Shown in pieces: positions 1 to 64,000 of a DNA stretch of 64,000 nt. The translations under genes and the position numbers were made by a program. How positions within the stretch are numbered: position 1 is the first letter of the stretch; the number at the start of each line of letters is the position of its first letter. The notes beneath the pieces were generated by a model. The model worked only from the letters and a program-made list of their open reading frames with translations. It was not told the DNA's origin and made no database searches. The DNA lies in the NCBI RefSeq assembly GCF_020497125.1, contig NC_059072.1:56950697-57014696 (forward strand), read 5' to 3'. This DNA is from Mauremys mutica (taxonomy: Eukaryota > Chordata > Testudines > Geoemydidae).

Positions 1-2979
1 TTAAATAAGGTGTTTAAAATGGCTCACCACATTCTGACATTTGGAGTGAACAGTTCTTAAATATTGGACTTATTTCAGATAGTGTGACTTTTTGCCAAAG
101 TTAATTAATTGGGTCAAGAACATGAGTTTTGAGTGTTGAATGCATGCAGGAATGGGACTTTATTTAAGAGATTTCTGGTTTAACTGTACCTCCCATTGAT
201 TATGAAATAGTATTTTCAAAAGCCTATGCTTATTTTGTCCATGCAAGCCATATCAAAGCTAATTGTGCTATATGAGTTATATATTATTCATAAGAAATAA
301 ATGATAGACAACCAAGAGTTCTGATGAGAGTATAATAAACTGCAACAGTAAAGTGTGACTGATATGTGATGCACCAAAATTCCAAAATAGAGTTAAAGCT
401 TTGGGGCCAAATTCACTTCTCTGTTACAGGGTGTAAATCTGAACTTCCTCGTTGGCATTAGTTGACATCAATGGGCTTAACTCTGGGTTTGCAGCATAGG
501 TGCTGGAACTAGAGGTTCTGGGGGGTGCTGCCACACACCCTGGCTACTGCACCCTCTTGTTTCCATTATATCCAGGATTTACAGTTTGTTTCAATGGCTC
601 TCAGCAACCCCGCTATAAAAATTGTTCCAGCACCCCTGCTTTGCAGCCATGTAAAGGAGATCAGAATTTAGCCCCTTACGCTTTTTTCATAGTATTCTGT
701 TTGTCATTCTTTACAAGAAAAAGCTCCCACTTCAGAACTGCTGTGGCCCCTCAGAACTGAGCAGAGGATATTTCTCATGCATCTTTGTTTTGCTCTTTCT
801 GACGAACAAGTTTGTCTGGCCACTTGCAAAGCAGTTAAAGTTTCTTTTGCACAGCAGAGGAAGATCACATAGTTGCTGTTGCAAAGGGCAGCTGTGGATG
901 ATAGGAAGGTGAGCCTGCCATGCCTGCAGAAGCTCTTGGTTTGAGATTCAGTCTCCTGCAGAGTTAGTCACCATCGAGACTGCGTTCAATATCCAGGGGA
1001 TTTTGAGAGTGTCACAGCCATGGCTGCATCACTCTCGCCATTAAAGTAACTATGAATAGAATAGAGGGAGAACAAAGAGTCTGGCAAGCCCTTATCAAAT
1101 CTCACCATGGTGTGAATCAGGTGATATAGGGCTACCTTACTGGCTCCCAAAATTAGTGATACTAGCATCTACAACAGCATTGGGGGTGGAGAGGGCTGGA
1201 CAGAGCAAAAGGGTGTGTGGCAGGGCACTTGTGGGCCTGGCTGATCACCAGCTGTCCGAATCGCCCCTTAGGCTTGTGTGCCCACATTCCCAAGTTAAAG
1301 CAGCCTGAACACTGAGGACTGGACTAGATCCTGGACAGCCTTAGGATCAGCGCAGCTTACATGTGGTTTAATGCCACCATTTTCCTCTCATGCCCTGATC
1401 TCCAATTTAGCACAGCTCATCCAGACTGGGGATCTAGTCAAATACTATTATCCTCTTAGAAAAATATGTTGAACTCAAACCACGTTAAACTGTTTTCTTA
1501 TGCAAAAAGGAGCTTTGTATGTTTTAAAACCAGCTGCAAAGACTCAGTCCACAGAAAAAGCACATCCAAGATGGTGCCCATTCTTCAAAATCTACTGTGA
1601 CAAAAGATGTTGATATTTCCGTTATAGTGCACTGTCCCTGACACAGTCACTGCAGCATGGGCAAGTTCACTCAAGCCACCCTAAGTGTTCAATATATTTA
1701 AAAAGGACTGATGCTGTGCTGCCTTTTGTTCTTTACTTTCTATAACATTTTCTGCAGGACTGATGGCCTTTGCCTAGTGATCTTCTTACATCCTGTAGGA
1801 TCGGCACAGCAGCAGGTCTCAGTACTACTTGTTGCCTTGTCAATTTCCAACTATGCCTTTTTAATTTAACAAAGCTAATCTGCAGGTTTACTGATGCTCT
1901 TGCTTTTACTCCTTAAAGATAAGGTCATAAAGCTAGAGAAACTGCAGGAATCCATTACTGCTCACTTCCCAATTGACATTTTTGCTTTTATTTTTAGCCA
2001 TTGTGCCACAATATTTATTTGTTGGGTAGTTGTTGTTCGTGGGAATATGATGCAGCCAAAGACACAAGATTTAGTTTCAGTCTGAAACCTAGTTGATGTT
2101 ATGTAGTTGACAACGAAGACTGTTTTGCAAATTATTTTTTTACATCTTTTAATATTATTTTAATATTTGTAATGGCTTTGCTCTTTGTCGTTAAAACATA
2201 AATCTGTATGGGCTCATTTGATACAGTATTGTATAGAAGAAAGTTCTGCAAAATTGAAAAAGTTAGAAGGTTACTGCTGAGAAAAATACAGAGACTTAAA
2301 TGAGTGAAGACAAACAAACATGGACCGTGTAGACAAACATTCATCTGAACACAAGGTTTTCATCGCAGAAATAGAGATTAAAACTTATAAAATGATCAGA
2401 GGGTAAAACAGTAGCCAAAAGAATATAGAATGAGAAATGGCAGATGGTATGTTAGCAGAACTTTTGTGCTTGCCCACAATCAAAGTGAATATTTCTTTAA
2501 GTTTCCGTCAGAAGTTACGTATACAATATCACTGCTTATTGTGCATTACTGTCTACGGGTTTGTATACTACATAACTTAGCATAGTTATATTAAGAGTTG
2601 CATGTAAATTCCCATCATAAGTGCTGTCTTCAGTATTAAAATGATAATTTTTAGATCATTGCAACTAAGAGCATGTATAAATTGCTTCACTGCAAGTCCA
2701 GATACAAGACCAGGAGATAAGCTATTTCAGGTGGTGGAATTTGTAGCACTTCCTTTGCAATGTAATGTCTTCAGTTTCTGCTTCCTTTCCTTCTAGAAGC
2801 TCTTGCTCGCTGCCTGCTTTTACAATTCCCACACTTTTTGAAGTCTTTTATTTTTAGTATTGCCTGCAGAGGCATTAGGCCAATTTACAAAAGCTCAGCA
2901 TCTGGGCAGCTCTTTACACACAGCAATGCAAACTGACGTGCACTCTGTTTTCTTATTTACTCCAAAAATAAATCATTTT
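1..2979. other. No gene recognised; unique AT-rich DNA
   Basis: Read on both strands, this stretch shows only short chance frames with no family resemblance. No terminal inverted repeats, LTR, tRNA-like boxes or microsatellite longer than about 20 bp are seen. It may be intergenic or intronic; nothing here decides which. Confidence 0.6.
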
Positions 2980-3051
2980 AGGCCCTATCCAGTGACCATG
3001 GATGTCAATGGAGAGACTCCCAATGAAGTCAATGGTCACAGGATTGGGCCT
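2980..3051. repeat. Imperfect palindrome (old hairpin repeat)
   Basis: The two arms begin aggccctatccagtgacc and, read in reverse complement, aggcccaatcctgtgacc, and meet around a short centre rich in cattgac/gtcaatg words. This is the shape of ancient amniote hairpin repeats scattered in gene deserts. Similar hairpins recur at 4259, 9071, 40059, 40199, 52127, 59729 and 60363. Confidence 0.6.
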
Positions 3052-3391
3052 TAAATGTATATAAAACCCCCTTCAAAGCTAAGAACTCCCCCACATACTA
3101 GACAACATTATTCTCAGTTAGGAATGGGACAGGAACGGCAATACTGTCTTGTGGTCAGGGATGGGACGAAGCTGACAAACACAAAATGGATGGCAACCCA
3201 GCACTGTGGTAGGATGTACCAAGGGTCAAGTATGGTGGCTTCCCTGCACAGGGGACCTGGATGGGCAAAAGTTGTGGCATAACTCAGGAAGACTTCTGCC
3301 TCATGGCCAGTTATAATTATTCACTGTTCATATTCATTTTTGACTCTCATTCATCTGGTGTAAATACCTAGAAAGGTGCTGGATTCATAGA

Positions 3392-3643
3392 CAGGGGCGG
3401 CTCTAGGCACTTTGCTGCCCCAAGCACGGCAAGCAGGTTGCCTTTGGCAGCTTGCCTGCAGGAGGTCCCTGGTCCTGCAAATTCGGCGGCAGCCTGCCGG
3501 AGGTCTGCCAAAGCCGTGGGACCAGCGGACCCTCCGCAGGCATGCCGCCAAAGGCAGCCTGCCTGCCGCCCTCGCGGCGACCGGCAGAGTGCCCCCTGTG
3601 GCTTGCCGCCCCAGGCGCGTGCTGGTGCCTGGAGCTGCCTCTG
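3392..3643 (+). mobile_element. Non-autonomous hAT transposon (252 bp)
   Basis: Terminal inverted repeats begin caggggcggctctaggc on the left and the complement of gcctggagctgcctctg on the right. An exact 8-bp target duplication ttcataga flanks it (3384-3391 and 3644-3651), the hAT hallmark. The interior is GC-rich with repeated ctgcc/gcagg words and has no credible transposase; the overlapping open frames on both strands are by-products of GC content. It is the same family as 9852-10138. It must have been moved by a hAT transposase supplied elsewhere. Confidence 0.93.
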
Positions 3644-3651
3644 TTCATAGA

Positions 3652-4024
3652 TGATCTAAATGTGAATAGAACATTCTTAAATAAGTAACAGTGGGCACTG
3701 GGATACTAGGCCCTGTTGACTCTAAATTGGATGGCAAGTTCAGGAACATTATAATTGATTCATGGTTTCACTTTTCATGAATTATCATCCCTGCTTTCAT
3801 TTATGAACACTACTAGTGTAACTGCCAACCAGCGAAACCAGGAGGGAGTGTATATAGGAGCTTTGTTAAATATAGGAAGGACCAAGTTTGCCATGCCAAC
3901 AGTCTCACACTGACATATCATGTCCCTTCTGAAACCCAATCTTCTTTCTCCAGTTCCACTCATTATTCTACAGGTTTGTTTTGTGGGACCTTTGTCCAGG
4001 GTCACTCATATTTTTAGTCCAATG
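3652..4024. other. No gene recognised
   Basis: Unique sequence between two transposon insertions. A short frame on the minus strand (3775-4005) has no recognisable domain and is treated as chance. Confidence 0.5.
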
Positions 4025-4258
4025 TAAGGCCAGGCTATACTAAAACGTTACAGCACCCTTGCTACATCACTGAGAGGTGTAAAAATCCTACATCCCTGAG
4101 TGACGTATTAAGCTGACCTAGCCTTGGTGTAGACAGAGCTAGATTGATGGACATAGCTACTACCTCATGGGGAGGTGGATAAACTACAGCAACAGGAAGG
4201 GTCTCTCATTTACACTGAAGCTCTACAGCAACCGTGTTTCTAGTGAAGACATATCTAA
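4025..4258 (+). mobile_element. Degenerate MITE with taaggcc...tctaagg ends
   Basis: The left end taaggccaggctatacta and the reverse complement of the right end (ccttagatatgtcttcacta) form worn inverted repeats. The interior resembles 16231-16395: both hold a gagcta/ctacctcatggggaggtgga-like block. This looks like an old non-autonomous DNA transposon with TWA-type target sites. Boundaries are less certain than for the hAT elements. Confidence 0.6.
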
Positions 4259-4362
4259 GGGCACTAATTCTATAAAGTCTTTAGCACATTGACTTCAATG
4301 AGACTATTCATAATGTGCAAAGTTAAGCATGGTTATAAGTATTGGAAGCTTTGGGACCTATT
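4259..4362. repeat. Imperfect palindrome around a ttgacttcaatg core
   Basis: The segment has gggcactaattct near one end and agctttgggacc near the other, with the characteristic attgacttcaatgagact centre and inverted gtgcaaagttaagc words. It fits the ancient hairpin-repeat class but is strongly decayed. Confidence 0.45.
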
Positions 4363-5425
4363 TTACTATGTTGCTATAGCTTCTGGTCTGTCTCCCCAGT
4401 CGAAGAACGACTCATTGCCATGCCCAACATGTGTGTGTTTGACGTGTATTCAGAGATGGGAGACTAGTTTTACTGAGCCTGGCCAAAGTGTCACTTTAAA
4501 ATAGTGACTTTATGAGCTTCCTGCTGTGGACACAAACATGAGAAAGAGGAACCTGATTCTGCAAGTCACTACATGCATTCCCAGGGCACAGACAGACTAC
4601 AGCATTGGTCCCAAATGGTCCAGTTTGTGTTCTGTTGTTACATATAGACATAAGCAAAACCAGGGGTGGATTTGCACACAAGGGTTGTTTGAATCTGTGT
4701 GTCATGTTATTTGAATCCAAACATTTGAGAGTTATATGAATGGCCCAGTTTGTGTCCATTTCTACTTGTATGTTATATATCGGGTGGGGGGAGGGGGAGG
4801 AGGGCGGGCATTAGTAACTTGAAACTCAAGTTAAACAGTCAATAACTCAGACGTTTTATCAGAAGACTGACTTTTCCTACAGAAGACGTGTATATTAGCA
4901 TTTGATATAGCCAAAGCCAGAGGACTCAAGCCTCCATTCATGTGCTAAACTAAATTCTACTTTTATTGCTACTTGTTACAAGCAAAAAAGGAGGACCATA
5001 TCACAACACAGTGCAACTCTGTAGCCCATACATTGTTCTGCAAAACCAACCAAAATTCAGATTCTAAAGCACTTCACATATAATTCAATTAGAAGCATAC
5101 ATTTGTCAGTTATGGAAACAAAAGCTTAACCTAGGCAAAAGTTTCTTATAGCATTTCTCAAATAAGGTATTAAAACTTAAAAGTTACTTAGCAGATATGC
5201 TATCTCTCCTCCAGCAGACAGCAGGGGCTTTCAGATGAAAACTCTCAAATGTTGTGTATTTTAAATAATTCTTAGCTAGAGCTTAAGGTAGAAAGTCTTA
5301 GATGTAACTCCAACTAGGCTTTTAAATACTACGGGGTAATACCCAGTCTCTGTCCAGGTACAAGGTGAGGCAGGTGGATGGAGACAAAAGACAGGGTCCT
5401 CTCTGCTTCTTAAGACTGGCTTGAC
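4363..5425. other. No gene recognised; short G-rich tract
   Basis: Unique sequence with short chance frames only. A G-rich tract of about 28 bp at 4781-4808 contains several GGG/GGGG runs and could form a G-quadruplex. No other structure is seen. Confidence 0.5.
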
Positions 5426-5428
5426 TTA

Positions 5429-5723
5429 GGGTACATCCATACTTACCGCCGGGTCGACGGGTAGCGTTAGACTTTTCGGAGTTCGAACTATCGCGTCTAA
5501 TCTAGACGCGATAGTTCGAACTCCGAATGCGCTCCCGTCGACTCCGGAACTCCACCACCGCGAATGGCGGTGGCGGAGTCGACGGGGGAGCCGTGGACTT
5601 CGATCCCGTGGTGTCTGGACAGGTAAGAAGTTCGAACTAAGGTAGTTCGACTTCAGCTACGCTATTCGCGTAGCTGAAGTCACGTACCTTAGTTCGACCC
5701 CCCACCCTAGTGTAGACCAGGCC
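5429..5723 (+). mobile_element. Three-hairpin MITE, PIF/Harbinger-like, copy 1
   Basis: The element is flanked by tta (5426-5428 and 5724-5726), a TWA-type target duplication. Ends are gggtacatccatactta and, on the other strand, ggcctggtctacactaggg, sharing a gg....tctacacta pattern. Inside are three strong hairpins: 5477-5525 with perfect 23-nt arms around atc; 5538-5582 with gtcgactccg and ccaccgc arms; and 5633-5695 with gacttcagctacgc arms. There is no coding capacity. It is very similar to 58941-59237 and related to 59347-59643. Confidence 0.82.
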
Positions 5724-5726
5724 TTA

Positions 5727-7204
5727 GTTCTTGGCCTACAGTCTGGTCTCTGATATGAAGTGCACAATTTTCCTCCTCTGGATTTGGTCCTGGACTCTGT
5801 AGAAACTTGTGGACACACTTAGATGTCCTAACCAATACTCTTAAGGTACAGAGATGACTTTCTTTGACCTATGGATAATTCTGCATCTCCTAAAGTACTG
5901 AGTTGTCAGCCCTTAGTTTATACTGAACAAGGTGTGAGAAGTATTTTTAACTTCTAGCCTATGCCTTCACTCTGAATATTCTTTTGCAGATTCATACTGG
6001 CTAGTCCATTTGCTGGACTTATTTCTGCCTCACATTCTCATTCAGTATATCCTGCTTCTGTTTCTCTCTCTATGCCCTCCTTGTAGGAGTCAGTCTCTTT
6101 CCAGAAACCTTCTTCCTCAGTCCCCTCTATACTGGCTCCTTTCTTTTTTTCATTTTTCCCACAAACATTGTTATTCAGAGCCCATAAGGGTCTTTTAACA
6201 AGACTTTTCTGGTTTTGTGGGAAAAGTGAAAATGGCCTTGTTTTAATCTAGGAACATTCTGGTCTGTGTACAGCTTGTATCTTTCTGAAAAATGAGATTG
6301 TCTGTCTTTATTAAAACTGCTTCATAAAACCCTGGGGCACACAAATTTCAGCCAATAATCATAAGATATAATCAGATTTAACTTTCATTTCACCAGTTCT
6401 ATTACATTCACCAGTATTATGCTTATGTGCCTATAACACCAATCTATCTTCAGTTAACCAGTAATTACAGCTGTTTGAAAAAAATCAAAATTCATTTTTT
6501 TATATGAACAGACACATTTTTGTGGTTATTTTCACCAAAACATTCATACCGTTTTTCAACCAGCTATAGAGCTGGCCAAAAATGTACAATGGAATTTGTT
6601 TTAACAAAACAAAGGACAAAGATTTTGCAAAAGTTATTTCCATTTTTCAACCAGCCCTACTAGTACTTGTTGTTTTCTTGAGATTGATGTGACAAGATGA
6701 GGCAGTGTAGCTAGGTATTGTAGCTTCACATGTAACCTACTGGTGAATATGTATTACAGGTCATTTGCTGTGCCAATCCACAGAGGTTATGAGTTACTAT
6801 AGTCCCTGTCTGTGAGGTGCTATAACCCCAGCTATATTAGTTGCCTTTTCAGATTAAACTGTACCAGCTCATGCTGTAAATTCTGGAGGTTCTTGGTTCA
6901 ATCCCTGCAGTGTTGGTGATGAGGGGTGGGTGTTGAGTTGGAGATCCCTTTAGGAAGACTCAATAGGGCTGTTGATTAGAATGGTTTAATGTATGTATTA
7001 CAGTATGTATTTCTGTTTGAATTATTATTTTAATGTGTCTAGGGTTTTGATGCAATGCTAATTGTATGTTATGGAACCTAGAACTTCTTATAGGTGTCTT
7101 TTATTATTATTTAAATCAAAATAAAAAATAAATATTAATATAAGCTATATTTTGTCATTTATAATTACACATTCATTTCCCTATTCAGTTTAATTCTGGT
7201 AGAT
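5727..7204. other. No gene recognised
   Basis: AT-rich unique sequence. A segment near 6530-6660 repeats tttttcaaccagc words and may be an old repeat fragment, but no ends can be defined. Confidence 0.5.
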
Positions 7205-7212
7205 AGCATATA

Positions 7213-7677
7213 CAGGGCCGGTGCAAGGAAGTTTCGTGCCCTAGGCGAAACTTCCATCTTGCGCCCCCCCCACCCTGCAGCAACTCCCTGCCCCCCCATG
7301 AGGCGCCCTGCCCCCCAGAAGCTGTGCAGCACCTCCCCACCCCAGCTCACCTCTGCTCCACGTCCTCCCCGAGCACGCCGCCCCTGCCCTAATGCTCCTC
7401 CCAGGCTTGCTGCACCAAACAGCTGATTGGCGCCACAAGCCTGGGAGGCAGGAGAAGCAGAGCAGCGACTGTGCGCTGGAACCCCCGGGCTGCTGGCGGC
7501 GCGCTGACCCAGGGGAACTCCTGGGCTGCCGGCGGCGGCTCAGACTCCCTCTCCCTCCCAGCGCAGCGGCCACTGAAATGCTTTAAAAAAAAATTGGGGG
7601 GCGCCGCTTTTTGGCGCCCCCAAATCTTGGCGCCCTAGGCAACCGCCTAGTTGGCCTAAATGGTAGCACTGGCCCTG
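7213..7677 (+). mobile_element. Non-autonomous hAT transposon (465 bp)
   Basis: Ends are cagggccggtgcaagg on the left and the complement of gtagcactggccctg on the right, with an exact 8-bp target duplication agcatata (7205-7212, 7678-7685). Sub-terminal tgccctaggcgaaa and gcgccctaggcaacc form a second inverted pairing. The interior is GC-rich, with frames on both strands that do not resemble transposase. The sub-terminal ccctaggcgaccgcctag theme is shared with the right end of the large hAT unit at 54398-58591, suggesting a related family. Confidence 0.93.
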
Positions 7678-7685
7678 AGCATATA

Positions 7686-9070
7686 AAATAAATAATATAG
7701 TTCCTGGGTTATTGTCAGCTTTAGTGTCTGCACCTACAAACTATTCCATACAATGAATTGACTCAAACATTTTGATATTTTGTAAGTGTCACAAAATTGT
7801 TATGAGTTCCACCTCTTCCACCTCCTATACAAAGAATTCTTGAGTTTGCATCATAGTTTCTGAACAAATGTAAATGCAACAAATGTAGGTTTCCTATGAA
7901 TCTATGCATTAAAAGATCACCATGGACCTCACATTGGATTTTTATACAACAGGTCTCCTGAAAGATAAAATACACATTGCATATTTATTATTACTATTAA
8001 TTATGTTACTGTAGCCTCTAGGGTTCTCAGCTGAAATGCATATGGGTGCCTCATTGGGTTAGGCACAGTACAGACATGTAATAAGAGACTGTCCCTTTCT
8101 AAAGAGCCCATTGCAATTTAAATAAACAGGACAGACAAAAGGCTGGGAGGGTGGTCTGCAAATCTATGTTAGTTCCATGGCTCTTGTTTTGTTGGGAGGG
8201 GATTAAACAGAGACAAAGGAAGGGAGAAGCAACATTGAAGGGAGATGAAGGGCAAGTGGTGAGAAGTTAAAGTGGAGAGACTATGTGGGAAGGATTGAAA
8301 GAGGAGTGGAGCAAGCAGTCAACCAATCAGCACAGAGGGAAGGCTTTTCAAAGAGAAGGACTGAAATTTTCTGAAAAGCAGTGGTGTCCAACTGCTGCAG
8401 CTGCTTGTCTAGACTCTTGCTGGCCGAGGCTCTGGGTGGCTCTCCCAGAGGTTTTCTTTCTCAAGCTCACATGCATGGGACAGCAGGGAGGTTGCAAGGG
8501 TCTTGGTACCCTAGATTTATGGGTGTTGCTCCCACACAGTTCCGGATTTGGGGGTCCTGGAGGGGTATCCCCTGCTGAGTATCCTTGATTGACTACATAT
8601 GTCTTCCCAGTGCTTAGACTGCATTTCAGTAGTCTAGGGAGGTGTCTGAACAGACGTACACGTTAACTGACTGAATACTCATCATGCCTGAGACTCCTTG
8701 GACATATTGAGAATTCAGAGACAGAATGTATCTCTTCATAGATTGCTTGTTACTATACTAGAATATCGATACCAGCTCAGTGGTTCCGCAAAGTATCCAT
8801 CCTGAGTGCAGGGAGAAGAGAATGACTGGGCAGAGCATTGCAATATTTTACTGAGCAAGTCCTTAGAGCTGACTGAACATCAGGGACTTGCAATGGCTAT
8901 TGAACTTGAGCCTGCAGTGTGTGTGAGAGAGGACTCCAGGCAGGCAGGCTTAATATATTTGATTTTGCCAGCCATTCCCTTACTATTATTACACCAATAG
9001 AAATCCAGTAAATATTACACTTATAGCAAAGCAAAATCACATCCCTGTAACCCAGCCTCTGTGGGCATTT
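7686..9070. other. No gene recognised; old LINE/SINE tail fragment near 8050-8150
   Basis: Mostly unique. At about 8050-8150 the sequence carries a degraded aaagagcccattgcaattta block matching the gaagagcttacaat segments at 14847-15008, 15853-16015 and 45190-45330, so it is an old dispersed repeat tail. The remaining frames (for example 8283-8588) have no recognisable domain. Confidence 0.5.
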
Positions 9071-9162
9071 GGCCTGATTTTTCAAAGGTACTGAGTGCCT
9101 ACAAATCCATTGACATCCTTGGGAGGTATGGGTGCTCAGCATCTTTGAAAACCACAGCAATA
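9071..9162. repeat. Imperfect palindrome (old hairpin repeat)
   Basis: The left arm ggcctgatttttcaaaggt pairs with the reverse complement of atctttgaaaaccac, and tgagtgcct pairs with the reverse complement of gggtgctca, around a ccattgaca centre. It belongs to the same ancient hairpin class as 40199-40285. Confidence 0.6.
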
Positions 9163-9469
9163 ATTTGACAGGCTTCCTACTTGTCTGCCTTCTGCTCAGA
9201 TTGGGAAGGAGTGGATTTCTGAAGATTTCCATTTTAGTTATCTGACCTATAGCTTTTTATCTAGGACAGGTTATATTTAGGCTGGGGAGGTCTTTACTTC
9301 CCATTTATCAAGGAACAAAATGAGACTATTCCAGAAGGCTCTAAAGCACTGGCAGTTGACCGGTGTAGATGACATTTCCTAGTGCCTCAAATCTTCCAGA
9401 GTTATGGTAGTTCAGTGCTGTCTTGTGCTAGAAATACAAGGTTGAAGAGCTGGAATCCAGTCAAATGGT

Positions 9470-9548
9470 ATATACTTCTTTGAGTGATTGCACATGTGCA
9501 TTCCACTCTTGCTGTGTGTGCGCCCCATGCACAGTCACTGGAAATTTT
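9470..9548 (+). repeat. DIRS left terminal repeat
   Basis: The stretch tgattgcacatgtgcattcc and the following gtgtgcgccccatgcacag reappear in reverse complement at 13766-13830. The pairing is imperfect but extends over about 60 bp, as expected for DIRS inverted termini. Confidence 0.75.
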
Positions 9549-9851
9549 TCCCCCAGTGGCTTGAGCACCTTCGGCTGCTGTGCACCACTAGCATCAGTAT
9601 AAAGGACACCACTGCCCCTGAGCCCCCTCAGTTTATTTTTACAGGTGGTCTCTGGAACTACTCTTCTTGCTTTTGCAAGTACTATCAGTGGACTGTGTTC
9701 TCTTGTCTTTTATTGTAAATAATTTAGTGTTTGTTTAGTTAGCAGGTTTTTACCAGTCTGAGGATTTTGGTTGATTCCAATCCCAAGGGATGTCTCAATC
9801 ACCAAGCTACAAGCCCTGTTTTCTGGCAATAAGGCTATTGCCTTGAGCAAC

Positions 9852-10138
9852 CAGGGGCGGTTCCAGGCCCCCAGCACGTGCTTAGGGCGGCATGCCGCGG
9901 GGGGGCGCTCTGCCGGTCGCCGGGAGGGCGTGCCTGCAGAGGGTCCGCTGGTCCCGCGGCTTCGGTGGAGCATCCACAGGCGTGCCTGCGGGAGGTCCAC
10001 CGGAGCCGCGGGACCAGCGGACCCTCCGCAGGCACGTCTGCAGAAGTTCCACCGGAGCCGCGGGACCGGCGACCGGCAGAGTGCCCCCCGTGGCGTGCCG
10101 CCGTGCTTGGGGCGGCGAAATTGCTAGAGCCGCCCCTG
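9852..10138 (+). mobile_element. Non-autonomous hAT transposon (287 bp) inside DIRS
   Basis: Ends caggggcggttccaggc and the complement of gctagagccgcccctg are inverted repeats. The 8-bp target duplication tgagcaac is exact (9844-9851, 10139-10146). The interior is GC-rich, with tandem cgcgggaccagcggaccctc-like blocks. It is the same family as 3392-3643. Large frames on both strands are GC artefacts. It inserted into the 5' part of the DIRS element, so it is younger than it. Confidence 0.95.
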
Positions 10139-10144
10139 TGAGCA

Positions 10145-11990
10145 ACCCACGCTCAAGTTTCTTGAAGTGCCTCAGGGAAGCTCATATTGGGGAGTGTTGC
10201 CAAATTTGCAGGAACTTTAAGCCTCGCATGGAGAAAGATCATGAAGCAATGCCAAAATTTCTACTCGTGGAGGTGACCTTGAGAACTCCATCTGAGACAG
10301 GTCAGTCAGACTTGGCACCAAGAGCCTCTGCCTCAGTAAGGAGTGCACCTCCTACCAGGCCTGAGTCCCAGCACCATTCACCATGCCCAGTGCCTAAGAA
10401 GCAGACTGATGAAAGGGAGAGATCCCTAGCACTGATGTCTGGTTGGCACGGGGTTAAGAGTAGAGTGTGGTCTAAGTCTAAACACTCCTCTGCTTTGGTA
10501 CCACAGAAGATGGCACCATTGACTCCAGCACCTAGGTAGGTTTCATCGAGTCCAGAGTCAGAAGGAGCTCCTTACACATCTGCAACACCACACCGTACCA
10601 ACGCTGTCTCGGTACTGACCACTCTGGAGGAGTTTGTGGCTACCAAGGACCTCCTAATCCTGTCAGTGCTGGTATCACTGTCAACAAGACTTGACACTAT
10701 CAGACATAGGGCAATCAACAGAATTGCTAGAGTGCTTGATACCATGTACCCCTGACAACTTGCCCTTTGGTAGCATCAAAAAGAAAACCCACGATGCTCA
10801 CTTGTCTGTGGGCCTCTCCACCTTGGCACCGATTGCTGAAACCATCTGGAACTGCATCTCCATGGTCAGCAGAAGGAAAGTCATCTTCTTCCAAATCAGA
10901 GGTCAGGTTCTACATTTCTCATCCTTGGAGCCACTCTCGCTACCCCTCCTCCTGATGTTTCTACCCTTCTATAGATCCTGTCACAAGAGTACCATTGGGT
11001 GGTTGGCCTGCAGGTCACTGGGGGCCTATGCCTGTCCAGTGACCTTTTTGGAATCCATGGGGATTTTCCCCAGTTTCTGAAGTGTATTCCGGGCACTTCT
11101 ATTTGTTAACTTTGGAAAGGCATGTGGCACCTACCCACTGGGCAGCACCCAATCATGACTCTGGTACCGAGCCCAGTACTGGACATCAAGAGCCAGCTCA
11201 CCAGGACCCTGCGGATCAAAAAATGTAGGAAGAGCATTCACACCCAGAGCTGGCCTCCTCTTCCTCCTCCTCCCCGGATGAGAAAGTCTCAGGAGGGGGC
11301 ATGTCGCCTCTCCCAGAGTTCAGTAAAGCACACCAAGAATTTTTAAAGAGGGTGCTGTAAGTCTGGGTGTACGGGTGGTGGAAGAAAAATAATCTTCTCA
11401 CTGCCTGGTCGATATTTTAGCCACTGTAGGTCCTTCCAGAGTGGCTCTGCCAGTTAGTGAGGCCATTATGGACCCAGTTATGGGGCTGAGACAGACCCCT
11501 ACATCCTCTCCCCTGCCCAACTTCAAAAAGGGATGAGCACAAGTATTATGTACCTGCCCAAGGTAATGAGTTCCCTTACTCTCATCCATTCCCCCTCCTC
11601 CCCGGGGTCACTGGTAATATCTGCTGCCAGTGAGAGGGACAGGCAGAGGTATCCGGGCGCAACCCCAAAATCAAAAGACTCAAAGAGTCTAGACCTGTTT
11701 GATAGGAAAGTTTATTCTATGGAGGGGTTGCAGCTCAGGATTGGAAACCAGCGTGCACTTTTGTGCAGGTATGACTTTAACCTTTGGGATGCCACACTAA
11801 ATTTAAAGACATGCTCCCAGAAGTTGCTAGGCAGGAGTTGTCCTCCCTAGTGGAGGAGGAGACAGCTGTAGCAAGGGCCTGGCTGCAGGCTGCTCTGGAT
11901 GGGACTGACTCAGTTGCCAGGTCCGTGGCTTCAGCAATGGCCAAGGATAGGAGCTCCTGGTTGCAGGGAGGAACTTGTTCATCCCTCCTT
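10145..11990 (+). pseudogene. DIRS gag-like protein remnant
   Basis: Frames in this span translate to a Cys-rich motif of the form CLREAHIG..CQICRNFKPR, then a Ser/Pro/Arg-rich linker (to about 10540), and later a segment rich in Arg, Ala and Glu ending RQELSSLVEEETAVARAW (around 11800-11900). This layout agrees with the first ORF of DIRS elements as I know it: a short Cys cluster, a long low-complexity linker, and a helical C-terminal block. Frameshifts and stops separate the pieces (open frames at 9892-10539, 10691-11080, 11533-11850 and 11784-12080), and the hAT at 9852-10138 lies just upstream. Non-functional. The assignment rests on order and motif memory, not on an alignment. Confidence 0.6.
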
Positions 11991-12034
11991 TATCAGGAAG
12001 CAATTCACCTGTGGGAATTTTGCATAGCTCATTC

Positions 12035-12595
12035 AATCAACCTCAAGGACTCTTACCTTCAGGGGAGCAGAACGAGTTAGCAGACCACCTAAGCAGGTCA
12101 TTTTCAAGTCATCATGGTTGGTCACTTCATCCGGATGTAGCCAGGCGCATTTTCCAGCAGAAGGGGACTCCCCAGATAGACCTATTTGCAAACAAGTCCA
12201 ACAGAAAATGTCACCAATTCTCCCCTCAACAAGACCACAATCCAGGCTCAATCACAGATACCTCCCTGCTATTCTGGACAGAAAAGCTTTTCCCACAATC
12301 CCACTCCTCCTATGCAGAGCGCTACCAAAGATCAAGCAGGACTATACTCAGGTATAAGCCTCACCCTGCCAATACTGGTTCTCCATTCTATTGGACATCC
12401 CAGTTGCAACTCCAATCTCACTCCCATTGCATCGCTGACTTCCCAAGACCATGGTCAGCTGCTCCACCTGAACCTGGCATAGGTCATCTCTGGCCAGAAG
12501 GGTCTCTGAATTGCATGCCATTGCATCCAAACTACCATACACAGTCTTCTTTAAAGATAAGGTGTACTTATGCCTTATTTAAATTTTCTTTCTAA
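12035..12595 (+). pseudogene. DIRS RNase H-region remnant
   Basis: The frame holds the block NELADHLSR followed by WSLHPDVARRIF and PQIDLFANKSNRKCHQF. In DIRS polyproteins the end of the RNase H domain reads this way (DxLSR, then WxLxPxVF...DLFAxxxNxK). The catalytic reverse transcriptase upstream is absent. After about 12260 the reading degrades into a Pro/Ser-rich tail without recognisable family features. The piece follows directly on gag-like sequence, so several kilobases of pol have been lost. It cannot encode a working enzyme. Confidence 0.7.
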
Positions 12596-12649
12596 AGTAG
12601 TTTCAAATTTTTATCAGTTTACTTACCTGTTTTTACCCCAAACCACATG

Positions 12650-12985
12650 CAAATAGGGATGAGCAGTGGCTACAAATATTGGGTGTTAGACGAGCACTTG
12701 TGTTCTACTTAGACAGGACCATTTTGCCAGACATCCAACTGTTTGTGGCTATAGCAGATAGAATGAAAGGTCCTACACTTTCCTCACAGAGAATTTCATC
12801 TTGAATAACTTCCCGTATCCATGCTTGTTATGATGCGGCAGGCATTTCTCCACCAGACAAGCTGATTACTCACTCCACAAGGTTGCAAGCATCCTCAACC
12901 GAATTCCTAGTGCAGATCCTTAATCAGCAACCTGGTCATTGGTGCACACATTATCCTCCCATTATGCCATCACCCAATACTCCAG
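12650..12985 (+). pseudogene. DIRS tyrosine recombinase C-terminal remnant
   Basis: Conceptual translation across stops gives ALVFYLDRT near 12690, FVAIADRMKG near 12740, and DKLITHSTRLQASS near 12860. The HxxR-type box (HSTR) plus the downstream Trp/His pattern matches the C-terminal catalytic region of DIRS tyrosine recombinases, which perform integration in place of a DDE integrase. The frame has a stop after RISS and the N-terminal half is not seen. It lies between the RNase H remnant and the right terminal repeat, the expected order for DIRS. The active-site Tyr cannot be placed with certainty. Non-functional. Confidence 0.6.
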
Positions 12986-13306
12986 AGATGATGATGATTT
13001 CCTTGAACTATGCTACTGTCTGTGTATACGTGCACTCCAATCCTTCTGCCTATATTATTGCCTGGGCATCACCAAGAGTGGTATGAACAGGTGAAATCAC
13101 TTGAAGAATTAAAAACGGTTACTAATATTTTATGAATGTTGTTCCTTGAGATGCGTTGCACGTGTCCATTGCACGATCCACCCTCTGACCCCTCTACATT
13201 GGCACTTCCAGAAAGAAGGAACTGAGAGAGTTTGGAGTCTGCTGGGCCCTTTGTACCGACGTCAGTGACACAAAGCAGCAGAGGGTTCTCAAGCTGCCCC
13301 AATGGG

Positions 13307-13740
13307 CATAGGCGCCAACTCTGTGGGTGCTCCAGCCCTGGAGCACCCATAGAGAAAAATTAGTGGGTTCTCTGCACCCACCGGCTCCCCTCCCCACCCC
13401 CTGCCCCATCTCACCTCCACCTCCTCCCCTGAGCGCGCCGCATCCCCGCTTCTTCGCCTACCTCCCAGCGCTTGCCACCGCAAAACAGTGTTATGCCACA
13501 AAACATTGCTGTTCTCCATGCAAAACAGCTGTTTTGCGGTGTAACAAGCTCTGGGAAGGAGTGGGGAGGAGCAGGAGCACAGTGTGCTCAGAGGAGGAGG
13601 CGGGGAAGAGGTGGGGCTGGGACTTTGGGGAAGGGGTTGGAATGGGGGTGGGAGGGGCAGGGCAAGGATGGAGTCAGGGTGGGGCCAGGGCTAGAGGGGG
13701 GTCAAGCACCCATTGGTGCCAGCAGAAGTTGGCGCCTATG
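13307..13740 (+). mobile_element. Non-autonomous hAT-like transposon (434 bp) inside DIRS
   Basis: Ends cataggcgccaactctgtgg and the complement of gaagttggcgcctatg form inverted repeats. Flanks ccaatggg and ccaagggt agree imperfectly, so the 8-bp target duplication has drifted. The interior has a C-rich half and a G-rich half, which produce spurious Pro/Ser- or Gly-rich frames on opposite strands. It is the same family as 15214-15703, whose target duplication is exact. It interrupts the right end of the DIRS element. Confidence 0.85.
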
Positions 13741-13765
13741 CCAAGGGTACCGAGGGAAAAACTTC

Positions 13766-13830
13766 CAGCAACTGTGCATGGGGTGCACGCACACTAAGAG
13801 TGCAATGGACATGTGCAACATATTTGGAAA
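13766..13830 (-). repeat. DIRS right terminal repeat
   Basis: The stretch actgtgcatggggtgcacgc and gtgcaatggacatgtgcaa are reverse-complement partners of the left terminal repeat at 9470-9548. The copy at about 13140-13190 (cacgtgtccattgcac) probably belongs to the internal complementary region typical of DIRS elements. Confidence 0.7.
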
Positions 13831-13840
13831 AACAGTTACA

Positions 13841-14846
13841 AAAGGTTAGCAATCATTTGGGTTTTTTTGAAAAATGGAATTTCCAAGAAGTTATAACATA
13901 ACAGTTGAGTCAGATGAGAATAAGTGAATTCAGTACTAAAAAAATATTTTTTTGTATCTTTCAGAGGCAAGAAGGTCAAAACTTTAGACAGGCAAAGGAA
14001 GACAGTCAAGTCTTGCTATTCTCCAAGGTATTATACTAAATGTAAACAGCTTACCAGCAGCGTCGGAAGCTGCTCAGCAACATCATTAGTACAGGATTTT
14101 AAAATGATTGGGGAATATGTTGTTATTGTTTTATATATAAGGAAAGGCAGCATTTAAAATATTGATCCTAAACCCTTAAAAATGATGAAATGAGAAAAAG
14201 GGAATGCCTGGATAAAATGTTGGCGTCAACAAGTTTTCAACTAAATACCAGCCAAACATGATTTTCAACAGAAGGTGCACAATCCTATGCAAAACACTGA
14301 TTAAAATGCTTAATCAAGTAAGCTGAGATGACAAACAAGACCAGCTGTAGAGCAAAGATTGTACCATATCAGCTGTGCACACAGGATGGCTTAGACCTGG
14401 GAATTGTTCACACTGGAGAAGTCATAATGTTGAAAATTATTGTTCAAAACAGAATCTGATAAAAATTGACATTTCACCATGTTGGTAGTGCAACATTTTA
14501 AAAATTGTGGCATCTGAAGTCTTGAGAGGCACATTTTCTGTTTGTGGGAAGGTGGTCTCTCTTCATGCTGGGATATTCTCTTTTTTGTTTCTTTTCTGAA
14601 AGCACGCGTTGTTTGGCATTACAGCATATTCTATGAATCTACATAAGGCAAAGATGCATTTTAATGAGTGACCATTAGTTGAGCTGATATGACTTTGTGT
14701 ATGGACAATAGAAGAAGAACATGTCAAACAAATTGTCAGTAGCTGTGTAGCAGTGAGCTAGTGTTGCTTGCTCTTTTCCAAATGTCATCAGTGAGTATCA
14801 ACTATTCCCATTCCCTATGGGATGAATGTTTGCAAACTGGAAATGG
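13841..14846. other. No gene recognised
   Basis: AT-rich unique DNA. A 63-bp open segment at 13965-14027 is bounded by tttcag and gtatta, but it is too short to call (see findings). Confidence 0.5.
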
Positions 14847-15008
14847 ACATTAGATACTTCATGAGGAAGTTTTTTTAATATATTACTATTATTGGTATTG
14901 TGGTTGTACGCACGATTGGAGATGCTGTGTGCTAGGTGTTACCAAACACATGTATACATGCTGCCTTCCTTGAAGAGCTTACAATAAAATTTAAGAAAGG
15001 GGGCACGC
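14847..15008 (+). repeat. 162-bp direct repeat, copy A
   Basis: This segment recurs at 15853-16015 in the same orientation, with three substitutions and one length difference in a G run. Its second half (gaagagcttacaataaaat) resembles an old dispersed repeat tail also seen at 45190-45330. Confidence 0.9.
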
Positions 15009-15213
15009 AGGTGGCTTCTCAATGTGAAATTTCACACCAGGGTAATTTTGATTCTCTTTGAATTTTTTGTGGCCCTGCTACCACCGTTCCTTCACCCTCT
15101 TTTCTGAACTAGTAGAGCAAACATCCACAACTAATAGTATTGGAGGGGATACTTTGGTAAAGGGATGTTTGGAGCAGGGTGAGCTGAGGGGTGGGACCTA
15201 AGAGTGCAGTGTG

Positions 15214-15703
15214 CATAGGCGCCAACTGTGTGGGTGCTCCAGGGCTGGAGCACACCCGGGGAAAAATTAATGGGTGCTCTGCATCCACCGGCAGCCAAGC
15301 TCCCCACTCCTCGCTTCTTCTCCCTACCCCGAGTGCGCCACATCCCCGCTCCTCTTCCTCCCTCCCAGCGCTTCCCGCCTCCTCCCCCCGCTACCTAACA
15401 GCTGTTTGGCAGTGCTTAGGACTTTCCATGAGGGAGGGGGAGGAGCAGGGATGTGGCACTCTCAGGGGAGGAGGCAGATAAGAGGCAGGGCAGGGGCAGG
15501 GACTTGGGGGAAGGGTGGAATGGGGGCAGGAAGGGGATGGGGCTGGAGTGAGAAAAGGCAGGGGTGGGGCAGGGACATTGGGGAAGGCATGGAATGGGGT
15601 GGGGCGAGGGCAGTGCAGGGGCGGGAAGAGGCGGTGCAGGGGCGGGACCAGGGGCGGGCAGGGGTCAAGCACCCACTGGGCAAAGGGGAAATTAGCGCCT
15701 ATG
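15214..15703 (+). mobile_element. Non-autonomous hAT-like transposon (490 bp)
   Basis: The left end cataggcgccaactgtgtgg pairs with the right end aaattagcgcctatg. The exact 8-bp target duplication gcagtgtg (15206-15213, 15704-15711) establishes the boundaries. The interior moves from C-rich to G-rich tandem words (ggggcaggg-like), which give Gly/Arg frames on the plus strand and Pro/Ser frames on the minus strand; these are artefacts. Second member of the family at 13307-13740. It lies between the two copies of the 162-bp duplication. Confidence 0.93.
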
Positions 15704-15852
15704 GCAGTGTGTGGTTTGTGGTGTACGGTAGTTGTAATGGTAAACTGTAGTCCTACGGCTGGAAGAACACAGGATTCAGACTGATAAGTGGCTTAACTTT
15801 TCATTTCCTTGATTTTTGTAAGGTTAATGTCAAGTGCGTTGTTTGTGCAGCA

Positions 15853-16015
15853 ACATTAGATACTTCATGAGAAAGTTTTTTTAATATATTACTATTATTG
15901 GTATTGCGGTTGTACGCACGATTGGAGATGCTGTGTGCTAGGTGTTACCAAACACATATATACATGCTGCCTTCCTTGAAGAGCTTACAATAAAATTTAA
16001 GAAAGGGGGGCACGC
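15853..16015 (+). repeat. 162-bp direct repeat, copy B
   Basis: Near-identical to 14847-15008, offset by 1006 bp. Flanking sequences on either side of the two copies differ, so the duplicated unit is this segment and not the whole intervening kilobase. It is followed at about 16020-16045 by a short (CA)n run. Confidence 0.9.
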
Positions 16016-16230
16016 GTGCAGACACCCACCCACACACACACACAAAAGAATCCGAAGGAAGAGGACAGGGCAGATCAGAGTAATTGTCATATGCCATATA
16101 GTTACATGGGCTAGCAATATGCTAACTTGATAGTTCGGAAACATTTACATTTTTTTATTAACATTTAATTTTTTTTTTATCAAACCACAATCCCCTGAGT
16201 CTTGCAATATTTCCTCTACACATATAAGAG

Positions 16231-16395
16231 TAAGGCCTGGTCTACATTAGAAAATTAGGTTAGTTTAACTGTGTCAGTCGGGGAAGAATTTTTCCATCTA
16301 CCTAGCTACTGGCTCAAAGGGAGGTGGATTACCTATGCTAGTGGGAGAACCCCTCATCAGCATAGCTAGTGTCTACACTAAAGCACCAACTCTTG
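16231..16395 (+). mobile_element. MITE fragment with ggcctggtctacatta end
   Basis: It begins taaggcctggtctacattag and contains gggaggtggattacctatgc, a block shared with 4025-4258. The right end is missing: after ctagtgtctacactaaagc the sequence becomes unique. The terminal ggcctggtctacacta motif is shared with the three-hairpin MITEs and with the Myb/SANT element at 62130. Confidence 0.65.
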
Positions 16396-17620
16396 TGGTT
16401 TTATTATGAGTCTTCAGTATTTTTCTTGAAGCCCCAGGTCCTGATCTCACGTGTATATGTGAAAATCTGAGCTTCCATTTAAAAGAAAAAAATAATTTTC
16501 TGGACTTCATGGTTGCAGAGAAAAGCTAGAAAACCTGAACCTTAAAGGCTCAAAAAAGAGAATGCAAATAAAACAAAACCTCAAAAAAATTGTTTTGTAA
16601 AACATCATGATTTTTAAGGAAGTCTTATGATATTTTGTGGGTTGGCAATTATTGCTATGTTTAGAACAGGAAATGCATCCAATATTTTGGCACTGTAGTG
16701 TGGTAACCATTGGTAAAAGTTGACATTAATGGAGGAATCACTCTTTGCTTAACAATCTCCTCAGCTCCCTAATCAGAGAAAAGTAACAGAAAGAATGAAT
16801 TCCTCCAATTTGTGTGTCTTTTTCTTAAGGATGCCGGTAACTAAGCGCAATCTTCCAGGTGCAGTCTCAGAGGAGCTGCTGTTTCTTGCTATCTCACAAG
16901 GGTCCCTATCTATAGTATGAGCCTCAAATCATTGTCTTTCTTTGGTGCCAGTTTTACAGGCCTTAATTGTTTGCCTGGACTATTTTTAAATAAAGGGTCT
17001 TACATTGAAAGTGGTTTGTCATTTTCACATGCCAGTATTCTGAGTCAGTTTACCAACTAGGGTACATGTGGCAGTGGAATAGTCTCAAGATTATTGTGTA
17101 TGTTCAGTAAGAATGAAGAACAGTACCAGCGGAAGCTTGGTTTCCATGCAGCACCTTTGTTCCCAGAAGTCAGACATTAGAGTAGCTTTTAAAAAGTGGG
17201 ATTGACTGATTTATGCGGAGGGTTTGCCTTTGCTCCAAGGGCAGTATTTCTTCGGAAGTGTAATAAGATATTGCTTAATATAGGGATTTCTAAACTGTTA
17301 AGGCTTTTGTTTTTTGACTGTGGTTGTAGTTTCTATACACATGGGTAATTAAAAACAATATTAATGTTGCACATACGTAATTTAAAGGATATTTGGCAAA
17401 GGCTTCTGATCTGAACAGAAATTCATTTAGTTGTCTAATTCCCTCTTGTGTGATAAAGGCAATGCTGAAGAGAGTCTTGGGAAAGGTTGCAAACTTTATT
17501 ACATAAGTAGCTGCAGTTTATTTTTTGTTGACAGCTTCCATTTGCTGGTTACTCTTTTTAGCTAGAAGCTAGTTATTTGCAGAATATTCACAGCATATTA
17601 TCTAAATTTCTGTTAAGCTC
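16396..17620. other. No gene recognised
   Basis: Unique AT-rich DNA. No open frame longer than about 70 codons, no inverted termini and no tandem repeats were noticed. Confidence 0.5.
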
Positions 17621-17885
17621 TTGTATACAGTGTTGTGGTAACTGGTCCCAGGATATTAGAGAGGCAGGGCGGGTGAGGTAATATCTTGTATTGGATCAAC
17701 TTCTGTTGGTGAGAGAGAGAAGCTTCAGAGTTTACACGGGATTCTTCCTCAGGTTTGGGAAATGTATTCAGAGTGGCACAGCTAAATACAAGGTAGAACA
17801 GATAGTTTAGCATAAGTAGTTAGCACATATTTCAAGAAACCATTCAAGGTCAAGTGGCCAGTTAACACCTCTCCAATCATAGAGC
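17621..17885 (-). mobile_element. Penelope-like element 3' end
   Basis: Read on the minus strand, it contains acagaagttgatccaataca, then cacccgccctgcctctctaa and a terminal gttaccacaacactg-like run. The equivalent 3' tail is seen in plus orientation at 47559-47833 (acagaagttgattcaataaa, cacccaccttgtctct), attached to GIY-YIG remnants, which identifies the family. Coding sequence is absent, as expected for strong 5' truncation. Confidence 0.7.
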
Positions 17886-18668
17886 TCCCCCACTCAGCTT
17901 TGCCACCCCCTGCCCCCTCCCCCCCCACCCCCACCCCCACCCCCACAGCTTGCCTCCCCCCTGCCCCTCGCAGCTCCCCTGATACACCTCCCCCTGCTAG
18001 TGCAGGTGCAACACCACCACCAGAGATGCACCAACAGAAAGACCACCGAGCACAGCTGAGCTTTTAATAATAATTAAAAAAAAACAGAACAAACAAACAA
18101 AAAACAAAAAGCACAAGCATTGCAGAACCAGCAGCCAGCAAGGGCAGGCAAATGGCAGGCTGCTGCTGCTGCAGCCTTCCAGCCTATTGTTATCAGTCCC
18201 CCCTCCCAAACCACAGCCCCCCCCCCATACTAAACCAACCAATCAATTCCCCTGTGCACGCAGGAGGTAGCCCATGGAGAGAGAGTAGCCACTGAAGGTC
18301 ACACAAGAAGCAAGCACATGCAGCAATCTCACAACAACACTCACAGGGAGAGGAACCCGCCCCAAGCTCCTGGTTCCCTCCTTGCCCTGCTATTGCCCTG
18401 TCAATCGGGCTGACCTGGAGCATTGGCTCTGGGGCTGTCAGTCTCCAGATCCTGATTTCTTCCCATCCCCTTTCTTTTGGTGTTGGGGGAGGGATTGTGC
18501 AACCAGGGGACAACCACACTCTCTGGCGGGCAATTAAAAAAAAAAAAGCAGCAGCCATACCTCCCGGAAAAGCCCCAAAGGAAAGCCAAAACAAGCAACA
18601 AGCTACTTAAAAAGTCAAAAAAGCCCAGAATGAGTAACAAGTGACTCAAAGAAACGATAAGCCTAGTC
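17886..18668 (-). repeat. Unclassified interspersed repeat with C-rich leader
   Basis: A cccca tandem tract (about 17905-17948) is followed by dense low-complexity A-rich and C-rich patches. On the minus strand a hydrophobic frame of 82 residues (18401-18649) and one of 133 residues (18193-18594) overlap in different registers, with many Phe/Leu and no recognisable domain, so coding is unlikely. I suspect an old transposon remnant but see no clear ends. Confidence 0.35.
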
Positions 18669-18757
18669 TGCTGAAACCAAGCAGAATTTGGCTTCTTCTT
18701 GGCAAGCCTGAATAGGTTCCTGGGAGGAAAAAAGGGTGGATAGGCCCATATGTATTA

Positions 18758-18950
18758 TGTAGTCCTGGGCTATAGAAGACCTAGGTTCAATTCTCTTTTC
18801 AACCAGAGATGTCCTGTGTGACTTTGAGCAAGTCACTTAGCCTCTCTGTGCCTCAGTTTCCTATCTGTAAAGTGGGGATTATACCACTTGCCTTCATTAG
18901 AGGGGTGTTACATTAAAGATTGTGAGGTGTTCAGATACTACATTTTGGGG
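18758..18950 (+). mobile_element. MIR/CORE-type SINE fragment
   Basis: The run gacctaggttcaattct is a degraded tRNA B box. It is followed by gagcaagtcacttagcctct, gtgcctcagtttcctatctg and ggggattata, the conserved core order of MIR-like CORE-SINEs. The end near aagattgtgaggtgttcaga matches reptile/bird versions. The 5' tRNA head before the B box is incomplete. Confidence 0.8.
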
Positions 18951-20380
18951 GGCATATGAGTACATAAGCCTGATAAAGGGAAAAGTGCCATTAGGACAAA
19001 AGGAAACCCTCAGAGTCCCAAGGTGGAGAATGTTCTAGCTCCCTGATTTCCATGGGATTAGAAGGAAAACATCAAAATCTGCTGCTCCAATCTAATAGGA
19101 ATGGATCTGTAACAAAAATCTTTGTCCTTCCTTGCTCTGAAGGCGAATAGAGGGCATTTTTCATTGCTGTTAGTTATGAAGAGGTGTATTGATTGAACCC
19201 TCTTTCTGAGCAGTAAGTCCACTACTTACTGTGTCAGAGATCACTCATGCTGACCTTATAGTCTGTGATTTAATGTGTTCATTAATATGTTATCTGTCCT
19301 TTCAGGTAGAGAGCCACTGGATACACACAGTGTCCCAGACATTATTACTGCAGAGCCAGAGCCTTCAGACAAAATAGTTGGGAATGAGCACTCCTTACTT
19401 GTTGATATAAAATGTTGCTGTGGTGTTGTCTTTTAGAATGTAAGCTACTTGGTGCTTAATTGGAGGTAGAAAAGATTTCAGAGTCCATCAGATGCTTGTA
19501 ATTCTAGAGTGTTCCGATGGACCATGGCTTCTAATTATTCCATCCTCTGTTTACTGTTTAATTCCTGAGGTGTGCGCCTCACCCAGTTTGATGACCCGGT
19601 GATGACTACTACGAATGAAATACTGAAGGAAACTCCAGTTAGCTCATTGTTCGCTAGTTCAGGCATTTCCAAACATTTTCATAGGGTAGTTCACTTCCTA
19701 ATAAGAGAGATTGTCTCATAGTCCATTTTCCTTCCAATTTACACCTACTCCAATTCTTTGCTTGGAAAAAGGGCTGTTATGAAAGCATTAAATAGATTTT
19801 AATTATTTTAAAATGCAGTTTAGCAGCTGGAAACAAAGATGATGAGCCAGCACCACAGACTACCAGCAATTGCTCCAAGGGCTACAATGTGGGAATGTCT
19901 GCTTTAGTTTCTATCCAGGAAGGGATTTGAAGATTTTTGAAGGAATGGTCAAAAGTGTCCCCCGGTTTTCCTTGTTTAGAGTTTTATTTGCAGCTATCTG
20001 GTTTGTAACAGGCTGTCAGTGTTAGTCTGAAACACCTGTCAGCAGATGATTTTACTGTGAAAGGATTATGTGGGCCTGGTGACTCACTGAGGTAGGGATC
20101 TCATTACTGTACCTTTGAAGTGACTTTCTTGGGAGGGTGTGGTCAGAGCAGCCCTGGGGGAAGAACTGTAAGAGCAGTTAAACCTGATAGAAGGAGCAAG
20201 CTAAACTTATTGTTGCTTTCTTTGTTAATAAAGTCAAACATCAGAAGAAGAATGAATTTGTACTTTACAATGTAAGCTGAGCTTATAGCATAGATTTGGA
20301 AAGGTTCCTGTTTGCAGTTATTTGTTATGCTGTTTCTTTGAAAGCATCTTGTAGGATTCTCTCTGCCCCTGCCTTTGTCC
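18951..20380. other. No gene recognised
   Basis: Unique DNA. A tctgtcctttcag acceptor-like site at 19305 precedes an open stretch to 19435, judged insufficient to call an exon. At its end the CR1 insertion begins abruptly. Confidence 0.45.
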
Positions 20381-21240
20381 CCTCATGATGGGGGCTAATT
20401 TAGCTACAACGAGTCAGGAAAAAGATCTTGGAGTTATCGTGAAGATGTCCTCTTCTCTGAAGATGTCCACGCAGTGTGCAGAGGCGGTCAAAAAAGCAAA
20501 CAGGATGTTAGGAATCATTAAAAAGGGTATAGAGAATAAGACTGAGAATATATTATTGCCATTATATAAATCCATGGTACGCCCACATCTCGAATACTGT
20601 GTACAGATGTGGTCTCCTCACCTCAAAAAAGATATTCTAGCACTAGAAAAGGTTCAGAAAAGAGCAACTAAAATGATTAGGGGTTTAGAGAGGGTCCCAT
20701 ATGAGGAAAGATTAAAGAGGCTAGGACTCTTCAGTTTGGAAAAGAGAAGACTAAGGGGGGACATGATAGAGGTATATAAAATCGTGAGTGATGTTGAGAA
20801 AGTGGATAAGGAAAAGTTATTTACTTATTCCCATAATACAAGAACTAGGGGTCACCAAATGAAATTAATAGGCAGCAGATTTAAAACAAATAAAAGGAAG
20901 TTCTTCTTCACGCAGCGCACAGTCAACTTGTGGAACTCCTTACCTGAGGAGGTTGTGAAGGCTAGGACTATAACAATGTTTAAAAGGGGACTGGATAAAT
21001 TCATGGTGGCTAAGTCCATAAATGGCTATTAGCCAGGATGGGTAAGAATGGTGTCCCTAGCCTCTGTTCGTCAGAGGATGGAGATGGATGGCAGGAGAGA
21101 GATCACTTGATCATTGCCTGTTAGGTTCACTCCCTCAGGGGCACCTGGCATTGGCCACTGTCGGTAGACAGATACTGGGCTAGATGGACCTTTGGTCTGA
21201 CCCGGTACGGCCTTTCTTATGTTCTTATGTTCTTATGTTA
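20381..21240 (+). mobile_element. CR1 LINE, 5'-truncated 3' portion
   Basis: An open C-terminal reverse-transcriptase frame is followed by a roughly 200-bp 3' UTR containing gggctagatggacctttggt and three copies of an ttcttatg octamer at the extreme 3' end (about 21216-21240). This is the classical CR1 tail of birds and turtles, recognised during target-primed reverse transcription. The 5' end is an abrupt junction near 20381. No target duplication was found, which is usual for CR1. Confidence 0.93.
20385..21032 (+). pseudogene. CR1 ORF2 C-terminal reverse-transcriptase segment
   Basis: The open frame of 215 codons carries the CR1 thumb and C-terminal region: a KDLGVIV block near residue 14, [16 protein letters not shown] near residues 34-49, [20 protein letters not shown] near 60-80, and the end motif WNSLPEEVV followed by [10 protein letters not shown]. 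The natural stop follows a NGY ending. The palm with the catalytic Asp residues and the whole endonuclease lie upstream in a full element and are absent here, so this copy cannot mobilise itself. A small internal repeat of SSLKMS near the start suggests a local duplication. No frameshift is present, so the copy is relatively young. Confidence 0.92.
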
Positions 21241-22153
21241 GAGTTGGGAGGTTAGCTTTTGAGTTGTGTTCACACCTTAGTTTTTCATTTTTTCTCTGAG
21301 GCACATGTTTTGATCTTACGTTGATCATTCTGAATTGAGACTTTTCCTCCTGGGAGCTTCACCTTCCTCTCAGTCAAAGGGACAGACTGGAATATTCAGA
21401 AAGCAGCATTTATACTCAGCAGGGGGTGTGGTTTGCAATACTGCCTTGCTATCATAGCCCTCAAAGGTCAAAAAACCTTAAGAACTAGGGAAGTTCTGCC
21501 AATCTCACACTAAGCCAGAAGTGAGAATCCTGCAAGATATCTTCTAAGAAGCAGAATTGCACAATAATTTTCTCTGTCTGCTGTAGGTGATGTAATAAGA
21601 AAGAAGTGGTTTGACCAGTGGCGAAGGTAGTTTTATGAAAAATTGATGCAATGATAAGAATAAATAAATAATTAGCTTTCCTATAACACTTTTCATATGA
21701 GCATCTCAAAGCACTTTACAAAGTATCATTATACCCATTTTATACATGTTCTATACTGGTAATTGTATTCTCTGGTAGTGGTATTTCATAATAACTGTTC
21801 ATCTCAAAATCAACATTTTTTTGCTTTTACATGGTTGCAGTGTACCATGTCACAATGCACCATCAATTTTTTTAAATCTTTAGCTAACATTGTGACTCAT
21901 AAGCATTTCTGCATATTTGACCTAATGATAAAGAGAAATGTGCCACTAAAGTATTGCTGGGTTACCCTCCTAGATAATGTGCAGTCATATTGATATTTGT
22001 GTCTTGTAAAATGAAGTTTGTGGTTCGATAAGGCAGTACAAGAAATGCCAATTTTATTTTTCACTGAACAAGCATCTGACTGTGCATACCACGTAATTGT
22101 AGTTTGTAAGTCTTTATAGACAATACTCATTTTTCTAATGGAACATTAAGTGA
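21241..22153. other. No gene recognised; small CORE-type fragment
   Basis: At about 21690-21755 the words catctcaaagcactttacaa and tatacccattttatac match an old L2/MIR-like repeat tail. The remainder is unique, with only short frames. Confidence 0.5.
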
Positions 22154-22167
22154 AACATAGGAACACA
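22154..22167. repeat. Target-site duplication of Penelope element (left)
   Basis: The 14-bp aacataggaacaca recurs exactly at 23391-23404, bracketing the Penelope-like insertion. Confidence 0.9.
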
Positions 22168-23390
22168 AGTATCAGAGGGGTAGCCGTGTTAGTCTGGATC
22201 TGTAAAAGCAGCAAAGAATCCTGTGGCACCTTATAGACTAACAGACGTTTTGGAGCATGAGCTTTCGTGGGTGAATACCCACTTCGTCGGATGCAAGTAG
22301 TGGAAATTTCCAGGGGCAGGTATATATATGCAAGCAAGAAGCAAGCTAGAGATAACGAGGTTAGTTCAATCAGGGAGGATGAGGCCCTGTTCTAGCAGTT
22401 GAGGTGTGAAAACCAAGGGAGGAGAAACTGGTTCTGTAGTTGGCAAGCCATTCACAGTCTTTGTTTAATCCTGAGCTGATGGTGTCAAATTTGCAGATGA
22501 ACTGAAGCTCAGCAGTTTCTCTTTGAAGTCTGGTCATGAAGTTTTTTTGCTGCAGGATGGCCACCTTAAGATCTGCTATTGTGTGGCCAGGGAGGTTGAA
22601 GTGTTCTCCTACAGGTTTTTGTATATTGCCATTCCTAATATCTGATTTGTGTCCATTTATCCTTTTCCGTAGAGACTGTCCAGATTGGCCAATGTACATA
22701 GCAGAGGGGCATTGCTGGCATATGATGGCATATATTACATTGGTGGATGTGCAGGTGAATGAACCGGTGATGGTGTGGCTGATCTGGTTAGGTCCTATGA
22801 TGGTGTCGCTGGTGTAGATATGTGGGCACAGTTGGCATCGAGGTTTGTTGCATGGATTGGTTCCTGAGCTAGAGTTACTATGGTGTGGTGTGCAGTTACT
22901 GGTGAGAATATGCTTCAGGTTGGCAGGTTGTCTATGGGCGAGGACTGGCCTGCCACCCAAGGCCTGTGAAAGTGTGGGATCATTGTCCAGGATGGCTTGT
23001 AGATCCCTGATGATGCGTTGGAGGGGTTTTAGCTGGGGACTGTATGTGATGGCCAGTGGAGTCCTGTTGGTTTCTTTCTTGGGTTTGTCTTGCAGTAGGA
23101 GGCTTCTGGGTACACGTCTGGCTCTGTTGATCTCTTTCCTTATTTCCTCGTGCGGGTACTGTAGTTTTGAGAATGCTTGGTGGAGATTTTGTAGGTGTTG
23201 GTCTCTGTCTGAGGGGTTGGAGCAGATGCGGTTGTACCTCAGTGCTTGGCTGTAGACAATGGATCTTGTGGTGTGCCCGGGATGGAAGCTGTAGGCATGA
23301 AGGTAGGCATAGCGGTCGGTAGGTTTTCGGTATAGGGTGGTGTTAATGTGACCATCACTTATTTGCACCCTGGTGTCTAGGAAACACAGG
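22168..23390 (-). mobile_element. Penelope-like retroelement, 5'-truncated, 1.2 kb
   Basis: On the minus strand the insertion starts inside coding sequence next to the right target copy, runs through linker and GIY-YIG endonuclease coding, and ends with a 3' tail of about 200 bp finishing ggctacccctctgatact at the left target copy. The 14-bp duplications (22154-22167, 23391-23404) are exact. Coding is uninterrupted to its stop at 22370, so the copy is young. A 42-bp piece of the same 3' tail occurs at 47324-47365. Confidence 0.92.
22370..23390 (-). pseudogene. Penelope polyprotein C-terminal part with GIY-YIG endonuclease
   Basis: About 340 residues remain open from the truncation point to the stop. 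The first part (LDTRVQ, LYRKPTDRYAYLH, SFHPGHT) matches the end of the Penelope reverse transcriptase. A linker carrying a Cys cluster (CNKPRCQLC) follows. The GIY-YIG endonuclease domain shows VIYAIICQ and MYIGQSG at the two signature positions, an Arg-rich helix LRKRINGHK, and the conserved Glu in VGEHF. In this family the endonuclease nicks the target and the 3' end primes cDNA synthesis. The reverse-transcriptase fingers and palm are missing because of 5' truncation, so it cannot act alone. An open frame continues about 20 codons into host flank, which is not part of the protein. Confidence 0.92.
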
Positions 23391-23404
23391 AACATAGGAA
23401 CACA
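23391..23404. repeat. Target-site duplication of Penelope element (right)
   Basis: Exact 14-bp partner of 22154-22167. It follows a near-repeat gaaacacagg at 23381-23390, which is element sequence at the truncated 5' junction. Confidence 0.9.
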
Positions 23405-24660
23405 GTTATGCATAAAAAGCCATACATTTTTAAATTGAGTCAGTATAAGCAAACAATTTTAATACAGTATCACATTCCTAGTTCTTTCATAGTAATAGAT
23501 ACAAAATTAATTAAGTAAGTAATGGATATTTTTCAGGTGGCTTTTCCCATTTTATCTTGATTATACAAGATACATAGATAGAATGTTTGAAGAATGCAAG
23601 AATTGCACATCGTGGAACATCTATTCCACAGTATATGCAGCATTTTTCCAGATAGTCTGAGCTAATAGAGATGAATGTTTGCCAGGCAGTGCATTGGATT
23701 TTGAGATGTGAAGAGAGAAATAAATTCTTTAACTTGTGGAAAACAAAAAGGTTGAATTTTTGTTTTCTGCCAATGCTGGTGGAAGTTAAAACAACTCGTT
23801 GCTATTATATTGATCCTATCCAAACAAAATTATTTATATTGTGACAAAGCTGAGTACATGCACCATTTTCCACAATGACTGTCCTTGACCACCACCAGAA
23901 AATGAATTTGATTTCTCTAATGCAAAAGGTAATTGGATTTTTCTTTATTGAATGCATCCCTTTAATGACTGTCTTTGCTTCTGCCAATTTAGCTGCAAGT
24001 GACCTGACATTGATCTGATGATAAGACTTAAAATAAATGCTGGAGCTAAGAGATGAAAAAGACCAGCTGTCTGATATCAGAATGAACATTTCCTGCCTCT
24101 TCATGCCATTTTCCTCAGCAAATGTCACTTACTTGAATGCCATTCTTATAAAACACGCTGCTGTAATAACTGGTCACACAGCTGCAGATTGCTTCCTTCT
24201 AGCAAATATAATAAGTACTTCCCAGAAAGTACTCTGGAGAAAACATTTTGAAAATTGAATAAAACCCACCCGGTAATCATCTGTTTCCCTGCAAATATTT
24301 ATTACTGTATAGGATCTTCCTGGAACTGGAAAAGTATTGCTGAATGAAATTAATTAAGTCTTTAGAGGGGCCTTTTAAGCATTAAATACATATCCAAATA
24401 TTCATTTAGTTAACTTTGGTGGTTTTAACATGGGTGATCGGAGAAAGGAATTACCAAAGGAAATAGTATTTCAGGATACAATCAATTCTTCAAGCTAAGA
24501 ATAATAGAATCATTGGAGTACATATTTGTTTATATACCATATACGCTTAAAGTTTTCATCATCATTTAGGACCCAGTTCTGCAATGTGTTGAACACCTTC
24601 ACCCCCTGAGGTCTGAGAATCCTAAAGTTGGGAGATGAATTTGATTCATATGTGGCTTTG
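23405..24660. other. No gene recognised
   Basis: AT-rich unique DNA. Short frames at 23805-24128 (minus) and 24037-24258 (plus) overlap each other and carry no recognisable motif. Confidence 0.5.
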
Positions 24661-24668
24661 ATTTAAAC

Positions 24669-24848
24669 CAGGGATTGGCAACCTTTGGCATGCGGCCCGT
24701 CAGGGAAATCCGCTGGCGGGCTGGGATGGTTTGTTTACCTGCAGCATCTGCAGGTTCGGCCAATCGCACCTCCCACTGGCCGCGGTTTGCCGGTCCAGGC
24801 CAATGGGGGCTGCGGGAAGTGATGCATGCCAAAGGTTGCCGATCCCTG
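24669..24848 (+). mobile_element. Compact hAT MITE (180 bp)
   Basis: Terminal inverted repeats of 25 bp, starting cagggattggcaacctttgg, match at 24 of 25 positions between the ends. The exact 8-bp target duplication atttaaac lies at 24661-24668 and 24849-24856. There is no coding capacity. The interior cgctggcggg and ccaatgggggc words are shared with the fragment at 48348-48500. Confidence 0.96.
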
Positions 24849-24856
24849 ATTTAAAC

Positions 24857-26081
24857 ATAGGGTTTGTGTTCCCTTTGATAAATACTATAAAATGTCTTTG
24901 AATGAAAGTACTAATTCACATGCTAGCTGATTAAATTAAAAAACCCAAACCAAACCAACTCCATGCTTCAAAAATAAACCAGGAAGAAAATAAAAATAGA
25001 AAATTCTCCATAAAACTGGGTTCTATTTGGAAGTGAAGAAAACTAGGAGGGATTTCTGTTGAAATCTCTTTAGGAGTTACTTTTATATTTATTAAAGTAA
25101 CTAATAGTTTAAACAGTGTAGTGATGCTAGTGGCAGACAAACATTTGTTTTACTGCATTTCACAGCAAGTACTGTGTACTGACCTTTTTTTAAAAAAAAC
25201 TTGTGTATGTTTTCCCCACCACTGGGTTTTCTAAATAGCATGGTGTATGAAATGACTATACTGTATTTTTCAATACTTTATAAGAGTGTTAATCTGAAGA
25301 AAAGGATATGGCTTTTTAACACGCCCAAAGATCATGGATATCCAAATCCATTGCTTTAGTTCAGTTTAGTTTTTTTTGTAAATCATCCAAAAGTAGTACG
25401 TGTGTATGGGTCTCTGGGCAGAGTTGGACAGATGGTCCATTTAAATATGAGTACTGAAAATTAGAATAAGCATTTCAATTTTTAAATACCATGTAAGAGA
25501 ACAGCACAGGTTTTAGGGTCATATATGGCCTTTACTCTGTGTGCACATTTCTCTTTGGCATCTGGGATTGAGAGCAGATCGAGGGTAGCATATGGCCCTT
25601 ACTGCACAAGCTTCCCTGGCTTCAACACCTTGGACTGCAATTCAGATTTCATAGCCAAAATTCTCCCGACACTATGCTCATAGAACTTGGACTTACCTCC
25701 CCGGCTGGACTGGAACCATACTGTTTGCCTTCTTCATATGGCTATGAAGAAAGTAACTTACATCCATTTTTTCCTAGATCTTCATAAGTAACTGGCTCAT
25801 TTAGATTAGCTTCTATCCTCTCTGCATCTTTGGCAATGCCAGAGCCTTCTTACATCTCTCAGGAAGGTGTACATACCAGTTCTAGAAGGCAAACCAGAGT
25901 TCATGTAGGTTTTGAATAAGAGAGCTGCAGATAATATCTTTGTTCAGATTTTCAGCGTAGCTGTTGTTACAAATGTTGATTAGAATGATCTGAAATGAAA
26001 AATCTTTTGTAATCTAAAAATTTGTGTTTAAAACTTTGTGACACTGATTTAAAGCTAAATGTTTTCCTTCTTCCTCCATAG
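24857..26081. other. No gene recognised
   Basis: AT-rich unique DNA that ends in the polypyrimidine tract ttttccttcttcctccatag in front of the candidate exon at 26082. Confidence 0.45.
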
Positions 26082-26179
26082 GTCACTGATATGATGCTTC
26101 AGGACAAGACCTACCCTGACTGGGGGAAGTCTGCCAGAGCTTTCTGGAAGAAAGGAAATGTTAGGATCATTTTATTCTG
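26082..26179 (+). other. Candidate internal coding exon (98 bp), unidentified
   Basis: A strong acceptor (pyrimidine tract then cctccatag) precedes and a gtagga donor follows this segment. One frame is fully open and reads like real protein: charged, with Trp and Cys/Trp-ending residues, including the stretch YPDWGKSARAFWKKGN. The length gives 32 codons plus 2 nt, so the exon would be 0-2 phased. I do not recognise the family. No partner exon was found in the window, and neighbouring DNA is non-coding, so this could still be chance. If real, the window sits in a long intron-rich host gene on the plus strand. Confidence 0.3.
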
Positions 26180-26849
26180 GTAGGAAAACAGTAAAATCCA
26201 ATTATTGTAAGTGAGCCTTGAATAGACATCCAAACCTCTGCCAAAGTACCCTCTAACACTCTATGTCAGTGAAGAACTTTGAAGTGAATACATGATAAGA
26301 ATAAAACTGGCAAAGGATTTAAGCTATATTTTCTAACAAAATGTCATACAATATTTGTCAGCCTGTTAAAACAATTTTTATATGAATAAAAAAGCTTTAC
26401 GGCAATTTAAATCAATGCTGCATATGCATACACATCCTCTAATAAGAATATATGACATATGAGCCAAATTTTAAAATTGCCTCAACCTGGCTTCCATTTT
26501 TTGTCCAGGCAGTTGTGGGCACAAAAGTGTAGGATCAAAATTGCTGGCATATGTGATAACATTAAGATGTCTAATTACCTGTTTGTCCCTGTATATAAGT
26601 TAACTAGACATCTAAATGAAATGTGGTAACATTTTGCATTCACAATTGAATGTGAATGCAAAAATAGATTGGGCCCATAGATTTTTTTTTGAGAAAGAAT
26701 ATAAAAAGTAGACAAGAAGTAAACCAGTATGGCTAAATAACAGGGTACAAGAGTTACATGAACCAAAAGGTATGCTTCACAAAATGTAATTCCATCCCAG
26801 CCCAAATCACACTAATAACAAGGAATATAAACTATGGCAGGTAGAATGA
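26180..26849. other. No gene recognised
   Basis: AT-rich unique DNA without repeats or long frames. Confidence 0.5.
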
Positions 26850-27866
26850 AAAATGGAAACTCGATGGTCTAAGAAGGAATTTGAAGAGCATATTGTCAAA
26901 GACATAAAAAGGATAAGACATTCTTCAGATATAGGAAGCCTGTGAGAATATCAGTGAGTGTTATTCTAGCGAAGGATAAAGGGAGAAATTCAGGAGGTTA
27001 TGTTGTAGAGATGCTATATGATTTCTTTGCATCAGTCCTCACCAGAGAGGATACCGGGATACTTACTTTTTTTCAGGTAATAAAGATGTGATACCGTAAG
27101 AAATGGGGGTGTCAAAAAGAGGAGACGCCCAGGAGTTCTGGAGTAACTTAAGAATGAAGGGGCCAAGCTAACAAAAATATGCAACTCTCATTAAAATCAA
27201 GTATACTGGAGGACTGAGGGTTAATAAATGTTGTGCCTGTTTTTTGTTTTTTGGTTTGTTTTTTTTAAGTGATGGAATGATTCTGGCAATGACCAACCAC
27301 TGGTAATCTGATTGAAATGATAATTATGAATAAAATATATAAAAAAATCCTTAGACTAACATATGATAAAAGAAACCAGCATAGCTTTTCTAAAGGAAAA
27401 TAATCCCTCTCTGATCTATAAGAACTCTTTTGAGCATGTCAGGAAAATAGTAAATGAAGGAGAACTGGTGGATCTAATGTATTCGGATTTTCAAAAGGCC
27501 TTTGACAAAGTTCCTCACACGAGACAATTAAGAAAACTAATAAGTCATGGAGGGAGAGATAAAGCAGATTAGAAACTGGCTAAGAAAGAGATAACAGAAA
27601 GAATAAAATAGTCTTTTTTTTGTCATGTTGCAAACTAAAAATGCAGTGCCCCAAAATTCTGAACTAGGATTAGTATTTAACCATGACCTGGAGGAAGGAT
27701 TGCACAGTAATGTGGCAAAAATTGCAGATGACATAAAATCATTTAGGCTTGTCAAGACTAGAGCAGACTATGTGGGGTGTAAGAATGCTAGGTGAATGGG
27801 CAGCAGAATTGCAGATGAAATTGATTGTTCACAAATGCAAGGTAATATATATTGGAAGCAATAATG

Positions 27867-27913
<47 letters not shown>

Positions 27914-28260
27914 ACTGAGCCTGAAATCAACTATGTTCAGGGGAAAACAGTAAACCCTGAGCATCATTGTGGGCAGCATAATGAAAACCTCTGTTTCAGA
28001 GGTGGGAGTGGTCAAAAAGGCAAACACAATGCTAAAATACACTTCTAGCAGGATAGAAAAGATCAAGTCATGACATAAATCAATGGTATGCCTTCATCTA
28101 GAATACGGTATTAAATTCTGGTCAATCTGTCTCATAAAATAGAGAGCTTCTGGTGAAGTGACTAGTTAGTCATGAAGAGACTTTCATTTGAGAAAAGATT
28201 GAAAATACCGAGACTAGTTAGGGGACAAGTAAGAAGTGCCATGGTAAAGATATTTTATTT
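26850..28260 (+). mobile_element. Old degenerate CR1 LINE fragment
   Basis: Across stops, the plus strand reads YDFFASVLT near 27015, then LVDLMYSDFQKAFDKVPHTR near 27470, then a block around CKVIYIGSNND near 27835 and later a worn LKYTSSRIEKIK near 28035. These are successive landmarks of the CR1 reverse transcriptase (FFASVF, YLDFQKAFDKVPH with its catalytic Asp, CKVMH.G). Many stops and indels make it a dead, old copy. A tetranucleotide array has expanded inside it at 27867-27913. The 5' limit is approximate. Confidence 0.75.
27867..27913 (+). repeat. (ATCT)n microsatellite
   Basis: 47 bp of uninterrupted atct repeats, nearly 12 units, within the CR1 remnant. It gives the SIYLSIYL repeat seen in the overlapping frame. 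It is likely polymorphic in length. Confidence 0.98.
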
Positions 28261-29526
28261 TCGAGAGAGAACACTGCAAGACACAGAGAGCAATCAAACA
28301 CTATAAAAAATAATTATTGTTCTTACAAAAGATGTTCTGAATTTTTTACAGGCCAAAATTGTATAAAGCTATATTTGCTTTCGCATAACAGTCACACTAA
28401 AATTGCCACAAAAAGCTGAAAATAGAAATGGATTAAGTAAAAAGTTTATTTTCATGAATACGTTTAAAATAAAGAGTGTTGTTAATGAGGACTCAGAAGC
28501 ACAAAGGGCGACATAAACTCTTTTATTTGTAGCTATTGGCAATGAAATAAAATCACCTTAGGCAAGACTCCATATTAAATAGAGACATTATTTATATAGT
28601 GTGTGTCAGACATACAGTAACAGTAGACATGTGTTTTTTCTTATGAGGAGGAGAAAGGGAAAGGGAAGGCTAACTAAAATTATGGGTGGTAATATAAAGT
28701 ATTAGTCTTTCTTTCTTTGCTCTGTTTAGCGACTTGTGACATAAATGGGTTCATTTTGGTAAGCTGTCCGAAAGGAACATCCTAAGTAGAAAATGCCACA
28801 GAAATATAGATGTATTAGAATCTGCTTAACTAGTATCTTCTAAATGGCACATCTGCGTAACTGGGATAAGTTTCAGTTCAGTGTGCTATAGTTTAGTTAC
28901 TCAAAATAAGGGATAAATCACAAAGATGGCAACATTTTAAATATGTTAGAAACCTAGGACTGAACACAAAATAGGTGTGCTATTCAATACCTGATGTACA
29001 TGTGCAATTACAAAAATAGTGCAAACAAACTGGATATTTGAACAGGCAAATAGCTGATAAGGGTCAAATCCTTGAAGGTGCCCCTTCATGGGCATCCTTT
29101 GTGCATATTCACTATGATATAGTCCATAGCAACATAATCACATACTGTTTTTTCCACAGGTCCCTTGTCTTATTCAGTGCATAGAATGGATGCACAAGGG
29201 GAAAAAAATTAAGGTCTCACAGGCAATTGTAAATCTGGCATTTCCTAACATTCATGTGCCTGACTTTGGAAGCTATTTACCTTCCTTATATTTTTTTCAT
29301 GTCATATCTATCTAATTTTCTTTACATTTCAGCATTTTGTTTTTTTAAACTAGATGTCATCTTTATTTGATTCAACAAGTTAGGAATATAGTTCAAAAAG
29401 AGTCAAAAATTATATGGCTTATTCAAAGGAATTGATCAAAAATTACTCAGTTACTACAGGAGACTATCTATTTTATGTTTAAAAAAGACTATGTTAAACA
29501 TGGTTCATTGTGGGATTTCCTACTAT
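28261..29526. other. No gene recognised
   Basis: AT-rich unique DNA with no frame above 65 codons and no recognisable repeat ends. Confidence 0.5.
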
Positions 29527-30120
29527 TGTGACAGACCCAGGCCAGTGGGGTACAGGAGTCTGGTAGAGGGCAAATATACTGATCACTGGATGAGTAGTTT
29601 TCTGTTCCCTGAGTGACCAGAGCAGGGGCTGCACTAGAGTAAGCAGGAACCTGCTAGAACCAGTTAAGGCAGACAGGCTGATTAGAACACCTGCAGCCAA
29701 TCAAGGCAGGCTAATCAGGGCACCTGGGTTTAAAAAGGAGCTCACTTCAGTTTGTGTGTGTGAGGAGCTGGGAGCAAGAGATGTAAGGAGCTGAGAGTGA
29801 GAGGGTGTGCTGCTGGAGGACTGAGGAGTACGAGCGTTATCAGACACCAGGAGGAAGGTCCTGTGGTGAGGATAAAGAAGGTGTTTGGAGGAGGCCATGG
29901 GGAAGTAGCCCAGGGAGTTGTAGCTGTCATGCAGCTGTTACAGGAGGCACTATAGACAGCTGCAATCCACAGGGCCCTGGGCTGGAACCCAGAGTAGAGG
30001 GCAGGCCCGGGTTCCCCCAAAACCTCCCAACTCCTGATCAGACACAGGAGGAGTTGACCCAGACTGTGGGTTCCACCAGAGGGGAAGATCACTGAGGTGA
30101 GCAAATTCGCCAATAAGCGC
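29527..30120 (-). repeat. LTR-like interspersed repeat, part 1 (split by Gypsy)
   Basis: The segment starts tgtgacagacccaggcc and contains a TATA-like tttaaaaagg at about 29730. Its sequence resumes at 34743 immediately after the Gypsy insertion and ends gagtgtgaca. TG...CA ends and a length of about 620 bp without the insertion suggest a solo LTR, but no 5-bp target duplication was found, so the class is uncertain. The minus-strand frame 29742-30113 (123 codons) has no recognised domain. Confidence 0.5.
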
Positions 30121-30125
30121 AGGGC
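30121..30125. repeat. Gypsy target-site duplication (left)
   Basis: The pentamer agggc is repeated exactly at 34738-34742, flanking both LTRs. Confidence 0.95.
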
Positions 30126-30316
30126 TGTTATGTCCTAGGGGCAGCCGGTGTAGGAAGCAATCACTTGAGGCCAGAGAGCAGACAGCTAACCAAAACCTCC
30201 ATTTTATTTACAGAAACAGAGAGCTCACTCAGCCGGTTGAAACCGGCTGAGCTATCCCTTAATAGTCTAACTCAGTTGCCATAGTAACAAAACCCATGAC
30301 AACCAAATACACAACA
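30126..30316 (-). repeat. Gypsy 3' LTR (191 bp)
   Basis: On the minus strand it begins tgttgtgtatttggttg and ends ctaggacataaca, a TG...CA structure. It matches 34547-34737 except at two sites near 30155-30160. It contains the small inverted repeat cagccggttgaaaccggctg. Confidence 0.97.
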
Positions 30317-30317
30317 T

Positions 30318-30332
30318 ATTCCTCCCCCCCTA
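30318..30332 (-). promoter_or_regulatory. Gypsy polypurine tract
   Basis: On the minus strand, aggggggggagga directly precedes the 3' LTR. This is where RNase H-resistant purine RNA primes second-strand synthesis. Confidence 0.85.
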
Positions 30333-30447
30333 ATAAGAACATCCCCTAAATAAAACACACACTAAACTAGAGAAGGAGGGTAGACTGCCTCCATTCCCGG
30401 CTAAACCCTGGGGATTATTTTGCCCCATAACCGTGGGTTCGCCCTAA

Positions 30448-31284
30448 CTAAAGATCCAGCCGATGAGGAGGCCTTCTGTCTCTAGGTGGATTACGGCGAA
30501 CTTCTGGTGTTGTTGCACCCGAAAGTACTAGGGGCTCAGGGTCCGCAGCACGAATAGGTGAGGAGGTGGTATCAGCTCGTGCTGGGCAAAGGGGTATCTC
30601 AGCTGCCGGCAGTAATGGAGGAGAACAGTCAGGAACAGGTGACTCGTGATTCGGTGTCTCACCAGGAGGGGTGAAGTCAGACCCCTCAACTGCAGATGGG
30701 TCCTGAAGACTGGCATGACCTGGCAGCAGCTGATCTACATGTCGCCGCCAGGTAAGATTCTCTGCAGTCCGGACTGTATAGGAAACAGGTCCTGTTTGAG
30801 TGATGACTGTGGCCGGGACCCATTTAGCTCTGGAAGTATAATTCCGAGCCAAAACTGGCTGCCCTGGGCTAAAGGTTCGGTCTTTTGCTCTGGGTGCCCG
30901 TCTGATTACTTGATATTGCTGCTGATGTTGCACAGTTTGTCTGGGTTCAGAAGGTTTCAGCAGATCAAAGCAAGTGCGCAGCTGTCGTCCCATCATTAGA
31001 AAGGCTGGGGAAGCCTGGGTCGTAGCATGAGGTGTGTTTCTATAGGAAAGTAAGAAGGTATCCAGACGCTTTTGAATGGAGTGTTGTCCCTTTGCTGATT
31101 TCAAAGCGTTTTTCATTGTCTGCACAAATCTTTCAGCTAATCCGTTGGTGGACGGATGATATGGTGCTGACATGATGTGGTGTATCCCATTTGCCTTCAT
31201 AAAATTTTGAAACTCCTGAGAGACGAACTGCGGTCCGTTGTCGCTCACAAGTTGTTCTGGCAGACCAAAACGACTAAAGAGTCC
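30448..31284 (-). pseudogene. Gypsy integrase C-terminal segment
   Basis: This is the same reading frame as the pol segment upstream, separated from it by one TGA at 31285-31287. It carries the second catalytic Asp (SDNGPQF) and, 35 residues later, the catalytic Glu (NGLAERF), giving the DD35E spacing of integrases. The tail has a GPY/F-like module (WVPATVITQTGPVSYTV, then RRHVDQLLP) and a Pro-rich end; no chromodomain is seen. Integrase joins the cDNA ends to target DNA. The stop separates the first Asp from the other two residues, so an active integrase would need readthrough. The protein ends at a natural-looking stop about 130 bp before the LTR. Confidence 0.93.
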
Positions 31285-34089
31285 TCATAGTTTTTGGATA
31301 GTACTCTCTGCAGTAGTGGACTGCATTATAGAGACTTCTGGCCATTTAGAATGGGCATCTACTGCCACCAAGAACATGCTTCCTTCAAGGGGGCCAGCAA
31401 AGTCAACGTGAATACGTTGCCACGGGTTTTCAGGCCAGTCCCATGGGTGTAGGGGTGCCCACTGGGGTGCATTTCTTACACTCTGACATGACATACAAGC
31501 TTTTGCCTTCTCTTCAATAGCACTGTCCAATCTAAGCCACCAAAAATAGCTTCGTGCAATTTCCTTCATGCGCACTATTCCACAGTGACCGGAATGTAGC
31601 TGTTCTAACATCTGTGATCTCAGAGGTGGTGGAATAATGACACGCCTCCCCCACAACAAACAACCAGATTGGACCGATAACTCCGTCCGCCTGGACATGT
31701 AGGGAACAAGGTCGGGTGAGACCGGAGAGGTTTGTCGAGATTTTCCATGCATCACCAGGTCCATAACTTGGGATAATACTGGGTCAACGCGGGTTGCCTT
31801 CTTTATCTGAGTAGCAGTGATGGGTGTATTCTCTACCTGTTCAAAGTAGAAGATTTCCTTTTGGGCACTATCTTGATGTTTGACCGGTAAAGGCAACCTT
31901 GAGAGGCCATCTGCATTGCCGTGCAGAGTGGATTTCCGATATTTGATTTCATATGTGTGTGCAGAAAATATCAATGCCCAACGTTGCATACGACTAGCAA
32001 CTAATGGGGGAATGCCTGTGTAGGGTCCAAAAATTGATGTCAGAGGTCGATGGTCTGTAAGAAGAGTAAACTTTCGCCCAAACAGGTACTGATGAAACTT
32101 CCTAATTCCAAAAACAATTCCTAATGCCTCACGTTCGATTTGGGCGTAGTTAGTTTCTGCTTTGCTTAGAGTGCGTGAAGCAAAAGCAATAGGTCTTTCT
32201 TCTCCCGAAGGCATAATGTGTGACACGTCCGCTCCCACTCCATAAGGGGAAGCATCGCAGGCCAATTGCAGGGGTAAGGATGGATCAAAGTGCGTTAGAA
32301 CTTCAGAATTTAACAATGCATCCTTAGCTTTGTTAAATGCAACATCACAGGCTTCAGTCCACTTCCAGGCCTTGTTCTGCCCAAGGAGCTCATGAAGTGG
32401 TTTTAGCAGTGTGGCTAACTGTGAGATGAACTTTCCATAATAGTTCAGTAGTCCTAGAAATGAGCGTAGCTGGCTTACATTTCGAGGTGGGGGAGCCTCC
32501 ACAATAGCTTTAACTTTTGCAGGGGCCTTATGAAGACCTGCAGAATCGATGATGTGTCCCAAATATTCAACAGAGGGCTTGAAGAATTCACACTTGTCTT
32601 TGCGAACTCGTAGGCCATACTCTTCCAGTCTTTGTAGGGTAGCCTCTAAATTCTTTAAGTGATCCTCTTCATTTCTTCCAGTGACCAGGATATCATCCAG
32701 ATAGCACTGAACTCCTGACAAGCCACACAAGATCTGGTCCATAGCCCTCTGGAACAGGGCGGGAGCCGATGTGATTCCAAAGGGTAGGCGACAGTATCGA
32801 TAAAGGCCCTTATGAGTCACAATAGTCAACAGCTCTTGGGACTTTTCATCGACGTGCATCTGTAAATATGCTTGACTCAGATCAATCTTACTGAACTTTT
32901 GTCCCCCAGCCAGGCCTGCGAAGAGGTCATCGATGCGGGGAAGCGGGTATTGCTCTGCACACAACACTGGGTTGACAGTGACTTTAAAATCACCGCAAAT
33001 CCGGAGAGAGCCATCTTTCTTCACGATTGGAACGATAGGAGTGGCCCATGAGCTATGGGTAACTGGTATTAGGACTCCATTGGTGACCAGGCGCTCCAGG
33101 TCTGCTTCAACTTTTGGCCTGATGGCATATGGCACAGTTCGGGCTTTCAGATATTTTGGTGGACTGCCAGGTTTAATGTTCAATGTCACAGTGATTCCCT
33201 TCATACTTCCCAAATCATCTCCAAAAACAGCAGCATGTTTCCTTAGTATAGGGGTTAGACTGGTTTCTTCTTTAGTCATCCGGTGCACTTCTGCCCAGTT
33301 CAGCTGAATCTTCCCAAGCCAAGACCTACCCATTAAGGCTGGGTAGTCACCTCTCACCACAAACAGTGGCAATTTAGCCGCCCGTCCATTGAGCTCCACC
33401 TTAACATCAATAGTGCCCAACATGGGCACAGCTTCACCTGTATACGTCTTCAGAACAGTTTTTGTTGCCTTAAGCGGAAGATGCTGTAGCTTTTCCTTAT
33501 ACACAGTCTCAGGAACCAGCGAGACAGCTGCACCGGTGTCTAGTTCCATGCGTATAGGTTTGCCCTCCAATAAGGGGGTTACCCAGTATTCATGTGAGCC
33601 CGCTGCCAAAGACAAAACATGCAGTGGCACTTCCTCTTGTGAGGAGGTGTCACCTTGATCATCCTGGGTCTGCTCTAGGGTATGCAAGGTTCCTCTTTTT
33701 GTCGGCCAGACCACAGGCCTCTTTTTCTTTTGTTTACAGGCATACTCAATGTGTCCCTTTTTGCCACAGTGTCGACACACCAGGTCCTTACACCAGCATT
33801 CTGATGCCTGGTGACCCAGCTTACCACAGCGGTAACATTCTTGACTCTGCACCGTTTTGTGGGTCAGTTCTTGTGACACTTTTTGCACCCTAGGGGATGC
33901 ACCGATGTATTGTGCCTCCCTTGTAGCCAGTTCCATGGAGACATCAATATCAACAGCCTTCTGTAATGTAAGCTGAGCCTCTGTCAGTAGGCGCTTCCGT
34001 ATAGCTTCACTGCAGAGGCCACACACTAACCTGTCACGCAGGGCATCATTTAACATCTCTTTAAATTCACAGTGTTCTGCTAGCTTTTT
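31285..34089 (-). pseudogene. Gypsy gag 3' part and pol (protease, RT, RNase H, integrase N-part)
   Basis: A long open frame (923 codons from its first Met) holds, in order: the end of gag; two CCHC zinc knuckles (residues 74-87 and 94-107); an aspartic protease with DTGA at 173-176; reverse transcriptase with FSKIDLSQAYLQM near 388 and the YLDD box at 452-455; RNase H beginning LACDASPYG near 598; the zinc-binding HHCC region of integrase (H821, H824, C854, C857); and the first integrase Asp at 885. All visible catalytic residues are kept. It ends at an in-frame TGA (31285-31287), and a TAA (34090-34092) cuts it from the gag start. With only two stops and near-identical LTRs, decay is very recent, or one stop may be a translational control; the latter is speculation. 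Confidence 0.95.
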
Positions 34090-34422
34090 TTAAATGGCTA
34101 CAAATTGTACAACTGTTTCATCTTCCTTTTGGTCTCTTTTGTGGAACCTATATCTTTCAACAATTACCAGTGGTTTTGGGGAGAAATGAGACCCCAGGAT
34201 TTCCACAATGTCACTGTAAGATTTAGTCTCAGGCTTAACAGGGTGTAGTAAGCTGCGTAGCAGAGAGTAGGTTTTAGCCCCTACAACAGTTAAGAATATT
34301 GGCACCTTCTTCGCTTCTGTAATGTCATTTGCAATACCAAAAAGCTCAAAACGCTCAGTATACACATGCCACTGCTCTGTATTCTCATCAAAAGGCTCCA
34401 GGGGCCTGGTCAGAGTAGCCAT
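34090..34422 (-). pseudogene. Gypsy gag N-terminal segment
   Basis: The likely start is the Met at 34422 (MATLTRPLEPFDE), not the upstream Met at 34458, because MATL...PF is typical at the start of Mag-like gag. The product matches the retrotransposon gag capsid: a WHVYTERFELF block, then IFLTVVGAKTYSLLRSL, then VEILGSHFSPKP and a helix with RYRFHKRDQ. It forms the particle that packages element RNA. A TAA at 34090-34092, inside an A-rich run, interrupts the frame; the same frame continues beyond it into the knuckles and pol. About 120 bp separate this start from the primer-binding site. Confidence 0.9.
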
Positions 34423-34527
34423 GATTTTTAGTTTCACTTTCACAGTCAGTGCAAACAAGCAGCTTTTTTTCTTTGTTTGGTCTTTACCTTGACTTCTACT
34501 TCCTTCTGTTACTGGAGCAGCACCAGG

Positions 34528-34545
34528 ATCCCACCCTCGTCGCCA
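34528..34545 (-). promoter_or_regulatory. Gypsy primer-binding site (tRNA-Ser-like)
   Basis: On the minus strand, tggcgacgagggtgggat follows the 5' LTR after one base. It is complementary to the 3' end of vertebrate tRNA-Ser(GCU) as I remember it (...atcccatcctcgtcgcca), with one mismatch over 18 nt. tRNA-Ser priming is known for Mag-like elements. Confidence 0.8.
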
Positions 34546-34546
34546 G

Positions 34547-34737
34547 TGTTATGTCCTAGGGGCAGCCGGTGTAGTAAGGAATCACTTGAGGCCAGAGAGC
34601 AGACAGCTAACCAAAACCTCCATTTTATTTACAGAAACAGAGAGCTCACTCAGCCGGTTGAAACCGGCTGAGCTATCCCTTAATAGTCTAACTCAGTTGC
34701 CATAGTAACAAAACCCATGACAACCAAATACACAACA
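34547..34737 (-). repeat. Gypsy 5' LTR (191 bp)
   Basis: Partner of 30126-30316, with two substitutions in 191 bp and the same TG...CA ends. It would carry the promoter of the element; no canonical TATA box is obvious to me. Confidence 0.97.
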
Positions 34738-34742
34738 AGGGC
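34738..34742. repeat. Gypsy target-site duplication (right)
   Basis: agggc, the exact copy of 30121-30125. Confidence 0.95.
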
Positions 34743-34765
34743 CCACCAAGGTAGAGAGTGTGACA
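34743..34765 (-). repeat. LTR-like interspersed repeat, part 2
   Basis: cccaccaaggtagagagtg continues the repeat that was interrupted at 30120 and finishes gtgtgaca. The uninterrupted junction through agggc supports a single older repeat hit by the Gypsy element. Confidence 0.5.
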
Positions 34766-35235
34766 AAGTTCCTCATGTAAATGTAGGAGTTACTATCTGA
34801 GATTAATAGCCCTGTCTCCAGAATGGAAATTAAACATGGGCTTTTTAAATGGTTTTTCTGTGATGCACCTAATTGAGGCTTTGACCTGATCAGCTGTATT
34901 TCAATATTTCTTGCTTTGCAGTAGTCACAATAATAAATGCGTTACTGGAGCATTACGTTGCTTTTACAGATTTGAAAGCAGTTCTTGTATTTGTTTCAAA
35001 AAATAGCTTATTAAAATTAGTTATTTTCATTGTGAACCGCATTTAAAAGAACTAAGTAGATTTCATACCTTTGTCAGCCTAAATTAAATGCTGCCCCAGA
35101 CAAAACAACCCTTTTATTAAAGTTAAGATTTCTAGATTGCATATCACACAAGTGTAAACCAATGCAAAGCAAGGAACCCTATGTTATTCACCTCCCCTCC
35201 CCCACATTTACTTCAATCATTAACTCTTTTTTTCA
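34766..35235. other. No gene recognised
   Basis: AT-rich unique DNA between the LTR-like repeat and an old hAT. Confidence 0.5.
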
Positions 35236-35443
35236 TTCCAAATCAGTTGTTTTCAATCAGTAGAAGGTACCACAACTCATCTAGATATTTGTCTAGTTTT
35301 ACAACAGGCTACATAAAAAGCACTAGCGAAGTCAGTAGAACCCAAAATTTCATACAGACAATGACTTGTTTATACTGCTCTATATACTATGCACTGAAAT
35401 GTAATTACAATATTTATATTCCAATCGACTGATTTTATAACTA

Positions 35444-37117
35444 CAGTTGAACCCTGTTATGTTGCCAGCCTAGGGGTTTGCCAAAAATAGTCCAGATAAC
35501 CGATGATCGAGATAAACCCCTATCCACCCCCCCACCCCTGAACTCCCCTGCCCTCTCTCCAACACCCCCTCCCTGCCCCCTTACCGCGGTGCCTGCACGT
35601 GGCTGGATCCGGCGAAGCGGGACGGGGAAGCGGGGCCGGGCGGCCGTGGATGGGGACCCGGAGCCGGGCATCCAAAGAAGCGGGACCCGGTAAGCGGGCC
35701 GGGCGGCAGGCGAAGCGGGACCGGGTAAGCGGGGCCAGGCGGCGGGCGAAGCGGGGACCGGGGGAGCGGGGCGGGGGGGCGGGCGGCGGGCGCCGCGGGG
35801 ACCGGGGCCGCGGGGCGGGGGGGGCAGGCGGCGACGCGGGGCCGGGGGGCCGGGCGGGCGGCGAAGCGGGGACCGGCGAAGCGGAGCCGGGCGGGCGGCA
35901 GGCGAAGCGGGGACCAGGTATGCGGGGCCGGGCGGGCGGGCGGGGCCGGGCAGGGACCGGGTATGCGGGTGCGGGGCCGGGCGGGCGGCGAAGCGGAGCC
36001 GGGCGGATGGGCGGGGCGGTGAAGCGGGACCGGCGAAGCGGAGCCGGGCGGGCGGGCGGCAGGCGAAGTGGGGACCAGGTATGCGGGGCCGGGCGGGCGG
36101 GCGGGGACGGGCAGGGACCGGGTATGCGGGGCCGGGCGCGGGGACGGGCAGGGACCGGGTATGCGGGGCCGGGCGGGCGGGCGGGCGGCGAAGCGGGGCC
36201 GGGCGGACGGGCGGGCGGCGAAGCAGTGACCGGCGAAGCAGAGCCGGCGGGCGGGGCGGCGGGCGGCAGGCGAAGCGGGGACCAGGTATGCGGGGCCGGG
36301 CGGGCGGGCGGGGACGGGCAGGGACCGGGTATGCGGGGACGGGCGGGCGGCGAAGCGGAGCCGGGCGGACGGGCGGGCGGCGAAGCGGGGACCGGCGAAG
36401 CGGAGCCGGGCGGGCGGGCGGCAGGCGAAGCGGGGACCAGGTATGCGGGGCCGGGCGGGCGGGCGGGGACGGGCAGGGACCGGGTATGCGGGGCCGGGGG
36501 GGCGGGGATGGGCAGGGACCGGGTATGCGGGGCCGGGCGGGCGGGCGGCGAAGCGGGGCCGGGCGGACGGGCGGGCGGCGAAGCGGGGACCGGCGAAGCG
36601 GAGCCGGGCGGGGGGGCGGCAGGCGAAGCGGGGACCAGGTATGCGGGGCCGGGCGGGCAGGCGGGGACGGGCAGGGACCGGGTATGCGGGGCCGGGCGGG
36701 CGGCGAAGCGGAGCCGGGCGGACGGGCGGGCGGCGAAGCGGGGACCGGCGAAGCGGAGCCGGGCGGGCGGGCGGCAGGCGAAGCGGGGACCAGGTCTGCG
36801 GGGACGGGCAGGGACCGGGTATGCGGGGCCGGGCGGCTGGGGACACGGTGGGTCGGGGACGCGGGGAGCTGGGCGGCTGGGGACGCAGGGAGCGGGCGGC
36901 TGGGGAACCGTGCGGCTGGAGAGCCGGGGAGCGGGCGGCTGGGGACACGGTGGGTCGGGGACGCGGGGAGCCGGGCTCGAGATATTAGGGTTCGGGGAAT
37001 CGACATAAGGGATGAGAAACCCATAAGACAAAGAGGGAGTTTGGCGGTTCCACTTGTAAAACGTCGACTTAATAGGGTTGGCAAGTTAACCGAGGTCGAG
37101 ATAAATGGGTTCGACTG
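35444..37117 (+). mobile_element. pogo/Tigger-like MITE filled by a minisatellite (1.67 kb)
   Basis: The left end cagttgaacccTgttat and the right end read in complement, cagtcgaacccatttatc, are inverted repeats, and both are flanked by TA (35442-35443, 37118-37119), the target of Tc1/mariner-pogo elements. Sub-terminal gataaccgatgatcgagataa and taaccgaggtcgagataaat also correspond. Between about 35600 and 36990 almost everything is a G-rich tandem repeat. Long frames on both strands here (up to 602 codons, Pro/Arg- or Gly/Arg-rich) arise from the repeats and lack any domain; I do not count them as genes. Confidence 0.8.
35620..36850 (+). repeat. G-rich minisatellite with higher-order structure
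   Basis: Short gcggggccgggcgggcgg-type words are organised into larger units. The landmark ggcaggcgaagcggggacca begins at 35897, 36058 (one change), 36265, 36420, 36618 and 36773 (one change downstream): spacings 161, 207, 155, 198, 155. The alternation of about 157 and about 202 bp implies a higher-order unit near 355 bp. Runs of three or more G are very dense on the plus strand, so G-quadruplex formation and replication or assembly trouble are likely. Confidence 0.93.
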
Positions 37118-37270
37118 TATATAGTAAAAATGAGAAAGTAAGCAAATTTTCAGTAAAAGTGTTCTGTAACACTTTTTTGTGTTTTTTATGTCTGACTTTG
37201 TAAGCAAGTAGTTTTTATGTGAGGTGTAACTTAGGGGTACACAAGACAAATCAGGCTCCTGAAAGGGGTA

Positions 37271-37428
37271 CAGACACTCCCCAACTCAAATTTTGCATAA
37301 GTCGGAAACATACACGACCATTTCCCCCTTCCCCCCCCAAAAGAACCCTCCTATTTCTTGCTTACGGAATCTTTTCTGTAAGCTAGAAATTTGCGTAAAT
37401 CGGGTTTGCGTAACCCAGGGGGTGTCTG
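37271..37428 (+). mobile_element. Small pogo/Tigger-like MITE (158 bp)
   Basis: Ends cagacactccccaactc and, in complement, cagacaccccctgggtta are inverted repeats flanked by TA (37269-37270, 37429-37430). Internal ttgcgtaaatcgggtttgcg pairs loosely with gcataagtcgga. It inserted into the right part of the old hAT at 35244-37459. Confidence 0.82.
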
Positions 37429-37467
37429 TACAGTTGTCTGGAAAGGTTGAGAGCCACTGTTCTAAAT

Positions 37468-38570
37468 CACTTATCTTCCTCACTGCAGTCCATGTGTCAG
37501 TCAGCAGTAATTCCCTGAACAGACTAGCATTAAGCATCTCTAGCGCTCCATCTTGCTAGCATCTGTTGGTCTTGCTCAGAACGTGTTAAATGGGGTCTGC
37601 CAATTCACTGAGACAGGTGGGTGACTGATTACTCCGCATGTAAGTAAGGGAGGTGGTGGAAGCTCTCTGGGGAGAGAGGAGCTAAGGTGGGGGTGAGAAG
37701 ATATTTGGTAAAGGTTTAAATTTGATTGGTCCAAGCTGTCCTTCCACAACAACATTGGTTATTTATTTCTGGGTAGGATTTATGATCTGTTAATTCCATA
37801 ACATAAGGTAATGTCCATCTATGCAATACTAGAGACTGTGATATTTAAATAAAATAGTCATTAGAGCAGGGACTGGACTCTAGGTTCCACCTGTCCCGAG
37901 TATCCTCACTACCGGGCTACAGGGTCAGTCTCTCTCTCGCTCTCTCTCTCGATCTGCCCCAATGACTATTCAAGTATTTTATACAAAATGGAACAGTTTC
38001 TATAGAAGAGACTGAAAGCACCTCACCTGCCAATAGCCAGGGGACTAGGGCACTCAAACCTGAGAAGGGGGAGACCTGGGTTTGAGTCTGCTCCAGAGTG
38101 GGGATTTGAAGCTGGCTCTCCCACTGCCCAGCTGAATGTTCTAGCTCTTGGGTACAAGGCGGGCACCACCACCTTCTCCAGCTTATCATTTCTGTTCTTA
38201 GTAACAATGGTTAAAATTTCCCAGAAGGGAAACGGAACACTTCATTTGACCCAAAATGGATCTTTTTTTTTTTTACTTTTAAAACTTCAGAAATTCAGAA
38301 AAAAAATAACTTTCAGTTTGACCAGAACAATGTTTTTGTTTCAGGACTGCCAGCAAACAGAGATTAACACAACTCCATAAGTGACAGTATTTTATCAATG
38401 CAGGCAGTAACATGATCACACAGACTGAAAAAAAATAAAGTGTGGCTGCATGCAATATCTAATAAATATCTGACACTGTCCCCAGTACAAAGCTTCATAA
38501 TATAAGTATACCATTGTACATACTGAAGCAAAATAAATTTCAGACTGTAAAGCTGAGAAAGAGTTTGATC
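37468..38570. other. No gene recognised
   Basis: Unique DNA with a short (TC)n-like tract at about 37925-37950. No frame has family resemblance. Confidence 0.5.
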
Positions 38571-38578
38571 CTGTAAGA

Positions 38579-39311
38579 CAGAGGCAAGCAAACTTTTTGG
38601 CCTGAGGGCTGCATCAGGTTTCCAAAACTGTATGGAGGGCCAGTTAGCGGAGGCTGTGCCTCCCCAAACAGCTAGGCGTGGTCCGGCCCCACCCCATATC
38701 CGACCCCTCCTGCTTCTCGACCCCTGATGGCACCCCCGGGACTCCTGCCCCATCCAACCCCCCGTTCCCTGTCCCGTGACCACCTCCAGAACCCCTGCCC
38801 CTGACTGCCCCCTGCTGCTCCTTCCAACCCCTCTTCTCATTCCCGACTGCCCCCCTGGAACCTCTGCCCCCATTCAACTCCCCCTGTTCCCTGCCCTCTG
38901 ACCACCCCAACTCCTATCCATAGCCCGCCTCTGATCACCATCCAAACTCCCCTGCCCTCTATCCAAATCCTCCCCTTACCGCGCTGCCTGGAGCACCAGT
39001 GGCTGGCAGCACTACAGCCGCGCCACCCAGAGCGCCAGGACAGGCAGCCATGCCACCTGGCTGGAGCCAGCCATGCCACCGCGCAGCACAGAGCACTGGG
39101 TCAGGCCGGGCTCTGCAGCTGCGCTTCCCCAGGAGCTCGCAGCCCCACCCCCCAGACATTGCGCTGTCGGCGGAGCGAGCTGAGGCTGCAGAGGAGGGGG
39201 AACTGCAGAGGAGAAGCCCTGGGCTAGCCTCCTGGGGCAGGAGCTCAGGGGCCGGGCAGGAGGGTCTCACAGACCAGATGTGGCCCACAGGCCATAGTTT
39301 GCCCACCTCTG
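38579..39311 (-). mobile_element. Non-autonomous hAT transposon (733 bp) with C-rich core
   Basis: The left end cagaggcaagcaaact pairs with the right end tagtttgcccacctctg, and the exact octamer ctgtaaga flanks it (38571-38578, 39312-39319). The core is a degenerate tandem of ctgcccccattcaact-like words. It is the same family as 50269-51037, which lies in the opposite orientation. Frames of up to 169 codons on the minus strand are Gly/Arg-rich products of the tandem core. Confidence 0.93.
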
Positions 39312-39319
39312 CTGTAAGA

Positions 39320-40058
39320 CCTTCAGGTGCAGAATATTTTTTTCCTTTCTCCCTGACTTCATTGTGCAGAGGCCTTGTAAACTCATGCCCCCAAAACTTC
39401 ACATGGATGCTTCAAGTTCAAGCTTTATTCAGCATGCTTTCAAAAATCTGTCAAACAATGACAGAAAACTCTATGTGAAAAACACAGCCTCAGCCAATGA
39501 CCTATGCAAAATATGCACTCTCAAAGCCCATGTTGGGCTTCACATTTCAATGTAGGTCAAAAACAAGCATTTCACCTTCCTAGTGGTTATAGCCAGTGTT
39601 CACAGCCTTTGTCATGGCTACGTTCCAAAAATCAATTCAATTCTGTAAAATAAATGTAACGATTAAAGCAATTATGGCATGTTGGAGTCATTTTTTTTTA
39701 ACTGTACAGTTCCGTAATGGTATATTTAAAGATGTGTGTTAGAATTTTCTGACGGCCAGTCAGCCAAGCTTTCATGCATCTAACTGAAACCTTGACTCAT
39801 TCTCAGAGTATCTGTTCCCCTATTCTTCACCATTGTGTGTTTACTCATTTTGTTTTAGAAAGCACATTAGCACGTAAGCAACTCTAAATTATATAAAAGG
39901 CAAAAGATAATCGCAAGCCATATTGGTCACCGAAGATATTCTTTCTTAACAGCATAAACATTTGAAAGGTTATATGGCTCCTAGTTGAATAGAAGGAAGT
40001 AATTCCAAAACATACATAAGGCCAATGGAAAAATTGTTAACTCCTGTTGGCATACTTT
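39320..40058. other. No gene recognised
   Basis: Unique DNA. The frame 38999-39478 ends here but belongs mainly to the hAT element and has no domain. Confidence 0.5.
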
Positions 40059-40186
40059 GGGGCCTGATTCTGCATATTTTACTTGTACTAAGAAACACTA
40101 ACTCATAAAAGTTGTTCAATTGATGTTAATGAGATTATTCATGTCAGTATGTGTAATACAATGTTAGGGTTGCAGAATAGGGTCCC
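40059..40186. repeat. Imperfect palindrome (old hairpin repeat)
   Basis: ggggcctgattctgca at the left is mirrored by tgcagaatagggtccc at the right, with decayed arms and a tgatgttaatgaga centre. It is the same class as 4259-4362. Confidence 0.6.
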
Positions 40187-40198
40187 TGTTGACATACT

Positions 40199-40285
40199 GG
40201 GCCAGGTTCTTAGCTGGTGTTAATCTGTGTAACTCCATTTACTTCAGTGGTGCTATACCATTTAAACCAGCTAAAAATATTTTAC
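40199..40285. repeat. Imperfect palindrome (old hairpin repeat)
   Basis: The arm ttagctggtgttaatctg pairs with the complement of accatttaaaccagctaaa around a tccatttacttcagtgg centre, a familiar amniote hairpin form. Confidence 0.7.
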
Positions 40286-40796
40286 CTCTTTTGGCTCTTG
40301 TTCATTCTGGTGAGCTGAATTTGATTCCTTCTTTGGCATCATCAACAGAATTGTTTGCTAAATTACAATTCCTGGGCAAATTTTGTAAAGACAGCAGGGC
40401 TACGCTGGTGCCACTAAGAGATGGTGACCAGTGTCCCAGGACCAGATCCTATGGAAATTATGAGGCAAGCTTAATTCATATATTGCTTGCTAAATTACTT
40501 TATTATTTTTACATGATATTAATACAACTGAAATGCAAGTAGAGAAACCTGTAAAGTGAGGAGTATTATTAAGGTAGGCTTGGAAAAAGGCTGAGGCCTA
40601 ATGAGGCCTGATAGTATAAGTAGAGTGCTTGACTGAGGTCAGGAGATTTAGCAATATATAGCTTGTGACAAACAATTAAACCCCAAAGAAGAAAAAATCT
40701 TAAAATAGCATCTTTTTTGGATATTGGGGTATACGTATTCATGAAGTAAACTGCATTGACATATCAAAATCATTTGGAATGGGGTTGACACAAATT
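40286..40796. other. No gene recognised
   Basis: AT-rich unique DNA without recognisable features. Confidence 0.5.
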
Positions 40797-40922
40797 ACTT
40801 ATGCCTATGGTTGCCAACTTTCTACTCACACAAAACTGACCCTCCTCCGAGGCCCCACCCATTCTCCAAGGCACTGCCCACTGCTCACTCCATCCCCCCC
40901 CCCCCTTTTTTTTTTTAAAAAG

Positions 40923-41098
40923 GAGATATACCAATCTCCTAGAACTGGAAAGGACCTTGGAAGGTCATTGAGTCCAGCCCCCTGCCTTCACTAGCAGGAC
41001 CAATTTTTGCCCCAGATCCCAAAGTGGCCCCCTCAAGGATTGAACTCACAACCCTGGGTTTAGTAGGCCAATGCTCAAACCACTGAGCTATCCCTCTC
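40923..41098 (-). mobile_element. tRNA-derived SINE (turtle-type)
   Basis: On the minus strand an A box tagctcagtgg (41080-41090) and a B box gagttcaatcc (41037-41047) sit 33 bp apart in a tRNA-like head. The body then runs through gccactttgggatctggggc and ccttccaaggtcctttccag, a CR1-like 3' tail expected for a SINE mobilised by CR1. It is transcribed by RNA polymerase III in principle. The plus-strand side near the tail has a poly-C/poly-T run (40887-40915), which may be part of the insertion junction. Confidence 0.85.
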
Positions 41099-41139
41099 TC
41101 TGTTGCTTACTCTCCCCACCCTCACCTACCCATTTTCAT

Positions 41140-41570
41140 GGGCTGGCTCAGCGAGTTGGGGTGCTGGAGGGGTGAGGGCTCCATCTGGGGGTGCAGGCTC
41201 CTGGGTGGGGCCAGAAATTAGGAGTTCAGGGTGCGGGAGGGGACTCTGGGCTGAGGCAGTGTGTTGGGATGTGGGAGGGGGTGAGGGCTCTAGCTGGAGG
41301 TGCAGGCTCTCGGGTAGGGCTGGGGATGAGAGGTTTGGGGTGCAGGAGGGGGCTCTAGGTTGTGACCAAGGGGTTCTTAGGGTAACAGGGGGATCAGGGC
41401 TGGTGCAAGGGGTTGGGACGTGGGCTGGGGGTGTGGGCTCTGGGGTGAGGCTGGGGATGAGGAGTTTGGGGTGCAGGAGGGTACTCCTGGCTGGGACTAA
41501 GGGGTTCAGAGGGTAGGAGGGGGATCAGGGCTGGGGCAGGGGAGGGGGTGCAGGCTCCAGGTGCCACTTA
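41140..41570 (+). repeat. Degenerate G-rich tandem repeat
   Basis: About six diverged units of roughly 70-80 bp share gggtgcaggctc, ggggatgagg and gtttggggtgcaggaggg words. It forms the core of the hAT-like element and causes the Gly-rich plus-strand frame. Confidence 0.75.
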
Positions 41571-41961
41571 CCTCAAGCAGCTCCTAGAAGCAGCAGCATG
41601 TCCCCCACTCCGGATCCTACATGGAGGCGTGGCCAGGCAGCTCTGCACACTGCCCTGTCCACAGGTGCCGCCCCCACAGGTCCCATTTGCTGCAGTTCCT
41701 GACCAATTGGAGCTACGGAGCTTGGCGCTTGGTGTATGCAGCCCCCTGGCTGTCCCTATGCCTAGGAGATGGAGCGGAGACATGCCTTTGCTTCTAGGAG
41801 CCGCGTGGAGCCATGGCAGGCAGGGAGCCTGCCTTAGCCCCGCTGTGCCACCAACCAGACTTTTAATGGCCCAGTCAGTGCTGTTGACCAGACCCACCAG
41901 GGTCCCTTTTCGACTGGGTGTTCTGGTCGAAAGTTGGACACCTGGCAACCCTACTTATGCC

Positions 41962-42404
41962 AGCCTGAGAAGTTTAATTAGCCAGAATACCAAACAAGGT
42001 TCTCTGGAATAGCACACATGAGCAGCAGGTCTGAAATCTCATCAAATATGGCCCTGGATATGTGTGGATAGAATGGGATGAAGGTGTTTATCCAACCCTC
42101 ATTGAGCATATTGGGCTTGACAGGATGGTGTAAGCTGAAGCATCACATCCCACTTACGCTATACCCCACTGGCTATCATCTAATCTCTGTATTTAATATG
42201 ATCTTGAAGTGTGTGAGTATGACAAGCCTAGGGACTTTTAAATTGTGTGTATCATATGTGCAACTTTATTTATTTTTGCACTAATTTCGGTGGTAAAATC
42301 TTCATGTGCTTATGGATGTTACTCATCCGTATCCTCTATTAAAGAGATTTTTATTTAGCTGCTGAGGAAAGGACCTGTTGTTTGTGATAAATGCAAATTG
42401 CACC
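41962..42404. other. No gene recognised
   Basis: Unique DNA. Nothing beyond short frames is seen. Confidence 0.5.
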
Positions 42405-43164
42405 TCTCAGGGTTCCCTCCCCACTCTGAACTCTGGGGTACAGATGTGGGGATCCACATGAAAGACCCCCTAAGCTTATATTCCTCCAGCTTAGGTTAAA
42501 AACTTCCCCAAGGCAAAAATTCCTTGCCCTGGGATGGTATCGCTGCCACCACCAAGTGAGTTAGACAAAGATTCAGGAAAAGGACCACTTGGAGTTCCTG
42601 TTACCTCAAAATATCCCCCAAGACCCTTCACCCTCTTTCTTGGGGAGGCTTGAGAATGATATACCAACCAAATAGGACACTAAAAACCCAATCAGATTCT
42701 TAAAAACAGAACTTCATTATAAAGAAAAAAGTAAAAGAAGCACCTTTGTAAAATCAGGATGGAAGGTAATTTTACAGGGTAATAAGATTTAAAACACAGC
42801 GGATTCCCCTCTAGGCAAAACTTTAAAGTTACAAAAAAACAGGAATGAACCTCCCTCTTAGCATAGGGAAAATTCACAAGCTAAAACAAAAGATGATCTA
42901 ACACATTTCCTTGCTATTACTTACTATTTCTGTTATATTAGATGTATCATTTCAGTAGGAGCTGGATTACTTGCTTGGTCTCTCTCTTTGTCTCAGAGAG
43001 AAGAACAACATAGACACAAAGCAAAAACCTTCCCCCCACAGATGTGAAAGTATTTTCTCCCCTTATTGGTCCTTTTGGTCAGGTGCAAACTGGTTATTTG
43101 AGCTTCTTGCCCTTTACAGGTAAAGGAGGGATTTTATGCTACCCTTAGCTGTATGTTCATGACA
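42405..43164 (-). repeat. LTR-like interspersed repeat (solo)
   Basis: On the minus strand it begins tgtcatgaacatacagc and runs to ggggagggaaccctgaga. The size, the TG start and a downstream A/T-rich polyadenylation-like area fit a solitary LTR of an endogenous retrovirus, and I recall this sequence as a frequent turtle repeat. Its left limit and target duplication are unclear, so the class is tentative. There is no coding capacity. Confidence 0.45.
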
Positions 43165-45189
43165 GCAGCCCAAATTAATCCAGGCTACAGAGTGTAATCT
43201 GAAGACAGTGCAACAGTATATGTATAACTGTAGTCACCCCTTGGCCCAATAAACCTTTATATTCGGTGGTGACATGCGAGAAAGAAAAAGCCCAGCTTGA
43301 CTGCCAGATCCCAGTTGGATTTAAGGTTGGATTTTTTTTTGTCATTTCTGGTTTTTACTTGTAAACTGAGCACATTTGGGCCCCGAATTTGCAATCATAT
43401 TCACCTGTGCATGAGGGTCTGCCTGCCTGGATTCTATAGCAGGATCAGTGCCTTTAAGTGGAAGAGAACATTGAGAACAGGAAACAATGAATTGAATAAT
43501 GGCAATTTTTTAGAGAGCCTTTTCCATTCTGTTCTGTTCAGGTTCTTATTCCATAACTATCACTGGAGTAGAACCACTTTCAATTAAAATAAATGTTGTC
43601 TATATGTACTTTAACACAACTGTAAATATGAGTTCAGTTGTGCTCAGTTAACTTGTATATAAAACATAATTATGAGTTAGGGATCCTTTCTTACATTTTT
43701 TTTACTTGCATTTGTACTTTGCAAATATTAATAAAGCTTTTAAACTAAAAGAATCTACTGATGGCTATCTATATTGAGGCATACAACTTTAAAAATCTCC
43801 CTTATAACATAGATGTAATAATGAGAACATTGTGTCAATATTTTTATTTCATGTAATTGTATGTTATCTACTCACAATTGTGACAGCAGGAAAAGCAGAA
43901 GCTAAAACAAAGGATGGACTAAAATGTCAATAAATCACATTGTGTTAACAAAAGGTGCCCTGCAGGCAATTTGGTTTCTAATGCACATGCTGATCCTTTC
44001 TTTCTTTCTTTCTTTTTTATGGATCTCTGCTTTTTTTTTAAATCCCTAAGAAAAATCATGTTAGCAATTAATGTTCCAAGTTCTTACAATAAAACAATTA
44101 TTTAACTTTCAGAATGTATATGTTCTAGTTACTCTGTTCAAGCAGGAGGTTATTCTGATTAACATAAAATATCTACAGGGCTAACTGCAGTAAAAGGCAT
44201 AGGTAAACAGCCTGTAAAACAAAGACACTGTCAGTACAGTAGTCAGTAATTATTCTTCATCTTCCATTTATTCAGATGTTACCTACTGAAATGAGTGATC
44301 TTTCCTTGAGAAAGACCTTGGCTCTCATTTGGAGTGCTTTGCTTTGTATGTAATGGTTACCATGGTGTGTTTGTGGGCCCCATCCTGTTTCTAATTAAGA
44401 CAGTGGGAAAAGCCCCATGGATTTCAATGGGAGTAGGATCAAGATCTTGTGTGTGAGCACTGAAGGGGGGATGGCAGCACCAGGGATTATTTGAAAAAAA
44501 AATTGAGAGGGGCTAATTTTTTTGGAAGCATTGTGTCTTATATTCCAGCTAACCCATTGCCCACCAGTATCCACTTGCTCTGCCACAAAGTAACTTGAAC
44601 TTAATTTCATTAGGCAGCAAGTATCATACAATTTGAGAGAGAAGTCTACATTAAAATGGAGTTGGCGTACATTTACATTCCATTTGTTGCTCCAGCAGTA
44701 CTAGCCTCTTCAAAGACATGCTTGAAAAAAAAAAAAGAACAAAATGTTGCCAAGGTCAAGTATATTATATGTGGCTTTTTCCTACTGCTGAATACATTTT
44801 TCTCTTTGTAATAGTCTCAATCGGTTGACCATCAGTGCAAACTCCAAGGCCAGCAATGCTTTTCGGAATGGTGGGGTCTACAGAATCTGGGCGATGTTTC
44901 TTCTGTTGTTGTGGTGGTTCTGTTTGGTTGCTTGCTTTTTTTTTATTAAGGTGGGTTTGATTGAGTTTCTTATTTTAATTTTTGTAGGAATTTTTTATGG
45001 GTTTATAAATCTTTTTTATTATTATGTAAGCACTTTGGGGGTTTTGAATGGGCACTTTTGTTTAAAAACTGAAAGATACTAAACAAATGTTTAGTAAATG
45101 GGAACTACAGAAATAGATTTCTTAACTGTCAGCTACAGTCTATTTAAATACATGATTTTTAAAATGTGCTTGTCCATGCACTCTGGCAC
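43165..45189. other. No gene recognised
   Basis: AT-rich unique DNA with a short (TTTC)n tract at about 43997-44012. The hydrophobic frame 44825-45082 is T-rich and has no motif. Confidence 0.5.
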
Positions 45190-45330
45190 AGGTATTATGT
45201 ATTTGTATTACAGTTATACCCAGCAGCCCCAGTCATGTACCAGCACCTCATTTTGCTAAACTCTGTACAAATAGAATAAAACGATGGTCCCAGCCCTAAA
45301 GAGTTTACAATCCAGACATCTAATTTAGAG
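45190..45330 (+). repeat. Old LINE/SINE 3' fragment
   Basis: The words cagcagccccagtcatgtac, ctctgtacaaatagaataaa and ctaaagagtttacaatcc match an old dispersed amniote repeat tail, also recognisable in 14847-15008, 15853-16015 and about 8050-8150. Confidence 0.6.
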
Positions 45331-45377
45331 AACAAGCTAGCAGACAATGGGGGGAGCTATTGTAGTAATCAACTGTG

Positions 45378-45990
45378 ATGATTATGTCAACAAGACCAAC
45401 TGACAACTCTCTAACGTCACCTGCTATAAAGAACTCAAAGACCTTACACCATAATTCACACAGGAATTTAAGGATATCATCAAATCCTTCCCCAAACAAC
45501 TTCAAGAGAAATTCTATGACCTCATCCCCCACGAACACATCCCAAGGACCTTCAGCATGCTTCCCAAGATACACAAACAAGGAAACCAAGCCAGACCCCT
45601 CATAGCTGAGTACCGCACTCTTACTGAAAGAATATCAGGACTCACAGAAACTATCCTCCAGTCACTCAACACACACACAGGGCTAGTTTCCTCCAGGACA
45701 CAACTAACTTCTTCCAGAAACTCTGCAGCATTAACAACCTCCTTCAGAACACCATCCTTGCCACCATGAATATCACATCCCTAGACACCAACATTCCTCA
45801 CCATGACAGCATCACTGCCTGCCTCAGATATCTATCCGACAATGGATAACACTTATATATCCACTCCAAAGACAATTGCCAATCAGTAGTGAGATCTGTC
45901 AGGGGTACAAAACTGGCAGCCATTCTGAGCACTACTCAGGTCCAGCCCAAACATCTATCTGTATGATAGATGCCAAACATCTATTTCATC
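45378..45990 (+). pseudogene. Second Penelope element: reverse-transcriptase N-terminal remnant
   Basis: Across frameshifts the plus strand encodes MLPKIHKQGN..ARPLI (around 45557-45600), a hallmark of Penelope reverse transcriptases, then LTERISGLTETIL, and near 45765 NITSLDTNIPHHD, matching the catalytic motif-A region where the first Asp lies. A helical FKDIIKSFPKQL block precedes it. Stops and frameshifts abound, so it is inactive. It belongs to a family distinct from the young element at 22168-23390. Its end contains the first copy of the 72-bp duplication. The rest of the element appears at 46735-47312 and 47559-47833. Confidence 0.75.
45878..45949 (+). repeat. 72-bp perfect direct repeat, copy A
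   Basis: Identical over all 72 bp to 46280-46351, offset by 402 bp. The sequence just outside both copies differs. Confidence 0.97.
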
Positions 45991-46054
45991 ATACCAGTGG
46001 TATACCTGAGATACATTTGTAACCTCCTTTTCTTTTTCTTATTGCATGGTGTTC

Positions 46055-46089
<35 letters not shown>

Positions 46090-46093
46090 AAAC
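46055..46093 (+). repeat. (AAAG)n microsatellite
   Basis: About nine to ten units of aaag, between the two copies of the 72-bp repeat. Confidence 0.97.
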
Positions 46094-46279
46094 CCCACAC
46101 CTTATTGCTGTAATTCCAGCTGTTGTTTCCACTTGCTCTGAGTTGATATGGAAACATTCCCAGGCAAGGAGTTCAGGAAGTTGTTCACCATGCACAGTGG
46201 CTGTTTGGAAGCTGTCATTAAGGGCAGGCATTTCTGCATGTACACACATGCCCCCTTAGCTATAAACTGGAAGCTGCTG

Positions 46280-46351
46280 GCCAATCAGTAGTGAGATCTG
46301 TCAGGGGTACAAAACTGGCAGCCATTCTGAGCACTACTCAGGTCCAGCCCA
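46280..46351 (+). repeat. 72-bp perfect direct repeat, copy B
   Basis: Perfect partner of 45878-45949. Between the copies lie the AAAG array and a segment with no recognisable family. Confidence 0.97.
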
Positions 46352-46734
46352 GCCCTGCAGAGAGAATGTAGAGCAATGCAGGGTAACCTGGACTGGATCT
46401 GTGAATTGGATCTCAATGCAGTTTACTGTAATCTTACAGAAGTCAGTACGATTGAGAAAATACCATAAAGGAGAAATCACAGGCTGGAGGCCAAATGTCT
46501 TTGTGAGGTGCATTACGATGTTGAACCAAAGACAGTGTGAGAGCCTAACAGCTACATTCAGTGTCAGGTTTTTTTTCATATTTTCATATGTGAAGTTGTG
46601 TATGTGCTCAATAACATGGATGCTGAAATAATATTTTACAATGATACTAATAACCAATGTGGTGTTAGCTTTCATAGCATCTCACAAGGCATATTTTGTA
46701 CAAATATGATTGCGTAGTGTGGAGGGTGTGAACA
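46352..46734. other. No gene recognised; interrupts Penelope remnant
   Basis: This sequence separates the two coding halves of the old Penelope element. It has no frame or ends that I can classify. Confidence 0.4.
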
Positions 46735-47312
46735 TGGGGTGCCTAGGATCACACACACACCATACTGGAACCTATACACGATATCATCACACAGTTACAA
46801 CCCATTCTAGATAGGGTCGATACTTGAAAGAAATCTTTCCGAAACCTGCTCTTCTGGCCTTCAAACAACCCCCACCATAACAAGTTCATTATCAGAAGCA
46901 AACTCCCCACAGACCAGGACATACTAACTCAAAGTGGCACCAGACCCTGCCATAACAAAACCTGCAGACATATTTCAATCGCTAGGATGATCAATATCCC
47001 CCCAGAACACCTTTCATGAGTCATGGGTTCTAAACATGCCTCTCACAACATGTGCTATACCTCATCCAGTGCATTAAATGCACCAGCAACAACTATGTGG
47101 ATGAAACCAGACAATCACTATGCTCTTGAATGAGCTCACACAGAAAAATGATGATAGACAAAGACATCCTTTCACCCATGGGCAGACACGTTTCGCAAAG
47201 CGATCACTCCATATCTTATCTTTCAGTTCTCATCCTTAACGGAAACCTGAAAACAACACTTCAAAAGGCAAACCTGGGAACTTAAATTCATAACTCTGCT
47301 AGACACTAAAAA
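46735..47312 (+). pseudogene. Second Penelope element: linker and GIY-YIG endonuclease remnant
   Basis: Translated across stops and shifts, the region gives ILERNLSETCSSGLQTT, a Cys-containing linker, then a worn GIY-YIG-type domain in which NNYVDETRQSLC-like sequence (near 47090-47130) stands at the YIG position, followed by SSHRKMMIDKD and a His-rich helix. Order and spacing match the C-terminal half of Penelope proteins. Multiple stops show it is inactive. Its 3' continuation was split at about 47313 by an insertion (47324-47557) and resumes at 47559. Confidence 0.65.
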
Positions 47313-47323
47313 TCATTTCGTTA

Positions 47324-47365
47324 GGAGCAGCAAAGAGTCCTGTGGCACCTTATAGACTTACAGAC
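47324..47365 (+). mobile_element. Short 3' tail piece of the young Penelope family
   Basis: agcagcaaagagtcctgtgg and caccttatagact match the 3' tail of the element at 22168-23390 (there on the opposite strand). It is only about 42 bp and is fused directly to a CR1 tail. Confidence 0.75.
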
Positions 47366-47557
47366 CTAGGGTGGTGAAGCACTGGAATGGGTTACCTAGG
47401 GAGGTGGTGGAATCTCCTTCCTTAGACGTTTTTAAGGTCAAGCTTGACAAAGCCCTGTCTGGGATGATTTAGTTGGGAATTGGTCCTTCTTTGAGCAGGG
47501 GGTTGGACTAGATGACCTCTGAGGTCCCTTCCAACCCTGATATTCTATGATTCTATG
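47366..47557 (+). mobile_element. CR1 LINE 3' end, different subfamily
   Basis: A frame reads [19 protein letters not shown], the conserved CR1 C-terminus, then a short 3' UTR with gggggttggactagatgacc and ending attctatgattctatgg, the octamer-type CR1 tail. Its terminal repeat (attctatg) differs from the ttcttatg tail at 20381-21240, so at least two CR1 subfamilies are present. Confidence 0.88.
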
Positions 47558-47558
47558 G

Positions 47559-47833
47559 TCTCAACAGAGACACTGGTTCTATGGCTCATTGCAACAATTT
47601 GTAACCTACTAACCCTCCTTTGTCCTATGGCTGCAGAGGTGTTAATTGCCCACTTCATCTTAACTAGTCTCCTGGTGTTATTTTCTTATGTTTAACAATC
47701 TGTCCCACCTTGTACTTAACTGTGACACTCTGCCTTCCCCAGACCTGAAGAAGAGCTCAATGTAGCTTGAACGCTTGTCCCTTCCACCAACAGAAGTTGA
47801 TTCAATAAAAATATTGCCTCACCCACCTTGTCT
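47559..47833 (+). mobile_element. Second Penelope element: 3' end
   Basis: The coding remnant resumes with an aacagagacactggttctat block and runs into the 3' tail ccagacctgaagaagagctc, acagaagttgattcaataaa and cacccaccttgtctct. The same tail appears in reverse at 17621-17885. Confidence 0.75.
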
Positions 47834-48347
47834 CTTGCTTAATAACAATCAGGGATCCATTGATCCCTTGGCTCCCTGGATCCCACTATGTGCAAATGGT
47901 TGATCTCTACCCACCTGAGACAAAGCCTGGCTGAATGAACAAATAGGTCTTGCAGCATGACCAGAACATGAACCTATTCAGGCTTTGTCAGTTGAGGGCA
48001 AATACACACTCGGCTTAGAGTGCAGTGTGAGGTTACTAGTAAGTACCAGCTGTTGGCACAGTATTTCAATAGGCAGCGTCTCCCCTGGATGCAGGGCTGG
48101 GGCTGCCCAGGCTTCTCAGGGACACATTGATGAAAGGTGCTAGGTATCACTATTGTTATCACCCCCTGAGCCCACCTGGGGCTGGCCCAGAGAAATACAA
48201 TAAAATGAGCAAACCCCAGTCACTGTGTCAGGAATATGGGCAGCCTCAACATACCAAGAATTAATTGTCTTGCTTGCTCAGGTCCAAGACTTTTGGTCTC
48301 ACCACAGTTCCCAACCATCTAAAACCCACTCTTGGGTCCAGTTAGAC
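47834..48347. other. No gene recognised
   Basis: Unique DNA with no recognisable repeat or frame. Confidence 0.5.
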
Positions 48348-48500
48348 CAGGGTTTCTCAAACAGAGGTTGCCGCTTGTGTAGGGAAAGCCCCTGGCGGGC
48401 CGGGCCGGTGTGTTTACCTGCCCCGTCCTCAGGTCCAGCCGATCGCAGCTCCCACTGGCTGCGGATCGCTGCTCCGGGCCAATGAGAGCTGCTGGAAGAT
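48348..48500 (+). mobile_element. hAT MITE fragment
   Basis: It begins cagggtttctcaaacagagg and includes cccctggcgggcc, tgtttacctgcc and cgggccaatgagagctgc, the same internal order as 24669-24848. The right terminal repeat is missing, replaced by a gctggaagat tandem (about 48487-48535). Confidence 0.65.
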
Positions 48501-50260
48501 GCCTGCACTGGAAGATTCCTGCTGGAAGATACCACCAGGTCCCTGTCTCATGTGCAGCTACATAGTCCAGGTCTGGCATCAGCTCTGTCATTCTTGGTCC
48601 ACTTGGGCATCACTGTGAAATTATCTTTGTGTACACACACCCCTTTTCAGGGCACTGTGCAGTTAGCTGTGAGCTGCACCACCTGTGGCAGAGCAGTTAA
48701 GTCATCTCTGCACCATCACCTGTCTGGGGCACTTTGATGTGAATTCTGTGCTACAGCTGCTGGTCTGGTTGGGCCTTTCTGCAAAGTCAGCTCTGTCTTG
48801 TGCTGCCAGTCTGGCCTTGCCTATTGTTAAACCAGGTCTGCATTGCTGCTGGTTCAGCCTGAGTTGATGTGGGCCAGTGCAGTGCAGTACAACCCAGCAC
48901 AACCCCACAATCTTTCCACATCGGGTTCAGAATGTCCAGGTGAGGAACCCAGAGCAAAACAGGACCCTTGGGGAGAGCCCCTCATCTCTAGGACACAACC
49001 CTATCCTCCTCCTTGTTGAATTTGAATCCTTAATTCTGAAACCAGAGCCAAGTACTAGTGAAGTCAGAGTGACCCATGTGCTCCAGGGCACTTCTTGCAG
49101 AATTCCTGTGCCCTTTGATGAGTACAGTTACAGTAACAATTTATTAGCACTTATACTATCAGCACACAGACAAATTCCAAATACAGCAACAAATCACAGT
49201 AAGTGGAACTATGGGCAAGCCACATTGGTTAAAGCTGGCTTTTCCTCTTGTCTGCTACAGAGGGAGCAGAGAAGTTCTAATCCCCTAAGCCTTTGAGCTC
49301 TAGGGCTTTCCCATAAAAGGAAATTGCCACATAGGCCGACCTCTGGGGTAGAGCAAAGCAAATCACTGATTTTTTCAGGTTAGTGGCTGAACTGAATAAT
49401 CAAAAAAATATTCAGATATTTTCAAACTGAATCTGATTTTTTTTCCATTTTATCTCTTACCTAAAATGAAAGGCTGAAACTTTTTTGTTCAGGTCAAACA
49501 AAATGTTTTGCACATTGTTTTGAAATAACATTTTGAAATAGACATTTTATTTGAATGACATTTTCCAAACAAAATGTTTTGACATTTTGAAAAAAAAAAT
49601 CAGTTTTTTCCCCCAGCTGAATCTATTCACTGAATTTGACCTGAATTTAAAAATAGTTTCAATACCCTGTCCAGTGAATTTGCTACTCAAGGAAAAAATC
49701 AGCCCAGCTCTGCTCTCAAGACTCTACTTTTCTAGGCAAGCCACCTGTCTGTTTGGAGTCACCCTCACAGACACATTAGGCCAACCCCAAGTATTCAAAA
49801 GTCAGGAGTCAGGCCCGAAAAATCATGGAATTCACTTAAAAATAACGAGATTTTTAAGATAATAAATGTGACTAGGATTTATTTGCCTTTTGGTGTTGGA
49901 GCTGTTAAGGTTCACATTTTCAAGCTTTATTCCATAACTACAGGGGCTAGAAACTTTTTTTTTTAATGAAAGTTGAGACACTCAGGAAATTACTGGTGCC
50001 AGCAGCTGGGGCTTGTAGAAAAACACCAAATATCACAAGACTCATAATGAAATCACACTGCAAACAAACAGCACTGGGCCAGACTCACTAGTGCTGGCAA
50101 AGGTAGGACTAAATTACTTCTCCCTGCACCAATATGGCCTCTTTGTCCCAAAGGGTACTTATTCTACAGGAGGGCAGATAGCATTACTGCTGCCACCATC
50201 CCTTGGGCCTTTCTAATATATTTGTGAGGGCTCAGAAACAGCTTGAAGTTGTTGCTGTAG
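48501..50260. other. No gene recognised
   Basis: Mostly unique. About 49420-49620 has repeated aaatgttttgacattttgaa-like words and may be an old repeat. The frame 48877-49296 has no domain. Confidence 0.45.
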
Positions 50261-50268
50261 CTCTATAG

Positions 50269-51037
50269 CGGAGGCGGGCAAACTACGGTGGCCCGTGGGA
50301 TCCTCCTGCCCGGCCCCATAGCTCCTGGCCCAGGAAGCTAGCACTGGCCCCTCCCCCGCTCTTCCGCCCTCCCCCGCAGCCTCAGCTCATGGCACCGCCA
50401 GCGCAATGCTCTGGGCGGCGGGGCTGCAACCTCTTAACGGGCAGCTGCAGAGCCAAGCCTGACCCGGTGCTCTGTGCTGCGCCGTGGCGTGGCTGGCTCC
50501 AATCAGGTGGCACTGTTGCCTGTCCTGGTGCTCTGAGCGGCGCGGCTGTAGCACCGCCAGTCACCAGTGCTCTAGGCAGCACGGTAAGGGGGCATGGAGC
50601 AGGGGGGGTTGGATAGAGGGCAGGCGAGCTCGGGATGGTGGTCAGGGCACAGGGGTGTGGATAGGGGTCGGGGCGGTCAGAGGGCAGGGAACAGGGGTGT
50701 TGAATGGGGGCAGGAGTCCTGGGGGCACAGTCAGGAATGAGAGGAGAGGTTGGACGGGGTGGTGGGGGGCAGTCAGGAGAGTCCGGGGGCAGTCAGGGAC
50801 AGGGAGGGGTGGATGGGTCAGGGGTTCTGGGGGGGCTGACAGGGAACAGGGTGGGTTGGATGGGGCAGGGGTTCCGGCGGGGGGCTGTCAGGGGCCAAGA
50901 AGCAGAGGGGGTCAGATAGAGGGTAGGGGCTGGGCCACGTCTGGCTGTTTGGGGAGGCACAGCCTCCCTTCACCAGCCCGCCATACAATTTCGGAAACCC
51001 GATGTGGTCCTCAGGCCAAAACGTTTGCCTGCCCCTG
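50269..51037 (+). mobile_element. Non-autonomous hAT transposon (769 bp) with G-rich core
   Basis: The left end cggaggcgggcaaacta pairs with the right end gtttgcctgcccctg, and the exact octamer ctctatag flanks it (50261-50268, 51038-51045). The core (about 50620-50940) is a degenerate tandem of ggggcagtcaggg words. It is the same family as 38579-39311 in the other orientation. The 228-codon plus frame is a repeat by-product. Confidence 0.94.
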
Positions 51038-51045
51038 CTCTATAG

Positions 51046-54000
51046 GAAGCAGAATCAATCCTAGCCATATCCACACCACTGGTCTCTTGGATTCCACAGA
51101 AGAAGGGAGGTTACAGACAATACTGCCTTGTCTCCCAACAAGCTTCTTGAACGGATGTCCAAGTTCCTAGTGATGCCTATCCATGCCGGGCTGAATATGC
51201 CTCACTGAATTCTTCGCTGCCTTAATTGGCTGCTGTTTAACCTGACCTGTGAGCTGGCCCAGCTGCAGCTTTTGCATAGGTTTGACTTTTTAGAAAGGAT
51301 GCTTATTGGATTTTATGCAGTAAAGTTGCAAACAGCCAATGTGTTATGTTATTGTTTGTACTTAACATGTGATTCAAAATTTTTTGAAGAACCCCATATA
51401 CCTAGAAATAATATACAGGATCCTTGTATCAGAACATAGATAGGATGACATGTAAGTAGAGTTAATTAAATTAATTTGTTAATTTATGAAAAAGTAAGCA
51501 AATCTCAAGAATAACACCATCAACATTTCTTTCATCTCTTTTATTTGTAATACTTTGGTAAAATCATGAACATTGAAATAACTTTCTCTGCCTCAGTTGC
51601 CCTTTTCTGTTAGGTACACATGGATTCCTTCTCAGCCTCTGGACTGTTTTTCCATGGAACTGCCTTTTCATATTTTTATTATTGTTGTTATTGTTTTTAT
51701 TTATGTGATTGTCTATCGACTTCACCAAAGATCATATCACAACTATGGGAAGGGAAGTGTTAAGTTATGCTTCTTCTGCTGGCTGGTTCTATCTACAGCA
51801 GCAGAGCACAAAACATTGTAGGTTTCCGAAATCGTGTTTGATTTTAATTTCTCAGTAACATAGCTGTAATAGCCTATGAATTGGAGGATGTTACTGTGAT
51901 CAAATTAAAGCGCAGCTCTGCGCTGAAAAGTGATTTTTGTAAAATGGCACCTACTTGCTCTTATTCTTTCTGTGTCTGAATCATATCTATTTATTTTAAC
52001 TGATAGAAATATGATTTTACTACTTTTCACTCCTCTTGATAGTGCAGAGCCAACACAGCTATGGGGGAGTGAGCTAGGCTGTATTCTGGTTCACACATCA
52101 TCACAACAATTGTCATTCAAATTCCAGTTGCTGGACAAAATTCTGCCCTTGGTTTCACCCGTGCAGTCCTATTGAAAACAACAGAACTGCACAGGTGCGG
52201 TTAAGGACAGCATTTGGTCTTTAGACCCTTTATTTCTTGTGATGATAAGCAAAAAGAAAACATAGTTTGACTCAGGTTATAAATTGAGGTTACAGAGCTG
52301 GAAATTAAGGGGAAAAAACACTCTTCTTTTAACTGAGTAAATTTGATACGGAAAACCTTGAGAAATGCTGAATATAGAATGCACATTTCTACAGTTACTT
52401 TTCAAAGTAGATCCTCACTATAAGCTGGCCAAGTTTTATATCTAAACTACTTAGCAGTAGCCAACCATATAACGTCAAACATACTGATGTTATTCTGCTT
52501 TATAAATAAAATATTGTAAGAGGGTTTCTTTTCCTAGGGAATCTCCAAATATCTGATGTAGACACATCTAAGTTGCATGAACATAGCTGTATCTTATGGA
52601 ATTGTATCAATGAATGTGCAGTCCTTTTCATTAAAACTGTGTTATTAATTTTATTTTCAATTAGTTTAGTGAGCAGTGAATTTTAAACTAGCCACTGCTT
52701 TCAGATTAACCATAATGTGAGCTAATGCGAGACCTGAAAAATCAGTTTGTCAGGCTGAGTCACATCATAAGTAAGGTACTTATATTTAACAACTTTTATA
52801 TGAAGAAGAAAGTTTGTTTTGTAATATAATAATTTAAACTTCATAACATTATTTCTGTTTGAACAAGACCTTACAAAACATTTAGCTTTCCCCCCTAAGC
52901 GTAGCTGAATTGATGAAATTATTGGTGTTTCTTTAGTTTTATTTTTATGCAATGTAAAACATTTATACTGTCTCCCAAAGCAAATTAAAGTACAAGACCC
53001 AAGTACAGATGAAAGCAGCTGGCATGCAATATTAATATTTCAAAGAAAGTTTGTTCTATGTTTCAGAAAAGCAGTCTGTTGTTGTACTTAAAAATCAATT
53101 TCAATTTTTGTTTATCAGAATTTGTGCAACCCATCATGTACAGTTTCCACCAGCTATTTCTTGAAAGGCTTATTGAGAAGGGAATTTTGGTGTCTTCTGT
53201 TAAAAGGGCCACTTTCTTCTTAAATCATGAGATATTTCAATGACAACAGTATATTTTGGCCGGTTTCTGAAAACATACGCTTTCTTTTAATCTATACGCA
53301 ACTTCAATTAGTGTTCAGGTCAGTAGTGGAAAGACATTTATGGAATCAATCATTTTGGGTTAAGGAGTACATATACTGCAAGCTTACTAATGGAATGGAA
53401 ATAATGCCTGGAACTTCTCCAAAACAGTCACTGTCTCAACGGAGCAATTAAATATGTATGAAGAATGTTTGCAGTGAAGTTCAAACACATCAGCCTAAGG
53501 CTTATATTTTTACTTTAATTTATTCACAGCCTTTCTGTGTGCTGCTGCTTGATGGTCCAAAAACATTTCTGAGCACGGTGCCTATTGCATCGTGTATGTA
53601 GCCATTGACTGACAGATACAGTGACAGTTTCTACTTTTGATCACCATCTCAGGAAGCAGAAGTAGACTCTATAGTAAGAGAATACAATGTTAGTATTCAG
53701 GTTAGCAGAGTTCTATTCTTTAATCCATTCAGCATCATTCTAGCTGTGTGAAGCAATCTTCCGCTTTAATTCATACCATTTATCTTAGGATATGGGTGTT
53801 TAACTAAACTTCCTTTTCCGGTTGCTGCAGCATTATTAGGATTTCAGATAAGAATCCCCTATGATATGGCCTGAATCCTGTATCTTCAGATCATTACTTT
53901 TATCCTTCACAAAAGAGAAGCTTGTGTTATAGCTAGAAGCAGCTCTTTATACCCTCAGTGAATAATGGAGCTCTTTAGAATGCTGGTGATAATATTTCCA

Positions 54001-54389
54001 GATAATTACACTTCTTTGCCAAACATATAAAAGAACACCTGTTATTTTGAGGGTCAGTAATTCTTTGCTCTCTACCATTTCAAATGATAAAGAAACTCAG
54101 CCTACTGCAAAGAGATTTTGTTTCAGAGCTAGATTTTCTTTGGACTTGCTCTTAGCATTGTGGTGTGTTACTGATCAGATGGCACCACCACTTCACTTGG
54201 TTCATTTGTTATCAATTCAGGGGCTTCAAGTAAGTGGGATTTTCAAATAACCAGGCTTCGTGCTACTGGCAAGGCATCTAAGCAAAACCAATATTTTAAG
54301 AGGATTGCTAATAATGTAATTACTTGTGGGAGATGTATGGATATCCCCCATAACAAAACAGTATCATCCTAATGTGTTATTTAAGCAGT
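51046..54389. other. No gene recognised; longest unique stretch
   Basis: About 3.3 kb of AT-rich DNA with no frame above 82 codons. A hairpin repeat at 52127-52200 is the only structure I see. Confidence 0.5.
52127..52200. repeat. Imperfect palindrome (old hairpin repeat)
   Basis: tcacccgtgcagtcctattg pairs with the complement of cagaactgcacaggtgcgg; the outer arms attctgccc and gacagcattt also correspond loosely. Confidence 0.65.
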
Positions 54390-54517
54390 AACATTAGCAG
54401 GGGCGGCCCTAGACTAGCTGCCAGCAACTGGCGCCCTAGGTGAACCATTCAATCGTCGCCCCTGTCACACCTCAACAGCCCCCTTCCTCCCGTGGATCCC
54501 ATGGGAAGGCAGATCAG

Positions 54518-55325
54518 CATTGTATATCTCTAACACTGTTGCAAGCATCACAAGGCATTTTGGGGAAGGGTTAAAGGTGTGAGTGTGGAATGGAAGATTC
54601 CTTTGGAGGCTGTAGAGGCCAGAGGGGGAAGGAGAAAGAAAGCAAAGAATGGGTTAACTTGACACACCAGCTCACACAGTCAGAAAATAAGGTCCAAGGC
54701 CACAGCTCACAGCCGATGCTTGGCTGCCTGCCAAGAAAGACGGGGGCCTGGAATCCACCGACCAGCCATGAGAAAGGAAGGTGCAGATGAACAGACCTGC
54801 AGAGGCAGCCCATAATGAGCGAGACAAGCGAAGGCCAGCACGGAGGAAAACAAAAAGGACAACAAAGTCTAGCCGGTGTGTTTTGGGAAAGTTGAGTAGA
54901 CCACAGAACGTCGGTTTTGACTAGTACAAAGAGCATCAGGAGCAGAGGTCCCTGAACGGAACACCCCCAAAGGAACCCAGGACTTAAAACCCTCCTGAGA
55001 GCCGGAGCACCTCAGAGATCACAGCGGACCCCGGACAACCTGGGCCCAGGACAAGAACTCCTGTCCACCCCACCCCCGCTTCTTCTTATGTTACATCCAA
55101 GCTTGGCCAGCCTCAGGTAGTGTGGGTGTGAGTATCAAAGTGGGTTAGGGCTTGGGGCACTAATGCTTTCTTCCTTCCTCTGAGTGACATGGGGAACCCT
55201 CCCCCACCCAGCACTCTGCTATTATTTTATTAATAAAGCTTTAAAACGTAGACACTTGGTGTGTTTCATCATCTCCTCCCCAAATGATCCTGTGGCCTCA
55301 GCCTGATCACCTGATGCCTCAGGCA
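54518..55325 (+). repeat. Endogenous-retrovirus LTR-like segment
   Basis: The segment starts near tgtatatctctaac, contains a TATA-like acttaaaac (about 54983), a polyadenylation signal aataaa at about 55232, and ends ctgatgcctcaggca. It is followed after three bases by a possible primer site and further on by gag-like remnants, the order expected for 5' LTR, primer site, gag. The exact left limit is uncertain and no second LTR is present in the window. Confidence 0.5.
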
Positions 55326-55328
55326 GAT

Positions 55329-55346
55329 TGGTAACAGAAATCTTTC
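55329..55346 (+). promoter_or_regulatory. Possible retroviral primer-binding site
   Basis: tggtaacagaaatctttc resembles the complement of the initiator tRNA-Met 3' end as I remember it (tggtagcagagg...), matching at 9 of the first 11 positions and then decaying. Only suggestive. Confidence 0.35.
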
Positions 55347-55580
55347 ACAGATTTGATGGAGAATTGCGGAGTGGGGAGCCCTGCGGAGCGCACCAACTGT
55401 TTTGCCCTTGGTATTTCATGTTGGGACTCTGTCTGGCACTGTTGGTTTTACATGTTGAGGATTTTATAATTAAAGGTGTGCCCACTCTCAGCCGTAGAAG
55501 GTCTGAGAACTGGAGAGATGTTTAGCATTCCTCTCTCCACCTCGGTTGGCGGGGGTAGGGTGCAGGTGGGTATACTCCCG

Positions 55581-55915
55581 GTTCTTCTTCGAGTGATTGC
55601 TCCTATGCATTCCAGTCAGGAGTGCGCGCCGCGCATGCACAGCATCTCGGAACTTTTTTACCCTAGCAACTCCGGCGGGCCGGCTGGCGCCCCCTGGAGT
55701 GGCACCGCTATGGCGCCTGTTATATACCCCAGCCGGCCCGTCCGCTCCTCAGTTCCTTCTTACCGCCCGTGACGGCCAGTTGGAACTGTGGAGTGCTATC
55801 TGTCCTCCACAACCCTAGCTCTCGCTACTTTCTCGTGTATATAGTTCGTTTAGTACTTAGTGTAGATAGTTTTTCATAGTTAATTAGTTAGGTTTAGGAT
55901 AAGGTTAAGGGGGGT
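55581..55915 (+). mobile_element. DIRS element left-end fragment
   Basis: ttcttcgagtgattgctcct, gcgcatgcacagcatctcgg and, further on, atatagttcgtttagtactt reproduce the left terminal repeat and leader of DIRS elements, paralleling 9470-9740 (tctttgagtgattgcacatg). It is inserted between the LTR-like segment and the gag-like remnants. Coding parts are absent. Confidence 0.65.
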
Positions 55916-56050
55916 ATCCTGAGTTGAAGAGGAGGACATAGGGTGTCTCGCTCTGCCCGGGAAGGGTTTTGGTATATGGACCCTCAGGTGATATTGGACC
56001 AAATAATATGGAAGGAGGCTTAGCATCTCTCCCCCCAGCCCAAATGGGGG

Positions 56051-57520
56051 GTGAACATTGTAAGCACCGGTGCCGGCATGGGCTATGTGAAATCTCAATT
56101 AAAAATCTTCAGAGTTGTACTAGCAAATTGTGACAACATGTTCAGGAAACAGGGTACAGCTGCGGACTCAGGAGTCCCACAGTTGTGGGCAATGGCATCA
56201 ACGATGGGTTCAAGGCTAAATGCATGGGCATTAGGGAATGCGGACATGGAAGTCTGGCTGCCCAGCCCGCTGGTGTCATGGGAGGCTGGTGGGCCTAATG
56301 CCCAAGCCACAGGGGAGGCAGCAAAGAGGGATGGAACCCTGTTGCCTCTTTCAAAGTGGGGTGAGGACCTCTCCCAGTTGGAGAGGGCTCTCACGAAGGT
56401 GGGATATAATCCCTGGGGTTCTGTAGCGGAGCTGCAAAGAAAAGGGCAGATTTGGCAGGATTTCTTAGACCTGTATGCCAAGTATAAAAAGCAGAAGGGT
56501 AAAACCTAGGGGCAGCTGTGGAATTTATCTGGACTGCAGCAGCCATGTGGTTTCAAATGGTGTCGGGACAGAAAAATGAGTTGGGGAGAAGGAAAGAAGT
56601 GTGTACCCAACAGCTGGTGGAAATTGAGCAACTAAAAGCGCAAATCACTAACCAGGCAGCAACCCAGGACTATGCCCAGGACAAGTTGCAAGCCTTAAGA
56701 CAGGACTTCCAGGTGGAAAAGGTGGAACGCACTGGCTAACCACGTACCAGTCCTTCAGGGACTCGCTAAAGACTTAACCATCCATGCTCAGCATACGCCA
56801 CAATGGCAGTGTGCTCTCCATGAAAGGGAAATTGAGCAGTTAAAACGTCAGTTGACCGTGCGTTCAGTCCAAGTAGCAAGCCTCATGGGGGATGATTCGG
56901 GTGACCCATGTGAGGGCTTTGATTTCTCTCTTTGCAAGGATCCCTAAGGGTGGGTGGATTCTTGTTGCACCCCCATAGCGGCCCTCATTAAGACCAAAGA
57001 GAGGTCCACTGAACAACTTCAGGAGGGGACCTGGGTCCAGACTCAGCATGTTACAGCCAGAATTCAGAGTCCGTTGGGCCCGGAGGAAATCTCTGTCCTG
57101 GCTTGCGAGCTTGGCCCCTTCAAAACAGAAAAGGCCACCACCCGGCTCCTTTCCCTCTGAAACATCATACATGTAAATAGTTTGTCTCAGCAAGAAATTG
57201 AGCAGGTGCTCACCTCTGCCAGCCCAGAGCTGGCCTCCACCATAAAAACTGCGGTGGCCGAATTGCAAGAAGAAGGGTTGCTCATTGTTTGAGCCGTGGT
57301 GGACATGCTTCTTTCCGCTAAAAAAACCCAAAAGTATCTATCTAACCTAGATCAGGCCCCAGGGCAAACCGGGTTAAATTATTTTTATCAACAGAGTTTG
57401 ATTGCAGCGGTTCTGGAGCAAATCCGGCCAACAAACGTGGCACAGCACCACTTGTCCCAGCTCCCGTGGACCGTGGCCCAGTTATGGGAACTTACAGAAG
57501 GAAAAAATGATTGGTGAAGG
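56051..57520 (+). pseudogene. Retroviral gag-like remnant
   Basis: Three successive pieces: 153 codons at 56051-56509 with Trp-rich helices (VPQLWAMAS, ALTKVGYNPWG, QIWQDFLDLY); a coiled-coil-like piece at 56518-56739 rich in Gln/Glu (QQLVEIEQLKAQI) that extends weakly to about 56945; and a later part (about 57065-57520) reading PLGPEEISVLACELGPF, then LSQQEIEQVL, then HHLSQLPWTVAQLWELTEG. The last part resembles a retroviral capsid (major-homology region not clearly found). No pol is seen. Stops and shifts separate all pieces. It follows an LTR-like segment, which supports a retroviral origin, but the genus cannot be told. Confidence 0.45.
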
Positions 57521-57524
57521 GATA

Positions 57525-58500
57525 AATTGGGGCTCTAGGCCAAAAATAAACCTGCCACTTAAAAGGCATTAAAAATAAAATTATACAAATTGCTAAGCAT
57601 TTTGGGAAACCAGTTAAAAGGGTGAAAGAAGTTTTAAAAAGTTTCCATTACCTGGAGTGTATAATTTTTCATTTCTGCTGCGGTTGAAGGTAGAAATGAG
57701 GTTGAGGTTAGGGTTCAGTGATTAGTAATATACACTCACTTACCTATTAAAACAGTTAGTTACAGCGTTTACATGGAAACAAAATGACCTTTTTTGACGT
57801 TATAACCCGACACCGGTTGTTTGGAAAGTAATCCCCTTCCTCACAGTTATCCACTTGGAGTGTGACGTCATCACTTTCATAGTCTATTAAGCATTAACGC
57901 TGTTACTTTTCTTTTATAGACCTTATTTATTACATGTGAACCAGTTATAACAAAGAAAAGTGCATAATTATACAGCCCGATAATAATGATAAAGTTTAAT
58001 AACGCTTAAAGATACTCAAATTTTGGATTTATAATGCTGAAAGGAAACACAATTTTCCACAGTATTCACTCAATTCTTAACCATCTACTTGCGATGTGTG
58101 TTAAAATGACCGTTTGACATGTATCAACTCACGATATGTCCACTCTACATGAATGTCCGGCTATGTGACCTTGATGTATATTCGAGTTACATGTCACTAG
58201 TATGGCAGTTCTTGCCACTGGTAGATGTGTTTCATTGTGGCTGAGTTATTGCTTATCAAAATTGCAGGGTGGGTCATCTTGACCCTGTCACAAATTGAAT
58301 TTTTTTTTCGCTAAAATATTATTTATTTTTGCAGTAAATAAAAGATTTGACATATTAATAAATTCTCAGCAATGTAGAGAAATGAATTATAATTCATATT
58401 CCCTCCGTATGTGCCTGGGAAGTGAAATAATGATATTTTCGTTATTGTATTTGTATTTTTTTTCATCTTTTTCATTTTTTTCCCCATTTTATTTGATTTT
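57525..58500. other. Unclassified AT-rich interior of the hAT-ended unit
   Basis: It contains no credible coding frame; features are aaaagg/ttttt-rich patches. It may be the original interior of the hAT element, or sequence captured by it. Confidence 0.4.
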
Positions 58501-58599
58501 TTAATTTGATTTTTTCCTCGAATGTGGCACCCCATTTAACTTGGCACCCTAGGCGACCGCCTAGTTCGCCTATATGGATGGGCCACCTCTGAACATTAG

Positions 58600-58937
58600 T
58601 AGAATGAGAGCTTGCACTCCAGTAATGAGATATGCTTGTGACAGAGAGTGGCACGGTGAAGGAAAGGCATTTGTGTACACTCAGCACTGAGGCAGAGTCA
58701 GAAACATTTGTTTTTTGAATGAGTTTTCAGGCTGTTATTAGAACAAACCTGCATTCTAGTGACATTGTAACTACTGTACTAAATGCAACAGGTTGTGATC
58801 CTTCTAAAACTCTCAGTGGGTTATTTCCACTGCTGGACAAAATACCAAATCATGGCCATATTTGAATCTCTTGTGGTTAATAATAATAATGTTTATAGTA
58901 CATTTGTAGTACTTATATGGCCCATTACTGTAGTATC
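58600..58937. other. No gene recognised
   Basis: Short unique stretch between two DNA transposons. Confidence 0.5.
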
Positions 58938-58940
58938 TAA

Positions 58941-59237
58941 GGACAGGTCTATACTTACCTGCCGGGTCGACGCGTAGCGATCGACTTCTCGGAGTTCGAA
59001 CTATCGCGTCTAATCTAGACGCGATAGTTTGAACTCTGAACGCGCTCCCGTCGACTCTGGAACTCCACCACCGCGAACGGCGGTGGCGGAGTCGACGGGG
59101 GAGCCGCGGACTTCGATCCCGCGGCGTCTGGACGGGTGAGTACTTCGAACTAAGGTAATTCGACTTCAGCTACGCTATTCGCGTAGCTGAAGTCGCGTAC
59201 CTTAGTTCGACCCCCCCACCCTAGTGTAGACCAGGCC
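58941..59237 (+). mobile_element. Three-hairpin MITE, copy 2
   Basis: Very similar to 5429-5723 throughout, including the 23-nt hairpin cggagttcgaactatcgcg (one arm mismatch here: a t for c near 59030) and the gacttcagctacgc hairpin. It is flanked by taa on the left and tta on the right, so the target duplication is degraded or in palindromic form. No coding capacity. Confidence 0.82.
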
Positions 59238-59346
59238 TTAGTGCTTCAGAGTATTTAATGGATTTATCATCACACCACCATGATGAGGTAGGGAAGTGCT
59301 AATTCTCCCATTTTACAGATGGGGAACTGAAGTACAGAGAGACTAA

Positions 59347-59643
59347 GGGTACGTCTACACTACCCGCCGGATCAGTGGGTAGTGATTGATCTATCGGGAA
59401 TTGATGTATTGCATCTCATCTAGACGTGATACATCGATCGCCAAGTGCGCTCCCCGTCAACTCTGGAACTCCACCAGGGCGAGAGGCCGAAGCGGAGTCA
59501 ATGGGGGAGCGGCAGCCGTCGATCCCGTGCCGCGAGGACGTGAAGTAAGTCAATCTAAGATACATCAACTTCAGCTACGCTATTCTCGTAGCTGAAGTTG
59601 GGTATCTTATATCGATCCCCCCCAACCCAGTGTAGACCAGGCC
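59347..59643 (+). mobile_element. Three-hairpin MITE, copy 3 (diverged subfamily)
   Basis: Ends gggtacgtctacactaccc and, in complement, ggcctggtctacactggg, with the exact target duplication taa (59344-59346, 59644-59646). The first hairpin uses atcgat words where copies 1 and 2 use ttcgaa, so it is a second subfamily; the gacttcagctacgc-type hairpin is conserved (acttcagctacgctattctc). It inserted into the CORE-SINE. Confidence 0.86.
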
Positions 59644-59728
59644 TAAGGGCTGAATGCTCAAAAGCTGGAGGTTAGGAGCCTAAATAGAAGTTAGGAGCCT
59701 AATTCTCTTTTTGAGGATTCAGCCCTAA

Positions 59729-59872
59729 GGACCAGATTTTTAAAGGTATTTAGGCATCTAAAGATGCACGTAGGCACCCAATGGGATTTTCAAAAGTGTC
59801 TGGGTGCCTAACCCATGGGTGCCTTTCTGCATCTGTAGGCACCAAATACCTTTAAAAATGTGACCTTAAATG
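59729..59872. repeat. Imperfect palindrome (old hairpin repeat)
   Basis: accagatttttaaaggtatt at the left is mirrored by aatacctttaaaaatgtgac at the right, and taggcacccaatgggat pairs with the complement of cccatgggtgcct. It lies beside the MITE, within the split SINE. Confidence 0.75.
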
Positions 59873-59985
59873 ATGTGCCCAAGTTTACACAGGAAGCCTA
59901 TAGCAGGGCAGGGTATTAAACTTACATGTCCAAAGTCCCAGACTAGTGTCGCAGACACAGGATCATCCTTCCTTTCTATTAGCAC

Positions 59986-61003
59986 TTTAACATGCTGAAC
60001 ACTTTGATGGTCCAAAACATTAGGTCATTTAGAAGGAACTTGAAACCCAGATTATTTCATTTAAAATTCTACCTTGAGCATATTGGACTCAAAAATATGA
60101 ACCTTAGGACATCTTTTCTTGCTGGAGATGTCAGGAACAAAGGAGAATATTCATAGGATATGGAAGGGCCCAAATATCAGCATGGAGGCAGGTTTTTATA
60201 TGACTCATGTTTGTGTTTGCATCAGGATCTACAGTTTGAATTTGAGGTCAATGATCTTAGAGGTGCTCCAGGTTTAAGGAGAAGCTGTGGTTATTGGCTT
60301 TTTAGGTCTATATTAGCACTTAAGGTGACTGATTATCCCAGACATATATTTCAGGGGAATAAGGGTCTGATCCTCTTCCTATTGAAATCGATGCTGAAAT
60401 TCCAGTTGACTTCAATGGGGCAGGATCAGGCCCTAATTCTGACAGATATTTAACTTCAACAGTTAGCTTCCACAGTTGTAAACAAACTCCATGCAGTATA
60501 TACAACTAGATTTTGGAGCCTTTTACTGACAGGTGATTAGTTTGATGAGTTAAGTCTCAAACACTTTCTTCTTCAGCTTCAAGAGCATCTTCCTGATGTT
60601 ACCGCAATGATAGTTCCTTCACACTGCTGAGTCATATCTTGTCATTATTCCACATGCAAAACTCCCACTAAAACCAGTGTGAGTCTGTATTAAAAATCTT
60701 TCCTATGATACAACCATTGCTTGGAGTATGTGTTTGTATTTGTGCATATTGCTTCCTCTACCTCATCCCTTCTCGTCCTCCGTTTAGTGAGTTTTCCTTT
60801 TGGCTAGTTATTTTTCTTAAAGGTTTATGTTCCAGTTTTGAACAGTAATAACATTCTCATGATTTATGATGTATCAGAAGCCTGCTCTGCTGTTATTTTT
60901 ATGGCATAGGAGTACATAATATAGCTTTATGAATTGTAGGATGTCACATTCTTACACTTTATGATATGAGATTATGAACTGTAATATTAATGTGCTCTGA
61001 CAG
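59986..61003. other. No gene recognised
   Basis: Unique AT-rich DNA except for the hairpin at 60363-60433. The frame 60160-60453 has no domain. Confidence 0.5.
60363..60433. repeat. Imperfect palindrome (old hairpin repeat)
   Basis: gggtctgatcctcttcctat is mirrored by aatggggcaggatcaggccc around a ccagttgact-containing centre. Confidence 0.7.
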
Positions 61004-61370
61004 AAAATAAGAATATAAAAATAGCCATATTGGGTTAGACCAATGGTCCACCTAACCCAGTATCCTGTCTTCTGACAGTGGCCAGTGCCAGATGCTTCAG
61101 AGGGAGTGAGCAGAGCAGGGCAATTTAACTGAGTGATCCATCCCCTATAGTCTAGTCCCAGCTTTTGGCAGTCAGAGTTTTAGGGACACACAGAGCATGG
61201 GGTTGCATCCCTAACCATCTTGGCTAATAGCCATTGATGGACCTATCCTCCATGATCTTGTCTAATTATTTTTTGAACCCCATTATAGTTTTGGCCTTCA
61301 CAACATCCCCTGGCAAAGAGTTCCACAGGTTGACTGTGCATTGTGTGAAGAAGTACTTCCTTTACAGTAT
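61004..61370 (-). mobile_element. CR1 LINE 3' end, reversed and worn
   Basis: On the minus strand a worn coding end reads [15 protein letters not shown] followed by a 3' UTR with gccactgtcagaagacagga and a degraded aggacaccattggtc-type end, matching the layout of 20381-21240 with many changes. The terminal octamers are reduced to a single ttcttatttt-like unit near 61010. Older than the copy at 20381. Confidence 0.85.
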
Positions 61371-62126
61371 GACAACACATTTAATTAGATTCCAACTCCA
61401 TTACAAAACCTACTGTGTGGGGCACTGAATTACCAAACAGTATGGTTAAAATATGATTTGCTCATATCTATGTAGAGCAGAGCTCAATTTTGAGCATATC
61501 ATTGCACTATCACGATTCAGCTGGATGCCCTAGCACAGTGGTGGTACAGACGGGAACTCTGTGTAATATATTACACTTATATTTTAATTGCATTAGTACA
61601 ATATATTATAGTTCCACAAATACATCTATATATCTATATCTATAATTCCACAAAACCTGGCAGAATTGAAAAATATAAGGATACTTTTTTCTGTGTTAGC
61701 AGCTTTCAAGTTTAGAGTGAAACAACTATAATAGGCTAATAGTTTTGTATGTTCCCCATTATGTTAGCTTTGTATTTTTCGCTTTGTGTTAGACTGATGC
61801 AATAGCAAATTTTCTGTTACTTTAGACTTCACACACTGTGATATCTTGCAAGATGTAATTTCTCATTCATCAAGACATCTTGTAAGTACTTTTTACAATT
61901 AAAGTTGTAAAAAGCTTACCAAGATAAAATATAATTACAAGTGTTTTGAACAACTCTTTAATGTTTTTTCAAACTGTTTGAATAAATATGTCTCTTTCAT
62001 CTAAGGATGATTACTCTAGTGCTAGATATATTTACGAGCAAAAAAAAAATCCAAAAAGGTATAACTATTTTCTCTGGCAAATTTTTTATGTTAAAATGTT
62101 TCCAGAGAGTACAGCCCATATGTCAC
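61371..62126. other. No gene recognised
   Basis: AT-rich unique DNA, with a tatctatatc tract near 61626-61642. Confidence 0.5.
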
Positions 62127-62515
62127 TAAAGCCTGGTCTACACTAGGCATTTAAATCGGTTTTAGGAGCGTAAAACCGATTTAACGCCATAACCGTCCAC
62201 AATGGAGGCACCTTATATCGATTTTAATGGCTCTTTAAATCAGTTTCTGTACTCCTCCCCGACGAGAGGAGTAGCGCTAATATCGGGATTAACATATCGG
62301 AATAGGGTTAGTGTGGCCGCAAATCGATGGTATTGGCCTCCGGGCGGTATCCCACAGTGCACCAGTGACCACTCTGGACAGCATTCTGAACTCGGATGCA
62401 CTGGCCAGGTAGACAGGAAAAGCCCCGCGAACTTTTGAAATTCATTTCCTGCTTCCCCAGCGTGGAGAGCTCATCAGCACAGGTGACCACGCACAGCTCA
62501 TCAGCACAGGTAACA

Positions 62516-63068
62516 ATGCAGTCTCCTGAGAATCGAAAAAGAGCCCCAGCATGGACTGCACGGGAGGTACTGGATCTGATCGCTATATGGGGAGAGGATT
62601 CAGTGCTAACAGAACTGCGTTCCAAAAGACGAAATGAAAAAGTATTTGAAAGAATTTCTAAGGCTATGACGGATAAAGGCCACAGCAGGGACTCAGTGCA
62701 GTGCAGAGTGAAAGTTAAGGAGCTCAGACAAGCCTACCAGAAAACCAAAGAAGCAAACGGAAGGTCCGGGGCAGGTCGAAAAACATGCCGCTTCTATGCT
62801 GAGCTGCATGCAATTTTAGGGGGCTGCGCCACAAGTACCCCACCCCTGATCGTGGATTCCGAGGTGAGGGTTGTAATCTCTGCCATGGCTGAGGATTATG
62901 CAGACGGGGAAGATGAAGATGAAGAAGAGGAGGAAGACCTAGCAGAGAGCACACAGCACTCCGTGAGCCCCAGCAGCCAGGAGCTTTTTATCACCCTGAC
63001 GGAATTACCCTCCTCCCAGCCCTCACAAGCAACTATCCCAGACAATGACGCCATGGAAGGGAGCTCTG
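62516..63068 (+). CDS. Myb/SANT-like DNA-binding protein, exon 1 (partial gene)
   Basis: Start chosen at the ATG at 62516 (aacaATGc), because the upstream in-frame ATG at 62396 adds 40 residues without conserved features. Residues about 10-105 form a trihelix Myb/SANT-like domain of the Myb_DNA-bind_4 type: Trp at 13 (APAWTAREV), Trp at 25 (IAIWGED), then RRNEKVFERISKAM, VQCRVKVKELRQAYQK and a CRFYAELHAILG end. A linker follows, with an acidic run (DEDEEEEEDL) near 130-142 and a Ser/Thr/Pro-rich tail. In PIF/Harbinger elements such proteins carry the transposase to the termini; this copy could act so or be a domesticated relative (inference). The exon ends at a gtgagt donor, giving 184 codons plus 1 nt. 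No stop or frameshift is seen. Introns are typical of these elements. Confidence 0.82.
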
Positions 63069-63957
63069 GTGAGTGTACCTTTGGAAATAGCAAACAAACA
63101 TTGTTTTTTAAGCAAGCCTTTTTTAATGATTGATTTGCCCTGAGGACTTGGGATGCATTCGCAGACAGTATAGTTACTTAGAAAAGTTTGTTAACATGTC
63201 CGGGGATTGGGGACATCTCGATGAAGCGCTCCTGTAGGTACTCCAGAAGCCTTTGCAGAAGGTTTCTGGGCAAGGCAGCCTTGTTCCACCCACCATGGTA
63301 GGACACTTTACCACGCCATGCATGTAGCAAGTAATCAGGTATCATTGCATGGCAAAGCATAGCAGCGTATGGTCCCGGTGACTGCTGGCATTCAAGAAGC
63401 ATCCGCTCTTTATCTTGTTGTGTTATCCTCAGCAAAGTGATATCGTTCAGGATAACCTGGTTAAAAATCAGGAAATTAAGTAAGGGGGGTGGCCATTTTT
63501 CTACTGGGTTCATGGACTGCATCAGCTTAAAAAAAACCTTTCCTGCACGTAGCGAAGCGGGGGGAGGGGAGGAGTGAAATGCCGATGATCTTTTTTGTGT
63601 TTGGTCACCGGCGATCTTCCCCAAGCTACCAGCCACGCAGTGGGTGGGGGGGTGGGAAGGTTGTTGATTAGCAGGGAGCTAGCGTGGTATTAGCCATGCG
63701 TTGGCGGGGAGGGGTAAATCACTACAGAAACCGAAAGACAGTGGCTTACCATGGCCGCATGCAAGCTGAATTCTGATGCCCGGACCTGTGTCTGTGAGAT
63801 CTGTAACTCCAGAGCTGCAAGCACTCACTATTAAGATGAAAAATGCGACCTTGTAGGGAAATCACATGTGCTAGGTGAATAGTGCTGTTCACTGTGAAAG
63901 AGTATAACCATTGTTCTGTAAAATGTATCTTTCTAAATATTTATCTCCCTCATGCAG
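63069..63957 (+). other. Intron of the Myb/SANT-like gene (889 bp)
   Basis: It begins gtgagtgtac at 63069 and ends ctccctcatgcag at 63957, canonical donor and acceptor. Joining the exons keeps phase: the single base left by exon 1 is completed by two bases of exon 2. The alternative, reading on into the intron, ends at a stop at 63131-63133 with an unconvincing Phe/Lys-rich tail. It contains an open frame on the opposite strand (63178-63678). Confidence 0.7.
63178..63636 (-). CDS. Antisense open frame with BEN-like C-terminus, inside the intron
   Basis: The frame is open from 63678 to the stop at 63178-63180. It starts formally at a GTG (63636), not an ATG, so it is probably the 3' part of a longer or spliced product, or a fragment. 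Composition is protein-like rather than repetitive. The second half reads NDITLLRITQQDKERMLLEC, then AAMLCHAMIPDYLLHAWRGK, then WNKAALPRNLLQRLLEYLQE and RFIEM. The order (L..A..P..L..., then K.AL....L..L..Y...RF) resembles the BEN domain, a DNA-binding fold present in some transposons; this is my own pattern reading and needs a profile search. It could supply a second element function or be an unrelated antisense frame. It is opposite in strand to the Myb/SANT gene and lies wholly in its intron. Confidence 0.45.
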   Translation of the reverse strand: MAGSLGKIAGDQTQKRSSAFHSSPPPASLRAGKVFFKLMQSMNPVEKWPPPLLNFLIFNQVILNDITLLRITQQDKERMLLECQQSPGPYAAMLCHAMIPDYLLHAWRGKVSYHGGWNKAALPRNLLQRLLEYLQERFIEMSPIPGHVNKLF

Positions 63958-64000
63958 CTGCAAATTTTTCAACCATCCCTCCTCCATCCCAAAGGCTAGC
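63958..64000 (+). CDS. Myb/SANT-like gene, exon 2 start (runs off window)
   Basis: Joined to exon 1 in phase, the 43 bases continue as AANFSTIPPPSQRLA, a Ser/Pro-rich linker with no stop. The rest of the gene lies beyond the window. The assignment depends on the splice model. Confidence 0.6.

What the first reader, a model, noticed from the sequence alone, without database searches (positions are those of the whole stretch)
62130..64000. Two-exon Myb/SANT transposon gene with an antisense BEN-like frame in its intron
The sequence shows an intact trihelix-type exon ending in gtgagt, a phase-matched acceptor 889 bp later, and within that intron a minus-strand frame with well-ordered protein composition. 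A DNA transposon encoding a Myb/SANT protein and, on the other strand inside the intron, a possible BEN-domain protein would be an unusual compact two-protein DNA-binding system. The BEN reading is inference.
Basis: partly seen in the sequence, partly recalled or inferred. Interest (0 to 1): 0.75.

Follow-up and report, generated by a model that had tools for sequence, protein, structure and literature searches.

The report
Turtle transposon with nested antisense gene
A jumping gene of turtles seems to carry, besides its two usual genes, a third small gene on the opposite strand inside an intron of one of them, kept by selection and predicted to fold like a DNA-binding BEN domain.

Summary
The window ends inside a 4,229-bp Harbinger-type (PHIS, NuwaII-like) DNA transposon with many 98-99% identical copies in the same genome. 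Plus strand: a two-exon Myb/SANT protein (PF13837 E 7.5e-20; 889-nt intron). Minus strand beyond the window: the DDE transposase. Inside the Myb intron, minus strand: a third two-exon gene. Exon A ends in its start codon (ATG|GTAAGC); exon B (63178-63456) encodes the rest of a 98-aa protein (93 aa in this copy). ATG|GT, acceptor, open frame and a poly(A) hexamer are each present in 18-20 of 20 sister copies; an old copy, 66% identical in protein, keeps the split start codon. Between two subfamilies exon B is an island of conservation with dN/dS 0.20, against 0.32 and 0.43 (Myb) and 0.36 (transposase). No Pfam profile calls it BEN, but the predicted fold's nine best VIA rows are all BEN domains, at middling Z, and a weak profile-profile match exceeds 600 of 600 shuffles. 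Splicing, expression and function are inferred. Six literature searches found no such third gene.

The parts
62127..62129 (.). Left target-site duplication TAA (identical to the one after the right end, beyond the window)
62130..64000 (+). Left 1,871 bp of the 4,229-bp transposon; right end at about window coordinate 66358, outside the window
   Evidence: alignment with 19 sister copies
62130..62145 (+). Left terminus AGCCTGGTCTACACTA; the right terminus reads ...TAGTGTAGACGTACCC, sharing the inverted core GTCTACACTA
62516..63068 (+). Myb/SANT gene, exon 1 coding part (553 nt)
   Evidence: PF13837 E 7.5e-20; (553 nt)
63069..63957 (+). Myb intron, 889 nt (GTGAGT...CAG)
63958..64000 (+). Myb exon 2, first 43 nt (continues to about 64484 outside the window)
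63750..63930 (-). Nested gene exon A: conserved block, 5' limit approximate; start codon at 63752-63750 is its last codon, followed by donor GTAAGC
   Evidence: conservation; ATG|GT in 20 of 20 fam1 and 25 of 31 fam2 copies
63457..63749 (-). Nested gene intron, 293 nt, poorly conserved
63178..63456 (-). Nested gene exon B coding part incl. stop: 92 codons here, 97 in most sister copies (15-nt deletion in this copy)
63122..63127 (-). ATTAAA poly(A)-signal-like hexamer of the nested gene
   Evidence: hexamer within 140 nt in 19 of 20 fam1 and 30 of 31 fam2 copies

Best explanation
A three-gene Harbinger-type (PHIS, NuwaII-like) DNA transposon of turtles. Transposase (minus strand, beyond the window) and Myb/SANT protein (plus strand, two exons) are the usual pair. 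A third, complete gene lies antisense inside the Myb intron: its first exon ends in a start codon (GCGGCCATG|), its second encodes the rest of a 98-aa protein and is followed by its own ATTAAA. The protein has been kept by purifying selection between subfamilies and most likely has a BEN-like helical fold. Most likely function (inferred, about 40%): a small DNA- or partner-binding accessory protein that regulates transposition or the element's transcription; because its gene runs against the Myb gene, the two proteins may be made alternately. Shown: the element, the gene structures as sequence, conservation, selection. Supported, not proven: BEN-like fold. Inferred: splicing, expression, function.
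Confidence: 0.68

Rival explanations
1. Exon B is not (only) a separate gene but an alternative last exon of the transposase gene on the same strand; splicing from its 5' UTR or from a donor inside its coding part would give the small protein, or a transposase N-terminus without the catalytic core fused to the domain, a built-in repressor.
For: Predicted proteins P0001, P0007, P0012 and P0016 carry transposase-like N-terminal parts that enter exon B at its V codon or one codon before it; P0003's N-part resembles the stretch before the transposase start in P0016 (by eye). The P0012 junction falls on CAG|GTGTGG, present in the L012 transposase.
Against: Exon A's split start codon and donor are kept in three families including an old one. 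The joined donors differ from model to model, and the P0001 one (AAT|GTGCAG in L012) is a poor donor; annotation programs often bridge broken frames. All are predicted models and no reads were seen.
Confidence: 0.2
2. The nested gene is real but the domain is not BEN-related: a different small helical fold that resembles BEN only in its arrangement.
Against: Nine BEN chains of four proteins fill the top nine rows and the first unrelated row is lower; the sequence-only profile comparison points to BEN too; BEN was named before the test.
Confidence: 0.27
3. Exon B is non-coding: conserved DNA or RNA of the Myb intron (a splicing or promoter element) that happens to be open.
For: A second conserved block lies next to the Myb acceptor; within the young family the frame shows no selection; one other frame reached P 0.03.
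Against: Changes between subfamilies are synonymous in this one stop-free frame; relatives around 50% protein identity keep the frame and motif.
Confidence: 0.05

Closest known systems
NuwaII group of PHIS (PIF/Harbinger-ISL2EU-Spy) DNA transposons (PMC4482050, abstract and passages seen)
   Same: DDE transposase plus Myb/SANT protein, target preference C|TNA|G, length near 4.7 kb, recorded there from one turtle
   Different: Two ORFs are described; here a third gene lies antisense in the Myb intron. The left end here begins AG, not the GG reported for most TIRs
BEN-domain proteins (BEND3, BANP, NACC1, BEND6; PMC11472053, passages seen)
   Same: Predicted all-helical fold whose best solved-structure matches are BEN domains
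   Different: No Pfam BEN match; free-standing 98-aa protein encoded by a DNA transposon; short C-terminal helix; DNA binding untested
P element of Drosophila with its splice-derived repressor (recalled, from no call)
   Same: If the transposase-exon B models are real, a transposase fragment without the catalytic core would be made by splicing
   Different: There a retained intron truncates the protein; here it would be an exon with its own domain, nested in another gene

Membership tests
PHIS / NuwaII transposons | DDE transposase | tested here: met
   DDE_Tnp_4 E 7.3e-36 in sister copy L012; frame broken in the window's own copy
PHIS / NuwaII transposons | Second ORF with Myb/SANT domain | tested here: met
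   PF13837 E 7.5e-20
PHIS / NuwaII transposons | Target site C|TNA|G | tested here: met
   C before the left duplication 19 of 20, G after the right one 13 of 20, duplication identical in 14 of 20, of which 8 are TNA
PHIS / NuwaII transposons | TIR beginning GG (most families) | tested here: inconclusive
   Left end AGCC, right end reads GGGT inwards; the exact limit is ambiguous by a base
PHIS / NuwaII transposons | Placement in the NuwaI/II transposase clade | not tested
   No tree was built
BEN domain family (PF10523) | Match to the curated profile | tested here: not met
   No PF10523 row at E<=10 for the window protein, P0001-P0003, P0005, P0006, P0008-P0011 and L029
BEN domain family (PF10523) | Five-helix BEN fold | tested here: inconclusive
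BEN domain family (PF10523) | DNA recognition by the C-terminal helix | not testable with these tools
   Feature from passages of PMC11472053

The most novel reading that the evidence does not exclude
A vertebrate DNA transposon carries a third, complete gene nested antisense in the intron of its Myb gene. It encodes a BEN-like protein that has been under selection through several subfamilies and may sit in thousands of places in turtle genomes. It would be a new component of Harbinger-type transposition, possibly a switch that makes the Myb protein and the BEN-like protein in alternation.
Probability: 0.5. Interest if true: 0.82.

Novelty: new variant of a known kind. Interest (0 to 1): 0.7.

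Why it matters
Harbinger-type transposons are described with two ORFs, and PMC4482050 (passages) says the role of the additional ORF is unknown. A third, selected gene changes the parts list and is easily missed because it lies antisense in an intron and starts with a codon at an exon's end. It poses a testable question (does the small protein help, repress or target transposition?) in a family young enough for sister copies with all three frames open to exist. It would also be a BEN-like domain carried by a DNA transposon, and its exon already appears in predicted isoforms of host genes (CDK6, RAB3C).

Tried and rejected
Within-family selection test on 20 young copies: five shared variants in exon B, no signal. 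First AlphaFold job with 4 sequences: pLDDT 45, not used for fold search. PDB sequence searches with exon B: best E 0.27 and 0.17, unrelated names, taken as chance. Pfam scans of exon B relatives: only unrelated names under their cut-offs, the best DUF6206 at E 0.0075. Other copies inside the window: apart from the element's own subterminal palindrome only two short matches, 59220-59243 and 5706-5728. Retrocopy of the spliced exon A-exon B junction in the whole genome, up to 3 mismatches: none; not informative about splicing by itself. Reading exon B as continuous with the frame upstream (copy L059) was dropped: the N-terminal part of P0002 was not found in the loci searched, and the stretch before exon B is not conserved. 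P0006 and P0015 were left out of the list of spliced gene models because their upstream residues may simply read through the preceding intron. Copy L060 with the tail of L021 (Myb 53%, transposase 64%) shows about 120 bp between the Myb exons and no exon B (one degenerate copy).

Full report
What is there. The window lies in a 2.48-Gb genome (G000, contig C1). From 62130 to the window's end runs the left part of a DNA transposon of 4,229 bp. Twenty copies including this one were fetched whole (L009-L028, 20 of the 40 places scored, itself out of 4,411 first-look candidates). They are 4,211-4,269 bp long and 97.3-99.1% identical in pairs; the 3-bp duplication is identical in 14 of 20. C precedes the left duplication in 19 of 20 and G follows the right one in 13 of 20. 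This target, a Harbinger-type transposase (DDE_Tnp_4 E 7.3e-36 in sister copy L012) and a Myb/SANT protein (PF13837 E 7.5e-20) fit the NuwaII group of PHIS transposons, described in PMC4482050 with target C|TNA|G, two ORFs and presence in one turtle (abstract and passages).

Gene order. Plus strand: Myb exon 1 (62516-63068), intron 63069-63957 (889 nt), exon 2 from 63958 to about 64484. The spliced Myb frame is 352-359 aa in 14 of 20 copies; in L020 and L025 my patterns did not find the junction, and four copies are shorter. Minus strand beyond the window: the transposase, 423-430 aa in 12 of 20 copies and frame-broken in the window's own copy.

The antisense unit looks like a two-exon gene. 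Six fam1 copies (the window's family) compared with 11 copies of a diverged subfamily (fam2) show two islands of conservation in the intron, 63178-63456 and about 63750-63930, with a diverged, gapped stretch between. On the minus strand the second island ends in GCGGCCATG|GTAAGC, and the first begins after TTTTTAACCAG|GTTATC; joined they read M-VILNDITLL. ATG and GT are both present in 20 of 20 fam1 copies and 25 of 31 fam2 copies; L036 and L051 lack the ATG, L037 lacks the GT, and in L049, L056 and L057 exon A was not found. The acceptor AG is kept in 19 of 20 fam1 copies (not L026) and 31 of 31 fam2 copies. The intron between is 284-296 nt in fam1 and 261-452 nt where measured in fam2. An ATTAAA or AATAAA lies within 140 nt of the coding end in 19 of 20 and 30 of 31. 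Fam1 was chosen by Myb exon 1, not by this gene, and 18 of 20 copies keep the whole frame (93-98 aa); L022 has an early stop and L026 has lost the acceptor. The window's copy lacks 15 nt near the end of the frame. The old copy L061, 66% identical in protein, has ATG|GTGAGTAAG 404 nt upstream of its acceptor, and Myb exon 1 on the other strand.

Selection. Majority codons of fam1 against fam2 (20 and 31 copies) give dN/dS of 0.20 for exon B (97 codons), 0.32 and 0.43 for the Myb exons and 0.36 for the 337 transposase codons covered. In exon B 16 of 29 differences are synonymous where 8.1 are expected (P 0.0012); the five other frames hold 5-10 stops in the two sequences together, and one of them (rc1) reached P 0.03. 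Against: within the young family exon B shows no selection, and fam2 was fetched by similarity to this protein (P0002), which biases its within-family dN downwards. First-look candidates for two exon B queries were 16,838 and 16,291, with 150 scored each; these are not copy counts. In one search, 30 of 30 fam2 loci had Myb exon 1 opposite to exon B and 29 had exon 2 as well, with exon B between them; L056 lacks exon 2 and looks like a deletion derivative.

Use in other gene models. Eight predicted turtle proteins (P0001, P0002, P0003, P0007, P0012, P0013, P0014, P0016) have other N-terminal parts and enter exon B at its V codon or one codon before it. P0013 is a RAB3C isoform of Chrysemys and P0014 a CDK6 isoform of Malaclemys. 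P0001, P0007, P0012 and P0016 have transposase-like N-parts, and P0003 seems to have transposase leader sequence (by eye). I saw no reads for any of them. They suggest that the acceptor works, and they feed the rival that exon B is an alternative last exon of the transposase.

How it probably works. In Harbinger elements the Myb protein is thought to help the transposase reach the ends (recalled). The third protein is small and conserved; if BEN-like, it may bind DNA with its C-terminal helix, as BEN domains do (PMC11472053, passages), although that helix is short here. Its gene runs against the Myb gene and fits inside the Myb intron with its own 3' signal, so the two may be expressed in alternation. 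I favour a regulatory or helper role in transposition at about 40%. A related element copy (L060 with the tail of L021, one degenerate copy) has a short Myb intron and no exon B, so the gene may be an addition to the basic plan, or was lost there.

Novelty. Searches of the held library on Harbinger, turtle, nested or antisense genes, and BEN with transposons listed no paper whose title, abstract start or passages seen describe such a third gene; some searches were searches on BEN structures and NuwaII. Subscription literature and Repbase were not searched. I rate it a new variant of a known kind.

Noticed in passing
62151-62184: A perfect 14-nt inverted repeat with a 6-nt spacer (TTAAATCGGTTTTA/TAAAACCGATTTAA) just inside the transposon's left end, a possible binding site for one of its proteins.
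   Followed up: no
30448-34548, minus strand: Adjoining long frames that look by eye like gag-pol of a Ty3/gypsy-type retroelement; no profile was run.
   Followed up: no
22370-23458, minus strand: A 362-codon frame that looks by eye like the end of a Penelope-like element with a GIY-YIG part.
   Followed up: no
20355-21032, plus strand: A 225-codon frame that looks by eye like the end of a CR1-type LINE reverse transcriptase.
   Followed up: no
35441-37285: Long proline/arginine-rich open frames on both strands, probably a GC-rich repeat array.
   Followed up: no
59220-59243 and 5706-5728: Short matches (about 96% over 23-24 nt) to the element's left end, perhaps ends of related short elements.
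   Followed up: no
L056, 650-1147 and 1507-1791: A copy in which the transposase N-terminal part lies directly before exon B and Myb exon 2 is missing: a deletion derivative that could yield fusion gene models such as P0001.
   Followed up: partly
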